Assembly: GCA_019747875.1 (NCBI GenBank)
Contig: JAIEQI010000013.1
Coordinates: 1-64,000 of the forward strand
DNA from: Candidatus Obscuribacterales bacterium
GTDB lineage: Bacteria; Cyanobacteriota; Vampirovibrionia; Obscuribacterales; Obscuribacteraceae
Length of the DNA: 64,000 nucleotides
Direction: 5' to 3'
In this document: piece by piece, positions 1-64,000 of the stretch
How positions within the stretch are numbered: the stretch's first letter is position 1
How the letters are laid out: each line of letters begins with the position of its first letter
Made by a program: the position numbers and the translations under genes
Notes under the pieces: model-generated
What the model saw: only the letters and a program-made list of their open reading frames with translations
The model's database searches: none
Told to the model about the DNA's origin: nothing

Positions 1-258
1 GCTCAGGAATGCCGCAAGGAATGGGCTCAGGAATGCCGCAAGGAATGGGCTCAGGAATGCCGCAAGGAATGGGCTCGATGCCGCAAGGAATGGGCTCAGG
101 AATGCCGCAAGGAATGGGCTCAGGAATGCCGCAAGGCATGGGAGCAGGAATGCCGCAAGGAATGGGCTCAGGAATGCCGCAAGGAATGGGCTCAGGAATG
201 CCGCAAGGAATGGGCTCAGGAATACCGCAAGGGATGGGCACAGGAATACCGCAAGGAA
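1..258 (+). repeat. 24-nt in-frame tandem repeat (about 11 units)
   Basis: The units encode MPQGMGSG. Most are near identical. One unit has lost three bases (it reads MPQGMGS), and the last two carry ATA in place of ATG, giving IPQG. The array runs off the left edge, so the total copy number is unknown. Its regularity suggests recent expansion by slippage. Confidence 0.95.
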
Positions 259-1109
259 ATAATTTGGCATATGGATCTGGCGTCCCGGCTAATCCGACAC
301 TGCCACCATCCTCGGTGCCAAGTACGCCACCGCCCCCACCCCCACCATCTCCGCAATCGCCGCAAGCACCGCAAGCACCGCAAGCACCGCAAGCACCTCC
401 GCAATCGCCCGTCTCATCAACTCAGCCGAATTCCACGTTGGGCTCTGGCTCTAGTACCTCCGCAGGGTTAACGGCTGCCGACCGTCCTGAAATGGCATTT
501 GATAGCGTCGTGAAAAACATGCCGTACAAACAAGCGGCCGGAGACTACTTCGCATCTATCAATAAATTCGCCAATGGATCTGTGGCTCGATGGACGCGTT
601 TCCCGATTCTCGTTCATTTCCCTCAAGGTTCGCCACCTCAGTGGGAGAAGGCTCTGGAAGAAGCTCTTGGCGCATGGAAGACAATTGTGCCTGTAAAAAA
701 TGCTGATCCCCTCCAGTTCGCGGACATCGAAGTAGGATGGATTAACCATCTTCCGCCTCGTTGCTTGGGTCAAACCAATCTCGAAATCTTTAATGGTCGC
801 ATGCGAGTGACTGTCTATCTCTTGCGACCCAGCTACTATCTGCAAGGCATACCGGAAAAGGCATTGAAACGTGTTGCGATGCACGAGTTCGGGCATGCGC
901 TTGGACTCTTTGGACACAGCTCTGATCCAGCGGATCTCATGTATACATTAGAAGGTTCAACTTCCAAGGAAGTGTTTGGTATCAAAGGCGGTGGCATAAC
1001 AGCTCGCGATTCGAATACTCTAAAGAAAGTATTTGAAGCTCGCCCTCTGCCCCATGGCTTCCAAAGCCCACACCCAATGGGCTGGTCGCTGCAAACAAAG
1101 AATAAGTAA
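1..1109 (+). CDS. Secreted matrixin-like zinc metalloprotease with octapeptide repeats (5' end outside window)
   Basis: The frame is open to the left edge, so the true start lies upstream and only the C-terminal part is seen. About 80 residues of a MPQGMGSG-type repeat come first, then a Pro-rich linker with PQA repeats, then a compact protease domain. From the first in-window Met (position 9), residues 292-303 read HEFGHALGLFGH and are followed by SSDPADLMY. This is a metzincin-like zinc site with one extra residue before the third His, as in cyanobacterial predicted Zn-proteases of the COG5549 type, plus a Met-turn-like DLMY. These features predict an active extracellular or surface endopeptidase; the substrate is unknown. 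The repeat and Pro-rich parts probably act as a spacer on the cell surface. The stop is 66 bases before the next start, so co-transcription with mqnD is possible but not shown. Confidence 0.8.
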   Translation, partial: SGMPQGMGSGMPQGMGSGMPQGMGSMPQGMGSGMPQGMGSGMPQGMGAGMPQGMGSGMPQGMGSGMPQGMGSGIPQGMGTGIPQGNNLAYGSGVPANPTLPPSSVPSTPPPPPPPSPQSPQAPQAPQAPQAPPQSPVSSTQPNSTLGSGSSTSAGLTAADRPEMAFDSVVKNMPYKQAAGDYFASINKFANGSVARWTRFPILVHFPQGSPPQWEKALEEALGAWKTIVPVKNADPLQFADIEVGWINHLPPRCLGQTNLEIFNGRMRVTVYLLRPSYYLQGIPEKALKRVAMHEFGHALGLFGHSSDPADLMYTLEGSTSKEVFGIKGGGITARDSNTLKKVFEARPLPHGFQSPHPMGWSLQTKNK

Positions 1110-1175
1110 ATTACCGCCAATTCAGGTCTATCTGGTGCAAGCAGGCGACAATTGTTGCAACCAGAGGAGGCTACC

Positions 1176-2021
1176 ATGGCTATAGCTGTCAAGGAAATTT
1201 CGATTGCCCACAGTCCGGACTCAGACGACGCTTTCATGTTCTATGGATTGGCGACCGGCAACGTTGAGACCTATGGGATTAAGGTCAACCAGGTAATGAA
1301 GGACATTCAGACCCTGAATGTAGAAGCGCGCCAGGGCACTTACGAGGTGACGGCAATTTCCTTCGCCGCCTATCCTGAGATTCGCAACAAATATGCCTTA
1401 ATGCCGACCGGCTCAAGCATGGGGCAAAAGTATGGACCTATGGTAGTCGCGAAGAAGAAGCTTTCTCTTTCCGATCTGCGCAACACAACTATTGCCATAC
1501 CTGGGAAGCAGACCAGTGCTTATATGACCTTGCGCCTGGTGGAAGCAAATCTCAATGTCATCGAAATGCCATTCAATCAGATTCTTGAAGCCGTGAAGGA
1601 TGACAAAGTGGAAGCCGGTTTGATTATTCACGAAGGACAACTGACCTATTCCGAATTCGGCTTGCACAAGCTTATTGATCTGGGCGAGTGGTGGTTTGAG
1701 GAGACGGGCTTGCCTCTGCCGCTTGGTGGCAATGCAGTTCGGAAAGATCTCGGCGATGAATTGATGCAAAAGGCCGGCAGAATGTTCCGTGATTCGGTAA
1801 AGTTTTCTCTGGAGCATAGAGGCGAAGCTCTAGAGTATGCGATGGCGTATGCTGGTGCACTGAGGAAGGAGCAAGCTGACAGGTTTGTCTCTATGTATGT
1901 CAACAACATGAGCGTTGATTTCGGTGCTGTCGGAAGGAAAGCAATAAAGCAATTCTTTGATCGTGCCTTTGAACAAGGTGTAATTAGCGAAAGAATCGAG
2001 CCGGAATTCTCCAACCTATAA
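1176..2021 (+). CDS. mqnD: 1,4-dihydroxy-6-naphthoate synthase (menaquinone, futalosine pathway)
   Basis: This 281-residue protein belongs to the MqnA/MqnD family, which has a periplasmic-binding-protein fold. MqnD converts cyclic dehypoxanthine futalosine to 1,4-dihydroxy-6-naphthoate, a step of the alternative menaquinone pathway. Typical family segments are visible: HSPDSDDAFMFYGLATG near the N-terminus, VEAGLIIHEGQLTY in the middle and DLGEWWFEETGLPLPLGG after it. These match the MqnD rather than the MqnA branch as I remember them. The ATG at 1176 is preferred over the upstream in-frame TTG at 1152 because GAGGAGG sits six bases before it. No signal peptide is seen, so the enzyme is cytoplasmic. 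A hairpin terminator follows at 2077. No other mqn gene is in the window. Confidence 0.85.
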   Translation: MAIAVKEISIAHSPDSDDAFMFYGLATGNVETYGIKVNQVMKDIQTLNVEARQGTYEVTAISFAAYPEIRNKYALMPTGSSMGQKYGPMVVAKKKLSLSDLRNTTIAIPGKQTSAYMTLRLVEANLNVIEMPFNQILEAVKDDKVEAGLIIHEGQLTYSEFGLHKLIDLGEWWFEETGLPLPLGGNAVRKDLGDELMQKAGRMFRDSVKFSLEHRGEALEYAMAYAGALRKEQADRFVSMYVNNMSVDFGAVGRKAIKQFFDRAFEQGVISERIEPEFSNL

Positions 2022-2076
2022 AAAGTTTGCAGAAGGTGGGAACTATTCTCTTCGTTTTGCGTTCTTTCAACATGTC

Positions 2077-2114
2077 GAAACGCCTTCGTATAAAGCTGAA
2101 GGCGTTTCCGTTTT
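2077..2114 (+). terminator. Rho-independent terminator after mqnD
   Basis: An 11-bp perfect stem (GAAACGCCTTC at 2077-2087, GAAGGCGTTTC at 2098-2108) is followed by CGTTTT. It lies 56 bases after the mqnD stop and separates that gene from the RNA candidate downstream. Confidence 0.75.
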
Positions 2115-2163
2115 AAACGGAATGCTAAGCAAAGATAAAATTCCCCACTAGCATTGAACTTAT

Positions 2164-2193
2164 TTGAGAAACCAGCGTCTAACAAAATATGGT
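2164..2193 (+). promoter_or_regulatory. Sigma-70-like promoter for the RNA candidate
   Basis: TTGAGA (2164-2169) and TATGGT (2188-2193) are separated by 18 bases. Transcription would begin near 2200, immediately before the structured segment. Prediction from sequence only. Confidence 0.4.
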
Positions 2194-2199
2194 GACAAA

Positions 2200-2375
2200 A
2201 TCCCCCTAATAAAATTAGGGTCACCGTAGAAGGAAACACAAGATAACGCAGCATCCCCAGTGGGGGGCTTGAGGGATCGAGCCTGTTGGCGCAACACCAA
2301 CCCTGCGGACATTTCAAGAAAATCGAGAATGCAGAAAGATCGGCGGGTCCACGGGGCAGCCGATCTTTCTTGTTA
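2200..2375 (+). ncRNA. Candidate structured small RNA with intrinsic terminator
   Basis: Between two genes lies a segment that can fold into a compact cloverleaf-like shape. A closing stem CGCAG (2247-2251)/CTGCG (2303-2307) encloses three hairpins: CCCC/GGGG (2255-2265), CTTGA/TCGAG (2268-2281) and GTTGG/CCAAC (2285-2301). A 7-bp hairpin CCCTAAT/ATTAGGG precedes it near 2204-2220. A 12-bp perfect stem (2333-2344 with 2359-2370) followed by a T-rich run ends it, as in an intrinsic terminator on the plus strand. It is not a tRNA: it lacks the T-arm and acceptor consensus. I do not recognise it as 6S, SRP, tmRNA or RNase P RNA. A riboswitch is unlikely because the terminator is followed by about 410 bases before the next gene. 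Confidence 0.45.
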
Positions 2376-2787
2376 GTTCTATTCTGACTGGCTACGCGTG
2401 GCGTCGCTCCTATGAAACAATTTGCTGCTTGTCTGCGACCTCGTGGTCCCCCCAGAATCATAATGACGAAAATACCGGCGAGGCGCCGGCGCCCCTGGTG
2501 GCTACAGCCTGGAGATTTGACACCGAATCATCTTCGCAACGACTCTCTGCATATCGGTGCAGTTGATGTTTCTCATTGATGGAGTGGCTTTGGCAAATTT
2601 GAACCGTTAGCTTTTGGAATCCTGCAAGAAAATTTGGTTCGTAAATACATAACCGAAATTGTTCGTTAGCATCATGATGTTCTTGTGAGTTCGATGTGAG
2701 CACCAGGAAGCTCGACATGATCTTACTTACTAATCACCGCTAACTTTCCGGCTCAGGTTCCGCTGAGCATCGCCGGAGGAATTTACT
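2376..2787. other. Intergenic stretch with one REP-like palindrome
   Basis: No credible gene is seen. It holds a short GCCGGCG palindrome at 2472-2494, similar to the repeats at 5.7, 21.9 and 62.6 kb, and the GGAGGA ribosome site of the next gene at 2775-2780. A minus-strand frame at 2458-2718 shows no domain-like sequence and reads through the repeat. Confidence 0.6.
2472..2494. repeat. REP-like palindrome, family A (degenerate)
   Basis: CCGGCG AGG CGCCGG with flanking CGCCCC resembles the family A copies at 5699, 21850 and 62632, which share a GCCGGC...GCCGGCGCTCCCGG core. Confidence 0.5.
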
Positions 2788-4080
2788 ATGGAAAATGAAG
2801 AGATCAAAAACAACAAGTCCGCTGAAAATCAGAAGGACGTAAGCGATTCGAAGTCAGTTGAAGAGAGCGCTCGCGATGGACTTTTCAGTGAAGCAATGAA
2901 GGAACTCGGTATGCCGGATGGCAAGCCGAAACCTACTTCTGATCAGCAAAGTGGACAACCTGAACTGGGTAAGAACAGGAACACAGAACAGCAAACGCCG
3001 AATAACTATGAAAGAGATCGCAATCCAAGCGAGCAGAAGGCACCAGCCAATTACGAACGAGATCGCAATCCAAACGAACAGAAGGCACCGGCAAAAGAGC
3101 TGGAGCGCAATCCGAATGATAGGAAGGAACAATCGCGGGATCTTTATCACATTCGAGAAGATGAACGCCTGAAGGATATTGCTAACAATGGGAATAACCT
3201 GGGTGACCTTACCAAGAAACCGTTTGATCCGTCAGTGTTGAAAGACGGCAATGCTGGTAAGAGCTTGGGTGACCTGACAAAGAATCCGATTGATCCGTCA
3301 GTGTTGAAAGACGGCAATGCTGGTAAGAACTTGGGTGACCTGACAAAGAATCCGATTGATCCGTCAGTGTTGAAAGACGGCAATGCTGGTAAGAACTTGG
3401 GTGACCTGACAAAGAATCCAATTGATCCAGCAGTGTTAAAAGACGGCAATGCTGGTAAGAACCTGGCTGACCTGGTAAGGAATCCAATTGATCCATCAGT
3501 GTTGAAAGACGGCAATGCTGGTAAGAACCTGGCTGACCTCGTTAGAAATCCGATTGATCCTTCAGTGTTGAAAGATGGTAATGCTGGTAAGAACCTGGCT
3601 GACCTCGTTAAGAATCCAATTGATCCAGAGTTATTGAAGAACCCAGCCGATAAGGTTGAGCTTCCTAAGGATCTCGACAAGAACAACATCGGGGAGATGA
3701 TCAAGGAACTCACCACGCGCAACCATGATTATATGAAGCCGTTTGGAAAGGGCGGTGATGGTGATCACATTCTTCCGACTGGTGATCGCCTTCAGAGAAA
3801 GAATGGACAAGAGACGCTCACTACACCAAATGGTGACACGGTAACAGTTAACCCTGATGGTACATTCAAAACAACTGGTGATGTTCGCAAAATGAGCGAG
3901 AACAAGGACGGCACGCACACAATCACCTACGGAGATGGCTCCAAAGTAACCATTGGAAAGAATGGCATCCAAAAAGTTGAACGTGGAAATGATCGTGTTA
4001 GATTCTCAGATCTTGGGATGACCAGCATCAACAAGGCGGACATCTTAAAGCAGCTCAATCCGAGGCTCAAGACCCGCTAA
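2788..4080 (+). CDS. Hydrophilic repeat protein, unknown function
   Basis: A 430-residue, highly charged, Asn/Lys/Asp-rich protein with no signal peptide and no membrane helix. The first 130 residues are low complexity, with two NYERDRNP-type repeats and a third variant. Residues about 135-288 are seven copies of a 22-residue unit of the type GKNLGDLTKNPIDPSVLKDGNA. The C-terminal third contains short NGDTVTVNPDGTFKTT and YGDGSKVTIGKNG strands. These resemble the beta-hairpin repeats of cell-surface YD/RHS-like or wall proteins, but similarity is weak. The ATG at 2788 has GGAGGA eight bases upstream. I do not recognise the family. The repeat design suggests a solenoid or extended scaffold. 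Two hairpins lie downstream before the convergent moeB gene. Confidence 0.8.
   Translation: MENEEIKNNKSAENQKDVSDSKSVEESARDGLFSEAMKELGMPDGKPKPTSDQQSGQPELGKNRNTEQQTPNNYERDRNPSEQKAPANYERDRNPNEQKAPAKELERNPNDRKEQSRDLYHIREDERLKDIANNGNNLGDLTKKPFDPSVLKDGNAGKSLGDLTKNPIDPSVLKDGNAGKNLGDLTKNPIDPSVLKDGNAGKNLGDLTKNPIDPAVLKDGNAGKNLADLVRNPIDPSVLKDGNAGKNLADLVRNPIDPSVLKDGNAGKNLADLVKNPIDPELLKNPADKVELPKDLDKNNIGEMIKELTTRNHDYMKPFGKGGDGDHILPTGDRLQRKNGQETLTTPNGDTVTVNPDGTFKTTGDVRKMSENKDGTHTITYGDGSKVTIGKNGIQKVERGNDRVRFSDLGMTSINKADILKQLNPRLKTR
3190..3651 (+). repeat. 66-nt in-frame tandem repeat, seven units
   Basis: Seven units of 22 codons. Units 2-4 carry LGDLTKNPIDP and units 5-7 carry LADLVRNPIDP or LADLVKNPIDP. 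The two sub-types suggest stepwise duplication of blocks. Confidence 0.95.
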
Positions 4081-4113
4081 ATAGTCAGCTGTCCACGAAC
4101 TAACGATATGCAG

Positions 4114-4159
4114 TCTATTGCGTTTGTTTTCTCCGTATCAACCCTGTAGACGCAATAGA
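4114..4159. other. Long-loop 10-bp inverted repeat between convergent genes
   Basis: TCTATTGCGT (4114-4123) is the exact reverse complement of ACGCAATAGA (4150-4159). It lies directly before the terminator hairpin. Confidence 0.5.
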
Positions 4160-4167
4160 AAAGCTAA

Positions 4168-4217
4168 ACACACTGCTCCTGCGCACCACCCTGCGGTGCC
4201 TGAGAGCAGTGTTTTTG
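4168..4217 (+). terminator. Terminator of the repeat-protein gene
   Basis: The stem ACACTGCTC (4170-4178)/GAGCAGTGT (4204-4212) has an inner GCACC/GGTGC stem and a TTTTT tail (4212-4216) on the plus strand. The minus-strand tail is less T-rich, so it may serve moeB only weakly. Confidence 0.75.
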
Positions 4218-4224
4218 CAGTATC

Positions 4225-5412
4225 TTATCCGACAACGATACTCGGATCTACCTCGAAGGACCAGGCTGTAATGCCACCAGTCAGATTCCGTAAGTGTTTG
4301 AAACCATGGTTCTGTAATACTTCGATTGCCCGTCGCGAGCGTCCGCCGCTTTTGCAGTAAACGACGATATCTTTCTCTTTATCTAGTTCATCCAATCTCT
4401 GGTTCAGTTCTTGCAGCGGAATATGTACGCAGGATTCCAAACGGCCGAGTGCAACCTCTGGTGGCGTTCGCACATCGAGAACTACGAGCTCTTTGCCGGA
4501 TGAGAGTTCCTTTTTTAGTTCTATTGCGGTAATTTCCTTCATTACTGTGCTTTCCTTTGTTGTCGAAACTCGATTACTATTGGTTGTTGCTGTTGGAGCT
4601 CCCGGCTGATTCTGGCTCGCGCAAATCTCATCTTGATCGCGCAGCTCAGTTATTGTCGGTAGATTGCCACATACTGGGCATTTCGGATTTCGGTCGATTT
4701 TCAACTCATCGAAAGACATTGCAAGGGAATCGAATAAAAGCAATCGCCCTTTCAATGTTTTGCCGATTGAGCAGATGATTTTGATACACTCGTTGGCCTG
4801 GATGCAACCGATGATACCGGCAATTACGCCTAGAACTCCGCCTTCTGCGCAGTTCGGAATGGCATCTCCTTCCGGTGGCTCAGGAAATAAACATCTGTAG
4901 CAGGGACCACCGGCATAAGAAAAAACACTGGACTGACCTTCGAAGCGGAAAATAGATCCATACACGTTCGGTTTGTTCATCAGTACGCACGCGTCGTTTA
5001 CAAGATAGCGCGTAGAAAAATTGTCTGTGCCATCAATAACGATATCGTAAGCGGCAATCAGCTCCTTTGCTGTCGAGGCGCTAAATCGCTGGTCGTGCAT
5101 GCGGATTGTAATCTCCGGATTCAGTCTGGATAGTCGCTCTTTGGCCATCTGCACTTTTGATTTGCCGACGGCATCGGTATCATAGAGAACCTGGCGCTGA
5201 AGATTTGTTGCGTCAATCAAGTCGAAATCGACTATTCCGAGAGTACCTATCCCTGCGGCAGCAAGGTAGAGTGAGCTTGGACTTCCAAGACCGCCGGCAC
5301 CGATAATTAGTACCTTTGCCTGCTTCAGTTTCTCTTGTCCGGCAATTCCAATTTCGGGCAAGAGCAGATGCCTGCTGTATCGGATTTTTTCTGTACGGGA
5401 AAGAGAGTCCAC
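4225..5412 (-). CDS. moeZ: MoeB/ThiF-type sulfur-carrier adenylyltransferase with C-terminal rhodanese domain
   Basis: A 395-residue E1-like enzyme. It should adenylate the C-terminal Gly of a MoaD/ThiS-type sulfur carrier and then pass sulfur to it through the rhodanese domain. Visible features are the nucleotide-binding GAGGLGS (residues 38-44), the paired zinc ligands CYRC and CPVC, and a rhodanese domain from about residue 292 with active-site loop CKSGGRS (Cys353). This matches the fused MoeBR/MoeZ/Uba4 architecture used for molybdopterin, thiamin, cysteine or tRNA thiolation. Its start lies one base after the stop of the upstream MoaD-like gene, so the two are surely co-transcribed and the carrier is its likely partner. 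Which pathway it feeds cannot be told here; no other moa or thi gene is in the window. Confidence 0.9.
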   Translation of the reverse strand: MDSLSRTEKIRYSRHLLLPEIGIAGQEKLKQAKVLIIGAGGLGSPSSLYLAAAGIGTLGIVDFDLIDATNLQRQVLYDTDAVGKSKVQMAKERLSRLNPEITIRMHDQRFSASTAKELIAAYDIVIDGTDNFSTRYLVNDACVLMNKPNVYGSIFRFEGQSSVFSYAGGPCYRCLFPEPPEGDAIPNCAEGGVLGVIAGIIGCIQANECIKIICSIGKTLKGRLLLFDSLAMSFDELKIDRNPKCPVCGNLPTITELRDQDEICASQNQPGAPTATTNSNRVSTTKESTVMKEITAIELKKELSSGKELVVLDVRTPPEVALGRLESCVHIPLQELNQRLDELDKEKDIVVYCKSGGRSRRAIEVLQNHGFKHLRNLTGGITAWSFEVDPSIVVG

Positions 5413-5413
5413 T

Positions 5414-5674
5414 CTAGCCTCCGCTTAGTGCGCAGATGATATGCACGAGTTCGTTTCCTTTTAGTGGCATCGATAAATCGGTTACTTGATTGCGTTCCAC
5501 GAAGATCCTTATGTGTTGTCTGATTCCGTCTTGTTCGTCGATCATGCGGAAGCGAATGCCAGGATAGGCATGATCCAAGTTCTGGAGCAATTCTCTAACT
5601 GAACTGCCGTGCGATTCCACGATGCTTTCGTTCTTTGTATAGGATCTTAGAGGGCTGGGAATGTGGATCTTCAT
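5414..5674 (-). CDS. moaD: MoaD/ThiS-like ubiquitin-fold sulfur carrier
   Basis: An 86-residue beta-grasp protein ending in the Gly-Gly needed for adenylation and thiocarboxylate formation (C-terminal ALSGG). The body contains SVRELLQNLDHAYPG and a late HIRIFVERNQV strand, both usual for MoaD/ThiS. I chose the ATG at 5674 because the longer frame to 5746 would translate a REP-like intergenic repeat. It sits directly before the E1-like gene. Together they form a two-gene sulfur-transfer module; use in molybdenum cofactor, thiamin or cysteine synthesis remains open. Confidence 0.85.
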   Translation of the reverse strand: MKIHIPSPLRSYTKNESIVESHGSSVRELLQNLDHAYPGIRFRMIDEQDGIRQHIRIFVERNQVTDLSMPLKGNELVHIICALSGG

Positions 5675-5698
5675 TTCTATCACTTTTCTTGTGTAAGT

Positions 5699-5740
5699 TA
5701 GAAGCCGGCGGGACGCCGGCGCTCCCGGGATCGAACCAAG
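5699..5740. repeat. REP-like palindrome, family A
   Basis: GAAGCCGGCGGGACGCCGGC followed by GCTCCCGGGATCGAACC. The same 3' flank occurs in the copy at 21852-21888. It lies between the propeller gene and moaD on the minus strand and could shape the mRNA ends there. Confidence 0.85.
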
Positions 5741-5771
5741 GTCCAATCTTCAAATCGTCAGCTATTCAACT

Positions 5772-6950
5772 TCAATCTGATGCCACAATGGACAAAGAAA
5801 ATATTTCTGGGAGGTAGCGGACTATGCAGCTCCAGTTTTCGCCTTCGTCAGCGCTCGCCCAAACTTCGCCCTGGCTTGTTCCAAAATATAGACCAAATGG
5901 TTGCTCCGCATCACCACACATCGCCTGTCGCTTGACGGTGAAATAGGCTTTCTCCGGAGGGAGTCCTTTATCTTGCCTTTCCCAACTTTCTCCGGCATTG
6001 CTTGTTACATACACCGCCGGCTTGCCACCAGGACTGGTGCGCGGCCAAACATCCGAACCATCCATTGGAAAAACCCACGCTTTGTCTGCATTATTTGGGT
6101 CTACAACAATCGGAAATCCAATATCGCCAATCTCTTTAGGCATGTTCTTACCAATGCGAATCCACTCGTTTGAGGGGCGGTCCATGCGGTAGATTCCACA
6201 GTGATTTTGCTGGTAAATCCGATCTGGATTCTTCGGATGCATTACGAGGCAGTGTGGATCGTGCCCGAAGTCCGCATCTTCATCTGGCATGAAATCGGCT
6301 GCGCACCCCTTATTTAGCGGTTTCCAGTCTGCACCGCCATCAGTGCTCTCGAATACCCCACCAACGGAAATGCCGCAATAGATGTGATTCTTGTCGCGGG
6401 GATCAATATTGATGGAGTGCAGCAGCTGTCCTCCTGGCGTCTCTCCCATCTCTGTCCACTTCGAATACATGGGATGTTCATTAAATCCTGTCATTGGCTG
6501 CCAGGTCTTACCATGATCTTTTGACACAAAAATTCCGGGCGGATTCGTGCCCACATACCAGGTCCCGGGATCGCTTGCATGACCAGGGCTGAGCCAGAAT
6601 ACGGACTCAACTACGCGAGCTTTCTTTCCATTTTTTTCGTTTGGTTTTGATTCGCCCGCCTCGGCGGCTTTCGCTTCTTCCGCGCCTTGCTGCTTCGGAA
6701 ATTGTGGGGGCGTGCTCGATTCACTCCATGACTGGCCGCCATCTTCTGAATAGTAAACGGTTGGACCTAGATGTCCTGCTTTTGTGCACATCACAAGGTG
6801 TTTTGGATCTCTTGGGTCCGCGACGAGGTGGTAAACGATGTGACCGAGATATGTAGGTTCTGAGAGCTGCCATGTTTTTCTGCTGTCATTGCTCCGCAGA
6901 AAGAATGCGCCTTTTCTTGTTCCAACCAAGACTGTAATCGTTTTTGCCAT
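5772..6950 (-). CDS. Asp-box (BNR) beta-propeller protein
   Basis: A 392-residue protein with at least five Asp-box motifs of the S-x-D-x-G-x-x-W kind: YSEDGGQSW, VSKDHGKTW, STDGGADW, TSNAGESW and SADEGENW. Such motifs mark sialidase-fold or VPS10/Ycf48-like propellers. No catalytic sialidase Arg triad could be assigned, so glycosidase activity should not be assumed. A Lys/Glu/Ala-rich loop near residue 105-115 looks inserted. No signal peptide is seen. I prefer the ATG at 6950, preceded by AGGGCGGGG, over the upstream in-frame start at 7076. It is 97 bases upstream of moaD on the same strand, with a REP-like repeat in the gap. Confidence 0.75.
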   Translation of the reverse strand: MAKTITVLVGTRKGAFFLRSNDSRKTWQLSEPTYLGHIVYHLVADPRDPKHLVMCTKAGHLGPTVYYSEDGGQSWSESSTPPQFPKQQGAEEAKAAEAGESKPNEKNGKKARVVESVFWLSPGHASDPGTWYVGTNPPGIFVSKDHGKTWQPMTGFNEHPMYSKWTEMGETPGGQLLHSINIDPRDKNHIYCGISVGGVFESTDGGADWKPLNKGCAADFMPDEDADFGHDPHCLVMHPKNPDRIYQQNHCGIYRMDRPSNEWIRIGKNMPKEIGDIGFPIVVDPNNADKAWVFPMDGSDVWPRTSPGGKPAVYVTSNAGESWERQDKGLPPEKAYFTVKRQAMCGDAEQPFGLYFGTSQGEVWASADEGENWSCIVRYLPEIFSLSIVASD

Positions 6951-7110
6951 AGCCCCGCCCTTCGTCGTTTTCGACAAAAGTTGATGTTGACTTCCAGTAG
7001 AATTTCTCTCGATATTTTGACTGAAAAAGGAAGTTTTTTCCTTAGTGAAATTGCACGTCGAACATTCAAGCTGCAATTGAAGCCTGCAAAAAATGCTCGG
7101 TCTGGTTAGA

Positions 7111-7791
7111 CTACTTCTTTAGCGTGGGATTTGGGTTTTGTGAGTTATTGTCGTCATCGTTGTCGCCTGGAGTTAGGTCGATTACGCTGAAAACCAGAGG
7201 CTTTTGATCATCGCCTGTGTAATAAGTAACTGCATGATCCGCGCCGTCCGTTACAACAACAATACTTTTCGGATCGCCCTTCCAGGATTCTGGAAGCTGA
7301 TATTTATCATTAATCTTGGTCAGGTTCGCCGCCCCCGCGTCGTAGAACATTCGCATCGAACCGAAGGATCTGTGACTGCCTGATGCTGTTGGCGCCCACG
7401 TGGAGTCCGGATCCTGACTCATGATCTTCTTATACGAACCCGTCATGAACTTATCCATGTCTGGGTCAAAGCGGGGTAGAGACTTGTTTTTGTCGTAATA
7501 ATTGGAGAGCTGATAATAAACATTATCCAGCATTACTTTGACGCGGGATTTCTCGTTGTTTGCTGCGTCGCGCTGAGCTGCTTGGGTCCAGTAATACCAA
7601 TACAGCTCCTGCGGAGTCTGTGCATTGGCCTTTTGAGAGCAAATGAAGGCCACCGTCAATGTTAGCAAGGGCAATAAAAGTAGCGCCAAAATAACGATAA
7701 TCATGACCCAGGATCCGACCGATATCTTCGGATCGCCTTTTACAGTTCCAACACCGATTATTTTGGACCCGGGCATGTTTGCAGTTACCAT
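7111..7791 (-). CDS. Single-pass membrane protein of unknown function
   Basis: A 226-residue protein with a short polar N-terminus, one strong hydrophobic segment (about residues 26-53, IIVILALLLLPLLTLTVAFI) and an extracytoplasmic domain that ends in an Asp/Asn-rich tail. The soluble part starts with a helix containing LDNVYYQLSNYYDKNKSLP, faintly like the post-helix region of type II pseudopilins, but no prepilin peptidase site is present. The start at 7791 avoids a long overlap with the upstream flavoprotein gene and is preceded by AAGAGAAAG. The stop of the flavoprotein gene is 86 bases upstream, so they may form one transcript. Function unknown. Confidence 0.65.
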   Translation of the reverse strand: MVTANMPGSKIIGVGTVKGDPKISVGSWVMIIVILALLLLPLLTLTVAFICSQKANAQTPQELYWYYWTQAAQRDAANNEKSRVKVMLDNVYYQLSNYYDKNKSLPRFDPDMDKFMTGSYKKIMSQDPDSTWAPTASGSHRSFGSMRMFYDAGAANLTKINDKYQLPESWKGDPKSIVVVTDGADHAVTYYTGDDQKPLVFSVIDLTPGDNDDDNNSQNPNPTLKK

Positions 7792-7877
7792 ACTTTCTCT
7801 TATTTTCGTGTCTGCACTCAGGTGCACTAATCCGATCATACAACAAGGGGCAATTAACGAAGTCAAAAGTTTAGGGT

Positions 7878-9467
7878 TTAAGACTTCTGAATCGTGACCA
7901 CTACTTCGGGGACAGCAGAGCGAGCCGCATCTCCGGACTTCGTATTCGAGCAATTTGCGTCTGATTCATTGGAGCCAGAGCAGCTCGTTTCATTTGCCGG
8001 AGAACATTGGCCGTCCTGCGCGCCTGTTGCCACCGCTGGCAGTGTCCATTTTTCCGGCAGTCCAAGGTCTTTCAATTTTTGTCGGACACCTTCGCCGGCC
8101 AGCATGCCAGATGTGGCAGCCTGACCGACTCCACGCGTCCAGCTGCTCGAATCGCCAATTACGAACAGGTTAGGAATATTGGTTTCCATGTTCTTACTAA
8201 CTACGATGAAATCGGGATAGCTTTTTACTTCCGGTGCATACAGAAGTGTCGATTCACCTGCCACTCCTGGGCAGATTTTGTCCAATGCATCGAGATACTC
8301 GACGATTCCTTCGAGAATTCTGTGCGGATAAGCAAGTGAGATGTCACCTGGTTCTGCTTCCAGCGTCGGGCGGATTAGGTTATTGGTCATTGATTTTGAG
8401 CGACGTCCGTTGCGAAGATCCCCGAGTCGTTGAATGAGAGGACCCCCGCCAGCAAGCATGTTCGTCACTTTAGCGATGTGTTGCGAGTATTGCTGCGGAT
8501 ATTTGAATGGGCGGGTGAAGGTTTTGGAAACCAGAACAGCAAAATTGTTGTTCTCTGACTTCTCGAACATCTTGCTATGTCCGTTTACCAGTACGTACTC
8601 GCGGTGATTCTCTGGCGTGACGAATCCTTTTGGATTAGAACAGAAGTTGCGCACGACATCATTTGATCGCTTTGTCAGATAATAGAGTTTAGGCTCGTAG
8701 AATCGCTTATCTACTTCTTCCGTGAAGTAGCAGCTTGTTTCGACTCGGACGCCAATGTCTACTTGTCCAGGTGACGTTTCCAATGATTTGTAGAACTCTT
8801 GTTGCGTAAGCCAGTTTGCCCCGCCTCTGCCCACCGACAAAATACAGAAGTCGAATAGCTCTTCCTGTTCGTTCTCTGGTCGTCTATAGCGGTCAAATCT
8901 GACTGCGAACTTGTCGGCGCGGCGCCCAACAGAAACAACTTTGCTGTCCCAGTGAAAAACTATGTTTGGACCCTTGCCATTGATTTCGTTCAAGATGCTG
9001 GTGTTAATTGCAGGCGCGTTGTCCGAACCGCAGTGCAGCAGCTCCTGGAAGTGATATGTCATGCCGGCAAGTGTGGCACGCTTCTTGATCCAATCTAAGT
9101 CTTCCTGATCTGGCTTCACAACTGGAATTTCAACGGGCGCATGTTCAAGAATCAGCCTCCGTAACTTATCGAGGCGAGCTTGCAATTCCTTCTCGCCGAT
9201 CAAATCGTATAGCCGACCACCAATCACTGGCGATGCCGATAGGATGACCTTGAAGTCGTTCCAGCTTCCGGCAGACTGCCCTGGTGCGCAATAGCTGCAA
9301 GCCTTTGGAGGGCAGACTTCCAATTTCCCCTGGTCGATGGGGCAGGGATAGCGTTTGTCGTATTTAGGCCCGACATCGAAAACATGTACTTCGATGTTGG
9401 CACCTGCTAGTTCTTCCAGGCAGAATAATCCTGACGCTCCAAGTCCAACCAGCGCAAGCTTTAACAT
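7878..9467 (-). CDS. FAD-dependent oxidoreductase
   Basis: A 529-residue flavoprotein. The N-terminus LKLALVGLGASGLFCLEEL is a Rossmann dinucleotide-binding motif (GxGxSG), and a late segment NLFVIGDSSSWTRGVGQAATSGMLAGEG is the usual second FAD contact. This pattern fits the uncharacterised FAD-dependent dehydrogenases of the COG2509 type. A four-Cys stretch near residues 44-65 (YPCP...EVCPPKACSYC) could bind a metal or an iron-sulfur centre. The C-terminal tail after about residue 480 is low complexity with several Cys and may be disordered. The ATG at 9467 has GAGG at a good distance. The substrate is unknown. Confidence 0.75.
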   Translation of the reverse strand: MLKLALVGLGASGLFCLEELAGANIEVHVFDVGPKYDKRYPCPIDQGKLEVCPPKACSYCAPGQSAGSWNDFKVILSASPVIGGRLYDLIGEKELQARLDKLRRLILEHAPVEIPVVKPDQEDLDWIKKRATLAGMTYHFQELLHCGSDNAPAINTSILNEINGKGPNIVFHWDSKVVSVGRRADKFAVRFDRYRRPENEQEELFDFCILSVGRGGANWLTQQEFYKSLETSPGQVDIGVRVETSCYFTEEVDKRFYEPKLYYLTKRSNDVVRNFCSNPKGFVTPENHREYVLVNGHSKMFEKSENNNFAVLVSKTFTRPFKYPQQYSQHIAKVTNMLAGGGPLIQRLGDLRNGRRSKSMTNNLIRPTLEAEPGDISLAYPHRILEGIVEYLDALDKICPGVAGESTLLYAPEVKSYPDFIVVSKNMETNIPNLFVIGDSSSWTRGVGQAATSGMLAGEGVRQKLKDLGLPEKWTLPAVATGAQDGQCSPANETSCSGSNESDANCSNTKSGDAARSAVPEVVVTIQKS

Positions 9468-9573
9468 GAGCAACCTCTTCTGTGCGGCTCAGCTATCTGA
9501 AAACCGCTTAAGACCTGGCGAAAAGCCGCCAGATGGAATAATAGCATGCCTGTGCAGGGTTGCTAAGAGAAAT

Positions 9574-10815
9574 TCAATTCACAAAAACCGACTCGCGTTG
9601 CTTGTCCGCCTCTACCAGCATGTTATGGAGCTGCGAGCTGACCTGCTGCGAGATTTGCTCGATAACAGGTTTCTTACTTTTCTTGTAACTTGCGTAATAA
9701 TCGAGCAGGTTGATCGGCTCTCCGATCGTGATATAGATGATGCGCGGTCCCTTTATTTTTGATTCACCAAAGACTTCCGCTTCGATTAGCTCAAGTACAT
9801 TGATCAATCGTTCTTGTGTAATCGGCGGCGTAAGATAGCCATCATAGATTGCGATGAAACACACCACGCGATCAAGATCTCGGTAGAAGGCTTTGATTTT
9901 TACTGCTTTCTCGTCATGGATCTTTTTCTGATACGGCGGTAAATCGTCGTCGTCCTCGTAAATAAAATCGTCAAGCGTGTTTCTGAGAATGCGCACGGAA
10001 TCAAGGTGAGAAGCGCCTTCCGGCAATGTCACGTGTAAAACATCTGCCATTGTTTGAAGTATGTGTGTTTTTAGATTGTGAATTCTTGAATTGAGATCGG
10101 AGCCCGCCGGTGGCTTGAGATCGTATTCATCCTCAAGAGTTTTCAAAACGACTTCGGCTGCAGCTCGAACTCGCTTGTAGAGAGAATCATCGGGAGCGCA
10201 GGTTAAACCAATCCTTTCCTCTATCTTTGTCATCAAATAGGTCAACAGCGGTGTTGTGTCGTACTTGTAGGTGTACTTCAATGCAACGGGCAAAATGTAC
10301 ATCTCTTGTCCGGCTTGTTTCTTTTGCAGCTCATCCAAAGCCATGAATGATAGCTGGGCTGCTCCGCTTTCGAGGGGCAGCAGCACATCGTTCTGCCTTG
10401 AGATTTCTCCTTCCGGAAAGAGCACTAGTTTCTTCTTTCCTTCGACGAGAAGTCGTTTTGTTGTTTTGAAAGACTCACGATCGACTGCGCCACGGACAAC
10501 TGAATAAACACCCATCCGTTGCAGGAGCCAGCCGTTCTTTCCGCCGTTCCAATCAAACACTTCGCGAGCCGCGATGAAATTGAATTCTTCACCGGCGCGG
10601 CACGCGAGCGTAAACATAACTTCGGGATCGTGGCGATGGGAGTGATTGGGGCAGATCATTACTCTTTGCCCCTTCAATTTCTTTAGCCGCTCCAGACCAT
10701 CACCGACGACGCGAACTTCGGCATCCCTCATTCTGAACTTCAGAATCTGAGGGAGCATTGTTCGAGCGATACCGATAAGAAGAGGACTATCTAACGGAGG
10801 ACGAAATTCAAGCAC
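9574..10815 (-). CDS. PlsC-type acyltransferase
   Basis: A 413-residue protein of the 1-acylglycerol-3-phosphate acyltransferase superfamily. The catalytic H-x4-D motif is HSHRHD (His58, Asp63), and the acceptor-binding FPEGE follows about 75 residues later. The C-terminal half (from about residue 210) is longer than in classical PlsC (about 250 residues) and carries no domain I recognise. It likely makes or remodels membrane lipid at the cytoplasmic face. Its start overlaps the end of the polysaccharide deacetylase gene by eight bases, so the two are translationally coupled and probably serve the envelope together. Confidence 0.8.
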   Translation of the reverse strand: MLEFRPPLDSPLLIGIARTMLPQILKFRMRDAEVRVVGDGLERLKKLKGQRVMICPNHSHRHDPEVMFTLACRAGEEFNFIAAREVFDWNGGKNGWLLQRMGVYSVVRGAVDRESFKTTKRLLVEGKKKLVLFPEGEISRQNDVLLPLESGAAQLSFMALDELQKKQAGQEMYILPVALKYTYKYDTTPLLTYLMTKIEERIGLTCAPDDSLYKRVRAAAEVVLKTLEDEYDLKPPAGSDLNSRIHNLKTHILQTMADVLHVTLPEGASHLDSVRILRNTLDDFIYEDDDDLPPYQKKIHDEKAVKIKAFYRDLDRVVCFIAIYDGYLTPPITQERLINVLELIEAEVFGESKIKGPRIIYITIGEPINLLDYYASYKKSKKPVIEQISQQVSSQLHNMLVEADKQRESVFVN

Positions 10816-11557
10816 GAAGTTCTACCTTGCTAAGTGTTAGTGCGGACGATTTGCATCTATATATTATTTCCTTGGCAGCCAATAAGGTCTGTTCCCTCAA
10901 CGCTTTGCCTTCGTGCAAAACAATCAGCGCTCCAGGCGTAAGACGCATCAAAACTCTTCTTACGACAGCTTGCGCTCCGGGCAAGGACCAATCTTCTGGA
11001 GCTTGCGACCAGTACACAGGGTGCATCGCAAGGTCGTTTAAGACGCCGGCTGTTTTCTGGTCCATGAATCCATAAGGAGGACGGAAATTCTTTGGACGTT
11101 CTCCACAGATCTCTTCCACCAGCTTGTTCGTTTTTTCGATCTCGCTTTCAATTTGTTTTACCGTCAAGCCAGGCATGAACTGGTGGCTGTACGAATGGTT
11201 GCCGATACTATGTCCGCCATCGGCAATTTTTTTGACGAGATCAGGATGTTTCTCGATTTCCTTTCCAATGAGGAAGAAGCTGGCCTTCATTTCTTCTGCT
11301 TCGAGTAACTCTAATAAGTACGGTGTTGTATCGGGTGAGGGACCGTCGTCAAAAGTCAGATATATTCTGGTCGCCGAAATCTCGGGATGGTTCACCGCGT
11401 TGTGTGCATGCCCGTCGCCCCAGAAGCCGCCAGGCATTCTTCTATGTGCTAGCTTGGTCACAAAATCAATCTTCTGAACCGATATCCAATCAAAGCAAGC
11501 GTCGGCTTGTTTGAGGAGGTGGTTAAGTTTGTTCTGGCTTTTTTGCAATTCAGGCAT
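10808..11557 (-). CDS. Polysaccharide deacetylase (NodB domain)
   Basis: A 249-residue carbohydrate esterase family 4 protein. Motifs are in order: TFDDGPSPDTTP (metal Asp and catalytic Asp), the H-x3-H metal site in HSIGNHSYSH, RPPYG, and a final LIVLHEG with the catalytic His. It probably removes acetyl groups from peptidoglycan or another N-acetylglucosamine polymer. No clear signal peptide is seen, which is odd for this role. The ATG at 11557 has AAAAGGG eleven bases upstream; a GTG at 11581 is the alternative. A candidate promoter lies at 11639-11666. The gene overlaps the acyltransferase gene by eight bases. Confidence 0.85.
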   Translation of the reverse strand: MPELQKSQNKLNHLLKQADACFDWISVQKIDFVTKLAHRRMPGGFWGDGHAHNAVNHPEISATRIYLTFDDGPSPDTTPYLLELLEAEEMKASFFLIGKEIEKHPDLVKKIADGGHSIGNHSYSHQFMPGLTVKQIESEIEKTNKLVEEICGERPKNFRPPYGFMDQKTAGVLNDLAMHPVYWSQAPEDWSLPGAQAVVRRVLMRLTPGALIVLHEGKALREQTLLAAKEIIYRCKSSALTLSKVELRA

Positions 11558-11638
11558 GCCTGTACGCGCCCTTTTCGGCACTCACTTAATTAAGCATAGC
11601 CTGGCCTTAGTCAAAACGAGTAAGCACCGAACACTTTA

Positions 11639-11666
11639 TGTATAGTTTTGGGCGAATAATTTGCAA
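11639..11666 (-). promoter_or_regulatory. Candidate promoter for the deacetylase-acyltransferase pair
   Basis: On the minus strand TTGCAA (11661-11666) and TATACA (11639-11644) are separated by 16 bases, about 75 bases upstream of the gene. Confidence 0.35.
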
Positions 11667-11793
11667 GAAGCCAAGTAACCGTTGACAATAAAAGACAACA
11701 GCTGAAGGTAAGAATTTGTGAAACCGGGTTTCCAGGTGGGTTGAGAGCCAACTAATTGAAAGCGGCAAAAAGGTCGAGCGAGCTTAACGGGCG

Positions 11794-12618
11794 TTACAAA
11801 TTCATCGGTCCACCGTCATTCAGTTTAGTTGTTGACTGAATTAGGCGATAAATAATGCGGCGGGCCTCATCGCCAGTTTCAGAACCGCGGCGGTAGGCGA
11901 TGGATTCGACGGCACTGGCGAAAGCATAAAAGCGTTCAAGAGGCATATGGGTGGCGCGTGGGTGCGGGAGCAGGCTTCGCATGTATCCACGGAGGTTTTC
12001 GGCTTCCTTTTCCTCGAGTGGCTGTACGATTTCAAGAAGTGGGCGAAATGATTTGAGCGCGACTAGTGGTGTTTTATAAGTGACAACGTTGCGTTGTAGT
12101 GCGCGATGAACCAGCACGCAGTGGGGAAGCGGTGCCTCGCGATCGCTCTCTTCCGGCTTTATGGTTTCGAGAAACCCTTTGTGTTTGCCAAACTCGTGGA
12201 ATACCTGCAAGAGAGAATCGATCGGACCTTGATCCGGGAACGTTACTTGCAAGAGACCGAAGATGTATGGGCGGGCGGCACATTGATCTACGTCCTTGGA
12301 GGAATTGAGCATGGCTCCAGACAAGCTGGGCGTTTTGATAACAGTGTCTTCTTTGTAATTCGCTTCCCGTCCGGGCGCGAAATTGATTTCTTTTACGGCA
12401 TACTCTTGACATAAGAGAAGGTCAAAAACCTGTTCGGCTTTGACGTCTCCAAACTCGGACGCAGCTGCGCGACCCTGAACAAAAAAGATTTGAGCATCTG
12501 GAATATGGCGGCCAAAGGAGACGCTAAGAGTTCCTGTAACCTTTTCAAGGCTCAGGAACTGCATTACGTTGAAGATTGTCCCCTCTCGTACTGAAGTTAC
12601 GTGGAAGCTAATGCCCAC
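11794..12618 (-). CDS. PATAN/DUF4388 domain protein
   Basis: A 274-residue protein. The first 100 residues show the DUF4388 (PATAN) pattern: GTIFNVMQFLSLEKVTGTL, then a strand-turn with IFFVQGRAAASEFG, then a helix and EINFAPG. Such domains are common in cyanobacterial response regulators of the PatA type and in gliding or pilus signalling proteins, where they mediate protein contacts. The C-terminal half is helical and unrecognised. No receiver domain is fused. It starts with GTG at 12618, preceded by GAGGA at a suitable distance. It stands alone, with more than 600 bases upstream of it. Confidence 0.75.
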   Translation of the reverse strand: MGISFHVTSVREGTIFNVMQFLSLEKVTGTLSVSFGRHIPDAQIFFVQGRAAASEFGDVKAEQVFDLLLCQEYAVKEINFAPGREANYKEDTVIKTPSLSGAMLNSSKDVDQCAARPYIFGLLQVTFPDQGPIDSLLQVFHEFGKHKGFLETIKPEESDREAPLPHCVLVHRALQRNVVTYKTPLVALKSFRPLLEIVQPLEEKEAENLRGYMRSLLPHPRATHMPLERFYAFASAVESIAYRRGSETGDEARRIIYRLIQSTTKLNDGGPMNL

Positions 12619-13248
12619 CTTGATTCCTCACCCGCAGATCTTTTTGCAGGACCCGCCGCCCGCTTAGATTATACCCACTCGATTGACGCAAAGCCTATCC
12701 CGCCCGAAAAAACGCCTACTACTTTGGCGTATTTGATTCATTCCCAGAAGATATGCTGATGACATCACCGAATTTTCTCTTGAAAAACAGGAATGGCACA
12801 AACGCTGTCTCTGCCAACGTTTTCGGTTCTGAAGATTGAAATAGACGCAGCGTATTGGCTGATGTTCTGATAATTTTTTTCTATTTCGTGCACCAGCAAA
12901 GCGGGCAAGACTTTCCGCCTGCATTCATGTAAGCATGTTCTTTATGCAGATCGCAAGGGGAGCTTAGACTGCATCACCGCGCAGTCAGTTCGTGATTATG
13001 AAACTCAGTCTCAATCTGGAAAAAGGGGATTGAAGTTATCGGACGGAATGCGTATTTGAAGCAGTCTTTGTGCAGTTTTATTTCGGCCGGATTTCATGTT
13101 TTGTCACCGCCTGCGGTGACTCGAAGTCAAGACGTGAGCTGAACCGCATCAAAACCCAGCCTGTCTGATTTCGGTGTCCGCCGGATACCAATTTGTCATG
13201 AATGTCGATTAGGATGGACTAGCTTTGGGTTAGTGAGGTCGTTCCGGT
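12619..13248. other. Intergenic stretch without a credible gene
   Basis: No domain-like frame is seen; a minus-strand frame at 12664-12924 is Arg/Gln/Cys-rich and looks like noise. A perfect 8-bp palindrome GTCACCGC-CT-GCGGTGAC lies at 13107-13124, about 125 bases before the next start, and could be an operator or a short hairpin. No tRNA-like fold was found. Confidence 0.6.
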
Positions 13249-13473
13249 ATGGAACCCGTTGCTACAAAAGATCCCGTTAGCGATGTGAACGATCGCTCCC
13301 GCCATGTGCCGCCCGCTCCTGAGCCTGGCTTGAATCTTCTTGATCTCACTGGCGCTTCCGCTGGAGGATCGCGCTCAATATCTGACATCTCTCGAGAATT
13401 GGGGGCTAATTTGTTGCTCTCGGATCCCTTCCAAAGGCTACAGGGAGGCGTGGTGGAGATTTGCCGGTCTTAG
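13249..13473 (+). CDS. N-terminal part of a split small protein (possible frameshift)
   Basis: A 74-residue frame beginning at ATG with GAGG ten bases before it. It is hydrophilic, Pro/Ser-rich, with no recognised domain. It ends 13 bases inside the next frame, which continues on the same strand one base back (-1). The two may be one gene broken by an indel or read by frameshifting, or two overlapping coupled genes. No classic slippery heptamer was seen in the 13407-13473 overlap window. Confidence 0.4.
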   Translation: MEPVATKDPVSDVNDRSRHVPPAPEPGLNLLDLTGASAGGSRSISDISRELGANLLLSDPFQRLQGGVVEICRS

Positions 13474-13778
13474 GAGAGAACTCCTCTTATTCCATTGATT
13501 CATTAACTGGTCGGGTAACAGCCAATCCTACTATGCGGACTGATATCTGGACTAAGGCAGATCAAGACAAAGCTGATGCTATTAATAAGCGTGGCTTTTC
13601 TTATGGTCTTGATCCGGTAACTGGTAGAGTTAGTGCTTTTCCAAACAAAAGAAATGACTTATACACTAAAGCGGATGCCGAACGAGACAAGACTATCCGA
13701 GACAGAGGCTGGTTCTACGGTCTTGATCCTTCTACCGGAAAGGTCGTTCACTTCAAATCTGGCGCTCATTTAGAATAG
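13461..13778 (+). CDS. Small repeat protein with YGLDPxTGRV motifs
   Basis: A frame of 105 codons that opens with a TTG; the real start is unclear because this frame is open back to about 13407. It holds three copies of a motif about 38-40 residues apart: SIDSLTGRVTANP, YGLDPVTGRVSAFP and YGLDPSTGKVVHF. The segments between them contain TKADxxxDxxIxxRG. No signal peptide or membrane segment. The repeat has the look of a beta-hairpin/helix solenoid, but I do not recognise the family. It is followed by murE on the other strand, 43 bases away. Confidence 0.6.
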   Translation: MPVLGENSSYSIDSLTGRVTANPTMRTDIWTKADQDKADAINKRGFSYGLDPVTGRVSAFPNKRNDLYTKADAERDKTIRDRGWFYGLDPSTGKVVHFKSGAHLE

Positions 13779-13821
13779 ATCTTCCTGCACCGCATATAGT
13801 GGCGTCTGCGGGCTTCGGAGA

Positions 13822-15339
13822 TCAGGATCTCCCGGCTCCGAGAGTCGACTCAAGTGCTTTGCGAACTTCAATTCGATCATCAAAGGGAAACACTTCATTC
13901 ATGATTAGCTGGTAGTCTTCGTGACCTTTTCCTGCAACAAGAACTATGTCTCCCGGTTTCGCCTGTGCTACTGCCATTTTTATTGCTTTCGCGCGGTCTG
14001 CTTCCACTTCCACATTCTTCATGCGCTTGATGCCGGTAAGAATGTGAGCAATGATTTCTTGCGGATTTTCTGTGCGCGGATTATCCGAAGTAACGAAAAC
14101 GAAGTCAGCAAGGTTCTCTGCAATCTCGCCCATCTGTGGGCGCTTCGATGGATCTCTGTCACCGCCGCAACCAAAGACGCATATTAGTTTGCTTCCGTCC
14201 TTTCTAATGCCTGCGGCTGTACGCAAAACATTTTCCAAGCCGTCTGGCGTATGCGCATAGTCAACAATACAAAGTGGCTCTCCATGCGCTCCGATTGAAA
14301 CAGTTTCAAATCGTCCTGGAACGCCATCGAACTCGGTGAGAGTTTGAACAATCTGTTCCTTGCTGATACCTTCGTGCAAGCATGCACCGATCGCAGCCAT
14401 CACATTGTAGATGTTGAATTTTCCTGCCAAGCGCATCGAAAACGACATCTCACCGTATGGTGTTGCGAGCTTTATGTGGTTTCTTCCTTCGCGCCATTCG
14501 TGGCTCACAACCTGGATATCGGCGGCTTCGCTGAATCCGTAGGTGAGTTTGCGCACTGATGAATTGCAGACCGCCAAGAATTCGTTAGCGAGATGATCGT
14601 CGAGATTGACGAGTGCCAGTTTATTCGGTTGGCAGCTTTCGTTCAGTGATTCGAAAAGGATGCGCTTGGACCGCCAATAGTGGTCCATCGTCTTGTGGAA
14701 GTCGAGGTGATCTTGCGTGATATTGCTGAGAATCGCAATCGCGAAATTGCAGCCCGCAACTCGTTTCAACGCAAGACTATGACTTGATACTTCCATCGTT
14801 ACATGACTGCACTTGCTTCCCAGCATTGACGTCAGCATCTCTTGCAGTTCAGGCGCTTGTGGCGTCGTGTGTTTTGCCTCCTGCATTTCGGAAAAATCGG
14901 GAGTTCGAAATCCGAGTGTTCCAATTAGTCCCGCTCTATTTCCTGCTTTGTTGAGTATTCGTTCGATTAGGTGTGTCGTGGTCGTCTTGCCGTTTGTACC
15001 GGTCACTCCGATCAGGCGTATGTTCTTGCTTGGGTGATCGTAAAGGGCGTCTGCAAAGTCGGCCAAAGCTTGCCTGACGTCGTTCACGATCAAAATCGGA
15101 CTGCTGATATCCTGTTTTTGTTCAGTGACAATGAGGGATGCACCTGACTTGATCGCATCAGCTACATATTGATTGCCATCGGTGCGCTCACCTGGGATGC
15201 AGAAAAATGCCGATCCAGGCACAACTTTTCGCGAGTCATAGATCAAGCGGGAAACCGAAAGCCCTTCATTTGCGCCGCACAATTCACCATTCAGTCGTTT
15301 GGCTAATTCCTTGATTAGATCATGACTCAGTTCAGGCAA
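13822..15339 (-). CDS. murE: UDP-MurNAc-L-Ala-D-Glu--2,6-diaminopimelate ligase
   Basis: A 505-residue Mur ligase that adds the third amino acid to the peptidoglycan stem peptide in the cytoplasm. The ATP loop GVTGTNGKTTTTH lies at about residue 110. The DNPR motif (VTSDNPRTENP), which in this family marks the meso-diaminopimelate-adding type rather than the lysine type, is present. GKGHEDYQ near the C-terminus is also typical. It starts with TTG at 15339, with GGAGAGAG a few bases upstream; no ATG is close. Length is normal. No other mur gene lies beside it, so it stands outside a dcw cluster. Confidence 0.93.
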   Translation of the reverse strand: MPELSHDLIKELAKRLNGELCGANEGLSVSRLIYDSRKVVPGSAFFCIPGERTDGNQYVADAIKSGASLIVTEQKQDISSPILIVNDVRQALADFADALYDHPSKNIRLIGVTGTNGKTTTTHLIERILNKAGNRAGLIGTLGFRTPDFSEMQEAKHTTPQAPELQEMLTSMLGSKCSHVTMEVSSHSLALKRVAGCNFAIAILSNITQDHLDFHKTMDHYWRSKRILFESLNESCQPNKLALVNLDDHLANEFLAVCNSSVRKLTYGFSEAADIQVVSHEWREGRNHIKLATPYGEMSFSMRLAGKFNIYNVMAAIGACLHEGISKEQIVQTLTEFDGVPGRFETVSIGAHGEPLCIVDYAHTPDGLENVLRTAAGIRKDGSKLICVFGCGGDRDPSKRPQMGEIAENLADFVFVTSDNPRTENPQEIIAHILTGIKRMKNVEVEADRAKAIKMAVAQAKPGDIVLVAGKGHEDYQLIMNEVFPFDDRIEVRKALESTLGAGRS

Positions 15340-15535
15340 TTTTCTCTCTCCACGCAGAACTCGCCCTAATTATGGCATCATTCGATGCTCCCTCGCCATC
15401 CGCCGAAAGTGATATGGTTACGGGGTGGAAGTTGTAAAACGCTGGATATTGCCAGGCTTCCAATGGAAAGAAAGAGGACCTTCATGCCTTTGAGATGGAC
15501 GAGTTCCCTTCATTTTTGGTTCTGCGACGCTCTTA

Positions 15536-15570
15536 AAAGCAAATAGCATGCCTTGTGAGCATGCTATTTT
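15536..15570 (-). terminator. Terminator of rplU-rpmA
   Basis: On the minus strand AATAGCATGC and GCATGCTATT form a 10-bp stem around a 7-base loop, followed by TGCTTTT. It lies 23 bases after the rpmA stop. Confidence 0.8.
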
Positions 15571-15592
15571 GCGATTACTTTATTCGGTCCTA

Positions 15593-15853
15593 CTACTTAG
15601 TAGGTGCTGGAAGAACGTTGACGATCTTCAGTCCGCGTGCGCTGGTGAAGGTAACGAGTCCTTCGGCAACGGCATAAAGTGTGTGGTCGTGTCCGCAACG
15701 TACATTTTCACCAGCATGGAACTTGGTTCCTCTTTGTCTGATGATGATGTTGCCTGGAATAACAAACTGTCCGCCGTAGCTCTTCACGCCAAGGCGCTTT
15801 GCGTTACTATCTCTTCCGTTTCTTGTAGAGCCGGCGCCCTTTTTATGTGCCAT
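15593..15853 (-). CDS. rpmA: 50S ribosomal protein L27
   Basis: An 86-residue protein with the family start [16 protein letters not shown] and the conserved [12 protein letters not shown] and [12 protein letters not shown] segments. L27 lines the peptidyl-transferase centre. There is no N-terminal extension of the Firmicutes kind that needs cleavage. It follows rplU by 43 bases and shares its promoter and terminator. Confidence 0.97.
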
Positions 15854-15896
15854 TTCAGTTATAACTCCCGCAATACTTTAACGAAGTGTCTGCAAA

Positions 15897-16403
15897 CTAT
15901 TCTTTGTCTGCTTTCTTCTTTGTTGTCTTAGCTTCGGCTTTCGGTTCTTTGGTTTCTTTTGGTTCTGCCTTGGCTTTTGTTTCCTTAGCTGGCTTGCTTT
16001 CTTTTGCTGGAGCTGCTGTCTCTTCAGCCTTTGCAGCCTTGCCGCCCTTGCCTTCTTTCTTTGGATCTTGTACTTCAGCGAGTACTTTTCCGCCGACTTC
16101 TATCTTACTGATGAAAACGCGCGTATGGTGCTGACGATGACCTGTGCGCTTTCTCGTGCCCTTTTTGGGGCGGTACTTGTATACAATGAGCTTCTTGTCT
16201 CTTACGTGATCAATGACTCGAGCCGTGATTTTGGCGCCTTCAATTATTGGCGAGCCCATCATTGAGTCAGCTCCGTCGACGATCATCAATACACGATCGA
16301 AAACGTATTCCTGGTCGGTTTCGGCAGCGACCATGTCGATTTCGACATAACGTCCGGCTGTCAGTTCGACTTGTCTTCCACCTGCTTCTACAACAGCGTA
16401 CAT
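15897..16403 (-). CDS. rplU: 50S ribosomal protein L21 with long basic C-terminal tail
   Basis: Residues 1 to about 105 are a normal L21: MYAVVEAGGRQVELTAG, then YKYRPKKGTRKRTGHRQ, the usual 23S rRNA-binding part. A 63-residue tail rich in Lys, Ala, Glu and Pro follows (from about KKEGKGGKAAKAEE to the end). Usual bacterial L21 is about 103 residues, so the tail is an addition. It is probably disordered and may bind RNA or another polyanion. It forms the standard rplU-rpmA operon. Confidence 0.95.
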   Translation of the reverse strand: MYAVVEAGGRQVELTAGRYVEIDMVAAETDQEYVFDRVLMIVDGADSMMGSPIIEGAKITARVIDHVRDKKLIVYKYRPKKGTRKRTGHRQHHTRVFISKIEVGGKVLAEVQDPKKEGKGGKAAKAEETAAPAKESKPAKETKAKAEPKETKEPKAEAKTTKKKADKE

Positions 16404-16491
16404 ATTTACCTACTCCGGTAACAAAGAGTTCTGATTTGAACCGCCGGACAAAACCGACAGGCAAACGCCCTCAATATGAAGGCAAAAATAA

Positions 16492-16521
16492 ATAGTATCA
16501 AAGACCGCACCTGTCGGTCAA
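16492..16521 (-). promoter_or_regulatory. Promoter of rplU-rpmA
   Basis: On the minus strand TTGACC (16516-16521) and TACTAT (16492-16497) are 18 bases apart. The leader would be about 80 bases. Confidence 0.6.
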
Positions 16522-16635
16522 ACAAAGCGCTATAGATCTCGTAATTTGCGATAAGCTGATTTACAAAAGGCTTTTCGCCGATTTGAAATGTCAGTTTTTT
16601 CATAATGGACCAGCAGGGGCGCTGAAGGCACAGAC

Positions 16636-16818
16636 ATGGCAGAAACCACTAACGAAGCGGAACTAGGGCGGAGCAAGAATTCTGCAACGCCGAAAGACCA
16701 TCTTTATCATCTCCTAAACATCGGGTGGAATACTAAGAGCCCGCTCATACAGAAGTTCGTTTTTGACAACAACTTGCAAAGAGATCTTGAAGCCTGGATC
16801 AAAGAGCGCCAAAACTAA
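16636..16818 (+). CDS. Small hypothetical protein
   Basis: A 60-residue hydrophilic protein that starts at ATG with GAAGG eight bases upstream. It contains DHLYHLLNIGWNTKSPLIQKF and ends in a basic helix. No signal, no membrane segment, no Cys. It is 108 bases before the peroxiredoxin start. The clear ribosome site and sensible composition favour a real gene; function unknown. Confidence 0.5.
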   Translation: MAETTNEAELGRSKNSATPKDHLYHLLNIGWNTKSPLIQKFVFDNNLQRDLEAWIKERQN

Positions 16819-16926
16819 CAAACGCAACAACAGTACAAATATTCCATTAACGATCGACGTGAGCATTGTGAAATGAGGCTAAGATTGCCAGAGTTCGATC
16901 TCGTTTCTCTTGGAGTAACACGACAC

Positions 16927-17466
16927 ATGTTGCAAGTTGGTAAGAAAGCTCCTGATTTTGACATGCCCTCTACCAAGGACATGAAGACCTTGAAGGAGAA
17001 TGTCCGTCTTTCAGATTACAAGGGCAAGTTCCTCGTTCTCTTCTTCTATCCTCTCGATTTCACATTCGTATGCCCGACCGAAATTAAGGCATTCAACGAG
17101 AAATATGATGAGTTCAAGAAAGCTGGCGCCGAAGTTCTCGCTGTTTCAACAGACAGCGTTTACAGCCACCGTGCTTGGATCACCACCCCTGAAGACAAGG
17201 GTGGACTCGGCTCCCTCAAGTTCCCGCTCGCTTCCGACATCACAAAAGATGTCAGCCGCGACTACGGCGTTTTGATGGAAGATAAGGGTATCGCTCTGCG
17301 CGGTCTCTTCATCATCGACGGAGACGGGGTTCTCCAGTATCAAGTAGTCCACGCTCTTAACTTCGGACGCTCGGTCGAAGAGACCATCCGCGTTCTCGAA
17401 GCAATCAAAGTCGGCGGACTTTGCCAAGCTGATTGGAAGCCAGGCCAAAAGCCACTTCAAGTCTAA
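16927..17466 (+). CDS. 2-Cys peroxiredoxin
   Basis: A 179-residue AhpC/TSA-family enzyme that reduces peroxides through a peroxidatic Cys in DFTFVCPTE and a resolving Cys in GGLCQADWKPG. Both Cys are kept, so it is a typical 2-Cys type working as a dimer or decamer with thioredoxin. The ATG at 16927 gives the family start MLQVGKKAPDF; an upstream in-frame ATG at 16873 would add 18 residues without support. A strong terminator follows, so it is likely transcribed alone or with the small gene upstream. Confidence 0.92.
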   Translation: MLQVGKKAPDFDMPSTKDMKTLKENVRLSDYKGKFLVLFFYPLDFTFVCPTEIKAFNEKYDEFKKAGAEVLAVSTDSVYSHRAWITTPEDKGGLGSLKFPLASDITKDVSRDYGVLMEDKGIALRGLFIIDGDGVLQYQVVHALNFGRSVEETIRVLEAIKVGGLCQADWKPGQKPLQV

Positions 17467-17491
17467 TATCAGTTTGTAAGGCAAAACATTC

Positions 17492-17530
17492 AAAGAAACC
17501 GAGAGTTAAAACACTCTCGGTTTCTTTTTA
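17492..17530 (+). terminator. Terminator of the peroxiredoxin gene
   Basis: GAAACCGAGAGT and ACTCTCGGTTTC form a 12-bp perfect stem with a TAAAAC loop, followed by TTTTT. It starts 26 bases after the stop. Confidence 0.92.
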
Positions 17531-17601
17531 GTAAAATTCCATAAGGCCGAGAGAATCTCTTTCGAGAGCCTCTCCATTCAGTAAAAATTCAAGGAGGTCC
17601 A

Positions 17602-18075
17602 ATGCCACTTCGAATGGACAGCGATATGCCTTCTCTTGAAGGCGGAACTGACTGGTTCAATTCAGAACCCATAAATAAAGACTCTCTGAAGGGCAACCCG
17701 GTTCTAGTCCATTTCTGGTCAATTAGTTGCGGCACCTGTAAGGAATCCTTGCCTGATATTGCCGGGTGGATTCAGCAGTATGGTCCGAAGGGACTGAAAG
17801 TAATTGGCGTGCACATGCCACGTCAAGAAAGTGACACCAATGTTGACGCCGTCAAAGAGTGCATCACCGAGTACGAAATAAAGCAGCCCTGTGTCGTCGA
17901 TAACTGGCACACGATCACTGATGCTTTTGAAAACAAGTTCGTACCGTCGTACTTCTTATTTGATGCTGATCTGAAGATGCGTCATTTCTCCGCCGGCGAA
18001 AAGGCAGTAAAGATGGTTCAGCCAGCACTTGAAAGGCTCATCGACAACCCAACCGAAGCTGCCTCGACCACATAA
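17602..18075 (+). CDS. TlpA/AhpC-type thioredoxin-like protein
   Basis: A 157-residue thioredoxin-fold protein. The redox motif CGTC lies in HFWSISCGTCKESLPDI (about residues 40-55), and VPSYFLFDADL keeps the conserved cis-Pro region. No signal peptide or anchor is seen, so it appears cytoplasmic, unlike most TlpA proteins. The start is fixed by AAGGAGG before the ATG. It lies after the peroxiredoxin terminator and 40 bases before hemL, so it may share a transcript with hemL. Confidence 0.88.
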   Translation: MPLRMDSDMPSLEGGTDWFNSEPINKDSLKGNPVLVHFWSISCGTCKESLPDIAGWIQQYGPKGLKVIGVHMPRQESDTNVDAVKECITEYEIKQPCVVDNWHTITDAFENKFVPSYFLFDADLKMRHFSAGEKAVKMVQPALERLIDNPTEAASTT

Positions 18076-18115
18076 TAACTACCAGTCATTCTAGCCAACA
18101 AAAAAGAGTTTCAAT

Positions 18116-19435
18116 ATGACCACCACAACATTGCCCTCACCGGAAACCAAAGCGGACGAAGATTCCAGCAAATCAGCCAAGCTGTTTGCGCGTTCGAAGG
18201 CTCTAATTCCGGGCGGAGTAAATTCTCCTGCTCGCGCTTGCAAGTCCGTCAATTCGAATCCGATCTTCATGGATCATGCTGATGGCGCGATTCTCGTTGA
18301 TGTCGATGGGAAAGAATATATTGATTACATTGGCTCATGGGGTGCCCTCATTCTCGGGCACAAACACCCTCGCGTCTTGGAAGCGGTTGAAGATGCACTG
18401 CAAAGAAGCACAAGTTTCGGCACACCCACTTATTTGGAATTGGAATTCGCCGAACAAGTAACCAAGATGATGCCGAACATAGAGATGCTCCGCCTGGTCA
18501 ACTCCGGCACTGAGGCCTGCATGTCGGCAGCTCGCCTTGCTCGCGCATTCACGGGGCGTTCACTTATCGTCAAGTTTGACGGCTGCTATCACGGACATGC
18601 AGATACCTTCTTGATTAAAGCTGGCTCTGGCTTGGCTACGCTGGGAATTTCAAGTTCTCCAGGTGTGCCGGCTGAAGTTGCCAATTTGACTCTTTCCCTT
18701 CCTTATAACGATCTCGGTGCCGTTGAGAAAGCTTTCAAGGAGCACAAAGATAAGATTGCCGCCATTATGATTGAACCGATCGTTGGCAATGCCGGTCTTA
18801 TTCTTCCGACCGAGGGGTATCTCAAGGGCTTGAGAGAGCTCTGCACTACCCACGGTGCGCTTCTGATATTTGACGAAGTGATGACTGGATTCCGAGTTGC
18901 AGCCGGTGGAGCGCAAGCTCTTTACTCCATCAAGCCGGATTTGACCTGTTTAGGCAAAATCATCGGTGGTGGGTTGCCCGTTGGAGCTTATGGCGGTCGC
19001 CGCGACATTATGGAACGGATTGCACCGCACGGCGATGTTTATCAAGCCGGTACGCTATCCGGAAATCCGCTGGCAGTTAGCGCCGGGCTGGCGCAATTGA
19101 AGGTTCTGCAGACTCCTGGAATCTACGATCGACTGGAAGCAAAAACCAAAGCGCTCGCAGACGGTATTCAAGAGATCTGCAAGAAGGCAAAGGTTCCCGC
19201 GCAAGTTGTTCACACAACGGGAATGCTCGGCCTATTTTTCACCGACAAGCCCGTAATAGATTTTGAGTCAGCGAAAAAATCTGATACAGAGAAATTCGCT
19301 CGATTCTGGCAAGAGCTTGTGAAGCGTGGAGTTTATTGGCCGCCATCTCAATTTGAAGCCGTTTTTGTTTCTCTAGAACATGGCAGCTCGACAATTGAAA
19401 AAACTCTTGCAGCAATTAAAGAATCACTGTCGTAA
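18116..19435 (+). CDS. hemL: Glutamate-1-semialdehyde 2,1-aminomutase
   Basis: A 439-residue PLP enzyme that makes 5-aminolevulinate from glutamate-1-semialdehyde, the C5 route to tetrapyrroles. Visible are PGGVNSPARACKSV at the N-terminus, DGCYHGHADTFLIKAGSG (substrate loop), IFDEVMTGFR (PLP-pyridine Asp) and the Schiff-base Lys in CLGKIIGGGLPVGAYGG. Length and motifs are standard. Its stop is 15 bases before the next start, so the downstream lipoprotein is probably in the same transcript, with no obvious functional tie. Confidence 0.95.
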   Translation: MTTTTLPSPETKADEDSSKSAKLFARSKALIPGGVNSPARACKSVNSNPIFMDHADGAILVDVDGKEYIDYIGSWGALILGHKHPRVLEAVEDALQRSTSFGTPTYLELEFAEQVTKMMPNIEMLRLVNSGTEACMSAARLARAFTGRSLIVKFDGCYHGHADTFLIKAGSGLATLGISSSPGVPAEVANLTLSLPYNDLGAVEKAFKEHKDKIAAIMIEPIVGNAGLILPTEGYLKGLRELCTTHGALLIFDEVMTGFRVAAGGAQALYSIKPDLTCLGKIIGGGLPVGAYGGRRDIMERIAPHGDVYQAGTLSGNPLAVSAGLAQLKVLQTPGIYDRLEAKTKALADGIQEICKKAKVPAQVVHTTGMLGLFFTDKPVIDFESAKKSDTEKFARFWQELVKRGVYWPPSQFEAVFVSLEHGSSTIEKTLAAIKESLS

Positions 19436-19450
19436 GAAAAACATCACATC

Positions 19451-20944
19451 GTGAAAAATATAGAATCAACGCTAAAAGCAATCGGGAAATTTTCGAGACA
19501 CACACAAAGGAGATTGCTGGAGCGGAAGTTCGCGCGTTCTTCGCTGCTGATAGCGACATGCGTAACATTGCTGGCAGCATGCGAAGGCAATTATATGGTC
19601 TGGTCTACGGATGGCAAGCTTGCCACCGTAATTGGTTCCAAGGGCTTGCGTGTTTGTGATGCGGAAGGGGCGATTTCGCCGGTTCTGATTGATCGCGCCG
19701 GCATGTTTCGCTGGATTCCGCATGAGCATCAGGGCGTAGTTGTGGGATTCGATTATGCAAATAGTTGGAACGATCTCAAAACCGTCTTAACTGATGAACA
19801 GCAAAAGCTAGTCATCAAAGATGCTGCGTTGTTGAGAAAGAAGGTTTTCACTTATCATGGCGACCGCCGCAAGTTCGAAGACAGCGCGCTCCGCTCTTTG
19901 GGCTATCCGCTGCAGGCCGCACTTTATCTGCGCGCGACTAGCTCAGTCGATTTCGAGAAGTTGGCAGTGCGCAAGTGGCCGGCATACAAAGTTGTCAGAG
20001 TTCCTGTCTTTAACATCAAATCCTTTCACATAGATCATCAAACCGTCAAAGAAGGACCGGTGATTGACCGCAGTATTGATGAGATTGTTGAGTTGAGAGT
20101 ATCTCCTAATGGGAAGAATCTTGCATGCGTGAAACACCGTCGCCCGCAAGAGACGAATTATATTTCTGTCTTTTCGATTGCCGGTGGCGAGAAACTGCCG
20201 ATGGTGGCAAAAGATACTGGTGTTTATCCTGACTGGAGCGCAGATAGTCGCTATCTTTACTATAGCCGCATAAATGCGCCCGGAGAAATGAACGCGCTTC
20301 GTATTCCGGATCTGCACGAGGGCGGACTGTTCAAAACGGAGATTGTTGACGGCGCCGGCAAGTTGATCCAGAAAAATACATCACAGAGATTGGCAAATGT
20401 GATCTTCGATTTGAAGGGACCTGTGCGTGCTTTGCGTGACGGGCGCGTCTTGTTTCTCTCGCGGCAAATTCGCTTTCCCGATGCGCTCCATCCAGAGGTT
20501 CCATCTGAGCTGTTTTCCTATTCGCCACATAATGGTGGGCGCGTGGATAATCTTATCCACAAAGAAAAGGACATCCTCTATTTCGAGCCTAGCCCCGATC
20601 AGGAGCAGCTTGCCGTTCTTTCTGGTGGCATAATTACGGTCAGTAAGATCAATGGAAGCGATCCAGTCGAAGTGAACAACAAAGAGCAAGAGGCTTCTGG
20701 TATTTTGCCGCAATGGCGAACAAACACCGAGTTGACATATGACGTAAAAACAAAGCCGACAGGCAACCCAAATAAGCCGAGTTACATCGTCATGCTCTGG
20801 TCTCGCAACGGCGGCAACAAAGACCTCAGTAAGAACTGGAGCAAGGAAGCACTCTCGGAAGTCAGCGTGCATCGCGACCTATTCCAAGATGCAATCGGAA
20901 AAATCATCGAAGACATGGACCGCAGCGCCAAGACTAAGAAGTAA
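19451..20944 (+). CDS. Lipoprotein with WD40/TolB-like propeller
   Basis: A 497-residue protein. After a long basic N-terminal region a hydrophobic stretch ends in LLAACEG, a lipobox with Cys44 as the likely lipidation site. The body has propeller-like blades: VELRVSPNGKNLACVKH, PDWSADSRYLYYSRI and a later EPSPDQEQLAVLSGG. This resembles TolB/DPP-IV-type propellers, with no peptidase domain. It begins with GTG at 19451, with a poor ribosome site, perhaps because it is coupled to hemL. The stop is three bases from the stop of convergent comF. Confidence 0.7.
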   Translation: MKNIESTLKAIGKFSRHTQRRLLERKFARSSLLIATCVTLLAACEGNYMVWSTDGKLATVIGSKGLRVCDAEGAISPVLIDRAGMFRWIPHEHQGVVVGFDYANSWNDLKTVLTDEQQKLVIKDAALLRKKVFTYHGDRRKFEDSALRSLGYPLQAALYLRATSSVDFEKLAVRKWPAYKVVRVPVFNIKSFHIDHQTVKEGPVIDRSIDEIVELRVSPNGKNLACVKHRRPQETNYISVFSIAGGEKLPMVAKDTGVYPDWSADSRYLYYSRINAPGEMNALRIPDLHEGGLFKTEIVDGAGKLIQKNTSQRLANVIFDLKGPVRALRDGRVLFLSRQIRFPDALHPEVPSELFSYSPHNGGRVDNLIHKEKDILYFEPSPDQEQLAVLSGGIITVSKINGSDPVEVNNKEQEASGILPQWRTNTELTYDVKTKPTGNPNKPSYIVMLWSRNGGNKDLSKNWSKEALSEVSVHRDLFQDAIGKIIEDMDRSAKTKK

Positions 20945-20947
20945 CCC

Positions 20948-21781
20948 TCACGAAATATTATGCCTGAGGAGTGGTTTGTTCGAGCTATCAACGAATCTGC
21001 CACTGGGGTGTAATCTTGTTAAACCTTTTGATTTGTCCAGATCCAAGAGTGCTCGACTGGCTGTGACAGCTTGAATATTTTTAAATCCGTAGTGCCTAAG
21101 AGCTTTCGCGGCTTCAACTAATGTTGCTCCTGAGGTGCATATGTCGTCCAGCAAGATCAAGGAATCATCTCTTGACGGAGACTCCTTTCGTTTGTTGGAG
21201 CAGGCGAATGCATCAATTAGATTACTGTTTCGATCGGACTTTCTCAAATCGTGCTGAGGCTTTGTATGCTTCGGTCTCTTCAGGAATCTGTTGTTTGTTT
21301 GAAGCCCAAAAGTCGACCCTAGCTCTTTGGCGATGATCGTTGATTGATTGAATCCTCGTTGCATCGAGCGCCATCTCGATAATGGAATTGGTAGGAGAAC
21401 TAATCGGTTCCTATTCTCTCTATCGTTGGTTCCGGTGTTATGGGCTGCAATGATCTGCGTAAGCGCGGGCTTCATGAGAGTTGCCAGATCTCTTGCAATG
21501 AGTTGATCCCCATCGTACTTGAGCTTGTAGATTAGCGTTTTCATGCGGGCATCATACGTGGTGGCGCTTGTGACTTGGAGAAGGTTCTGATCGTCAATTG
21601 GGAATTCGCTGACTATTGGTTCTTGTACAAGTCTGCTCAGACATCGTCGGCAGATTGCAGCGTTTGCTGAGTCTGAATGGATGAATACGTCACAGATTCG
21701 GCAGCGTTCAATGAATAGGTATGTTGAGAGAGCGGCCGTGAATTGATTGATTGAGTTGAGTAGTTTTTGATGTGTTTGCAT
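20948..21781 (-). CDS. comF: ComF family phosphoribosyltransferase-like protein
   Basis: A 277-residue protein. The N-terminal zinc site is CRIC...CRRC. The C-terminal part is a type I phosphoribosyltransferase fold with the PRPP loop LILLDDICTSGATL, and LPIPLSRWRSMQRGFNQ in the middle. In naturally competent bacteria ComF is needed for uptake of DNA into the cytoplasm; in others it is of unknown role. The ATG at 21781 is two codons inside a TTG and has GAGG upstream. No other com gene is nearby. Confidence 0.9.
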   Translation of the reverse strand: MQTHQKLLNSINQFTAALSTYLFIERCRICDVFIHSDSANAAICRRCLSRLVQEPIVSEFPIDDQNLLQVTSATTYDARMKTLIYKLKYDGDQLIARDLATLMKPALTQIIAAHNTGTNDRENRNRLVLLPIPLSRWRSMQRGFNQSTIIAKELGSTFGLQTNNRFLKRPKHTKPQHDLRKSDRNSNLIDAFACSNKRKESPSRDDSLILLDDICTSGATLVEAAKALRHYGFKNIQAVTASRALLDLDKSKGLTRLHPSGRFVDSSNKPLLRHNIS

Positions 21782-21849
21782 GATCAATTGCCTCGACTTT
21801 CCTATATCTTTAGAGACGCTGATTCTCTGTCAAGAGTTCAAAGCTGCAG

Positions 21850-22088
21850 TCGAAGCCGGCAAGATGCCGGCGCTCCCGGGATCGAACCGATCTTGATCGA
21901 AAAGCGGAGCGCTGGGACCTCCGACGTCTGGGCGGCACATGATTTCTCGAGCGAACCCAGCGGTTCCTCGTTGAATCTTCGAAGTGGTGATCCTGTGGAA
22001 GATGCCTCAGCGAGCGCCGTTTCCGGAATCTTCGAAACTTGCGCGCTTCGCGCGCTATGGGCGGACGGGACGTCCGCGCTCCATACTA
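21850..22088. repeat. Composite REP-like element (family A then family B)
   Basis: Family A (GAAGCCGGCAAGATGCCGGC, then GCTCCCGGGATCGAACC) at 21852-21888 is followed about 140 bases later by family B at 22028-22088. The B copy holds CTTCGAAACTTGCGCGC and then the GCGGACGGGACGTCCGCGCT palindrome at 22061-22087. The B core is identical over about 26 bases to a copy inside mfd (46150-46185, other strand). It lies between comF and the PLP enzyme gene. Confidence 0.8.
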
Positions 22089-22109
22089 GCGGCATGTTCA
22101 ACGGCTTTG

Positions 22110-22147
22110 GTGCAAAAAAAATAGACGTGCTAGTGAGGGCTTAGCAC
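22110..22147 (-). terminator. Strong minus-strand terminator with no known gene upstream
   Basis: On the minus strand AGACGTGCTA and TAGCACGTCT form a 10-bp stem followed by a run of eight T. No credible minus-strand gene ends here, so an unannotated minus-strand transcript (small RNA or peptide) may lie between about 22150 and 22440. The plus-strand tail is not T-rich. Confidence 0.65.
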
Positions 22148-22435
22148 GTCTAATGTGTTGTTTTGGCTGGTCGAGGAAAAAGTTTCGCTTGCTCCATGCA
22201 ATTGCTTTGGGTTTGCTTTGGGGTTCACCCCTCTTAGCTTCGCCGCCATTGCTCTTGGCGATGAATAGATAGTATTTCTTTGAGGGTGCAAGCAGAGTGC
22301 AAATTTCCAATTGGACAAAAATGTGTTTGCGGTTACTCGTGCGTCCAGATGAAACCGTGAAGACGTACTTCAACACTCCTAACGACCAGGCTTTCTCCAA
22401 AATGGAAACAAAATTCAGTCACGCGCTCTGTCGAT
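22148..22435. other. Intergenic stretch upstream of the PLP enzyme gene
   Basis: No convincing coding frame on either strand. Minus-strand frames at 22098-22400 and 22130-22318 read into the terminator and have no domain-like sequence. The minus strand contains a GGGGTGAACCCC hairpin around 22226-22237 and could encode a small RNA ended by the terminator at 22110-22147. Confidence 0.4.
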
Positions 22436-22439
22436 CACA

Positions 22440-22445
22440 TATAAT
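22440..22445 (+). promoter_or_regulatory. -10 box placed for a leaderless mRNA
   Basis: A consensus TATAAT ends seven bases before the chosen ATG at 22453, so transcription would begin at or next to the start codon. No Shine-Dalgarno sequence is visible. The -35 region is weak (AGTCAC or TTCAGT). Confidence 0.4.
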
Positions 22446-22452
22446 CTGCCGC

Positions 22453-23724
22453 ATGATTCAAACTGATACCCATAAACTTGTTGCCGCCGCTGAGAAAGAT
22501 CTCGCGCATTGCTTTGCGGAAATCGATGAGATCGCGCTGCAGAACCAGCAAAAGGTGCTGACCGCGTTCCGCAATCACAGAGTCACTTCCGAATACTTTG
22601 CCGAAAAGACTGGCTACGGAATGGATGACTCTGGCAGAGATGCCATTGACGAGATTTTTGCGGAAGTCTATGGCGCTGAGTCGGCAGCCGTAAGAGTCCA
22701 GATGGTTTCCGGCACTCATGCGCTGGCCAGTGCCTTGTTTGGCAATTTGCGGCACGGCGATCGCCTGGCCATTCTGACTGGTAAACCTTACGACACCATG
22801 GAGAAGGTCATTGGGCTTGCTGGAAACGAGCCGGGCTCCCTCAAAGACCTGGGAGTGGATTATATCCAGACTGATATTATCCCGCTGCTGGCCGACGACC
22901 GGGCTTGTTGGAAGGCTTTGGAAGAGGTTCTTTCGGGAAGTACACGCATCGCATACATTCAGAAATCCTGCGGCTATTCCATTGAACGTCCGACCTTGCT
23001 CAATTCTGAAATAGCGCAAATCATAAAATTGATTCGGCAGATAAATCCAAGCCTGCTGGTCATGGTCGATAACTGTTATGGCGAACTTGTTGAGGACACC
23101 GAACCGTTAGCAATGGGCGCGGATATCATCGCCGGTTCATTAATAAAGAATCCGGGAGGTGGACTCGCTATAGCGGGTGGATATTTTGCTGGCAAGAAAT
23201 CAGCGCTTGATGCGGCCTTGAACAGGCTTACGGCGCCCGGGATTGGTGGGCATCTAGGCTGCAGCTTTAATCAGAACCGGCTGCTGCTTCAGGGTATGTT
23301 CTTGGCTCCGTCGTCTGTCGCATCCGCGGTTAAAGGCGCCCATCTTTTCGCCTATGTCTTTAAGGAACTGGGTTTCGAGGTCAATCCGCAGCCCGGGCAG
23401 AAGCGAGGAGATATCATTCAGGCTATTAAGTTTGGTAACCGTGAGAAGCTGGTCAACTTTTTAAATGCGCTTCAGCAATTCTCACCCGTTGACGCCCATG
23501 TGAAGCCGGAACCGGCTGATATGCCTGGTTATACGGACAAAGTCGTGATGGCCGGTGGGACTTTTGTTGAAGGCTCGACAATCGAGCTTTCTGGCGATGG
23601 GCCGCTGCGTCCGCCGTTTGTTGCATTTGTGCAAGGCGGCTTGACATATAGTCATGTAAAGCTGGCTATTCAGGGGGTTCTTGAGATAGGATCTAGGGGC
23701 GATTGCAAGTTCCTTCCCGGTTAA
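22453..23724 (+). CDS. PLP-dependent enzyme of the aluminium-resistance/methionine gamma-lyase type
   Basis: A 423-residue protein of the COG4100 group (cystathionine beta-lyase family proteins linked to aluminium resistance). It has the start-region GYGMDDSGRDAIDEIFAEVYGAE, the SGTHALASALFGNLRHGD segment that binds the cofactor phosphate, a VDNCYGE Asp for the pyridine ring, and the Schiff-base Lys in GSLIKNPGGG. Length is normal. The reaction is probably a C-S lyase on methionine or a related thioether; the in vivo substrate is not known. The frame is open 52 codons further upstream, but that part has no family similarity. Confidence 0.85.
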   Translation: MIQTDTHKLVAAAEKDLAHCFAEIDEIALQNQQKVLTAFRNHRVTSEYFAEKTGYGMDDSGRDAIDEIFAEVYGAESAAVRVQMVSGTHALASALFGNLRHGDRLAILTGKPYDTMEKVIGLAGNEPGSLKDLGVDYIQTDIIPLLADDRACWKALEEVLSGSTRIAYIQKSCGYSIERPTLLNSEIAQIIKLIRQINPSLLVMVDNCYGELVEDTEPLAMGADIIAGSLIKNPGGGLAIAGGYFAGKKSALDAALNRLTAPGIGGHLGCSFNQNRLLLQGMFLAPSSVASAVKGAHLFAYVFKELGFEVNPQPGQKRGDIIQAIKFGNREKLVNFLNALQQFSPVDAHVKPEPADMPGYTDKVVMAGGTFVEGSTIELSGDGPLRPPFVAFVQGGLTYSHVKLAIQGVLEIGSRGDCKFLPG

Positions 23725-23810
23725 CTGCGATCAGGGGCCAAAGATAGCCATTCCCAACGGATGCCATCCGTCCCCAAACGTTAGCTTCAATATTAGCGAG
23801 GTAAACGACC

Positions 23811-24794
23811 TTGGTAGCGCAAATGCCCCTGAAACAGCGGATTTCGGCTGGCGGAAAGAGCCTATTAAAGGTCTTTTCGGGCACGGCAAATCCTGAGCTG
23901 GCTCGAGAAGTCGCCGACTATCTGGGAACGGATATTGGCCAACTAAAGATAACGCCGTTCTCAGACGGCGAAATCTATGTTCAGATTCAAGAGAGTGTCA
24001 GAGGCGTCGACTGTTTCTTACTGCAGTCTACCTGTGCTCCTGTAAATGAGAATCTGATGGAACTTCTGATTTTGCTGGATGCGTTCAAACGAGCGTCAGC
24101 TGGTCGCATTACAGTTGTTCTTCCATATTTCGGATACGCACGGCAAGATCGAAAAGCGGCCGGTAGAGAAGCGATCACTGCAAAATTGATCGCTGACCTT
24201 CTCACCACAGCTGGTGCCAACCGTATAGTTGCGCTGGATCTGCATGCGCCCCAAATTATGGGCTTCTTCAATATTCTCGTAGACCACCTCTACGCCAGCC
24301 CCGTTATTTTGGAATATGTACGAGCTCTTCCGCATAAAGATGTTGTTTTAGTCAGCCCTGATGTAGGTGGCGTAGCAAGAGCAAGAGCATTCGCGAAGAA
24401 ACTCAACGATGCTCCAATCGCGATTATCGACAAACGCCGCAGCCAGCACAATGTAGCTGAAGTTATGTCGGTGGTCGGTGACGTCAAAGGCAAAGTTGCG
24501 ATTATGGTTGATGACCTGGTCGACACGGCTGGTACTCTCGTGAAGGGTGCCGAACTACTGAAGAAGGAAGGCGCAAAGGCTATCTATGCATGTGCTTCGC
24601 ACGCGGTTCTCTCTGGACCAGCTATCGAAAGATTGCAATCCTCTCCAATCGAACAACTGATCGTCACAAATTCGATTCCGCTCGACAGTTCGAAGAGCTG
24701 CGATAAGATCGTTCAATTGAGTGTAGCTAGATTACTTGGTGAAGCAATCGCCAGAATTCACGAAGACTGCTCCGTCAGCGAGCTCTTTGAATAA
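23811..24794 (+). CDS. prs: Ribose-phosphate pyrophosphokinase
   Basis: A 327-residue PRPP synthase, supplying nucleotides, His, Trp and NAD synthesis. It has FSGTANPELAREVADYLG, the flexible-loop region PYFGYARQDRKAAGREAI with catalytic Arg/Lys, DLHAPQIMGFF and the PRPP loop VDDLVDTAGTL. A TTG at 23811 with GAGG nine bases upstream is the likely start; the later ATG (M5) is the alternative. Its stop overlaps the next start in TAATG, so the following hydrolase gene is translationally coupled. Confidence 0.95.
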   Translation: MVAQMPLKQRISAGGKSLLKVFSGTANPELAREVADYLGTDIGQLKITPFSDGEIYVQIQESVRGVDCFLLQSTCAPVNENLMELLILLDAFKRASAGRITVVLPYFGYARQDRKAAGREAITAKLIADLLTTAGANRIVALDLHAPQIMGFFNILVDHLYASPVILEYVRALPHKDVVLVSPDVGGVARARAFAKKLNDAPIAIIDKRRSQHNVAEVMSVVGDVKGKVAIMVDDLVDTAGTLVKGAELLKKEGAKAIYACASHAVLSGPAIERLQSSPIEQLIVTNSIPLDSSKSCDKIVQLSVARLLGEAIARIHEDCSVSELFE

Positions 24795-25426
24795 TGCTGC
24801 TTGCCACATTTCCAGTCGGACAGCTACAGTGCAATTGCTCGATCATCGTTTGTCCTGAGACAAAGGAAGCGGCGGTAATTGATCCCGGTGGCGATCCGCA
24901 GGAAATAATTGATCGTTGCGAGAAAGAGGGTTATAAGATCAAGTACCTTCTGCATACGCACGCGCACTTCGATCACATTGCAGGAGCAAGAGCCGTCAAG
25001 GAAAAAACTGGCGCGAAGATTTGCCTGCATAAAGAAGACGAGTGGCTCTACAACAATTTGAACAAGCAAGGAATGATGTTCGGATTCCGGTTCGACGAAC
25101 CTGTGCCAATCGATCACTATCTGCAAGACGAAGAAGAACTAAAAGTCGGCAACGTGAAGGCCAAAGTGATCTTCACTCCGGGACATACGCCAGGCAGTTC
25201 TTGTTTCTCAATGCAAGAAAAGGATAGTGTACTGTTTGCAGGAGACACACTTTTCCACGGCTCCATCGGACGCACAGATCTCTGGGGCGGTTCATTCGAA
25301 CAAATCATCAAATCCATAAAAGGCAGACTCTTCGAACTCGATGACTCAACTGAAGTCATCGCTGGCCACGGACCAAACACCAGCATCTGGAACGAACGCC
25401 GCGAGAATCCATTCGTCGCCGAGTAG
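24794..25426 (+). CDS. Metallo-beta-lactamase fold hydrolase (glyoxalase II-like)
   Basis: A 210-residue protein with the dinuclear zinc motif HTHAHFDH (about residues 53-60), TPGHTPGSS, FAGDTLF and a terminal AGHGPNT. These give the full set of metal ligands. It resembles small hydroxyacylglutathione-hydrolase-like proteins (YcbL/GloB type). The natural substrate is not shown by sequence. It is coupled to prs through a one-base overlap of stop and start. Confidence 0.88.
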   Translation: MLLATFPVGQLQCNCSIIVCPETKEAAVIDPGGDPQEIIDRCEKEGYKIKYLLHTHAHFDHIAGARAVKEKTGAKICLHKEDEWLYNNLNKQGMMFGFRFDEPVPIDHYLQDEEELKVGNVKAKVIFTPGHTPGSSCFSMQEKDSVLFAGDTLFHGSIGRTDLWGGSFEQIIKSIKGRLFELDDSTEVIAGHGPNTSIWNERRENPFVAE

Positions 25427-25533
25427 TCTCAATTACACCTATCTTTTCCACGTATTCGAATGCAACCAAGGTTTGATGCATTGCGGATTTCTGGCATAAC
25501 TGAGTTGCTCGTAATTCTATCGGAGCACCACTG

Positions 25534-25539
25534 TATAAT
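25534..25539 (+). promoter_or_regulatory. Candidate -10 box
   Basis: A consensus TATAAT 125 bases upstream of the two-helix protein gene; the -35 is not clear. Confidence 0.3.
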
Positions 25540-25596
25540 CGTGCACGATTTAGTGTTTTGACCTTCTGTCTGGTCGAGAAAATTCCCCCTCAGGAT

Positions 25597-25636
25597 AGAT
25601 AAGAATACCAGTTGAGAGTATCAATCTTATCTTTTT
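25597..25636 (+). terminator. Terminator-like hairpin in the leader of the next gene
   Basis: AGATAAGA (25597-25604) pairs with TCTTATCT (25625-25632). An inner TAC/GTA pair and a TTTT tail follow. It lies between a candidate promoter and the start at 25664, so it may be an attenuator; a simple terminator for the hydrolase gene is the alternative. Confidence 0.45.
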
Positions 25637-25663
25637 CAACATCGGCGGCGGCGGGGAAAAATC

Positions 25664-26329
25664 ATGTTCGATTCACAAACTCAATATTCAGAAGAACCAA
25701 AACATCAATCATCGCAAGTAGAGGATGAACTTTCTCGAAAATTCTCCACGGCGGTGTTCGATGATCCAAAGACATTTATTACTGTCCTACGCGACAACTT
25801 TCACAAAATCCCGAAGACTATTCCAGGTGTTGTTACGAAGAGCGATCTAGTGGCACACGCTCAGACTTCCACCGATGACAGTGGAAAAGCTGCTGCCATA
25901 GCGGCTCGTTACTTCGACGAACTTCGCCAAGTCTCGCACATTCAGTCGACAGTTGGTCGAGACCCCATATACTATGTAGATAAGATCAAACAGGACACGC
26001 TGTCTAGACGTGATTTGCAAACGGCTCTCACATTGAATTACGGCAGTACTAATTTCTACATCGCAAAGCGTATAGGTAGTGGAGTCTTGGCGACAACTGC
26101 ACTTGGACTATCCACGGCAATGTCCGCAGCAATTACGGTCATGTCTGCGGAGTTTCCGCCACTTGCAGTGTTGCAGGGTGGACTGACCATAGCAATTGCG
26201 GGACTAACTGGACAAGCGGCATACAACACCTATAGTTACAGAAGCCAGATCAAAGAGCTGTCCAAACAGAATAAGATGGTGCTTTCAAGCTGGCCAGAAA
26301 TAAACAGCACACCAAAAAAAGCTAGTTAA
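25664..26329 (+). CDS. Hypothetical membrane protein with two hydrophobic segments
   Basis: A 221-residue protein with a soluble helical N-terminal domain (about 1-140), two hydrophobic segments between residues 142 and 190 (GVLATTALGLSTAMSAAITV and PPLAVLQGGLTIAIAGLTG), and a short polar tail. No signal peptide. GGGGA lies six bases before the ATG. I do not recognise the domain. It stands between a leader hairpin and a small peptide gene. Confidence 0.65.
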   Translation: MFDSQTQYSEEPKHQSSQVEDELSRKFSTAVFDDPKTFITVLRDNFHKIPKTIPGVVTKSDLVAHAQTSTDDSGKAAAIAARYFDELRQVSHIQSTVGRDPIYYVDKIKQDTLSRRDLQTALTLNYGSTNFYIAKRIGSGVLATTALGLSTAMSAAITVMSAEFPPLAVLQGGLTIAIAGLTGQAAYNTYSYRSQIKELSKQNKMVLSSWPEINSTPKKAS

Positions 26330-26537
26330 CATTCTCCTCCGGTGACAGTGGCCAACTCTGGCTGTTAGCAGTTGAGCGAACGACCCTTCAGGACCTGCGC
26401 CGTTGTCGACTGCCGCGTTGATTTTACTCACAATTCACTCACAGAAATGAAGTATTGTGATAGGAACCAAAGGTCAGATCGACATTGGAATCCTCAAGGC
26501 TCTTTGGCTCGGATGCAGATCAGGAATGGAGCAAAGA

Positions 26538-26732
26538 ATGACGGAAGAAAAGAAGGATGACGGGAAGAAGGCTAAGAAAGCCCGCAAACCTATCCCGCGA
26601 TTGAAATCCCTCAAATCCACTGGACAGCAAGAAGAATCGTTGGGTGGCGGCGAAGGAGAATTCTCATTAGCAGGTTGCTTCTACACCCAAGGTCCACCAG
26701 TTTGTCAGACAAGACCAAACGGTGGATGTTAG
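26538..26732 (+). CDS. Small Lys-rich, Cys/Gly-ending peptide (precursor-peptide-like)
   Basis: A 64-residue frame starting at ATG with GGAG six bases upstream. The first 30 residues are strongly basic (KKAKKARKPIPR). A LGGGEGEF segment follows, then a C-terminal part with Cys47, Cys56 and a final Cys64 (AGCFYTQGPPVCQTRPNGGC). The leader-like charged part, Gly-Gly stretch and Cys-ending core recall precursors of ribosomally made modified peptides or small cationic peptides. No radical-SAM, LanM or YcaO gene is present. A SAM O-methyltransferase lies convergent, 45 bases away. The function is not known. The frame extends in-phase to 26457 without a better start. Confidence 0.5.
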   Translation: MTEEKKDDGKKAKKARKPIPRLKSLKSTGQQEESLGGGEGEFSLAGCFYTQGPPVCQTRPNGGC

Positions 26733-26777
26733 GTAATTTGGAATCGGCTTCAGTTTTCGAGCTCTTCTCTTTCGCTC

Positions 26778-27815
26778 TTATGGCTTGATCGCAATCGCCA
26801 TTGTATGCGGTCCGATTAGCGGTTCGAATTTTATGTCTTTGAATCCGGCTTCCGTGAGCCATGATTCGCAGTCATGCATCGTGTAGTCAAATCCACCCGG
26901 GGTTTCGATAAGCATGTTGAGGCTCATCAATAGTCCCGTCAAATTTTGGGATCTATCGTTGTCGATCATTGTGTCGTAAACAACATAGGCACCACCAGAG
27001 GGAAGCGCATTGAAAGCCTTTCGAACAAGCATCTTTTTCTCGTCCAGATTCCAATCGTGTAATATGTGTCCCATTACGATCACATCAACTTTGGGCAATT
27101 CATCCTTGAAGAAATCCCCTGCTTGAAATTTCAAACGTTGCTGAACGCCGTTTGCTGCAACGTATTCTTCAAATACCAGTTTGACTTCCGGAAGATCAAA
27201 TCCAATTCCCTGCAAATGCTCGTGCTGCGCAGCAATTGCGGTCGCTAAGCCGCCTTGCGCTGTCCCGACATCAGCAAATGTCTTGTAGCTTTTCCAAGCG
27301 AACTTCGTGGCGATAGCGTGTGCCGGTCCCCGCGAAATGCCTGTCATTGATCCCAAGAATAGGCGCAATCTGTCCGGATCCTGATAGAGTTTCGCAAACA
27401 ACTCTTTGCTATCCGTATCTTTAGCTTCGTTTTGCGGCATTCCGCTCTTCAAGGCTTCGGTCAATCCGCCCCACGATTTGTAGAGGCGCGAATTTACCAT
27501 CGCAAAGAAGCCGCCAATGTAAGAGGGCTTTGTACTTACTAAATATTCTGCTGCTTCTGGACCATTGCTGTATTTTTGATTGTCTCTCGTCAACAATCCA
27601 AGCACGACCAGGGCGTCCAAGAAGTCCCTATTTGAACGCTCACTGAGCGCTAATGTCTGTGTGAGCTCCTCAGCCGTCAAGGGCGCGTTCGCTAACGCAT
27701 CAAAAACGTGCAACTCCACAGCGCTGAGAAAAACTTTCGATGCCCAAAATCCGAGCCCTAGCTGCATTAGCTTTTCAGGGGTGACGCTCTTTTCCATCGT
27801 GTTGGCTGTCATCAT
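26778..27815 (-). CDS. SAM-dependent O-methyltransferase (acetylserotonin-OMT-like)
   Basis: A 345-residue class I methyltransferase of the methyltransferase-2 (plant/actinobacterial small-molecule OMT) family. The N-terminal winged-helix dimerisation domain (about 1-110, with LHVFDALANAPLTAEEL) is followed by the Rossmann domain: SAM loop FADVGTAQGGLATAIA and catalytic-region MGHILHDWN, whose HDW has the His of the usual base motif. The target is probably a phenolic or other small-molecule hydroxyl. AAGGAG five bases before the ATG fixes the start. It is 196 bases upstream of nothing on its own strand but follows the hydrolase gene (28012) in the same direction, so a shared transcript is possible. 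Confidence 0.85.
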   Translation of the reverse strand: MMTANTMEKSVTPEKLMQLGLGFWASKVFLSAVELHVFDALANAPLTAEELTQTLALSERSNRDFLDALVVLGLLTRDNQKYSNGPEAAEYLVSTKPSYIGGFFAMVNSRLYKSWGGLTEALKSGMPQNEAKDTDSKELFAKLYQDPDRLRLFLGSMTGISRGPAHAIATKFAWKSYKTFADVGTAQGGLATAIAAQHEHLQGIGFDLPEVKLVFEEYVAANGVQQRLKFQAGDFFKDELPKVDVIVMGHILHDWNLDEKKMLVRKAFNALPSGGAYVVYDTMIDNDRSQNLTGLLMSLNMLIETPGGFDYTMHDCESWLTEAGFKDIKFEPLIGPHTMAIAIKP

Positions 27816-28011
27816 TTTTCTCCTTTTGAATCATGCCTATCGTAGACTTGTACGCCGCCATTTTCCAGGGGCATTAAGTGACAGTAACTAAAATGAGAGT
27901 GGTCTGAGCTAGCTGACTGCTTGGGCCGAAGCTTTCGATTGATGGGCTTGATTACGCAAGCAACTACTTGTTATGTAATTCTGGACAATATCACGGAACC
28001 TCACCTCGAAT

Positions 28012-28842
28012 TCAAGACCGAAGGAATTCGCGAATAGCGTCTGTTACGTAGAACGGTTCTTCAACCGGTAGCATATGTCCGCCTTGCGGGTAGACATAGA
28101 GCTTTGAATTCTTGATTCCTGAGGCCATCCGTTCGGCCTCGCCAGGCAATCGCATGCAATCATTTTCTCCAGCAACTATAAGAGCAGGAACGCTGATTTC
28201 GCTCAAATGCTCAGTTTGGCTAGCCCGATTCAGGACACCATTGACTGCTCGCCAAATTGTGCGGCGGTTTCCTGCAATTGAATTCCTGATTGCTCGTCGT
28301 TCTTTGCCTCTTGATTCATCGCGGAGAAATTTCTTGGTATGCATGATTGGCATGACAAGATCAGTGACTGACGCCGGCCCAAAGAGACGACAAAATAAAT
28401 TCAACAGCCCATAATGAAATTTTCTATCACTGAACTCAGCATCTGCAGATGTGTTGAACAACATTATTGAACGCAAAAGATCCGGTCTGCGTTTTGCAAT
28501 CTGCAATGCAACAAAACCGCCCATGCTATGCCCACAAAAATGCACCGGACCTAAATCCAGGTGTTCGATTAGCGCGATAGCATCGTCACAAAGCAAATCG
28601 ATACTAATTTCTTCTGCCTTGTGGTCTGCACTTTGTCCTTGTCCACGATGGTCGTAGGAAATACACCTGAATTCCTGAGACAAAACGGTCGTGATGTCTT
28701 TGAACATGCTTGAACTCCAAAGGAGCCCGTGACTGAACACTATTGGTTCACCGCTGCCGATTTCTTCATAGTACAAAATTGTGTTGTTGATATGAGCCAT
28801 TGTTCCAACGATATTGGCATTTAAGTTATCGCTGCTTTTCAT
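28012..28842 (-). CDS. Alpha/beta hydrolase
   Basis: A 276-residue alpha/beta-fold hydrolase. The oxyanion region is SHGLLWSSSMF, the nucleophile elbow is GHSMGG (Ser), the acid is in VAGENDCMR and the His in PQGGHMLPVEEP. The frame is open upstream to 28983 with a hydrophobic stretch (VLVVFSLCMFLPVMI) that could be a signal. A perfect 17-base duplication at 28866-28899 breaks the phase there, so I place the start at the ATG at 28842, close behind AGAGGG. The substrate is unknown. Confidence 0.8.
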   Translation of the reverse strand: MKSSDNLNANIVGTMAHINNTILYYEEIGSGEPIVFSHGLLWSSSMFKDITTVLSQEFRCISYDHRGQGQSADHKAEEISIDLLCDDAIALIEHLDLGPVHFCGHSMGGFVALQIAKRRPDLLRSIMLFNTSADAEFSDRKFHYGLLNLFCRLFGPASVTDLVMPIMHTKKFLRDESRGKERRAIRNSIAGNRRTIWRAVNGVLNRASQTEHLSEISVPALIVAGENDCMRLPGEAERMASGIKNSKLYVYPQGGHMLPVEEPFYVTDAIREFLRS

Positions 28843-28865
28843 ATCCCTCTGCATTTCATAGCCTG

Positions 28866-28899
28866 CATATACTGCAGCATTCCATATACTGCAGCATTC
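28866..28899. repeat. Two-copy 17-nt tandem duplication
   Basis: CATATACTGCAGCATTC occurs twice without a gap. Seventeen is not a multiple of three, so if the hydrolase once had a longer N-terminus this copy shifted its frame. Confidence 0.9.
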
Positions 28900-29179
28900 C
28901 AATCTGTCTTCCAAATACCGTATCATTACTGGCAGGAACATGCAAAGACTGAAAACGACCAGGACTTTGCTATGGCTGTTCATCTGCCGTCCATTGTTGG
29001 GGGGCGTAGTCTAGTGACACAAAGACTTGGGCATGTAATAGGAAGAGACGGGTGTTTCCTTTCTCTTAGAATTCCTATATCACAATGAATTCTCCCCTCA
29101 CAGATTCCCTACAACTCCTGGCTAACATGGAGAAGTAGCCGAAAAGCTCGCACCTACATGCATGGGAGGCAAATCTTCG

Positions 29180-32100
29180 ATGACAAGAATATCGCGGCAC
29201 CGAACGCTCGGCGCCTTCTTGGCTTGGTCTGGATTGATGTCTTATCTTATTTCATCTCCTTGCTACGGTCAGATCTCCCCTCCAGATGCTGCTTCGCCGA
29301 CATCGACCCCCTCCAGCTCCCCGTCCGGCGGCGGCGACCCGGTTCCAGCAGCGGTCAATTACTCAGGCACCAATGTCATTGACTTTGGAAATCACACTGG
29401 CGGCACCTTGACTCTTACAGGAGACCTGGTGAATAGCGGGACGCTTTACGCTATTTCCACCAACCCTGCAATTACTACAGCAGTTTTTTCAGCACCCAAC
29501 GTCTTTAACCAAACGGGGGCGACTATTTCCACCGTTCTTCCAGCCGGGGGCTTGCCTGGTTATGCAAATGCCATTTCCGGACTGAGCCTGATATTTAATG
29601 TGACCAACAACTTCGTCAACTCCGGCACTATCAACAGTGCAGGGGCTCTTGCCGTTAATGCTGGTGGATCAATCACAAATGCATTGCCGCAGGGAATCAC
29701 GGCGCCACTACCTGTGATGCAGGCTATTAATAATATCGATATCGCGTCTCAAATTGGCAATATCGTTAATGCCGGAACAATCGCTTCGGTTGCTGGCAAC
29801 ATAAACCTGACGGCTGCGGCTGCAAACGTACTTTCCGTCAACAACATTGGCGGAATCATGCAAGCCTTGCAAGGCAACATCAACGTGCGCGACGCACTGT
29901 TCACAGGCACCGTCGGCATGAATATCGTCGGTGGCGATTGGCTATCTAAGAATCTGAATTTGATGAATGGAAACGGTCTGGTTAGCGCTCAGTTCGGCAG
30001 CGCAACCGGTGTTATCAATGCAATTGGCAGTGGCGCCGAAATCGGCGTTAATACCGGCGATTTGATTTTGGGCAACATCAAAATCGATGGCGATCCTACT
30101 TATTACAGCGCTGATGGCGACGTGTACTTGCCCGCTTCTATTTCCACATCGGGTTTTGATTTGGCAGTTATTGCCAAAAACAATATCCTGGCTACTACTG
30201 GAACTGTTGCTATCGACACGCGAGGGGGCGCAGGACTAGGAGTGGATTCTGGCAACGTATTGATGGTTGCTGGGGCGAAGTTTGTCACGCCACTTAGTGG
30301 CACGGATGGTCCGCCTGGTTCAAATGGAGTATCCGTTACATGGACAAGCCCGGATGCACTGACGGATGATGGTGGCAGCATAAACATCAATACTTTGACC
30401 ATCGACACCGGAGGCGATCTTTCTCTTGCCAATGCCGGTAACGTTACCCTGGTCGCATACCAAGGTAAGAACTCTGATACAGGTCAAATAATCACAGATA
30501 TGGCGTCTTCCTATATAAGCGCCAAGAACTATGCTCCTGGTTTCTCCGGGGGAAATGTAACCTTAATCGCCGGCGCTACCAGTGGTGCTCCTAGTTCCAT
30601 TGTTTTCGGTAATATCACAGGTGGTGGCGGTTCTGCCAGTATCGGTGTGTATGCCGCCACGCCGGTCATTACGGGCGCCAGCACTGCAATTACCGTAATT
30701 GACGGCACCCCGCAGGCTGGTAGCGGCACTTACACGGCTGGGAATTTGCAGAACGCTAGAATTGATTTGGGAGTACTAAACAATGATGGTGCTCCAGGTA
30801 TAGACGCGCCTCCAGGCGTTGCTCCTATTGCAGGCTCAAACGGCGGAGCCATTACCGTTAGCTCCGCTGGAGATGTCTTTGTTAATTCGTTGCTGAGCCG
30901 AGGAGGTCAGGGCGGTAATTCTGGCTTTGGGATAGGCTCTACAGGGGCGGACGGAGGTAACGGTGGGGTTATCAGCGTATCCGGAGGCGATAATGTGCTG
31001 GCCGTGGGCACCATTATCGATGCCAGCGGTGGCAAGGGGGGGAACGGTGGCGTTAGGTTTGGCGTTGCTTATGGTGGGGGGAAGGGTGGCAATGCTGGAT
31101 CCTTCATAGGTACTGCCACCGAGAACCTAACTGTTGATGCTGTAACTCTTAATGGTGGGGAAGGCGGTGGTCCACTAGGCTTTCTAGTCTGCTGCGGGGG
31201 GACAAGTTATAACAACTCCGGCGGCGAGGGTGGAACTGTTGTTTTGAACGCCCCTGAAGTATTTACTGGTACTTCAGCTATCCAATTGAATGGGGGCAAC
31301 GGAGGCTTAGGTTTTTCCGTCGGGAGTGGCGCTGGTAACGGCGGAGCCGGAGGCAGTGGTGGAAAGTTCACTGCAAATGCCGACAACTTTCAAGGTGGCA
31401 GCGGAGATTTGCAAGCTAAAGGTGGTCTCGGCGGAGTCGGTGGCCAGTCCCTCAATGGTGGTTTACCCTCTAAGTCCGGAAGTGGTGGAAATGGTGGTAG
31501 CGTACAAATTATTGCTACTCAACAAATCACAATTGGAAATGTAGATACTACAGGTGGTGATGGCGCGACGGGCGCTGACCAGGTTTCCTCTGTTCCAGCT
31601 AGTGCGGGCGGCAATGGAGCGGCGGCAGGCAAGATAACATTACAAGCTGGTGCTGGACTATTCACCGGGGATTTGATTGCGAAGGGCGGTGCTGGAGGAC
31701 CTGGTGGAAACGGAATCGCGTTCGGCCTCAGCGCCAATCCCCCAGGAGCTGGAGGGAATGGCGGACAAGGCGGAGTCATCACTCTAAGTGGAACAGCCTG
31801 CTGCGTAGGAAGTCTTGATGTGACTGGAGGCGCTGGCGGCGCCGCCGGGGCTGATTTAGGAGGAAAAGGAAAGGCAGCCAATGGAGGCAACGGAGCTGCA
31901 GGCGGAAGCATAAGCATAACCTCTGCTGACGATATCTTCGTTTCATTTAGGGCACTTGCAGATAGTGGTATCGGCGGACTGGGCGTGAACGGAGGGCTTG
32001 ATGGAAGTGGTGGCAACGGCGGCACTATCGACATGACCGCCAATGGAACAACACTCCCCCTGACCCTGGGCGATGTCGTTAGTGCAAAGGGAATTGGTGC

Positions 32101-34393
32101 TGGAAACAAAGGCGGAACCATTACGCTTACATCAGCTTTTAGTGTGGAGACCATTAGTGGAGCAATAACTGCGGAAGGGCAGGATGGAGCCGCCGGAGGC
32201 AGCATTACGATCAACGCGCCCAATCTTTCGCTCAACGGCTTTGATTCTCTCTCTGGGATGAGCTTGGACGCATCGAGCACCGCATCTAGTGGCGGTACTA
32301 TTACGGTTAATCTAAGCAGTACTAGTAGCTGCGCATGCAGCCCGGATCTTATTGCCGGCGGGGTGAACGCCTCAGGCTCTGGAGCTGGAAACAAAGGAGG
32401 CAGCATAAGCTTGACTGCCAAAGGCGCTTTGGAAGTGGGGGGAGTGATTTATGCTCAAGGTATGGATGGAGCAACAGGTGGGTCCGTCAATGTTTCTGGA
32501 AATGAGCTCGCTCTTTTGGGATCTGATTCTGACACGGGCGCATCAGTAGATGCATCAAGCACGGATGCCACCGGTGGTAGTGTTACGATAGCATCAACCG
32601 GGAAAGCTCTTCCAGCTACTTTTGTTAGCGGCGCTGTGCTTGCGACAGGATCCGGCGCCGGTAATAAAGGCGGAACAATCACCCTGACCGCCAATACTGG
32701 GTTGGAGGTTGACGGGTTGGTCAGTGTCATGGGCGACAACGGCGCTTCTGGCGGCGCGATAACGGTGAATGCAAAGGAGTTTGCATTCCTGGCAACGGAC
32801 ACGACATTGGATGCATCCAGCACGCAGGCTGCTGGCGGCACCATTAGTATGAGCGCCACTAGCGGAATCTTTCCATCTATCATCGGAGGAACTGTTAATG
32901 TCTCCGGATCAGGAAAAGGCAACAAAGCTGGTAGTTTCAGCGTAACTTCATCGAATTCTTTGTTTATTGATGGGCCTGTTAATGCCGTTGGTCAGAGTGA
33001 CGCTGATGGAGGCACGATTTCAATTAATGCAGTTGAAGTGAGCCTCATTGGAGTCGATCCGCTGACCGGGCGAACATTAGATGCATCCAGCACGGATGCA
33101 AATGGTGGAGTGGTCACTCTTATAACTACAGGCCCGGATGTATTGTCAAATAGTGGATGTGGTTGCAATTCCATTTTCGGCAGTATTGCTGCTAACGGGG
33201 CAAATAATGGAGGGCGTATCAACCTGGGAGCCACCGGAGGATTTAGTTTCGAGTCTCCGCTTTCCATTACTGCCGATGGGAACCTCGGCAGTGGCGGCTT
33301 GATTCAATTTACGTCTCCCGGAAGCGCAACACTCAACTTGCATAATTCAGCCAATATTAGTGCGACGAATCTGGCAAACAATAGCGGGCGAATTGGAATT
33401 AATGTCGGTCCAACCGGCGGCGTCAACATTGATGGTGGGGGAGTTATGCTTGCCGGCGAATACGTCGGTATCGGCGACCTTGATCCAGTCACTTTGGCAG
33501 TAGTGAATCCTAGCGAAGTTCAACTTTCTGATTTCCCGATTCGAAATTACACTTTCACGATGGGCTCCGTTGGCAACAAGATTCTGATTAGCCAGCCTTT
33601 GCCGCCGACGCCTACAACGACCAAAACACTGACCAAAACACTGACCGGTGGCGTTTCTTTACAGGTTGAGATTCCTTTGAACCTACCTCAAATTCCATCC
33701 AACAGTACAATCACCAACATAGACCAAACCGCTTTTTACGTATCCTTGCCGGATGTTAGGTTGATTGGTGGCAATACACATCCAAATTCTTTCCTCGATG
33801 GAGTCCTGGTAAGCTCGCCTGGGGACGCCCTTAATGCCAAAGGAATAAACGCCTCCACAAATGCGGAAGGTGGATTAGTTCTAGGCAAGGGGAATTTGCT
33901 GGTCTTACCTGGAGCCACTGTTGATGGTGGTATGCAGATCGCGACAAATGAAGGAACCCTATTTGTCGCTCCCGGTTCAATTGCGTTTTTGATCGAAACT
34001 GGAAATGATGTCGCAGTGTATGCCTTGCATGAGGGCAAGGCGGGCGATATAAGCTTCAAATCCGGTAATCAAACAATTGAACTATCCACCGGGCAACAAG
34101 CGGTTTTCACGCGTGGACATGCGGACTTCAGCAAAGTTAACCCTGGCGCTCTGATTCCAGCTCGTAAAGTGAACTCATATAAAATGGACAACGGCGTCAC
34201 TGCGTTTGTAGCAGAATACTCACTGCCAGTTGCCTTGTCCACGATTCGCCCTCTCAAGGCAATGCGCTCTTCGGACGACCTTGCATTGCGAAGATTGTCT
34301 GGCACTGTGCAGAAGAATGCCGCGATTCTTAGTTTGATCGGTACTCGCTACGGACCGTACAAACAACAACAACAACAGCACGCCTCACCATAA
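29180..34393 (+). CDS. Large secreted beta-helix adhesin-like protein with FecR-like C-terminus
   Basis: A 1737-residue protein. A signal peptide (about residues 1-31, ending SSPCYGQ) comes first, then a Ser/Pro-rich linker. Next are filamentous-hemagglutinin-like strands (GTLTLTGDLVNSGTLYA) and a very long Gly/Asn/Ser-rich solenoid. From about residue 700 to 1330 the solenoid repeats SGAGNKGGxIxLTA, VNAxG and DASST as rung-like units of about 75-80 residues. Near the C-terminus a FecR-like domain (LFVAPGSIAFLIETGNDVAVYALHEG) is followed by a tail with a five-Gln run. No autotransporter barrel or LPXTG is seen. It probably forms an elongated beta-helix on the cell surface. The ATG at 29180 has GGGAGG upstream. 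Confidence 0.8.
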   Translation: MTRISRHRTLGAFLAWSGLMSYLISSPCYGQISPPDAASPTSTPSSSPSGGGDPVPAAVNYSGTNVIDFGNHTGGTLTLTGDLVNSGTLYAISTNPAITTAVFSAPNVFNQTGATISTVLPAGGLPGYANAISGLSLIFNVTNNFVNSGTINSAGALAVNAGGSITNALPQGITAPLPVMQAINNIDIASQIGNIVNAGTIASVAGNINLTAAAANVLSVNNIGGIMQALQGNINVRDALFTGTVGMNIVGGDWLSKNLNLMNGNGLVSAQFGSATGVINAIGSGAEIGVNTGDLILGNIKIDGDPTYYSADGDVYLPASISTSGFDLAVIAKNNILATTGTVAIDTRGGAGLGVDSGNVLMVAGAKFVTPLSGTDGPPGSNGVSVTWTSPDALTDDGGSININTLTIDTGGDLSLANAGNVTLVAYQGKNSDTGQIITDMASSYISAKNYAPGFSGGNVTLIAGATSGAPSSIVFGNITGGGGSASIGVYAATPVITGASTAITVIDGTPQAGSGTYTAGNLQNARIDLGVLNNDGAPGIDAPPGVAPIAGSNGGAITVSSAGDVFVNSLLSRGGQGGNSGFGIGSTGADGGNGGVISVSGGDNVLAVGTIIDASGGKGGNGGVRFGVAYGGGKGGNAGSFIGTATENLTVDAVTLNGGEGGGPLGFLVCCGGTSYNNSGGEGGTVVLNAPEVFTGTSAIQLNGGNGGLGFSVGSGAGNGGAGGSGGKFTANADNFQGGSGDLQAKGGLGGVGGQSLNGGLPSKSGSGGNGGSVQIIATQQITIGNVDTTGGDGATGADQVSSVPASAGGNGAAAGKITLQAGAGLFTGDLIAKGGAGGPGGNGIAFGLSANPPGAGGNGGQGGVITLSGTACCVGSLDVTGGAGGAAGADLGGKGKAANGGNGAAGGSISITSADDIFVSFRALADSGIGGLGVNGGLDGSGGNGGTIDMTANGTTLPLTLGDVVSAKGIGAGNKGGTITLTSAFSVETISGAITAEGQDGAAGGSITINAPNLSLNGFDSLSGMSLDASSTASSGGTITVNLSSTSSCACSPDLIAGGVNASGSGAGNKGGSISLTAKGALEVGGVIYAQGMDGATGGSVNVSGNELALLGSDSDTGASVDASSTDATGGSVTIASTGKALPATFVSGAVLATGSGAGNKGGTITLTANTGLEVDGLVSVMGDNGASGGAITVNAKEFAFLATDTTLDASSTQAAGGTISMSATSGIFPSIIGGTVNVSGSGKGNKAGSFSVTSSNSLFIDGPVNAVGQSDADGGTISINAVEVSLIGVDPLTGRTLDASSTDANGGVVTLITTGPDVLSNSGCGCNSIFGSIAANGANNGGRINLGATGGFSFESPLSITADGNLGSGGLIQFTSPGSATLNLHNSANISATNLANNSGRIGINVGPTGGVNIDGGGVMLAGEYVGIGDLDPVTLAVVNPSEVQLSDFPIRNYTFTMGSVGNKILISQPLPPTPTTTKTLTKTLTGGVSLQVEIPLNLPQIPSNSTITNIDQTAFYVSLPDVRLIGGNTHPNSFLDGVLVSSPGDALNAKGINASTNAEGGLVLGKGNLLVLPGATVDGGMQIATNEGTLFVAPGSIAFLIETGNDVAVYALHEGKAGDISFKSGNQTIELSTGQQAVFTRGHADFSKVNPGALIPARKVNSYKMDNGVTAFVAEYSLPVALSTIRPLKAMRSSDDLALRRLSGTVQKNAAILSLIGTRYGPYKQQQQQHASP

Positions 34394-34479
34394 TATGTTG
34401 TTCTCTCCAGGATCTTACCCCCCTGGCTTGCGGTGTCAGTCTCCTAGATCCAGAAGAAGCTTAGCAATGTTTTGATGAA

Positions 34480-34716
34480 TCATAGAGCTGTAACTTCGCT
34501 GCCATAAACTATCTTGTCAGCTTGTGCCAACAGAGAACGTGAGGAACGTGCGGTTTTGATTGGACTATGTGAGATCCAGTCACTGCCAGAAATCCCGCAT
34601 GCTGGGCAGATCGAGAAAAGATTGTGCCAGTATGAAAAGTCTGTAGCGCAAAAAAGGCAATGCAAGTCGACTATTTTTGCTCGATTTGTGATGACAGTAT
34701 TTAGTGTGATGTACAT
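34480..34716 (-). CDS. Small zinc-ribbon-like protein (doubtful)
   Basis: A 78-residue frame with CLFC and CPAC separated by 17 residues, a spacing that fits a zinc ribbon, and a Ser/Arg-rich tail. It is 39 bases downstream of the TPR gene on the same strand, so it could be the second gene of that unit. The ribosome site is weak, and another start inside the frame (TTG near 34666) is possible. Treat as a candidate. Confidence 0.35.
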   Translation of the reverse strand: MYITLNTVITNRAKIVDLHCLFCATDFSYWHNLFSICPACGISGSDWISHSPIKTARSSRSLLAQADKIVYGSEVTAL

Positions 34717-34755
34717 GTTATTCTCGCTATTTCCTATTTAATTGGTTCTGAGTGC

Positions 34756-35148
34756 TTATGCAACTGCGCCTCGCTCCGGGATAGAATGCGGTGCAGCTGT
34801 TGCTCGCTGGCTAAGTGCTAGCAACGCCCTGTAGTTTGAGATTGCAGTTTCCATTTCATGGTCGCAGAATTCAAAGAGCAACGATTGCAGCTGAACGACG
34901 CGCTGGTAATAAGCGGCTGCCGATGCATACATCCCTTGGATGCAGTAGAGACCGGCTATGCGGCTGAATAGCGCTGCTTTTTCTTCTACTGAAACATCAC
35001 TTAGTTCTGACGCAGTAAGTAGAAGGGTTTCAACGAGTTGGTAGTCCTCCAGCTTAAATGCTTCATTTGCACTCTCCAGCAGTTTGTTGAGCCGATTCTT
35101 CTCATTTGTTTGTTGTTGTTTTTTCAAGATGCACACTTTGTTTCTCAT
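34756..35148 (-). CDS. Small TPR-like protein
   Basis: A 130-residue helical protein. A basic N-terminus is followed by about three helix-turn-helix units (LLESANEAFKLEDYQLVETLL and AALFSRIAGLYCIQGMYASAAAYYQRVV) of TPR type, which usually bind proteins. No signal. AAGGAG six bases before the ATG fixes the start at 35148. It lies divergent from the EAL gene. Confidence 0.75.
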   Translation of the reverse strand: MRNKVCILKKQQQTNEKNRLNKLLESANEAFKLEDYQLVETLLLTASELSDVSVEEKAALFSRIAGLYCIQGMYASAAAYYQRVVQLQSLLFEFCDHEMETAISNYRALLALSQRATAAPHSIPERGAVA

Positions 35149-35365
35149 TTGAGTTCTCCTTCTTGAGGTTGCCAAATTATGGCTTCATTTCAGGCAGATT
35201 CCAGCCCTCAAATTGGTGATTGCTCAGGTGATTTGGGATTCACGATTTGGAGTGATCCAAAGCCATTCCTGAGGCCGATCTTAAGAAGTTTTGCTTCTGG
35301 AAGAATACAGACGACACATTTTTTCAATGATTTGTCCTTTGCGACGAATCATTAGAGGAGCCAAT

Positions 35366-36184
35366 ATGATTATCAAAAGAACAACACGCGATGTACCTTC
35401 CTTATTAGCTGATGCGGACAATCTCCTTTTTGAGCTAGAGAAGGCAATAAAGGAGAGGTCTTTAGCCGTCTACTACCAGCCACAGCTGGACACTAAAACG
35501 GGTTCTTTAGAGCATTTTGAAGCGCTCGTGCGTTGGTGCCATCCCCAGCGCGGTTTCGTCTCACCGGCAATTTTCGTTCCGTTGGCTGAGCAGAGCGGTT
35601 TAATCGAATCATTAACTGAACTAATAATTGATCTGGTCAAAGCGGACTTAGACATCTGGAATATTGATGGGATGTTCAGATCCGTTGCTATAAATATTTC
35701 CGCTAGCTTTTTTGCCGATGTCGAAATCGCAGAGCGCTTGTTTGCCAAGTTGGAATCCATTAAAGAGCACGCTAAAGCGGTGACTTTAGAGCTCACCGAA
35801 ACAGCTATGGTTGAGAACAGAATATTAGCAAGGGAATTTCTTGAGCGATCTCGCGAGTTGGGTTTCAAAATTTCTCTTGACGATTTTGGAACAGGACATG
35901 CATCACTAGCTCATTTGTTAGACTTTCCGATCGATGAAATCAAAATAGACCGTTCATTTGTTTCGCAGGTAAGAGAATCAGAAAAGTCTCTGCAAATCAT
36001 AAGGTCAGTTCTGTTTCTTGCCTCTGCTCTTGGCTTAGATGTAGTTGCAGAAGGCATCGAAAGAATCGAAGAGCTTCGTGTTATTTCCGAATTAGGCTGT
36101 TCGCGGTTTCAAGGCTACTATTTCTCACCGCCTGTGCCTAAGTGCCAGCTCGATGAGGCTGCCGCGTGGAAAGAGTCCGCGTGA
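35366..36184 (+). CDS. Stand-alone EAL-domain cyclic-di-GMP phosphodiesterase
   Basis: A 272-residue protein that is almost wholly one EAL domain. The motif is FEALVRW (EAL at residues 52-54). Further active-site residues are kept: NISASF, ELTET, DDFGTGHASL, IKIDRSF, VAEGIE and FQGYYFSPP. All the metal and substrate ligands appear present, so hydrolysis of c-di-GMP to pGpG is expected. No GGDEF, PAS or membrane part is fused, so it would act in the cytoplasm and be controlled elsewhere. GAGGAG five bases before the ATG fixes the start. Confidence 0.93.
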   Translation: MIIKRTTRDVPSLLADADNLLFELEKAIKERSLAVYYQPQLDTKTGSLEHFEALVRWCHPQRGFVSPAIFVPLAEQSGLIESLTELIIDLVKADLDIWNIDGMFRSVAINISASFFADVEIAERLFAKLESIKEHAKAVTLELTETAMVENRILAREFLERSRELGFKISLDDFGTGHASLAHLLDFPIDEIKIDRSFVSQVRESEKSLQIIRSVLFLASALGLDVVAEGIERIEELRVISELGCSRFQGYYFSPPVPKCQLDEAAAWKESA

Positions 36185-36613
36185 TCGTATGGAGCCGAGC
36201 GTCCGATATTTTAGATCTTGTGCCAACTTCCAAATAATGTTTCTTCCCTCATTCAACTTTTGCTGTGAAGCGATAAGGCAGCTTTCGCGGACTCTTCGGA
36301 TACATACCCAGGAGATGCCTTTCCATGTTCCAGAAATCGCTAGCGCTAACTTCGCGAAAGTTGCGGAGGAGCAAATCCAGTATGGGAATACGTATTGATT
36401 ATTGCTGGTTAATTTTATATCTTGAGTCTACAGAAGCTAATAAACAGGTGAGCAGCAAGCCCTTTGCTGTCACCGCTAACTAACCGACCGATTTCGAATC
36501 GGTCGTTTGGTTGAGTAAGGATCAGACAACTGGCGGATGCGCTCTTCACGCTCGATTCACGAAAGCTCCTTATTCTGTCTGCATGAAATCCCACCCACTT
36601 ATATCCCTACCCT
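36185..36613. other. Intergenic stretch with a strong palindrome
   Basis: No credible gene; frames at 36153-36398 overlap the EAL gene and show no domain. A 9-bp perfect hairpin CGACCGATT-TCG-AATCGGTCG with a further AACC/GGTT pair lies at 36482-36512, and may end the EAL transcript or be an operator. Confidence 0.6.
36482..36512. terminator. Hairpin, possible terminator after the EAL gene
   Basis: A nine-base stem with a three-base loop, followed by TTTGGTTGAG. The T-rich tail is short, so an operator role cannot be excluded. Confidence 0.35.
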
Positions 36614-36991
36614 ATGAAACAAACCTTCAATACATTTGTAGCTGACCTTTCCGTCGCACTCACAGCCATGAATCTGTATCAAGCAGGCGAGTACCGAAAG
36701 GCTATTTCCCACATTCAGGAAATCCTTGATCTCGAGCCTAGTAACTGGGATGCAAGATTGATGCTGGCAGTCTGTTTTTACAAGACTGGTCAACACGGTG
36801 CAGCGATCCGCGCTTTCCAAACAATAACTGAAAGAACAAATTGCGATGAGATCCGCGCCAAATCAGAGGAAGGATTGGCAGTATGTACTGCCAAGCTCGA
36901 AAGGCGAAATGAGCGCTCCGCCATCCCCTCAGAGTTTTCGTGTTACATTGAAGTTTTTGGCAAGACCGAGCCGCAGCTTAGCTGGGTGTAA
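36614..36991 (+). CDS. Small TPR protein
   Basis: A 125-residue protein with two TPR-like units: MNLYQAGEYRKAISHIQEIL-DLEPSNW and ARLMLAVCFYKTGQHGAAIRAFQTI. No signal peptide, so cytoplasmic. No clear ribosome site before the ATG. It ends one base from the stop of the convergent amidase gene. Confidence 0.75.
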   Translation: MKQTFNTFVADLSVALTAMNLYQAGEYRKAISHIQEILDLEPSNWDARLMLAVCFYKTGQHGAAIRAFQTITERTNCDEIRAKSEEGLAVCTAKLERRNERSAIPSEFSCYIEVFGKTEPQLSWV

Positions 36992-36992
36992 G

Positions 36993-38261
36993 CTATTTCG
37001 CTTTTGTTATTTGATCGAAATCTTTCTTCCTTATGTGGGCGTGAACACCTTTCGTCTCGTCCACTACTTGAGTGATTTCAAAATCTGTTGCAGCGCTCAG
37101 GTAGGAGAGCGCGGTTGCGTTGTCCATGCCCATCTTCTCGGATAAGAACTTGATTGCTGTTCTGACAGTCTTCTTCAGTGCAGAATCGAGATTGGCATCC
37201 AATCCGATTGGCATCCAGTATTCTGGTGTTTCTGCAAACGGTTCTTTCATATCTTTGATCGGGATGTTCGGATCGCCCGCCTTTAGAAGCGTCAATCGAA
37301 CAGTTGTTCTCAATGATGCTTCCAATGCCGTAAGCGCGACCTCTCCATCACCTTGATTGAAATGCGGATCGCCCATGAAGAACATTCCGCCATCAAGTTG
37401 AATCGGCAGATACAGTGAAGAACCGATTGTTAGATCCTTGAGGTCCAGATTACCGCCAAACGAAGATGGTGGAATCGAGTTGACTTTGTTTGTGGTGTCC
37501 GGAGCAACCCCCATGGTTCCCATGAACGGACTGATCGGGAATTGAACTTCCTTCCCTGCTCCTGCTTTTACCGTTCCGTACATTTTTCCGTCAATTGTTT
37601 TTACTGGTATGAACGTGAATACGTTTCCGAACAATTCCGGGTGTTCCTTATTCGCTCCCGGCTTAGGTCCATCGTTCTGAGGGTACTCACCCGGCAGCGC
37701 GCCCTTACCATGCCGATTTCCAACAATGCCGTAAGGTACTCTTGGCTGCATTGAAATCATTTCTACTTTAAGAACGTCTCCCGGCTGGGCACCTTCAATA
37801 GCTATGGGTCCGATAATAATGTGAGGTCCGTCGGTCACAATATTGTGTTCAATGTTAGATGCACAAATCTCAATCGCGTCCTCAAGGACTTCAGCCTTGT
37901 TCACTCCGAACTTGCCAAAGAACTTTACGGGATCTCGTCCCTGATCCTCTACCATACCTTCGGAAGATAAATTATCAAAAGTGACAAGGCTGTTCGAAGG
38001 CACCGTTAAGATGGGCTTTGAATTCTTGTTTGGCAGGAATCCCCATTGCATGGTGGTCAATGTAGCTGGTGCGTAATAAGAACCATTTTCAAGTTTTCTC
38101 GGACGATCATACATACGCTGAAGGATTTTGATCGAGTCCGTTTCTGGTTGCTTGCTCTGATCGGCTGCAACTGCGCTGCTGCAAGAAAGCAATGTGCCAA
38201 TTAACGTCATTGCATAAAAGTTTCTATTACGAACAAAACCTAGACCAGTTTTTTTGTGCAT
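36993..38261 (-). CDS. Exported acetamidase/formamidase family protein
   Basis: A 422-residue protein of the FmdA/AmdA family, which hydrolyses short-chain amides such as formamide or acetamide. It shows the conserved GPIAIEGAQPGDVLKVEM, ISPFMGTMGVAP and FFMGDPHFNQGDGE segments that hold the metal and active-site residues. A signal peptide (about residues 1-33, TLIGTLLSCSSAVAA) makes it periplasmic or secreted, as in some members. The ATG at 38261 has GAGG upstream. It is a longer protein than cytoplasmic formamidases only because of the leader. Confidence 0.88.
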   Translation of the reverse strand: MHKKTGLGFVRNRNFYAMTLIGTLLSCSSAVAADQSKQPETDSIKILQRMYDRPRKLENGSYYAPATLTTMQWGFLPNKNSKPILTVPSNSLVTFDNLSSEGMVEDQGRDPVKFFGKFGVNKAEVLEDAIEICASNIEHNIVTDGPHIIIGPIAIEGAQPGDVLKVEMISMQPRVPYGIVGNRHGKGALPGEYPQNDGPKPGANKEHPELFGNVFTFIPVKTIDGKMYGTVKAGAGKEVQFPISPFMGTMGVAPDTTNKVNSIPPSSFGGNLDLKDLTIGSSLYLPIQLDGGMFFMGDPHFNQGDGEVALTALEASLRTTVRLTLLKAGDPNIPIKDMKEPFAETPEYWMPIGLDANLDSALKKTVRTAIKFLSEKMGMDNATALSYLSAATDFEITQVVDETKGVHAHIRKKDFDQITKAK

Positions 38262-38404
38262 GTGAATTCCTCGTAGATCATTCTTTCGGGGGATTGCAAT
38301 CAACATTTTTTTTGCTGCTAACCCGTTTGGGCGACGACTGAAAAGGTCGATGGTATGCAGGTTATTCCCAGTTTTAGCAAGTCAATTCAAGCACCGGAAA
38401 TATT

Positions 38405-40927
38405 TTAATCCAAAGCTTGAAGCAATTCGACGAGCCCAACATTCATTCGATCAATCATTGCTCGCAGATCAAACAACATTGACACTCTCGCATTCATGAG
38501 CTTGATTGTTTCATACCACCTATGGTGTCGCTCTCCATAGCCGGAGACTCGTTCTCTCGTTGCCGGTTTCTTCACGTTGATTGCTAAGATCCTCGTGCTT
38601 TCCCAATAGTTGATTAGCTGTTGCTGTCGTGTCAAACCACTGCTGCTACCGGGCGGAACTGAATTCATGTAATTCCTGATTATCGGTGGCAGCTGTTCGG
38701 ACTCCGGAGTTTTCAGTCCAAACGTCTGTCCAAGAAGATTGGGATCTGACTTTGAATGACGGAATCCACCGCGTTGTGCAAGGAGCGACAGACCAGCCAG
38801 TCCGCCAACCGTAAGACCAGAAACAATGTTCAGTCTGTCACCATATAAGTTTCGCCGTTTTATCTTGGTAAGCCCAAGGGGTCCATCAATTATGGTCGAG
38901 AGAATGCCCAATTGAAGAAAGTTTGCATCATTTATTAGGGCTACCGTAAGGTCTCTATCCCTGGTAACGCGATCCAGTGCTTGTTGCTCCAAAGTGATCT
39001 CTCTGTCGAATTGTGCTGAGAGTACTCTGAGCTGCAATCCGGTGGTTTGCACTTTACGCAATAATTCGAGTTGTAATCTGGCGCTATCGTCATCATTATC
39101 ATTCAGCCTGCCAGCTATCTTCATTTCGACCAGACGTTTAATGTCGTTTTCGATTCCGAGCAATTTTGCCGCTTCCCACGCGTGTGGACCGATCTCACTT
39201 GGAGCTGGCTCTGATGTAACTGAGCCGCGGGCTTCTGTTCCCTCGGTGCTTCTCAATATTTCAAGAGTCTGATTCTGAAATGACTCGAGTTCTTTCATCA
39301 AGGAGTGCAGCAACGTGATTCTATTCATCACAACTTTGATGGTGTCATATTTGTGTGATGGCATTGCCGCCACAGCGCTCAAATTTTTGGACGAATCGAG
39401 ATTGATGGTCGTCACATGATTCCTTCTCCAGGCTTCGTTCAAAAGTTCACGCCGCGACTTTCCGTCTGTCGAACCGGGTGGCGGCGAATTTAGAAGTTGT
39501 GAAACAAAAGTTGAAAACTTGTACTCCTCTTGTGGATTGAGGTTGAATAGTTGGGCCAGTGAATTAGGACCTGTGTCAACCTTTCTCCAGAAGCCGTGCT
39601 GTTGCAGTGCTGCAAGAAGGGTCAGTGCGGTGCCATTAGCTCCTGAAATGACAAACATCTGATTCCCTGCGAAAGTATGCCTACTTAAATACAGTTTGCC
39701 TGCAACAATACCAAGGATACCGGACTGAAGAAAGTTTACATCGTAGTTGAGTTGCAGTGACTTTGCACGGCTGTTCTCCAGATCAGAAAGAACAATGTGG
39801 TAGTTGTAGTAAAGATCTTCGTCAACCTTATCTGCCGCTGCCTGGATTTCCAGGGTGCCTTCAAGCGTTTTCTGTAAAACGAATGCCTCAATCTCATTGA
39901 TTCGCGCGACGTCGCGTCCGTCCCTCTTGAGCTTGTTCAACTCATCTATGTATGGTCCTAGCCGGAGCAAGCGTACAATCTCGCTGCTATCGGAACCTGA
40001 AGAAGAAGAGATGACCGGTGCGCTCAGCTCCGCTGAACCGATCAACTTTAGGAGAGAGAGCAGGTCATGGTCGAATTGAAGCACAGCCGTGTGCAAAGAC
40101 CACAGCAGTAAAATGCGTGAACGAAGTATGTTCAAGCTAGCTTTCTTTCTGTCAGCCAATGCGAATAGATTCGCTGGACTTGACGCATCGATTCCGTACT
40201 GATCGCGCCAATGGTTAAACAGTTCATCCCGACGCGATTTGTCCAGACCCGGAAGCTTTGCATCAAAATACTTATCCAGTAAAGGCGGCATATTGCCGGC
40301 ATCTACCGGCGCGCCTTTGACTAAATTACCAAGCACTGCTGGCGGTGCTACGTGGCTGGCCTTGGCAATGTACCCATGAAGGCGAGAAAGTGTTGAAATT
40401 CCAGTGTTGAGGGAGCCGCTTATTGTTGTAAAAATTCCTGAGGTAACAAATTGCTTTTCCATTCGCATAAATGGTTCCAACGTATAAAACGTGGCTAACT
40501 GTGCAAAGCTGGCAAGCGTGAAGAGCTGCCCTACAAACGCTTGCCGCCTTTGCTCTTTTTGCATGATGTCATACGCATATGCTCTCTCAAGATCGAGCAT
40601 GTTGCAGTACTGCCTTACTTCCAGAACTCCACGGAGTACACGCCTTAAAAGCACAGTTCTGAGCTGAACACTTTCAGCGGTATTCGCTGCAGCAGTGCTT
40701 CTCAGGGCAAGCAATCTCTCCACTTGTGGGCGGACCCCTAAAATTTCCGCTGTTTTCAGTGGTTCCAGTTTCGCACTTAGCGTCGATGACTGAATGGCGA
40801 ATGAAGGTGGCGATAAAATCAGGCAGCACAGAAGTATAGCAATCAAACGTCTCGACTTTAAGTGTAGTTTTTTGCTATCTCGTGTTCGCATTGCGGAGGA
40901 GTTTTGCACTATATGCTGGTCGGACAT
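38405..40927 (-). CDS. Exported protein with three copies of an unrecognised ~250-residue domain
   Basis: An 840-residue protein. A hydrophobic stretch at about residues 29-46 (LIAILLCCLILSPPSFA) looks like a signal peptide behind a basic, unusually long N-region. Three repeats follow, at roughly 64-310, 315-565 and 583-838. Each has a helix with L-x-x-T-L/V-x-G-T-L-E-I-type sequence, a hydrophobic segment (NFLQSGILGIV or NFLQLGILSTI), an inner hydrophobic Gly-rich segment, a PPGSSSGLTRQQQLINYW-type motif and a closing helix with an N-R/A-I/V-x-L-L pattern. The hydrophobic pairs could be membrane hairpins. I do not recognise the domain. No Shine-Dalgarno is seen at 40927 or at the next ATG (40891). 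Confidence 0.75.
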   Translation of the reverse strand: MSDQHIVQNSSAMRTRDSKKLHLKSRRLIAILLCCLILSPPSFAIQSSTLSAKLEPLKTAEILGVRPQVERLLALRSTAAANTAESVQLRTVLLRRVLRGVLEVRQYCNMLDLERAYAYDIMQKEQRRQAFVGQLFTLASFAQLATFYTLEPFMRMEKQFVTSGIFTTISGSLNTGISTLSRLHGYIAKASHVAPPAVLGNLVKGAPVDAGNMPPLLDKYFDAKLPGLDKSRRDELFNHWRDQYGIDASSPANLFALADRKKASLNILRSRILLLWSLHTAVLQFDHDLLSLLKLIGSAELSAPVISSSSGSDSSEIVRLLRLGPYIDELNKLKRDGRDVARINEIEAFVLQKTLEGTLEIQAAADKVDEDLYYNYHIVLSDLENSRAKSLQLNYDVNFLQSGILGIVAGKLYLSRHTFAGNQMFVISGANGTALTLLAALQQHGFWRKVDTGPNSLAQLFNLNPQEEYKFSTFVSQLLNSPPPGSTDGKSRRELLNEAWRRNHVTTINLDSSKNLSAVAAMPSHKYDTIKVVMNRITLLHSLMKELESFQNQTLEILRSTEGTEARGSVTSEPAPSEIGPHAWEAAKLLGIENDIKRLVEMKIAGRLNDNDDDSARLQLELLRKVQTTGLQLRVLSAQFDREITLEQQALDRVTRDRDLTVALINDANFLQLGILSTIIDGPLGLTKIKRRNLYGDRLNIVSGLTVGGLAGLSLLAQRGGFRHSKSDPNLLGQTFGLKTPESEQLPPIIRNYMNSVPPGSSSGLTRQQQLINYWESTRILAINVKKPATRERVSGYGERHHRWYETIKLMNARVSMLFDLRAMIDRMNVGLVELLQALD

Positions 40928-41053
40928 TCAATAAGATGCCGATATTTTGCCACATTGACATCACCAGGACGCAATCAATGGACCGACTGTTGGCTGACAG
41001 CGAGTAAAAGTCTCAACAAAGAGTGAGATTTCTAGAAAAGTTGCAGACTTTAT

Positions 41054-42016
41054 CTAGCGATTGTTTGCCAGAAGGATGGCTTTTGCTCGCGTTTTTAGCT
41101 TGTCTGCTTCGGCAGTTTTGTTCGTTTTTCTAAGCAGATAGGAGTTGTTGTCGAGGAAAGAAATCAACTCCATCGACTTTGGATCGTACACTTTCTCAGC
41201 TATGTCCAATGCGCGTTTCAGATATGGTTGTGCTTTGCTGTATTCGCCTTGAATCTCATAGATGTATCCGAGGTTATTTAGCGCGGCTGCTAGCCCAGCT
41301 GCATTTGCTGGCAGTTTCTCCTCGATTGCAAGAGCCTCTTTCAGGTATACTTCAGCTTTGTCGTACTGTTTCATATTGCTGTAGCATCCGGCAACGTTGT
41401 TTATCGTTTTGCTGAGTGCAAGTGCGTTCGATGCTGGTCTCAGTTTATAGATTTCCATGGCTCGGGTGAAGAGCGGAAGAGCATCTTTATAGCGCATTTG
41501 TTCGTAATACAGTGTCGCTAGATTATTGATACTGCCGGCAAATGTCGGATCTGACTGTCCGAGCTGACTTTGCTGCAGCACTAGAGATTTTTGAAAAAGC
41601 GGTTCAGCTTTTCCGTACTTCTTTTCTTGCATATAAAGTAAGCCAAGATTATTTAGCGAAACTGCCAGCTGCATCGTCGCTTTTACTTGAGGCTTCTCCA
41701 GAAGATCAATCATGCGTTTGAGCAAGTTTTCTGCTTCCTTGAAGTTGCCTTGCGCGGCATATGTCAGCGCTACTCGATTGACTCGGACCGGCAAGTCGCC
41801 AGCTACGGCTAAACTTTGCTCGGATTTTTCTAGTTCAGCAAGCGTCTGGCCAGCGGTCGGGACTGCCTTGATGCTTTCTGGTTCCGCTGTTGTCTCAGCC
41901 GTTGCAGGTGCGGCGCTGCTGTTGGAAGGTGCGGCTCCTTTGTTTTGTTCTATCGAATTGGCATTACTGCATGCCGAAAGCGTAAGCGATATTAGAATGA
42001 CTTGAATCAGTTTCAT
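41054..42016 (-). CDS. TPR lipoprotein
   Basis: A 320-residue protein with lipobox LTLSAC (Cys16), a Ser/Ala/Glu linker, and then six or so TPR units of the kinesin-light-chain-like type (for example NNLGLLYMQEKKYGKAEPLFQ and NNLATLYYEQMRYKDALPLF). It is anchored on the outside of the inner membrane or in the outer membrane and likely binds peptides or proteins. The linker resembles those of other lipoproteins in the window. It stands alone. Confidence 0.85.
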   Translation of the reverse strand: MKLIQVILISLTLSACSNANSIEQNKGAAPSNSSAAPATAETTAEPESIKAVPTAGQTLAELEKSEQSLAVAGDLPVRVNRVALTYAAQGNFKEAENLLKRMIDLLEKPQVKATMQLAVSLNNLGLLYMQEKKYGKAEPLFQKSLVLQQSQLGQSDPTFAGSINNLATLYYEQMRYKDALPLFTRAMEIYKLRPASNALALSKTINNVAGCYSNMKQYDKAEVYLKEALAIEEKLPANAAGLAAALNNLGYIYEIQGEYSKAQPYLKRALDIAEKVYDPKSMELISFLDNNSYLLRKTNKTAEADKLKTRAKAILLANNR

Positions 42017-42298
42017 ATTTTCTTTTAAGCGAGGATGGTCTACAAGCTAATAATGACATAGAGTCTACCGCGAACGCTTGCTCGGCAACATGTCAAAAAC
42101 CCTGAGATCCGGAAAGCCTTACTTAGTCAGGGGTTTCCCAGAAGCGTTCGAAGCCGGCTGGAACCTAATCCCTTCGACTCTTTTCAGCACCGCCGGCGTG
42201 ATCGCGAATGCTCTTGTGTGATCTCTTATTCGCATCTGGCGTTCCTTCTGTCCAACTATTATCAATTTACAGTCGGTGAGTCGCTGGCTGCCATCCTT

Positions 42299-43828
42299 CT
42301 ATTGAAGTTTGTTATCTGTCTTGCCACCATTTGCAATGGCGAGAAACTTCGGCGTAAATTCAACTTTGACTACCTTTCGTCTATCGTTCAACCAGCTGGC
42401 GATTACTTGTTGAAGTTTAGCTTGCTTTGCAAGAGCTTCCAGTTGCGGTTTGACGTCTTGATATTTGAGATAGCCGGGAGCTTCTTTGCCGGTACATTTA
42501 TAGACGTTATATCCAAGCTCTGATTTTACAATTTGGTCTAAGACTTGTCCTGGTTTTAGTTTGAAGACAGCGTCCGCCAATGCTGGAATCATTGCCCGTT
42601 TATCAATGAAGCCCATGTCTCCGCCATTTTTCTTTTGAACTGTAAGCGGTTCATTTGAATTCTCGTTTGCAAGCTTGCCAAAATCTGATCCACCCTTTGC
42701 TTGTCCCAGCAGGATGAGCGCTTTCTGTTTTGCTGCTTCCATCACTTGAGTGACGGCGTCGTCTAGTTGTTTGCCTTCCAATTTCGGGTTGGCTTTTATC
42801 ACCTGATTGCGAACACTCTGAATCGGCCCGATGTCGTGCTCCGGGCAGGCGATCAGGATGGTGCTTAATTTTATGCGTTCGTCATGCTTGAACAGTTCTT
42901 TGTGCTCGTCGTAGGTCTTTTTGACCTCTGCATCTGTTACGACGGCTTTCGGTTCGAGTGTCTTTATTTGCATTTTCGCAAGTTCTTCTTTTACGATCTC
43001 ATCGCGAAGTTGATCTTGCGACAGCCCAGTTTGTTGTTCCAGTTGAGAGAACTGTTTGGAGTGCTTGAATGTGAGGTAAAAATTCATCGCCTCTTTTTCT
43101 TTGCCTGAAGATTCCGCTGCCTGCGCCAGCAATTCGCGATTAACCATTTCCGGCAAGAGAGCATTCTCAATCATCATGTTGGATGTTTTAAATGCCAACC
43201 CCGTTTGCAAAATGTCTTGATCGAACTGTTGTTCGGTCGCGTTTGTCTTCTTCAGAAATTCCTTGAATTCGGCTGGTGATTGCCCTTTCTGTTGATGGGC
43301 GGCCTCAAGCAGCTTTGCTTTCTCTTCGCCCGTTAACTCGACATTGCGCTTCTTTGCCTCAGCCAGGAGCTGCTGCCTTACACTTGGATTGAGCACGATG
43401 TTTTGATTGGCTTGAATCTGCTGCAGGCGCAGCATGCGCTTATAATCGCCAACTTTGATTTCGTTTCCTGCGACTGAACAGATAGGCAAATCATTATTTA
43501 GGTCAGCCAAATTGATGTTTACTTTGCCGCTTAGTGGATCTGCGCCGTTTGGAGCTGGAGAACCTGAAGGAGCTGTCGCAGTCGTCGGTGAACCGGTTGG
43601 AGTAGAGGAAGACGTATTGGATGTCGTCGCACCGGTGGCGGTGGCAGTAGCGCCGCTGGCAGGCTTTGGCCCATCCACGGTAATCGGGGGCAGCGCAGTA
43701 CTTGTAGCAGTCGATGTGCCGGCAGATGATGTTTTGTCTTCCGGCTTTGCAGTGCATGCCGTGAGAATCAGAGCAACTGAAGCTGCACAGATCACTTCTT
43801 TTGAAAAGACAACCTGTTTTGTTTTCAC
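42299..43828 (-). CDS. Peptidyl-prolyl isomerase lipoprotein (SurA/PrsA, parvulin type)
   Basis: A 509-residue protein. The signal ends in LILTAC (Cys25, lipidated). A Thr/Ser/Pro-rich linker of about 75 residues follows, then a SurA-N-like helical chaperone region and a parvulin domain with NGGDMGFIDKRAMIPAL and KLKPGQVLDQIVKSELGYNV. It should help fold exported proteins. A GTG at 43828 is chosen because AAGGAG lies ten bases before it; the upstream frame to 43906 overlaps the end of mfd. The stop of mfd is 31 bases upstream, so they form one transcript. Confidence 0.88.
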   Translation of the reverse strand: MKTKQVVFSKEVICAASVALILTACTAKPEDKTSSAGTSTATSTALPPITVDGPKPASGATATATGATTSNTSSSTPTGSPTTATAPSGSPAPNGADPLSGKVNINLADLNNDLPICSVAGNEIKVGDYKRMLRLQQIQANQNIVLNPSVRQQLLAEAKKRNVELTGEEKAKLLEAAHQQKGQSPAEFKEFLKKTNATEQQFDQDILQTGLAFKTSNMMIENALLPEMVNRELLAQAAESSGKEKEAMNFYLTFKHSKQFSQLEQQTGLSQDQLRDEIVKEELAKMQIKTLEPKAVVTDAEVKKTYDEHKELFKHDERIKLSTILIACPEHDIGPIQSVRNQVIKANPKLEGKQLDDAVTQVMEAAKQKALILLGQAKGGSDFGKLANENSNEPLTVQKKNGGDMGFIDKRAMIPALADAVFKLKPGQVLDQIVKSELGYNVYKCTGKEAPGYLKYQDVKPQLEALAKQAKLQQVIASWLNDRRKVVKVEFTPKFLAIANGGKTDNKLQ

Positions 43829-43859
43829 GATCCAATTCTCCTTTGACCTGGCGTCAAGT

Positions 43860-46800
43860 TCATTTATGTTGCTGAAAAGCAACCATAGCACTGAGCAGCT
43901 CTTCAAGCAAATAAAGCTGTTCTACTGGTTCTAACCCATCTGATTTAACAAGTATATACGGACTTGGTCCCATTGCGCCCGGTGAACCAGGTTTATAGGT
44001 CGTGCGCTGAGCTAGATGCTTCGGCAGCCTGTTTTGCACTGGCAACCATTGGTTCAAGCGATAGCTGACCAGCATTCGCAAGCCAACCATATCTGGTTTT
44101 ACTGCGGAGACACCGGCCTTGCTGGCTATTAAGCGAAGCTTCACAATTTGAGCGAGGCTTTGGACTTGTTCGGGGATTGGACCGAAACGATCTCGCCACT
44201 CATCAGTGAGAATTGTCAGTTCGCGCTCAGACTTAACATCGGCAAGTCGTTTGTATTCGATAATTCTATGTTCAGGATCTGGAATGTATTCATCCGGGAT
44301 AAATGCTGTGACGTTAATATCGATTTGCGTGTCGGCATCGTAGTCCACGGCTTGGCCTTGAACTTCGGCGACGGACTCACCTAGCAATTTGCAATACAAA
44401 TCGAATCCAACAGCGATCATAAATCCATGTTGCTCGGGACCAAGGATATTGCCAACGCCGCGGATTTCCATGTCGCGTAGAGCGATTTGGTATCCCGATC
44501 CCAGCGTCGTAAACTCGCGGATCGCTTTCAAGCGATTCTGTGCTTGGTCTGTAATCACTTTCTCAGGACGGTACAAACAATAGCAATACGCCTGAAGATC
44601 TGAGCGTCCGACGCGTCCCCTGATTTGATAAAGTTGCGCAAGACCTAAACGGTCAGCTTGGTCGATGATGATTGTGTTGGCATTTGGAATGTCCAGTCCC
44701 GATTCGATAATCGTTGTGCAGACAAGGATATCGGCTTCATGGTTAGCGAATTCCAGCATCACGTTTTCTAGTTCGCGTTCTTGCATTTGCCCGTGACCGA
44801 TTGTGATTCTCGCTTCCGGGCAAAGTTCTTTCAATTCCAACGCGACGGCTTGAATGCTTTCGACGCGATTATGCAGGAAGAATACCTGTCCGCCGCGTTC
44901 AAGCTCATGAAGGATCGCTGTTCTGACAATTTGGGGTCGATATTCACCAACATAGGTTTTTACCGGTGAACGGTTTACAGGTGGTGTGTTAATCAGCGAC
45001 ATGTCACGCACCCCGGAAATAGCCATATTCAGTGTTCTCGGAATAGGTGTTGCCGACATCGTAAGGATGTCTACCATGATGCGCAGCTGTTTCAATTTTT
45101 CCTTGTGTGCTACGCCGAATCTATGTTCTTCGTCAATTACAACCAGTCCGAGATCTTTGAAAAGGATGTCCTTTTGCAATAAGCGGTGAGTTCCAACGAC
45201 AACGTCGCATTCGCCGGTGGCAAGCCTGTTTACCACATCCTTTTGTTCACGAGCTGTTCTGAAGCGCGAGAGGAGACCAACCCTGATCGGATAGGGTGCA
45301 AAACGATCGCATAGTGTGTTGAAATGCTGTTGGGCTAGCACCGTAGTTGGTACCAAGATTACGGCTTGCCTTCCGGACATTACAGTTTTGAAAATAGAGC
45401 GTATCGCCACTTCGGTTTTTCCGAAGCCTACGTCACCGCATATAAGCCTGTCCATCGGCTTGCTGGATTCCATGTCTTTCTTGACGTCGAGGATTGCTTG
45501 CCACTGGTCTGGTGTTTCTTCGTATTGGAAGGCTTCTTCCATTTCATACTGCCATGGTGTGTCCGGCAGTGCTTGGAAGCCCTCTTGTTGGGCGCGAACT
45601 GCGTAAAGACGAACAAGTTCTTCGGCGACGGCCTTTACTGATTTCTTGACGTTCTTCTTGGTCCGTTCCCAGTCGGCACCGCCCAGGCGGGAAAGTCGTG
45701 GCGCCGAATCTCCGCTGCCGCGGTAGCGTGAGAGCAAGTTGATTTGATCGACAGGAACGTAGAGCCGATCGTCTCCGGAGTATTGAACCGCTAAGTATTC
45801 TCTCGTTTGATTGTCGTAAGCGATTCTTTGCACACCGATGAACTGTCCGATACCATGCTTGAGGTGAACGACGTAATCATCGACTTTAAGATCGGCAATG
45901 TTTGTGAAGCGCTCGTAGTTTTTCTCAGCAACAGGTCTGCGATAAGTAGTTGGTTTTCGTTTCTGTCCAAACAACTCAGCATCGGTTATTGAGATGAGAT
46001 GGACATCCTCTAGCCGGAATCCGCCCACAAAGCCTTGTCTGGTCACCCATACACCAGGACTTTGGGAGGAAATCCAATCGGCGCTGAAAGAAGATCCATG
46101 AGCTGAAGCTTGCGATGCGCCGGCTCTTGGCGAAACGCCAGAGCCTTGCCCTGTATGGAGCGCGGACGTCCCGTCCGCTCCGATTGCAGCTGAATCTCGT
46201 GGCGCCGGCCCTGCTGTTGCGGAGCCTGGTCCTCCTGATCCGGTTGTTGATCCTGGACCTACAGTACCTTGCTGTGCTGCTCGCCCTGCTGGTCCTGCCG
46301 TTCCTGGTTTTGGATTTGGCGATGAGGGTAGTGCGGGGGTCTTATCTGCTCCTTGACCGAATACAAGCGGTCCTGGCGTCTCATTAGCCACACTGCCACT
46401 AGTTCCAGCTGCGGCTGATTCAGCGCTCTCTCCGATCAACCCAGAAGCATTGGAGCCCGTTAAATAAACGGCCGGACAATCCCATTCATGAAGCAGTCCA
46501 ATCACACGTTGCGGTTGTTCGCTGGATATGATGATTCGATAGCCGTCTTTCAACCAGCTCTTAACCTTGTCCACCATTTGTTTCAACTGGCTGTTGAAGC
46601 GGTCGACGTTGTGACAATCGAATTGAACTATGCTTTGCTTATCACCATTGGCGCCTTCGTAAGCGCTTTCAACACCCGGCATTTGCACAAGGAAGACTCG
46701 CTGACATTTTGGCGAAAGGGTGGCGAATTCCTCCATCGTTAAATGCAGCGGGCGTGGTAATGGAAGCAGTCGGCCGGATTGGACGCCTTCGTCATAGGTT

Positions 46801-47795
46801 TCCTGTAAACGCTTTTCGTTTGATTTGAGCGCCATCGCGACCGAGTCCCACTCATCAAACAAGAGCAGTGCGTTCTCTGGAACGTAATGCAGAAGCGTAC
46901 AGAATTCCGGATTGATGAAGGAGCTGTAGTACTCCATAGATTCCGGATAGGACTTCGCTGAAATTGTTTGCAAGTCAGCTTCGATCACTGACTGCAAAGT
47001 CTCATATGCCGACTCAGAAAGCTCCGCTTGTGCCTTCTCGCAAGCCTGTCGCAACCTTTCAGCTACAAGATCCGGTTCTTCGAGCACAGCCCACCAGCGT
47101 GGAAATATTTCTATTTCGGTTAGCTCTTCAATTGATCGTTGCGTTTCGGCGCTAAAGTGTCTTATTGACTCGACTTCTTCGCCAAAGAGTTCGATACGAA
47201 CTGGCAGCCCCGCCGAGGGGAAAATGTCAATAATGTCACCGCGGCTGCTGAATTCGCCCCGCAACGTGACGATACTTTCTTTCGAATAGCCAAGCCTGAC
47301 TAGCTCGAGTCGTAAGGTGTTGAGATCCAGGCTGTCGCCTTTTTTGACTCTAAGTGTATTTCTTGTCAAAGTATCTCTGTCTAAAACACGCTGCATGAGA
47401 GCGCGCGCAGGCAAGATGACGATGTAAGGATCGGACTCGTTCTTGATTATGTGTTGCAGCAACTCCATTTGCGCTGCAATCGTGTCTTGACTCTGCAGCA
47501 CCTGCTCGTATGGAGACACTTCCGATGCGGGATACAGAAAAACATTGAAGCGGCTGAGGTTGGATATTTCCTGATGGTAGCGCGCCGCATGATGATGATC
47601 TTGGGCAACCAGGAAGAAAGGTCTTTTGATTTCGTGATGAAGAAGCGAAAGGACCAGTGACTTCGCCGAGTCCGACAAGCCGGTGATATGTAGCTCTTGA
47701 CGCGAGTGCTTAGCTGTCCGCGCCAGAATCTTTGCGTATTGGGAGCAATCCAGGAAATGCTGGTGTAGCGCCTGCGCTAACACGTTGTCACGCAT
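43860..47795 (-). CDS. mfd: Transcription-repair coupling factor Mfd with a low-complexity insertion
   Basis: A 1311-residue DNA translocase that removes stalled RNA polymerase and brings in UvrA. Visible are the UvrB-like N-terminal module, the RNA-polymerase-binding domain (VDDYVVHLKHGIGQFIGV), helicase motifs GDVGFGKTEVA and IDEEHRFG, and the C-terminal TRCF domain. The usual length is about 1150. The excess is mainly an insertion at about residues 449-568, rich in Gly, Pro, Ser and Thr, between the N-terminal module and the polymerase-binding domain. Part of this insertion (GADGTSALHTG) is a translated REP-like element. The catalytic parts look intact. Confidence 0.95.
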   Translation of the reverse strand: MRDNVLAQALHQHFLDCSQYAKILARTAKHSRQELHITGLSDSAKSLVLSLLHHEIKRPFFLVAQDHHHAARYHQEISNLSRFNVFLYPASEVSPYEQVLQSQDTIAAQMELLQHIIKNESDPYIVILPARALMQRVLDRDTLTRNTLRVKKGDSLDLNTLRLELVRLGYSKESIVTLRGEFSSRGDIIDIFPSAGLPVRIELFGEEVESIRHFSAETQRSIEELTEIEIFPRWWAVLEEPDLVAERLRQACEKAQAELSESAYETLQSVIEADLQTISAKSYPESMEYYSSFINPEFCTLLHYVPENALLLFDEWDSVAMALKSNEKRLQETYDEGVQSGRLLPLPRPLHLTMEEFATLSPKCQRVFLVQMPGVESAYEGANGDKQSIVQFDCHNVDRFNSQLKQMVDKVKSWLKDGYRIIISSEQPQRVIGLLHEWDCPAVYLTGSNASGLIGESAESAAAGTSGSVANETPGPLVFGQGADKTPALPSSPNPKPGTAGPAGRAAQQGTVGPGSTTGSGGPGSATAGPAPRDSAAIGADGTSALHTGQGSGVSPRAGASQASAHGSSFSADWISSQSPGVWVTRQGFVGGFRLEDVHLISITDAELFGQKRKPTTYRRPVAEKNYERFTNIADLKVDDYVVHLKHGIGQFIGVQRIAYDNQTREYLAVQYSGDDRLYVPVDQINLLSRYRGSGDSAPRLSRLGGADWERTKKNVKKSVKAVAEELVRLYAVRAQQEGFQALPDTPWQYEMEEAFQYEETPDQWQAILDVKKDMESSKPMDRLICGDVGFGKTEVAIRSIFKTVMSGRQAVILVPTTVLAQQHFNTLCDRFAPYPIRVGLLSRFRTAREQKDVVNRLATGECDVVVGTHRLLQKDILFKDLGLVVIDEEHRFGVAHKEKLKQLRIMVDILTMSATPIPRTLNMAISGVRDMSLINTPPVNRSPVKTYVGEYRPQIVRTAILHELERGGQVFFLHNRVESIQAVALELKELCPEARITIGHGQMQERELENVMLEFANHEADILVCTTIIESGLDIPNANTIIIDQADRLGLAQLYQIRGRVGRSDLQAYCYCLYRPEKVITDQAQNRLKAIREFTTLGSGYQIALRDMEIRGVGNILGPEQHGFMIAVGFDLYCKLLGESVAEVQGQAVDYDADTQIDINVTAFIPDEYIPDPEHRIIEYKRLADVKSERELTILTDEWRDRFGPIPEQVQSLAQIVKLRLIASKAGVSAVKPDMVGLRMLVSYRLNQWLPVQNRLPKHLAQRTTYKPGSPGAMGPSPYILVKSDGLEPVEQLYLLEELLSAMVAFQQHK
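46090..46452 (-). other. Low-complexity insertion inside mfd
   Basis: About 120 codons of Gly/Pro/Ser/Ala-rich sequence with no counterpart in usual Mfd. It contains a REP-like palindrome at 46150-46185. The reading frame is kept across it. Confidence 0.75.
46150..46185. repeat. REP-like palindrome, family B, inside mfd
   Basis: TATGGAGCGCGGACGTCCCG followed by TCCGCTCC. The core is identical over about 26 bases to the intergenic copy at 22061-22087 (opposite strand). Confidence 0.85.
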
Positions 47796-47935
47796 ATGCT
47801 GTAGTCTGAAAAATCTCGCCTTTCGGCAGAAGGGCCAAAGTGTAATCGTAGCATGATCGACTCGAACTACACAGCAGTCCTGTCATTATGTATATATAGT
47901 AAAATATCAGTGTCGGCGCAGACCGGGCTTGCATC

Positions 47936-49345
47936 GTGAAGAATTCCTGGCTCTTGACTCTTTTACTTTCGTTAGGCACCGCCCTTTTACTTAATCTCGC
48001 GGTCAAGAACGTTGTCTTTGCCTGGAATTATGCCCCGCAAGTCAACCGAAAGTTGACTGAAGCGACCGAGCTTTACCACAACCGTAATTTCTCTTCCGCC
48101 AAAATTGTTTTCAATGAGGCTTTACAGTTGGAGCCGAGTTGTCCGGATGCTTACAACGGGCTTGGGCTGTGCTTCCAAAATCAGGGAGACCTTGAAGCTG
48201 CGGCAGATTGCTACAAGAATGCGCTGAAGGTGAAGCCCGATTTTTACAACAGCATTTACAACCTGGCAAACAACTATTACTTGCAGCGCCAATATTCTGA
48301 ATCTATTCCGTATTATTTGCGGGCGATGAAGCTAAAGGGAAAAGACAATCCGGAGCTTTTGGTGAGTCTTGGCAATGTTTACCGGGAGCGCGCTGCGGTT
48401 CCCAATTCACCGAACCGGGATGCGGATCTCTCTAAGGCTCTTCAGAGCTATCAGAAAGCAATCAACATCAAACCCGATCTGTCTCAGGCGCATGCCATGC
48501 TTGGACAGCTCCACCTGGAGCAGAAACGTTTTCAGTTAGCAGAGAAGGAATTGCTTGCTGCCATTGCTTACAACGATAAGTATTCCTATGCCTATTACAT
48601 TCTTGGAAAGCTGTACTTTACAAAGAAGGAGTTTCCGGCAGCTTTGGTGGCTTACCATAACTCCTTGAAGCATGAGTCCATTGATAGGTATAAGGAGGAC
48701 ACTCTTGGCGAAATGGGGAAGCTGGGAATGCCGTCCGAAACGGCGGAGCATTTCGCGCGCGGTTACGAAGCAATGAATACCAGAAAATGGGATGAAGCCG
48801 AAGTCGAGTTCGACCCGGTAGCGCAGTCTGAGGGACCTTTTAGAGCGGTGGCATTGAACAATCTGGGTTACGCGCAGTGGCGCCAGAAAAATCTTGCTGA
48901 GGCTATAAAGTCATACAAGAAAGCTATTCAAATCATGCCGCATGGACAGCCAGAGTTTTATTACAATCTTGGTCAAGCATATTTGACAAAATTTGTTGAG
49001 CCTTCGGCGAACACTAAGAATGCGGATCTCAAATCCGCTCTTGCAGATGCGGAGAAATCTTTCAAGCAATGCATCACGGAAGCGCGCGGCAATCATTTCC
49101 TGGCTCACAATGCACTCGGTATTGTTCTCAAACTCAAGGGCGAAAAGAATGAGGCGCTCAACGAATACAATTTGGCCGTAATGCAATCGGCAGGGCATCT
49201 AGCTGTAGTTCAGTTCAATCGCGCGTTGCTGTTGGAAGAACTGGGACGAAAAGACGAAGCAAAAAAGAGCTACGAAACATATCTGCGTTTGGCACCAACA
49301 GGCGCAAATGCTGAATCCTCCCGCCAGCGAGTTGCGCGCTTGTAA
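47936..49345 (+). CDS. TPR protein with N-terminal signal or anchor
   Basis: A 469-residue protein that starts with GTG at 47936. A hydrophobic stretch (residues 5-25, LLTLLLSLGTALLLNLAVKN) is a signal peptide or membrane anchor. About eight to nine TPR units follow (for example AYNGLGLCFQNQGDLEAAADCYKNAL). A less regular middle region near residues 260-290 contains EFDPVAQSEGPFRAVALNNLG. It is divergent from mfd, with an AT-rich promoter region at about 47885-47910. It ends eight bases from the convergent permease gene. It probably serves as a periplasmic scaffold. Confidence 0.85.
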   Translation: MKNSWLLTLLLSLGTALLLNLAVKNVVFAWNYAPQVNRKLTEATELYHNRNFSSAKIVFNEALQLEPSCPDAYNGLGLCFQNQGDLEAAADCYKNALKVKPDFYNSIYNLANNYYLQRQYSESIPYYLRAMKLKGKDNPELLVSLGNVYRERAAVPNSPNRDADLSKALQSYQKAINIKPDLSQAHAMLGQLHLEQKRFQLAEKELLAAIAYNDKYSYAYYILGKLYFTKKEFPAALVAYHNSLKHESIDRYKEDTLGEMGKLGMPSETAEHFARGYEAMNTRKWDEAEVEFDPVAQSEGPFRAVALNNLGYAQWRQKNLAEAIKSYKKAIQIMPHGQPEFYYNLGQAYLTKFVEPSANTKNADLKSALADAEKSFKQCITEARGNHFLAHNALGIVLKLKGEKNEALNEYNLAVMQSAGHLAVVQFNRALLLEELGRKDEAKKSYETYLRLAPTGANAESSRQRVARL

Positions 49346-49353
49346 GCTACAAG

Positions 49354-51246
49354 TCATGCAACGTGGATCTTTGGTCGTTTATCTGGGTTCGGTTCTGCGA
49401 CGCGCAGGATCTCGCGTGCTAGCGGTGCGGTTTCGCCTTCGCCAAACAGGATGTATTTGATCATGTAGGCAATCGGGTTTCCTTCGGTCCATTGCAAATA
49501 GATGTGCGGAACTTCGCTTGTTTGGTCGCGCAAATGTAGCAACAATGCCGCCATCGCATTTGGTACAGTAGCGCTTTGACAGCGCATTATCTGGTAGCCA
49601 TCCTGCTCGTGTCCCGTCACTTCGAGCACTGTGTCCTGAAATTCTGATGAATCTGAAACTTCGATTTCGAGGAAAATAAAATTTCCTTCCACGAGTTGGA
49701 TGCTGTGATCGCGTCTTGCTTCTTGCTCTTTTCTTGCATAATCAGTGTCGCCTGGGCGATGGGCGAGGAGGCGGATTTGATGCCAGTTTTCATCCCTGGC
49801 TTTCTGTACGAAGGCTCTGGCTTTATCGTCCAAAACAACCTGTCCGATTCTTAGCTCGGTTGATCTCACGGCTCTTGATAAAAATGACGTTGCCAAAATT
49901 GCAACGCAAAATAGGAGTGAGATCTGCAATCCATCAGGTTTCTGGATCATCACTGAAGTCGCGGCGTATATGAATGCCAGATCAATGATGAGGAAAAATA
50001 TCCTCAAAAAGGGGTGATTTTTCCAGAGCAATATAGTGATGCCCGTTACGCCGGATGTGACAAGGACGAGTAATCCCGTGGCAAATGGAGCAGCTTGCGA
50101 GTCGACGTCAGCCTGAAAACAAAACGTGATTACGATTGAAATAATTGTCAAAAACAAAACGAGTGGACGCCTTGCTCGCGACCAGTCCGGAGCCATTCCA
50201 TAGACTGGCAAGTAGTGGGGTATGAAGCTTAGCAGTGCAGCCATTCCAGATGCTCCTGCGAACCACAAAATGAGCACTGTGGAAATGTCGTACAGAGTGC
50301 CGAATCCTTCGCCGCAGAATTTGTGCGCAAGATATGCTAAGGCTCTTCCATTTGCTTCGCCGCCTTCTAAAAAGAGCGCAGGCGGAATTGTCACCGCAGT
50401 GCAGAACGAACCTGCAAGCAGGAATATGCCCATTATCACAGCCACTGTAAGTAGAAGCAGTCTTGTCAGATTTACGCGTTCATTAATATCGTTTTCGTGC
50501 TTCGTCTTGATGAGTGGCATAACAGCCACGCCGGTTTCAAATCCTGAAAGTCCAAGTGCCAACTGCGGAAAAGCCAACGCGGCAGTGATAAGGATGGATT
50601 GAGCCGTCGGATACTGGGTGTTTACTGCGTTTACCCAATTGGTTACCAGCTGTTGGTTTGCGAAAATGTGTGAGTAAATAAAAAAGAACGCATAGGCATT
50701 CACCGACAAATACAAAATGACAAGAATAAATGAGATTGTAATCGCCTCTTGGAAGCCGAGAAGAAAAATCACCCCGAGTACGACGATCAGTCCCTCCGTG
50801 ATAATCAGCTGGTCGTGCGGAAACTTGATCATCAACGGGTTTTCGACTATGTGAACAGCAGCGTCGGCGGCGCACATCGTTATTGTAAAAATGAAGTCAG
50901 TGGTGGCAAAACCGATAAGTATAAGAACGATGGTTTTCCCTAACCATCCTTTGAACAGTCTCTCGAAAATTGCAAAACTGCCTCTTCCGTGTGGACTTTC
51001 TCTTGCCACCAAGCTATAGGCCGGAAGTGCACCAATGAGGGTGAGAAGGACCAGCATCAAGGTGGCGTGCGGTGAAAGCACGCCAGCGGCCAGATAAGAC
51101 AATCCGGGTTGGAATCCCATTGAAGAGAAGTAATCAGTACCGGTGAGGCAGAGAACCTTCCACCAGGGATCCTTTTTATGGTGCTCCTCTCCGCCTGAGA
51201 TGCCCTCAAAAAACCAGGCGGCAGCTCGTTTCTTGATGCTTGTCAT
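49354..51246 (-). CDS. APC-superfamily amino-acid permease
   Basis: A 630-residue protein with about twelve hydrophobic helices in the first 450 residues and a soluble C-terminal domain of about 170 residues. The start region WKVLCLTGTDYFSSMGFQPG and helix 6-like LAFPQLALGLSGFETGVAVMP resemble COG0531-type transporters. The C-terminal part (from SFLSRAVRSTELRIGQ) is hydrophilic and mixed alpha/beta, perhaps regulatory. The substrate cannot be told. TTCGGAGTTT-type upstream sequence gives no strong ribosome site. It is convergent to the TPR gene. Confidence 0.85.
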   Translation of the reverse strand: MTSIKKRAAAWFFEGISGGEEHHKKDPWWKVLCLTGTDYFSSMGFQPGLSYLAAGVLSPHATLMLVLLTLIGALPAYSLVARESPHGRGSFAIFERLFKGWLGKTIVLILIGFATTDFIFTITMCAADAAVHIVENPLMIKFPHDQLIITEGLIVVLGVIFLLGFQEAITISFILVILYLSVNAYAFFFIYSHIFANQQLVTNWVNAVNTQYPTAQSILITAALAFPQLALGLSGFETGVAVMPLIKTKHENDINERVNLTRLLLLTVAVIMGIFLLAGSFCTAVTIPPALFLEGGEANGRALAYLAHKFCGEGFGTLYDISTVLILWFAGASGMAALLSFIPHYLPVYGMAPDWSRARRPLVLFLTIISIVITFCFQADVDSQAAPFATGLLVLVTSGVTGITILLWKNHPFLRIFFLIIDLAFIYAATSVMIQKPDGLQISLLFCVAILATSFLSRAVRSTELRIGQVVLDDKARAFVQKARDENWHQIRLLAHRPGDTDYARKEQEARRDHSIQLVEGNFIFLEIEVSDSSEFQDTVLEVTGHEQDGYQIMRCQSATVPNAMAALLLHLRDQTSEVPHIYLQWTEGNPIAYMIKYILFGEGETAPLAREILRVAEPNPDKRPKIHVA

Positions 51247-51421
51247 TGGAACCTTTCGGAGTTTATTTCCTGACTAGTCTATACCTTTTGCAAGGATGTT
51301 AAAACCTAAGAAACTTTACGGTCTCGTGACATCTTCCGCCGCTTATAGTAAATTGAGTCTTAATGCTTCCCGGCATTGTTTTGGCATGCATATCAAAATT
51401 CACAAAGCGCAGTAGGCGACT

Positions 51422-52570
51422 ATGAGCGAAACGGCAGACAAAAATAGAGCAGCGCAATTCGAGGAAGTCCTCGAATGCTCGCTTGCGACCGCGAAAACTT
51501 CGACAATCAGTCCGAAGACAAAAACGCGCGTGGCTGTCTGTATGAGCGGCGGTGTTGATAGCAGCGCCACTGCTCTGATTCTGCAAAAGGCCGGCTACGA
51601 TATCATTGGTATAACTGGCTGGTTGATCAAATCCGGTAGTCGCTGTTGCGATACCGGAATGGTAGACGCTGCAAGAGTTTGCGAGCAGCTCGGTATTGAA
51701 CATCATGCGGTTGATTTGCGCGCGTTATTCAAAAGCTCAATTATCGATAACTTCCACGAATCTTATGCAAAGGCACGTACTCCCCTTCCTTGCAGCGTTT
51801 GCAATACTGAGATCAAGTGGGGAGCGCTGATGAATTATAGTCTCAAGCATCTTGACGCTGATTACATCGCTACCGGGCACTATGCGCGTGTGGTACAGAC
51901 CGATGCCGGTCCAAGGTTGGCTCGCTCAGCTGATACAAAGAAGGATCAATCATACGTACTTTGGGGACTAACGAACGAGCAGTTGTCTCGTACCCTGCTT
52001 CCGCTCGGCGATTTCACAAAGGATCAAATTCGCGCGATTGCAGAAGAGGGTTCTCTTGTCACGGCAAAACGCAAGGATAGCCAAGATCTCTGCTTCATTC
52101 CTGAAGGTTCAACTACGCAGGAATATCTCAAGTTGTATCTGGAAATCAGACCAGGACCAATTATGCATATCGAGAGCGGTGAGACTCTTGGCACGCACCA
52201 AGGAACTCACAATTACACGATCGGTCAACGCAAAGGGTTGGGAGTTGCATACTCCGAACCGCTTTATGTGTGCGGTATTGATCCTGACATGAATATCGTA
52301 TTTGTGGGCTCGACTAAGCATCTCCTGCGAAACGAATTGACGGCGTCGGAAGTGAATTGGATCATGCCAGAGCCTCCGGTTGACCCGTTTCAAGCCTTAG
52401 CGAAGATCCGGTATAACAGCCCTGTTGAAAAAGCGATGGTTTATCCATTGCCGGATGCCAGGGTTAAAGTAGTTTTCGAAAATGCACAGCCGGCAATCAC
52501 AGCTGGTCAAGTGCTGGGAATCTATGATTTGACCGACACTTTCATTCTCGGCGGCGGTTGGATTGATTAG
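51422..52570 (+). CDS. mnmA: tRNA-specific 2-thiouridylase
   Basis: A 382-residue enzyme that puts sulfur on U34 of Lys, Glu and Gln tRNAs. The ATP P-loop is MSGGVDSSATAL. Two catalytic Cys are present in PCSVCNTEIKW and QDLCFIPEG, and the GQRKGLGVAY motif is typical. The N-terminus has about 30 additional residues before the P-loop. The sulfur donor is not in the window; the MoeZ rhodanese at 4.2 kb could be one source, but this is speculation. Confidence 0.95.
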   Translation: MSETADKNRAAQFEEVLECSLATAKTSTISPKTKTRVAVCMSGGVDSSATALILQKAGYDIIGITGWLIKSGSRCCDTGMVDAARVCEQLGIEHHAVDLRALFKSSIIDNFHESYAKARTPLPCSVCNTEIKWGALMNYSLKHLDADYIATGHYARVVQTDAGPRLARSADTKKDQSYVLWGLTNEQLSRTLLPLGDFTKDQIRAIAEEGSLVTAKRKDSQDLCFIPEGSTTQEYLKLYLEIRPGPIMHIESGETLGTHQGTHNYTIGQRKGLGVAYSEPLYVCGIDPDMNIVFVGSTKHLLRNELTASEVNWIMPEPPVDPFQALAKIRYNSPVEKAMVYPLPDARVKVVFENAQPAITAGQVLGIYDLTDTFILGGGWID

Positions 52571-52652
52571 TCTTTAACATGAGATAAGTCTCAGTCGGAA
52601 AAGTTCTTGACAGGTCTGCGGTATCATTTTTGGCGGGGCTCAGACCCTGCGA

Positions 52653-53927
52653 ATGCTTGAGCTGCTTTTAATTTTGGCTTTTGCACCGCTCGGCAGATCT
52701 GGACGGAACATTTTGACAAACCAGAGCACGCCAAAAAAGAATTTCCAATTTCCTCAGGTTGCATTACTCGCGCTCCTGATGGTTTGTGCTGTTGATATAT
52801 GGCTGGGGCTGACGCATCCGCTTACGAAAGCTGTCACACCCAATTTGGACCGCTCCGAGACTTTCTCCACGGCCTGCGTGTACAATGAACAGCAGCAGGC
52901 ACCAGATGTGGTGCTGCTTGGATCTAGCTTGATGGTAGCACCGGTAATGCAAGCCGAAGCATTGTTCTTAGGACGACCATTTCCGCGCTTTGAGCATAGG
53001 CAATCGACTTTCGTCAGCGACTTGCTCTCTAAATCGCTCGGTACAAATCCGAACGTTTTTTGCTTTGCCGTCGCAGGCGAGGCCGTTTCGGACGCTTATT
53101 TGATTACAAAGCATGTTTTGACGGGAGACAAGAAACCTAAGGCAATTGTCTATGGTTTGGCTCCGCGTGACTTTCAAGACAACACCTGCCCTGGTATTGA
53201 TAGCACCGAAGCCTTTAACGTGCTTTCCGATCTGCGTGACGTTAAAGAAGTTGCAAGCGACAACAATTTTGCATTCGACAGGACAGCGAATCTAGCGCTA
53301 GCCCGGATATCGTCTCTGTGGAAATACAGAAACGATATACGCTCTTATGCGACATTGCGATTGAAGAAATCAATGGAGCGCGTTTTGCCCTGGGTTGTCT
53401 TTGATAAGTACGACCAGTACGGTAATTTAGGACCCCACAAAAAGGGGCAATATCCAGAAGAAGCGATCGGGAAAATTCAAGCATTCCCAAATGTCGCTAT
53501 GGAAAATGCAGGCAATATCAAAACTATTCAGCAGTACATTCGACGTTATCGTCCCGAAAATAAAAGCGCTGTCGATCAGCAGTTTGAGCACCTGAACAAG
53601 CTAATTGAACTTTGTCGCGATAATCAGATTGAGTTGTTGCTTGTGAATATGCCTCTAAGTAAAACAAATATCGATTTGTTGCCCGATGGTTTCTACAAGA
53701 ACTACATTGATCGGCTGCAAAAAATGTGCGCGCAGAACAATACGCAACTTCTTGACTTATCGGCATTGTATAACGGAGAAGAGAGTTACACCGACACTGT
53801 TCATCTGAAACCAGAGGTCAGCAAAGAATTTCTAAGCACCCTGGTGAGCGAAATGAGCAGATCGCGTGCCATTTCCGCAGTCAAGAAAACAGGGGTTTCC
53901 CTGATAAAAACTCAGAACGCTATCTGA
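52653..53927 (+). CDS. SGNH-hydrolase-like membrane protein
   Basis: A 424-residue protein with a short hydrophobic start, a TM helix at about residues 33-55 (VALLALLMVCAVDIWLGL) and an outside domain. Its DVVLLGSSLM is a block-I-like Ser motif, and TDTVHLKPE fits the catalytic Asp-x-x-His. The middle has VNMPLSKTNIDLLPDG. This layout resembles DltD/AlgX/AlgJ-type O-acyl transfer or esterase proteins and DUF1574 proteins. Function on a polysaccharide is likely but not certain. The ATG at 52653 has no good ribosome site; a TTG at 52713 is an alternative. Confidence 0.65.
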   Translation: MLELLLILAFAPLGRSGRNILTNQSTPKKNFQFPQVALLALLMVCAVDIWLGLTHPLTKAVTPNLDRSETFSTACVYNEQQQAPDVVLLGSSLMVAPVMQAEALFLGRPFPRFEHRQSTFVSDLLSKSLGTNPNVFCFAVAGEAVSDAYLITKHVLTGDKKPKAIVYGLAPRDFQDNTCPGIDSTEAFNVLSDLRDVKEVASDNNFAFDRTANLALARISSLWKYRNDIRSYATLRLKKSMERVLPWVVFDKYDQYGNLGPHKKGQYPEEAIGKIQAFPNVAMENAGNIKTIQQYIRRYRPENKSAVDQQFEHLNKLIELCRDNQIELLLVNMPLSKTNIDLLPDGFYKNYIDRLQKMCAQNNTQLLDLSALYNGEESYTDTVHLKPEVSKEFLSTLVSEMSRSRAISAVKKTGVSLIKTQNAI

Positions 53928-54059
53928 GTAACACATTCAGTGCTTTGTAGTTTGCACCGTAGAAGATACCAGACAAATTCTGTGATTGCTTTAATACTTT
54001 TGCTCCCCGCCTGGCGGAGAATAGTGCTGTTCAGGGAATCCGCCTTTTCTTGGTGTTGA

Positions 54060-56015
54060 GTGAGAGTGTTGAGACGGGATTCTAGCGCGGTTCTAATTCT
54101 TCTGGGTTCCCTATTCGTTTTGATCCCAGCCGCTTGCGCGCAGGATCAGACCGATCTGCGTGGTCCGATTAGGGCTCAATCAAGCCAGGAACCAGCTGAG
54201 CAAAGAGATCAACAAACAGGAGTTTCTACAACTTCGACGCCACCACCTCCGAAAGAGGGACCGGGGCTCGTTACAGACCGTGGTACAAGTCCGGAAGCTC
54301 TCTTAGGCAATCCACCATACGAGCCAAAAAAGAATCTTCCGCAACCATCACCTGGATCTTCACTTGATCAGCTTTATCCTATTCCTGCTGAAGGAACGCC
54401 TTATTCAGCCGGGGCGTCTGATCCTGTTCTGACTTCAAAACAGAAAGAGGAAGCTGATAGCGTTACTTTGACTCCGATTCCCGCATCCCAACTTATTCCA
54501 ATTGGTGATGGGAAGCTGCCGCCGATCAAGTTAGAAGCCTCTTTCAATGAACCTATTTCTTTGCGGCAAGTACTGCGCATCGCACTCGATAACAACTTGG
54601 CGATTCGGATTTCGCAAGCCAGTTATGATTCACAGAAATATCTGTTCATGGGCTCTCTGGGTGGTTTTCTGCCCGACTTCACCATGACATACCGTGGTCA
54701 AAGAATCGACAGTGACTCAAGTGTTGCTTCCCAGATTTTTACCAATTCAACGACGCTCCGTTATCCAGTTTTCCAGGGTGGACGCGTTGTTTATAACTCA
54801 GCTGTGAATTGGTATCGAACCAAAGCTGCTAGAAATGCCTACAATGCCGCAATCAATGACGTGTTGTTGGATGCATACAGGCGCTATTACGACATGTTAT
54901 TGAACCAGTCCCTTTTGCAGATTCGAATCAAATCAGTTGAACTTTCGCGAGCGCAATTGAGACTGAATCAGCAGCTAAAAGATGCCGGCGTTGGTACGAA
55001 CTTCGCTGTTTATCAATCTCGTACTCAATTGGCTCTCGACAAGCAGGCCTTGCTCCAGCAGCAGGTATTGGTTCGCCAGGCATCGTTGCAACTGGCGCGC
55101 GTCCTGAATACAAGCATGGCGATTAATTTGATACCACGTGAGTCACAAGTGCGAGAGATTAGATTGGTGCAGCCGGCGACTTCAATTCAGGAGCACATGG
55201 CCATGACCATGAAGCTGCGCCCAGAGCTTAAACAGTTCGAGGCTTTGCGCATGGCGGCTCGCCGAAATGTGCAAGTCCAACAGGCATCGTTGTATCCGAC
55301 CTTCCAGTTCTTCACTTCCGCCACTGAAACGCAGTCCTTCCGCAGTGGCTATACACAGACATTCCAGAATACTGTGCTGAATCAATTGCAAGTTTTGAGC
55401 CAGAACACAAACGCCCAAGCAGCATCGGCCGCCAACAACGGCGGGGGCGGAGGAGGCGGTGGCGGCGGCGGTAACGCGGCTTCTGGTCTTTCCGGATCGA
55501 CTGTTATTATTCCTACCGGTGCCGGTGGCGGTGGTATTGGTATCAGTGGCGGTGGCGGACGCAACCTCAGTATGGGCTTCGACCTGAGTTGGAACCTCAC
55601 TGGCATGGGCGTGTCGGATCTTGCCAGCACTCTGTCCGCCCAAGCCCTGGCGCGACAGGCATTGTTGCAGTCTAACCAGCAATACCTGAATGTGGTGCTT
55701 GAGGTAAGAAACTCCTACCTTAATATGTTAACTGCAAGAGAGCAGGTAGATGTAGCCGCAGAGGCTTTGGTTTCAGCTGCCGAGCAGCTCCGCCTGGCGA
55801 ACTTACGGGTCACCTACGGACAAGGGATAAACCTTGAATTGATTCAAGCTCAACGTGATTACGTCACCGCTTTGACCAATCACGTGCAGGCGATTATTGC
55901 CTACAACGTTTCGCAGGCGCAACTTTTGCGTGACACCGGTCAGATATCGCTGGCTACCTTGACTACCGAATACAATCGTCCAATTGGAATCAGGAAACCC
56001 CCTTCGACAAATTAA
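54060..56015 (+). CDS. TolC-family outer-membrane channel
   Basis: A 651-residue protein with a signal peptide (to about residue 29, FVLIPAACA), a Pro/Ser/Gln-rich N-terminal extension of about 130 residues, and a TolC-like body: ISLRQVLRIALDNNLAIRISQ, long helical coils (DAYRRYYDMLLNQSLLQIRI) and the second repeat (LEVRNSYLNMLTAREQVD). A Gly-rich loop (about 460-500) with eleven Gly in a row interrupts the second half. TolC itself is about 490 residues, so the extra length is the extension and the loop. It starts with GTG at 54060. It forms the outer-membrane part of the export system encoded next. Confidence 0.87.
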   Translation: MRVLRRDSSAVLILLGSLFVLIPAACAQDQTDLRGPIRAQSSQEPAEQRDQQTGVSTTSTPPPPKEGPGLVTDRGTSPEALLGNPPYEPKKNLPQPSPGSSLDQLYPIPAEGTPYSAGASDPVLTSKQKEEADSVTLTPIPASQLIPIGDGKLPPIKLEASFNEPISLRQVLRIALDNNLAIRISQASYDSQKYLFMGSLGGFLPDFTMTYRGQRIDSDSSVASQIFTNSTTLRYPVFQGGRVVYNSAVNWYRTKAARNAYNAAINDVLLDAYRRYYDMLLNQSLLQIRIKSVELSRAQLRLNQQLKDAGVGTNFAVYQSRTQLALDKQALLQQQVLVRQASLQLARVLNTSMAINLIPRESQVREIRLVQPATSIQEHMAMTMKLRPELKQFEALRMAARRNVQVQQASLYPTFQFFTSATETQSFRSGYTQTFQNTVLNQLQVLSQNTNAQAASAANNGGGGGGGGGGGNAASGLSGSTVIIPTGAGGGGIGISGGGGRNLSMGFDLSWNLTGMGVSDLASTLSAQALARQALLQSNQQYLNVVLEVRNSYLNMLTAREQVDVAAEALVSAAEQLRLANLRVTYGQGINLELIQAQRDYVTALTNHVQAIIAYNVSQAQLLRDTGQISLATLTTEYNRPIGIRKPPSTN

Positions 56016-56246
56016 TAGTTCTTCTGCGCGCGCCAAACACGGGGTTTCATGGGGCTTATTAGAAATGTATTAGATCTCATGCGCGCTTGCCGGGTGGGCG
56101 CTCGGGAACAAGCTTTGTTGCCCGGCGTCGAAAGTTCCATAGGCAAAAACAGCAGTTTGGGACTGGTGCCCGTTCTGTTTGCTGGTATTCATCTGATACT
56201 GCTTCCATCTAATGATTCCGACCTTCACCCATAGGCCTCTTGCTAC

Positions 56247-57794
56247 ATGACTCAAATGCTTTCGAAACCAGCAGTGCACATCGCGCGCCTCAAACCAAAA
56301 GTCAGTCCGCTACTCATCATTGCCGGTTCCTTGCTGATAACAGGAACAGCTGGCACGAGCTACTACTTTTGGGATCAGCATAACAAGCAAACTACAGCCT
56401 CTGCTGGACAAAACCTGGTCTCCGTGCGCAAGGGACCCGCTGAATTGTCGGTTCTCGCCACCGGCACCATACGTCCAACTCGCGAAGTGAAGATCAGTCC
56501 CAAGCAGTCGGGATTGCTTAAGCATTTGCTTGTGAAGCAAGGCGATGTTGTCAAAAAAGGACAGATAATCGCAATCATGGATGATAACAACATCCGTGGC
56601 GAAGTAGAAGCCGCTCGCGCCGCCTATCAGGTCGCCCTTGCTAATTACGAAAAAATGAAACGCGGTAATCGACCGCAGGAAATCGCAGCGTCAAAATTTC
56701 AGGTGCTTCGCTCTGAGAAGGCTGTTCGACAGGCTCAGCAAAACGTCAGTCGATTGCAGAGTCAAATTGAAGCGCTGGATGCTCAGCTCAAAAGAGAGGA
56801 TCTCTTCGCAGCAAGACAGGCAATGTTAGCTACTGAAGGTGCCGTTTCTGACCAGGCGAAAATCGATGCAGCCACTCAGCTTGAAGTAGCGCGCTCTCAG
56901 CGCCGCGCTGCAGAAAGAGAACGTCAGCAGGCAGAAATTGCGGCTGCACAAAGCCAGGAAGAATTAAACACTGTTCGCGAGCAACAAAAGATGATGTCTG
57001 CCGGCTTCCGTCAGGAAGAAATTTCGGCTGCATTTTACAATGCCGAGCAAGCTAAGGGGCAGTTGCATCGAATCGAGAGTTTGTGGAGCGACATGAAGAT
57101 TCGTGCTCCATTTGATGGAGTCATCAGTCAGAAATATGCTGATGAAGGTGCCTTCGTGACGCCAACAACATCAGCTGCTACGACATCGGCAACATCGAGC
57201 TCAATTGTGGCGCTGGCTGGCGCACTGGAATTGGTGGCACAGGTCTCTGAGTCTAGCATTCCGCGCATTAAACCTGGTCAGGAAGTAGAAATAACTGCGA
57301 CGTCCTATCCGCGCGAAGTTTTCAAAGCCCGCGTCACACAAATCGCACCAGCAGCAATTGTAACTCAGAACGTCACTACCTTTGAAGTTCACGCAAGTCT
57401 TGTCGGAGAAGCGAATGAGAAATTGCTCTCTGGGATGAACGTCAGCTCCAAATTCGTGGTAGGCAAAGTTGAAGATGCAATCATGGTGCCCACAGTTAGC
57501 GTAGTGAATCGAAGAGGGCAAACGGGAGTCTTTGTTCCAGGCAAAGACGGTAAGCCAGAATTTCGTGAGGTCAAAACGGGCTCCACAGTCGGTCGCCGGA
57601 TTGTGATTCTCGAAGGTTTGAAAGACTCTGACAAAATCTTTCTCGGCCTATCTAGAGAAGAATTGACCAAGCAAGGTTATGGCGGCGGACCTCAAATGGG
57701 TGGCAGTGGTGGACCGCTTCCATTCATGGGCGGGGGACGCGGTGGTTTCGGCGGACGTGGTGGCGGCGGTGGTCGTCGCGGCGGCGGCGGTTAA
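56247..57794 (+). CDS. HlyD/MacA-type periplasmic adaptor
   Basis: A 515-residue membrane-fusion protein. One N-terminal TM helix (about 20-42) is followed by a lipoyl-like hairpin (ISPKQSGLLKHLLVKQGDVV), a coiled coil of about 150 residues rich in Ala, Gln and Arg, the beta-barrel part (APFDGVISQKYADEGAFV) and a membrane-proximal domain (GTDRR-like VVNRRGQTGVFVPG). A Gly/Arg-rich tail of about 40 residues (from GYGGGPQM) is unusual for the family. It should join the TolC channel to the ABC permease. It is 231 bases after tolC and 17 before the permease gene. Confidence 0.9.
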   Translation: MTQMLSKPAVHIARLKPKVSPLLIIAGSLLITGTAGTSYYFWDQHNKQTTASAGQNLVSVRKGPAELSVLATGTIRPTREVKISPKQSGLLKHLLVKQGDVVKKGQIIAIMDDNNIRGEVEAARAAYQVALANYEKMKRGNRPQEIAASKFQVLRSEKAVRQAQQNVSRLQSQIEALDAQLKREDLFAARQAMLATEGAVSDQAKIDAATQLEVARSQRRAAERERQQAEIAAAQSQEELNTVREQQKMMSAGFRQEEISAAFYNAEQAKGQLHRIESLWSDMKIRAPFDGVISQKYADEGAFVTPTTSAATTSATSSSIVALAGALELVAQVSESSIPRIKPGQEVEITATSYPREVFKARVTQIAPAAIVTQNVTTFEVHASLVGEANEKLLSGMNVSSKFVVGKVEDAIMVPTVSVVNRRGQTGVFVPGKDGKPEFREVKTGSTVGRRIVILEGLKDSDKIFLGLSREELTKQGYGGGPQMGGSGGPLPFMGGGRGGFGGRGGGGGRRGGGG

Positions 57795-57811
57795 TTGTTG
57801 AGATAGAAGTG

Positions 57812-59035
57812 ATGAACATTCTTCAGTTATTCTCAATCGCCTGGCAAGGAATCCTCAGCAATCGGTTGCGGAGCGGACTGACTGTCCTTGGAATCATCAT
57901 CGGAATTGCCTCTGTCATCACCCTGCTGGGTATCGGTGAAGGTGCAAAGGCCGAGGCGGAAAAACAGGTCACCGCTCTTGGTGTCAACTTGATCTATATC
58001 CGTCCGGGCTCTGTCGGCACAGGTGGTATCAGTCAGGGACAGGGCACGGCTCCCACTTTGACATACGAAGATGCGCAAGCGATAAAAGAGAATTGCCCGG
58101 CAGTGCAAGCTGTAGCAGCGCAGTATAACTCAACCTATCAAGTTCAGTTCGAAGAGAACAACACAAGCACCTCCGTAACAGCGACTGAACCGTCCTATCC
58201 CGGTATCAGAAATTTCTTTCCAAAGCGCGGTCGCTTCTTCAACGATTCCGAAATGAATGAAGCTGCTCGTGTTGCGGTTATTGGCGATGCGATTACCGAA
58301 AATCTCTTCCATGGTGACAATCCGATTGGAAGACGTATTTTGATTCGCGGCGAATTATTTGAAGTCATTGGCGAGATGGAGCACAAAGGCGTCGCTCAAG
58401 GCAATGACATGGATGACCAGGTTTTCATTCCGATAACCACTGGCTATACGACATTATTTGGGTTGAACCAGGTGACCGGACGTTCCGTTCGCAGCATACT
58501 TGTGCAATCGCATAAAGACCAGGACATGCAAGCGAACTTCCAGATTACAAATTTGCTTCGCCTTCGTCACAACATACAAACCGAAGAAGATGATTTCACA
58601 TTGCGGACGCAAGCCGATATTATGCAGACCGCTCAGTCGATCACCGGCGTGTTCTCGCTGCTTTTGGGTGCGACTGCCGGTATCTCTCTGCTGGTTGGTG
58701 GCATTGGTATTATGAATATAATGCTTGTTTCCGTAACTGAACGGACCAGAGAAATTGGTATCAGAAAAGCCATCGGTGCAAAGTATGGCGACATCCTTTC
58801 GCAGTTTGTGATCGAAGCCCTGCTGATGGCGCTCACCGGTGGTGTGCTCGGAATCTTGCTGGGTGTGGTCGGGTCACATTCGATCAGCACGTTTGCAAAA
58901 TGGACCACAGTTGTGACACCAATTTCGGTGATCCTTTCGTTCTGTGTTTCGCTGGCAATAGGATTGTTCTTCGGAATTTATCCTGCGCGTAAAGCAGCGA
59001 AGCTGGACCCGATCTTAGCTTTGCGTTCGGAGTAA
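57812..59035 (+). CDS. MacB-type ABC transporter permease
   Basis: A 407-residue protein with the MacB/FtsX layout: one N-terminal helix (LRSGLTVLGIIIGIASVITLL), a large periplasmic domain (about 50-270) and three C-terminal helices around GISLLVGGIGIMNIMLVSVTERTREIGIRKAIGA, the signature of the family. ATPase and permease are two separate proteins here, not fused as in E. coli MacB. The ATG at 57812 is preferred over the preceding GTG. The ATPase gene starts four bases after its stop. Macrolide, peptide or lipoprotein export is possible. Confidence 0.93.
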   Translation: MNILQLFSIAWQGILSNRLRSGLTVLGIIIGIASVITLLGIGEGAKAEAEKQVTALGVNLIYIRPGSVGTGGISQGQGTAPTLTYEDAQAIKENCPAVQAVAAQYNSTYQVQFEENNTSTSVTATEPSYPGIRNFFPKRGRFFNDSEMNEAARVAVIGDAITENLFHGDNPIGRRILIRGELFEVIGEMEHKGVAQGNDMDDQVFIPITTGYTTLFGLNQVTGRSVRSILVQSHKDQDMQANFQITNLLRLRHNIQTEEDDFTLRTQADIMQTAQSITGVFSLLLGATAGISLLVGGIGIMNIMLVSVTERTREIGIRKAIGAKYGDILSQFVIEALLMALTGGVLGILLGVVGSHSISTFAKWTTVVTPISVILSFCVSLAIGLFFGIYPARKAAKLDPILALRSE

Positions 59036-59039
59036 CCTT

Positions 59040-59744
59040 ATGAGTCTTCTTGAAATTAAAGACATTTGGCGAACTTATGATTTAGGTGCAGAGCCTGTTC
59101 ACGCTCTGCAAGGGCTGGATCTCACAATTGAACAAGGCGAGTACCTGGCGATCATGGGAACCTCCGGTTCAGGTAAATCGACGTTGATGAACATAATCGG
59201 CTGTCTCGACAAGCCGACATCCGGGCAATATTTTCTTTCCGGACAAAACATTTCAACTATGACCGACGACCAGCTTGCTGAGATTCGAAACCGAACGATT
59301 GGATTCGTATTTCAGCAATTCAATCTCTTGCCCCGTATGACGGCGTTGGAAAATGTGATGCTGCCACTGGTTTATGCAGGTGTGACTGGTGAGCAAAGAC
59401 GAATGCGCGCCGAACATGCGCTTAAAGAGATTGGCTTGGCTGAACGGATGGATCACCGTCCGAATCAACTTTCTGGTGGTCAGCAGCAAAGAGTTGCTAT
59501 TGCCAGGGCAATTGTCAACCGCCCGCAGATTATTCTAGCCGACGAACCGACCGGTGCCTTGGACAGTCAGACTGCAAAAGATATAATGGGCGTTTTCAAT
59601 CGACTTGTCGAAGAAGGCATAACAGTGATTCTGGTAACGCACGATCAAGAAACCGCCAACCATGCTCGAAGAATCATTCGAGTCAGAGATGGAAAGATCA
59701 TTGGAAACCAAGTCAGAGAGGCACGCACTGGGGGGCGTCCATGA
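59040..59744 (+). CDS. ABC transporter ATP-binding protein (MacB/LolD type)
   Basis: A 234-residue ATPase. Walker A is GTSGSGKST, the Q-loop is FVFQQFNLL, the signature is LSGGQQQRVA, Walker B is IILADEPTGALDS and the switch His is in LVTHDQE. It powers the permease just upstream; together with the adaptor and TolC this is a complete tripartite export system. Its stop overlaps the next start by four bases (ATGA). Confidence 0.95.
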   Translation: MSLLEIKDIWRTYDLGAEPVHALQGLDLTIEQGEYLAIMGTSGSGKSTLMNIIGCLDKPTSGQYFLSGQNISTMTDDQLAEIRNRTIGFVFQQFNLLPRMTALENVMLPLVYAGVTGEQRRMRAEHALKEIGLAERMDHRPNQLSGGQQQRVAIARAIVNRPQIILADEPTGALDSQTAKDIMGVFNRLVEEGITVILVTHDQETANHARRIIRVRDGKIIGNQVREARTGGRP

Positions 59745-60445
59745 ACTTGCAAAAGCATTTGCTCCTTGCGGCTTTGTGCACTGCAACGACGCTAAGTCCT
59801 GCTTTCTCTCAGGGAGAAGTCGGCGACGCGTTGGCGCCAGACCCGACTCCTAAGCTCTCAGCCACGTTAACTACCGATGAATTGAGTGGGACCGCTCTAG
59901 TTGGAAGCGATGACATCATTATTGTGGATGTCAGCAATAACGGCAAAAGACCCTTGCTATTGGACGGCGACAGCGCTCAAATAGGTGGTCAGACTCCCTT
60001 GAGCCAGAACATGATTATGGCTCCGCCGCCAAAAAATACATTGCCCGAAGATGCTATCGAGGTCGGCGTGTCTCTGGGAACTGCTGGCATAGCAAATGTC
60101 GCGATCGATCACACCAATATAAAGAACAATCCTGGTCCGGCTTTTTATGGCAAGGACGATAAGCGAAGGAAGCTAGCCGAAGCTCGTTTTGGTCAGCGCC
60201 TGCTGTATCCGGGGGAAACAAGCCAAGGGCAAGTTTATGTCTCGGCGCAATCAGCCGCTTCCGGCTCAATTTCGATTCCTGTTTATTCACATCCAGACGG
60301 CGCACGCTTGGGCAACATAGTCTTGTCGCTGAGTCGCACGGCGCCCTCCTCAGCTACTGCGCCTATTGATTCAAACTTGGCGAAGGCAAGAAAGACAAGC
60401 GCCACCACCGATCCTGTAGCTCCAAAGAAAAAACGCCGCGAGTAA
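59741..60445 (+). CDS. Secreted protein coupled to the export operon
   Basis: A 234-residue protein with a signal peptide (MNLQKHLLLAALCTATTLSPAFSQ). The body has strands such as GTALVGSDDIIIVDVSNNGKRPLLLDG and QVYVSAQSAASGSISIPVY, which suggest an immunoglobulin-like or cupredoxin-like beta-sandwich. A basic tail (KKKRRE) ends it. The ATGA overlap with the ATPase gene means translational coupling. It may be an accessory or substrate of the exporter. I do not recognise the family. Confidence 0.8.
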   Translation: MNLQKHLLLAALCTATTLSPAFSQGEVGDALAPDPTPKLSATLTTDELSGTALVGSDDIIIVDVSNNGKRPLLLDGDSAQIGGQTPLSQNMIMAPPPKNTLPEDAIEVGVSLGTAGIANVAIDHTNIKNNPGPAFYGKDDKRRKLAEARFGQRLLYPGETSQGQVYVSAQSAASGSISIPVYSHPDGARLGNIVLSLSRTAPSSATAPIDSNLAKARKTSATTDPVAPKKKRRE

Positions 60446-60489
60446 TAAACGCCGGCCCTATAAGCTCTTCTGTCGATGTAGATCGAGGC

Positions 60490-60562
60490 TAGCTTCGAAG
60501 ATTCGTAGCATGGCACGGACGTCCCGTCCGCCGATAACTCGCGAAGCCCGCAACGTGCGCAA
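60490..60562. repeat. REP-like element, family B
   Basis: CTTCGAAGATTCGTAGCATG, then GCACGGACGTCCCGTCCGCC and a flanking CTCGCGAAGCCCGC. It shares the CTTCGAA... box and the GGACG/CGTCC palindrome with the copies at 22028-22088 and 61126-61195. It lies after the exporter operon. Confidence 0.75.
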
Positions 60563-60737
60563 GTCCATTCTTTTGCAAAAAACGGGCGGTGTATAGCGGT
60601 GCTCGTATTCTTGATGCGCACCACCAACCCTGTAGTTGCGCATTGCATGCTTCCTGTGAGGCGGAATGCAATTACACCTGCTTTGCTTCGTGACGTGATA
60701 GGATCTCTAGACTTTCAATTTCTAGGGAGATGTTGCC

Positions 60738-61073
60738 ATGCAGTCGCGGGTTGAATTTTTGCATCAAACACTTCAAGCATTGGACTCGGTTGAGAACCAG
60801 GTTGGGCAGCTCAAGCAGGAAGTCAAAGAGTTGCATGAAGACTGCTCCAAAATGAGCAAGTACGGAATCGAAAGCAATGCGGAGTTGGACAAGCAAATCA
60901 TTCTCGTTCTTGGCATCTTGGACGAATTAGTCGACTCCTTCGACAACATTCTTGCCAAACCGGGCGATGACATCAAAACCCAGAGAGAAACAGATTATCG
61001 CTATTCAGTCCGCAAAGACGCGAAAACAATCGAAGCTGTGTTGGCTGAATACGACCCAGTCCCTGCCAAATAG
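60738..61073 (+). CDS. Small coiled-coil protein
   Basis: A 111-residue hydrophilic protein. The first 50 residues are a heptad-like coiled coil (LHQTLQALDSVENQVGQLKQ), and a second helix with LDELVDSFDNIL follows. No signal peptide, no Cys except one. A GGGAGA lies before the ATG. It stands alone between two REP-like elements. Function unknown. Confidence 0.6.
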   Translation: MQSRVEFLHQTLQALDSVENQVGQLKQEVKELHEDCSKMSKYGIESNAELDKQIILVLGILDELVDSFDNILAKPGDDIKTQRETDYRYSVRKDAKTIEAVLAEYDPVPAK

Positions 61074-61125
61074 TTTCGAAGCTGGGAGCGCCAACATCTT
61101 TACAGCGAACCCGCAAACTCGTCTA

Positions 61126-61195
61126 AGTTCGAAGATTCGAAGTATAGAGCGCGGACGTACCGTCCGCCTATAAACGCGCGTAGCGCGCTGTCACC
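61126..61195. repeat. REP-like element, family B with CGCGCG flank
   Basis: CTTCGAAGATT-type start is present as TTCGAAGATTCGAAGTATAG, then the GCGGACGTACCGTCCGC palindrome, then CGCGCGTAGCGCGC. The same CGCGC-TTCG-GCGCG flank occurs at 22040-22056. Confidence 0.75.
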
Positions 61196-61347
61196 CGGAA
61201 TTTAGATTCCCCGAGCGCAATAGAGTGCCTTCGGAACTCGTGTCCACCCTGAGCAAAATCTGGAAAGCCCTATGGCTGTCGATATCCTTGCTAAGTTAGT
61301 TTTGCGATTTCTATCAAAAAGATCCGATGTATATGCGATAGGGAGAT

Positions 61348-61375
61348 TTGCGTGCTCTCATATTGGCGATATAAT
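61348..61375 (+). promoter_or_regulatory. Promoter of the amidase gene
   Basis: TTGCGT (61348-61353) and a consensus TATAAT (61370-61375) are 16 bases apart. Transcription would begin near 61383. Confidence 0.6.
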
Positions 61376-61399
61376 CTAAATTGACTGTAGTGTCGTAAT

Positions 61400-62602
61400 T
61401 TGAAGTCAAGTACGGCTCCCCGTGCGTCCCCGCAAGAAATGGCGTCAAAGATGGTGTCTTGGATGAAGTTCAAATCGACTATCTTATTTGCGCTTGTTTT
61501 TACTTTGGCAGCACCGTTTTGGGCAGATCTTCTACCAGGCTCCTCAAACGTGCAAGCTGAGGCACGTTCGCGTCACCATAGAGTTTCCTCTACTCGCCGC
61601 GCCTCTAGTGGGGCTAGCAAACGATCCCGCACAACTAAAGCAAGCACTCGTTCCTCAGGAAGGACGCGCGTAACTCGTCATGCGACAACGCACAAAGCCG
61701 CCGCCTCTAAGCCAAAGTATGCTTATCCGCTCGATTTCTTTATGATGCATCCGCCTGCGCTTGATACCACGGCTCTTGATGAAGGCGCTGCCAGCGATAT
61801 ACGACATGCGTTCAATGTTGGTACCGCTGATGATATTAACGCCGAACGCCTGGTTAAAGCCGGAGTCTTTCGCTACCACCCATTATCTGGTGGCATCTTC
61901 CGAAGAAGAGAGCCAGTAAAATACATCGTATTGCATTCCACAGAGACGGGTCCACCGGTTCCAGCGAAGAATGTAATCAATGCATGGAACAGCATGGGTC
62001 GCAGGCATCCCGGTGCTCAATTCGTGGTCGACCGTGATGGAACCATCTACCTTGCACTGGATCCTGATCTCGCTTCTGTCCACGTCAACATCTTCAAAAC
62101 GCTGCCTGGTATCAACAACGATAATACTATCGGCATTGAAATGAATCATACTGGTCGCCAGAATTATCCTCTTGAGCAAAGAGAAGCCGTAAAGCGCCTT
62201 GTCACCTATTTACAGCATCGTTTCGATGTAACGAGCGAGAATGTGATCACGCACCGATACGCGCAGCAAGGCGATCACACAGATCCTGTTAATTTTGACC
62301 TTGATGGATTCTTAGCGAGCAAGGAAGTATTTCGTCAACACGCATTGGCTTTAAAACCGCGCAGACCGAAGTTCGTGATTGAAGAAGAAACCGAGGACGA
62401 AATGCCACTTGCCTCTGTTTATGTGCAAATTCACGGACTACTCAAGCTGCCCAATCTTGAATCTCTCGCGCCAGCAATTATGCCTCAGGCACTTCTTGAG
62501 CGCATGCCTCCCTCGTCGGCCAGATTCTTCGCTGGCAAACCAGGTGCCAACGCGCGCACCGACATGGTTGATTCCGAAGGACTTCCACCGCATATGAACT
62601 AG
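61400..62602 (+). CDS. N-acetylmuramoyl-L-alanine amidase (Amidase_2 fold)
   Basis: A secreted peptidoglycan amidase of the AmpD/PGRP fold. Zinc ligands are the His of YIVLHSTETG, the His of VITHRYA and the Asp of HTDPVNFD; the acid GIEMNH is also kept. A hydrophobic leader (about residues 26-42, STILFALVFTLAAPFW) is followed by an Arg/Ser/Thr-rich basic linker of about 60 residues, which may bind wall polymers. The start is uncertain: the frame opens with TTG at 61400, and ATGs at 61439, 61451 and 61463 also fit. The C-terminal 90 residues are unrecognised. Confidence 0.87.
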   Translation: MKSSTAPRASPQEMASKMVSWMKFKSTILFALVFTLAAPFWADLLPGSSNVQAEARSRHHRVSSTRRASSGASKRSRTTKASTRSSGRTRVTRHATTHKAAASKPKYAYPLDFFMMHPPALDTTALDEGAASDIRHAFNVGTADDINAERLVKAGVFRYHPLSGGIFRRREPVKYIVLHSTETGPPVPAKNVINAWNSMGRRHPGAQFVVDRDGTIYLALDPDLASVHVNIFKTLPGINNDNTIGIEMNHTGRQNYPLEQREAVKRLVTYLQHRFDVTSENVITHRYAQQGDHTDPVNFDLDGFLASKEVFRQHALALKPRRPKFVIEEETEDEMPLASVYVQIHGLLKLPNLESLAPAIMPQALLERMPPSSARFFAGKPGANARTDMVDSEGLPPHMN

Positions 62603-62631
62603 TGAGAGCCTGTTTGCTCATTGGAGTTCGT

Positions 62632-62668
62632 TCTCTCCGGGAGCGCCGGCATCTTGCCGGCTCCGAGT
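62632..62668. repeat. REP-like palindrome, family A
   Basis: GGGAGCGCCGGCATCTTGCC followed by GGCTCCGAG is the reverse complement of the 21852-21880 copy. It lies after the amidase gene and may act as a transcript end. Confidence 0.85.
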
Positions 62669-62740
62669 TTTAAGAGCGATTCGCTCTTACTTTCTTGAAT
62701 GTGTTCGACTAAATTCTACCTAAATTAACAGAGGGAACTG

Positions 62741-62791
62741 ATGGAGACAATCTCCGTCGATTCACCGCATGAAAGAAGAAATTCCACTTAA
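62741..62791 (+). CDS. Possible 16-codon upstream reading frame
   Basis: A short frame (METISVDSPHERRNST) begins at ATG with GAGGG five bases before it, a better ribosome site than that of the DUF6328 gene, and overlaps that start out of frame. It could couple or limit translation of the membrane protein. Confidence 0.3.
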   Translation: METISVDSPHERRNST

Positions 62792-63281
62792 GGACTTGAT
62801 CAAATTTGTGCTTGAAGAATCCCGCGTGATCTTGCCGGGTGTTCAAGCTCTTTTCGGCTTTCAATTAATTGCGGTGTTCAACGACCGCTTTGCCGAGTTG
62901 GATGCAACCACGCGCTATGTGCATTTGATTGCAACCTTTTTTTCGTGCATCTCGGTCGCTTTAATAATGGCACCGGCAGCTTATCACCGGCAAGTTGAGC
63001 CAGAAGCCGCTTCTCATGCATTTATTCAGTACGCGAGCAAACTCATCTGTGCAGGTTTGCTGCCCCTGATCTTATCAATGACGCTTGATTCATATGTAAT
63101 CACCAAAGTTGTTACAGGCGACTCGGTCGTTTCTTGGTTAGCCTCAATTGCGCCAGCAGTTTTACCATTATGGCTTTGGTATTACATTCCGCAAAAGCAG
63201 AAGAGGCGGATGGAAAGAGCAAAGAAGGTCGCTATCGATATAGAGCATGCTCCGTTGCAAGGCCTACCTGGTAGGACATAG
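62769..63281 (+). CDS. DUF6328 family membrane protein
   Basis: A 170-residue protein with four hydrophobic segments and a basic end. The start part IKFVLEESRVILPGVQALFGFQLIAVF is typical of DUF6328 (small four-helix membrane proteins of unknown function). The ATG at 62769 lies inside the out-of-frame short frame that starts at 62741, and has no good ribosome site of its own. The next gene starts 23 bases later, so they may be one unit. Confidence 0.75.
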   Translation: MKEEIPLKDLIKFVLEESRVILPGVQALFGFQLIAVFNDRFAELDATTRYVHLIATFFSCISVALIMAPAAYHRQVEPEAASHAFIQYASKLICAGLLPLILSMTLDSYVITKVVTGDSVVSWLASIAPAVLPLWLWYYIPQKQKRRMERAKKVAIDIEHAPLQGLPGRT

Positions 63282-63304
63282 TGGAGTCTTGGTGAGGAAA
63301 TGCT

Positions 63305-64000
63305 ATGAGCGAAACTAAGAAGAGTGGTGTCAAATCTGGGTCTGCTTCCAGTGCGGAGCAGACTGAAGACGCTGCCGTGAAACAGAGAAAGAAGCCAGCC
63401 AGGCAAGCGAAGAAAAAGACAACTTCAAGTAAACGCGCTGTGGCGCCTAAAGTAAGAGCGCATACAAAGAAGGCGATCAAGAAAGCAACATCAAGCAGAA
63501 CTCGCTCCTCAAAAAGGACGCCTAGTGTAAAGGTGCTTGCGAAAGCTGCTATCAAAGAGGCCACTATTAAGAAATCGACATCGGGCCGAGAACGAACTAG
63601 CAGAAAGAAATCAAACACTAATGGCGTTACGAAAGTGGCTTCCGAGAAGAAGGAAACCACCACTACTAAACCTTCGAACGTTCGCAGCTTGGATTCTGTG
63701 CGCTCATTAGCACAGCGAACAGACGGGGATGATCACCGAAAAATTTTGGCAGTTGATATTGGTGGTAGCTCTGTGAAGGTGCTCGTGAACGGCGAAGCTA
63801 TGTATCGTAAGGTTCCATCCGGTCTTGAGCTGACACCATCGCATCTCGTTGAAATAATTCAAGAACTCGCCAAAGATTGGGAATACGATTACATCTCCAT
63901 CGGTTATCCAGGACTGACTGGTCCGAATGGACCGCTGGCGGAACCGTATAATCTTGGACCCGGTTGGGTAGCGTTTGATTTTGCTGCGGCTTTCGGCAAG
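63305..64000 (+). CDS. ROK-family (polyphosphate-glucokinase-like) kinase with long basic N-terminal tail, partial
   Basis: The gene runs off the right edge; 232 codons are seen. The first 145 residues are Lys/Arg/Ser/Thr/Ala-rich and histone-H1-like (KKPARQAKKKTTSSKRAVAP). The kinase domain then begins with ILAVDIGGSSVKVLV (phosphate-1 motif) and continues with SIGYPGLTGPNGPLAEPYNL and GWVAFDF, a pattern of the ROK group that includes polyphosphate glucokinases. It should phosphorylate glucose with polyphosphate or ATP. Known members have no such tail. GAGGA before the ATG fixes the start. Confidence 0.8.
   Translation, partial: MSETKKSGVKSGSASSAEQTEDAAVKQRKKPARQAKKKTTSSKRAVAPKVRAHTKKAIKKATSSRTRSSKRTPSVKVLAKAAIKEATIKKSTSGRERTSRKKSNTNGVTKVASEKKETTTTKPSNVRSLDSVRSLAQRTDGDDHRKILAVDIGGSSVKVLVNGEAMYRKVPSGLELTPSHLVEIIQELAKDWEYDYISIGYPGLTGPNGPLAEPYNLGPGWVAFDFAAAFGK

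Follow-up and report, generated by a model that had tools for sequence, protein, structure and literature searches.

Genes and features at the locus

The stretch of DNA analyzed here (64,000 nucleotides, hereafter the window) begins with an ORF for a matrixin-like metalloprotease (9-1109; HEFGHALGLFGHS), which is open at the window edge and carries an N-terminal run of 8-residue GMPQGMGS repeats. An mqnD-like gene follows on the forward strand (1176-2021; cluster c16), and this gene is also the neighbor of an RNA copy in genome G002 (locus L106) and lies two genes away from one in G013 (L103). Behind mqnD, the terminator assumed in the original prediction is represented by a terminator-like hairpin on the same strand (2077-2114), with an 11-bp stem (2077-2087/2098-2108) and then CGTTTT. 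Beyond the RNA, positions 2788-4080 encode a 430-amino-acid protein in which a repeat of the type NLGDLTKNPIDPSVLKDGNAGK occurs about seven times in tandem, and for which Pfam offered no convincing family and only weak Med26 and Tcp10_C matches. On the reverse strand, inspection of the translation by eye places a MoeB/ThiF-like E1 enzyme with a C-terminal rhodanese domain at 4225-5746, adjoined by a small ThiS/MoaD-like ORF.

On the forward strand, the RNA lies between mqnD and the 430-residue protein. Its conserved core (2244-2317), of about 75 nt, comprises a four-way junction and a 3′ RnCAnUU tail, and scores 90.6 and 85.7 bits with covariance models R1 and R2, the former built from 31 copies and the latter a broader model. 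Minimum free energy and centroid structures, with or without context, are the same: a closing stem around three hairpins at 2247-2307, exactly where a cloverleaf had been proposed. The closing stem pairs CGCAG (2247-2251) with CUGCG (2303-2307), and alignment pair counts show 99.8% of its pairs kept, with an A-U to G-C double change in one of them. Hairpin 1 (2255-2264) reads CCC-CAGU-GGG in the window (consensus CUC-CAGN-GAG), and its middle pair covaries among UA, CG and AU. Hairpin 2 (2266-2283; GGCUUG-AGGGAU-CGAGCC) has double changes in all six pairs, while hairpin 3 (2285-2301; GUUGG-CGCAACA-CCAAC) has them in three. Loop counts assign the window copy to a derived subtype (B), in which the hairpin 3 loop is CGCAACA; this subtype occurs in genera g1 and g11, and the loop is GGCAGCA in other copies. 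Directly 3′ of the closing stem lies GACA (2308-2311), whose CA is present in 105 of 107 copies.

Downstream of the core is an intrinsic-terminator-like hairpin (2333-2370) with the predicted 12-bp perfect stem (2333-2344/2359-2370), a 14-nt loop and a weak T tract, TGTTAGTT. Upstream, the minimum free energy fold contains a bulged hairpin (2191-2225), which is unaligned in blastn matches and missing from other copies; sequence conservation is confined to 2244-2317, and the flanks have diverged. The folding energy of the junction alone is only slightly better than that of shuffled sequences (z = −1.7), and that of 2190-2380 gives z = −3.6, equaled by none of 200 shuffles. Single-base length differences between copies leave no reading frame intact, so the unit is indeed without a coding frame, as had been proposed. 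The proposed sigma-70-like promoter fared less well. The sequence TTGAGA-18-TATGGT is present (2164-2193, forward strand), but its 9/12 match is at about the chance rate, with some 1.3 such matches expected per 900 bp, and other copies do not retain it, leaving its status as a promoter unsupported. The window copy could instead be transcribed by read-through from mqnD.

Covariation and phylogenetic extent

Comparative evidence for the fold is decisive. Across 107 copies aligned to the model (alignment A2), 95.6% of cells are paired, and double-changed cells number 354, against 119.9 in shuffles. As expected of a structured noncoding RNA, these compensatory changes affect 12 of 19 pairs, spread over all four helices, which indicates that the helices are under selection. 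Shifting the pairing partners abolishes the signal, a MAFFT alignment (A1) used for comparison agrees (39 double changes against 9.4 in shuffles), and a scan of A2 for mutual information, blind to structure, draws its top pairs from hairpins 1, 2 and 3.

The loops are also informative. The hairpin 2 loop is AGGGAU in 102 of the 107 copies and AGUGAU in three, while the pair that closes it varies among C-G, G-C, U-A and A-U. Since the closing pair varies around a constant loop, and three copies have GUGA, the loop is most plausibly a GNRA tetraloop, GGGA or GUGA, that an A-U pair closes. Furthermore, base 1 of the hairpin 1 loop covaries with base 6 of the hairpin 3 loop (C-C in 81 copies, A-U in 7, A-C in 6; Fisher p = 1.7e-7, a value that ignores the relatedness of the sequences). 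This coupling suggests that the loops of hairpins 1 and 3 are in contact, which would fit a tertiary fold.

A blastn search with 2150-2400 matched the core alone, hitting 22 of 60 related genomes, each at several loci. Model R1 extended this to 51 of 53 genomes in Obscuribacterales, an order of non-photosynthetic cyanobacterial relatives, with 48 of 50 from the same family and all three from the sister family. Model R2 finds 113 copies in the same 51 genomes, usually 1-3 per genome within a range of about 1-6 (four in G000). The two genomes without a match, G021 and G022, have assemblies in which the glmU locus is missing or cut just upstream, so the RNA may have escaped detection there. Outside the order, R2 matches none of the remaining 331 genomes of the class, and R1 none of 291 further genomes of the phylum. 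Scanning 84,980 GTDB species with a pattern recovered named records of Candidatus Obscuribacter, Obscuribacterales and Melainabacteria; a few additional matches in Stutzerimonas, a filamentous cyanobacterium and Sedimentitalea fail the covariance model and are therefore attributed to chance. A phage origin was also considered and rejected: the strict pattern is absent from viral contigs, and none of the 80 loci recovered by a looser viral scan matches the model.

The window matches no Rfam 15 family at the gathering cut-off, and permissive E-values gave only spurious sub-threshold matches for 2020-2790 and eight homologous loci. We found no paper on RNAs of Obscuribacter or Obscuribacterales in the open-licence literature. 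With compensated stems, no Rfam match and homologs confined to one order, the expectation of a lineage-specific RNA outside known families is borne out. The best explanation of 2244-2370 is one paralog of an Obscuribacterales-specific small RNA with a compact, structured fold.

Recurrent loci, promoters and terminators

What had been described as a single site is one copy of a multicopy family that recurs at two loci, with some copies in mRNA leaders. At the first locus, the RNA is flanked by glmU and a divergent gene for a matrixin-like metalloprotease, and at the second it lies downstream of a MerR-family gene. Both arrangements recur in both families, and the glmU and merR loci look ancestral, with the RNAs there as two paralogs. 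In family f1, about 30 copies have glmU as their next sense gene, and a terminator usually intervenes. In the sister family no terminator intervenes, and the glmU start follows 24-26 nt after the core. Genus g23 has lost the glmU neighborhood, and neither its copies nor most of those at the merR locus have a sense gene within reach downstream. Matrixin-like genes adjoin several RNA copies, at the glmU locus and at L126 and L134.

A terminator-like hairpin within 90 nt 3′ of the core, as befits an independent transcription unit, is present in 76 of 107 copies, compared to 54 of 535 shuffles (10%). Evidence on transcription initiation is more locus-specific. No enrichment of a generic E. coli sigma-70 promoter was found directly before the core. 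Copies at the glmU locus, however, carry a AACGAAAGGTTAA-like element in 16 of 40 cases (0.4% of shuffles) and a TAYAAAT-like element in 22 of 40 (8% of shuffles). Where both occur, the first lies exactly 28 nt before the second in nearly all copies (29 in one), and the 28-nt spacing is repeated in the sister family at L384. TAYAAAT itself stands at varying distances from the core. This enrichment, together with the fixed spacing, is good evidence that glmU-locus copies have a promoter of their own, equipped with an activator site. Neither element is present in the window copy. No regulon of the upstream element was found elsewhere. A Pho-type regulon was discarded, since the element turned up almost solely at the RNA and the other near matches had no phosphate genes.

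A minority of copies lie in leaders, lack terminators and stand about 18-67 nt 5′ of start codons with Shine-Dalgarno (SD) sequences. They precede genes for Usp proteins (L129, L141, L143), a DUF2383 protein (L160) and, in G024 and G033, genes of a genomic island, with no obvious common theme. The island (L379, 12805-13434; L380, 4126-8302) holds two and four divergent RNA copies, each preceding a small gene, and among its products are an HD-type phosphohydrolase and an exonuclease-like protein (PHROGs). At L128 (G066) and L130 (G015) the RNA is tandemly duplicated around one gene, with copies on both sides of a 172-amino-acid ORF (MSDYIAFFASPASFxELR) that adjoins, by eye, a glycosyltransferase-like gene. 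Other copies in genus g1 follow small ORFs that end in CxNGICxVxWKPxxx and a stop codon (L109, 2511; L112, 2464; L159, 2530), and the RNA core begins right at that stop codon. These ORFs are predicted to encode an undescribed small protein.

Candidate roles of the RNA

The anatomy of the family is most consistent with a free-standing RNA that competes with the leader copies for one binding partner, a reading to which we assign a probability of roughly 40%. The RNA, of roughly 100-170 nt, would be transcribed on its own, and its folded core would serve as the recognition element of one partner, either a protein or a ligand-loaded protein. Placed about 20-45 nt 5′ of the start codon, the same element in the leaders of Usp, DUF2383, sister-family glmU and island mRNAs would then mark regulated target sites, and free copies would act as a decoy for the partner. 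Conservation across the order, covariation, near-invariant loops, the coupling between loops and the terminators all favor this model, as do the glmU-locus promoter, the leader copies that lack terminators and lie close to SD sequences, and the two seemingly ancestral paralogs. Against it stand the absence of CsrA from 19 of 20 genomes, the minority status of the leader copies, the lack of an obvious theme among their genes and, for the window copy, the unsupported promoter and possible read-through from mqnD.

A close parallel is with the CsrB/RsmZ decoys, which are also free-standing and terminated, have elements that also occur in mRNA leaders, and whose classical partner is CsrA. The ARGGAU-like GGA loop of the Obscuribacterales RNA resembles a CsrA site and made a CsrA decoy attractive. 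However, CsrA (PF02599) is absent from 19 of 20 genomes of the family, G000 included, and this reading was rejected on that ground. In place of the several GGA loops of a CsrB-type RNA, each core has a single GGGA loop, replaced by GUGA in three copies, and conservation extends to the remainder of the fold. Hfq (PF17209) is above the cut-off in none of 13 genomes, with one sub-cut-off match in G000, so neither protein appears to fit well as the partner. An analogy can also be drawn to GlmY/GlmZ of enterobacteria, where two homologous small RNAs per genome are linked to amino-sugar synthesis, a link suggested here by the position next to glmU. The Obscuribacterales RNA has no sequence or Rfam similarity to these, and its glmU neighborhood is lost in g23.

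A trans-acting role by base pairing with target mRNAs, through a loop or the A/U-rich 3′ segment, is rather unlikely. A free-standing, terminated, multicopy RNA with a regulated-looking promoter at one locus and an A/U-rich stretch 5′ of the terminator would suit such a regulator. Conserved loops that are of GNRA type and covary with one another are better suited to tertiary contacts than to a seed, and the Hfq survey gives an Hfq-dependent RNA no footing in those 13 genomes.

It is also unlikely that the core is a ligand-sensing aptamer controlling the terminator that follows it, ancestrally for glmU. The family does share a compact junction, invariant loops and an often adjacent terminator with metabolite riboswitches built on four-way junctions. 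The rigidity of the junction, the glmU arrangements in both families and the copies 5′ of Usp and DUF2383 genes all speak for a riboswitch or attenuator. Yet contexts are mixed, rather than mostly upstream of related sense genes, and most copies away from the glmU locus have no adjacent sense gene to regulate, nor is there an Rfam riboswitch match. Moreover, complementarity between the 5′ arm of the terminator and its own core (12.85) is level with that of swapped arms (12.66, sd 0.22), and therefore no anti-terminator is seen for this arm. The 3′ arm shows a slight excess of complementarity (14.03, compared to 13.18 for swapped arms, sd 0.25).

A passive structure for 5′/3′ stability or processing, travelling with mRNA ends, seems quite improbable. 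Copies do sit in leaders and at mRNA 3′ ends (merR and the small ORFs ending in the CxNGIC motif), and several stand in tandem 5′ of successive island genes, but stability alone would not need near-invariant loops or two loci shared between families. A chance fold or tRNA relic is hardly credible: the junction alone barely exceeds shuffles in folding, and the cloverleaf-like outline, a third arm resembling a T arm (5 bp, 7-nt loop) and the 3′ NCA recall a tRNA, but strong covariation and conservation already refute chance, the closing stem has 5 bp, TPsiC and anticodon features are missing, and ARAGORN finds no tRNA or tmRNA in the window or 27 other loci.

The family is probably regulatory. 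Structured small RNAs are a familiar kind, but both the Obscuribacterales-specific family and its dual placement are apparently previously undescribed. We tentatively propose a new class of regulatory RNA, a four-way junction capped by a GNRA loop, which would be ancestral to the order, would act both as a free small RNA and as a leader element, and would be read by an undiscovered RNA-binding protein or ligand. If true, the system would stand apart from RNA regulation by CsrA or Hfq. The family covaries strongly and is present in essentially every sampled member of this order of environmental bacteria, including Candidatus Obscuribacter phosphatis, while relatives of the order lack it. Its occurrence both as a terminated RNA and in leaders suggests a directly testable regulatory circuit, and a family model would allow immediate annotation of existing genomes and metatranscriptomes.
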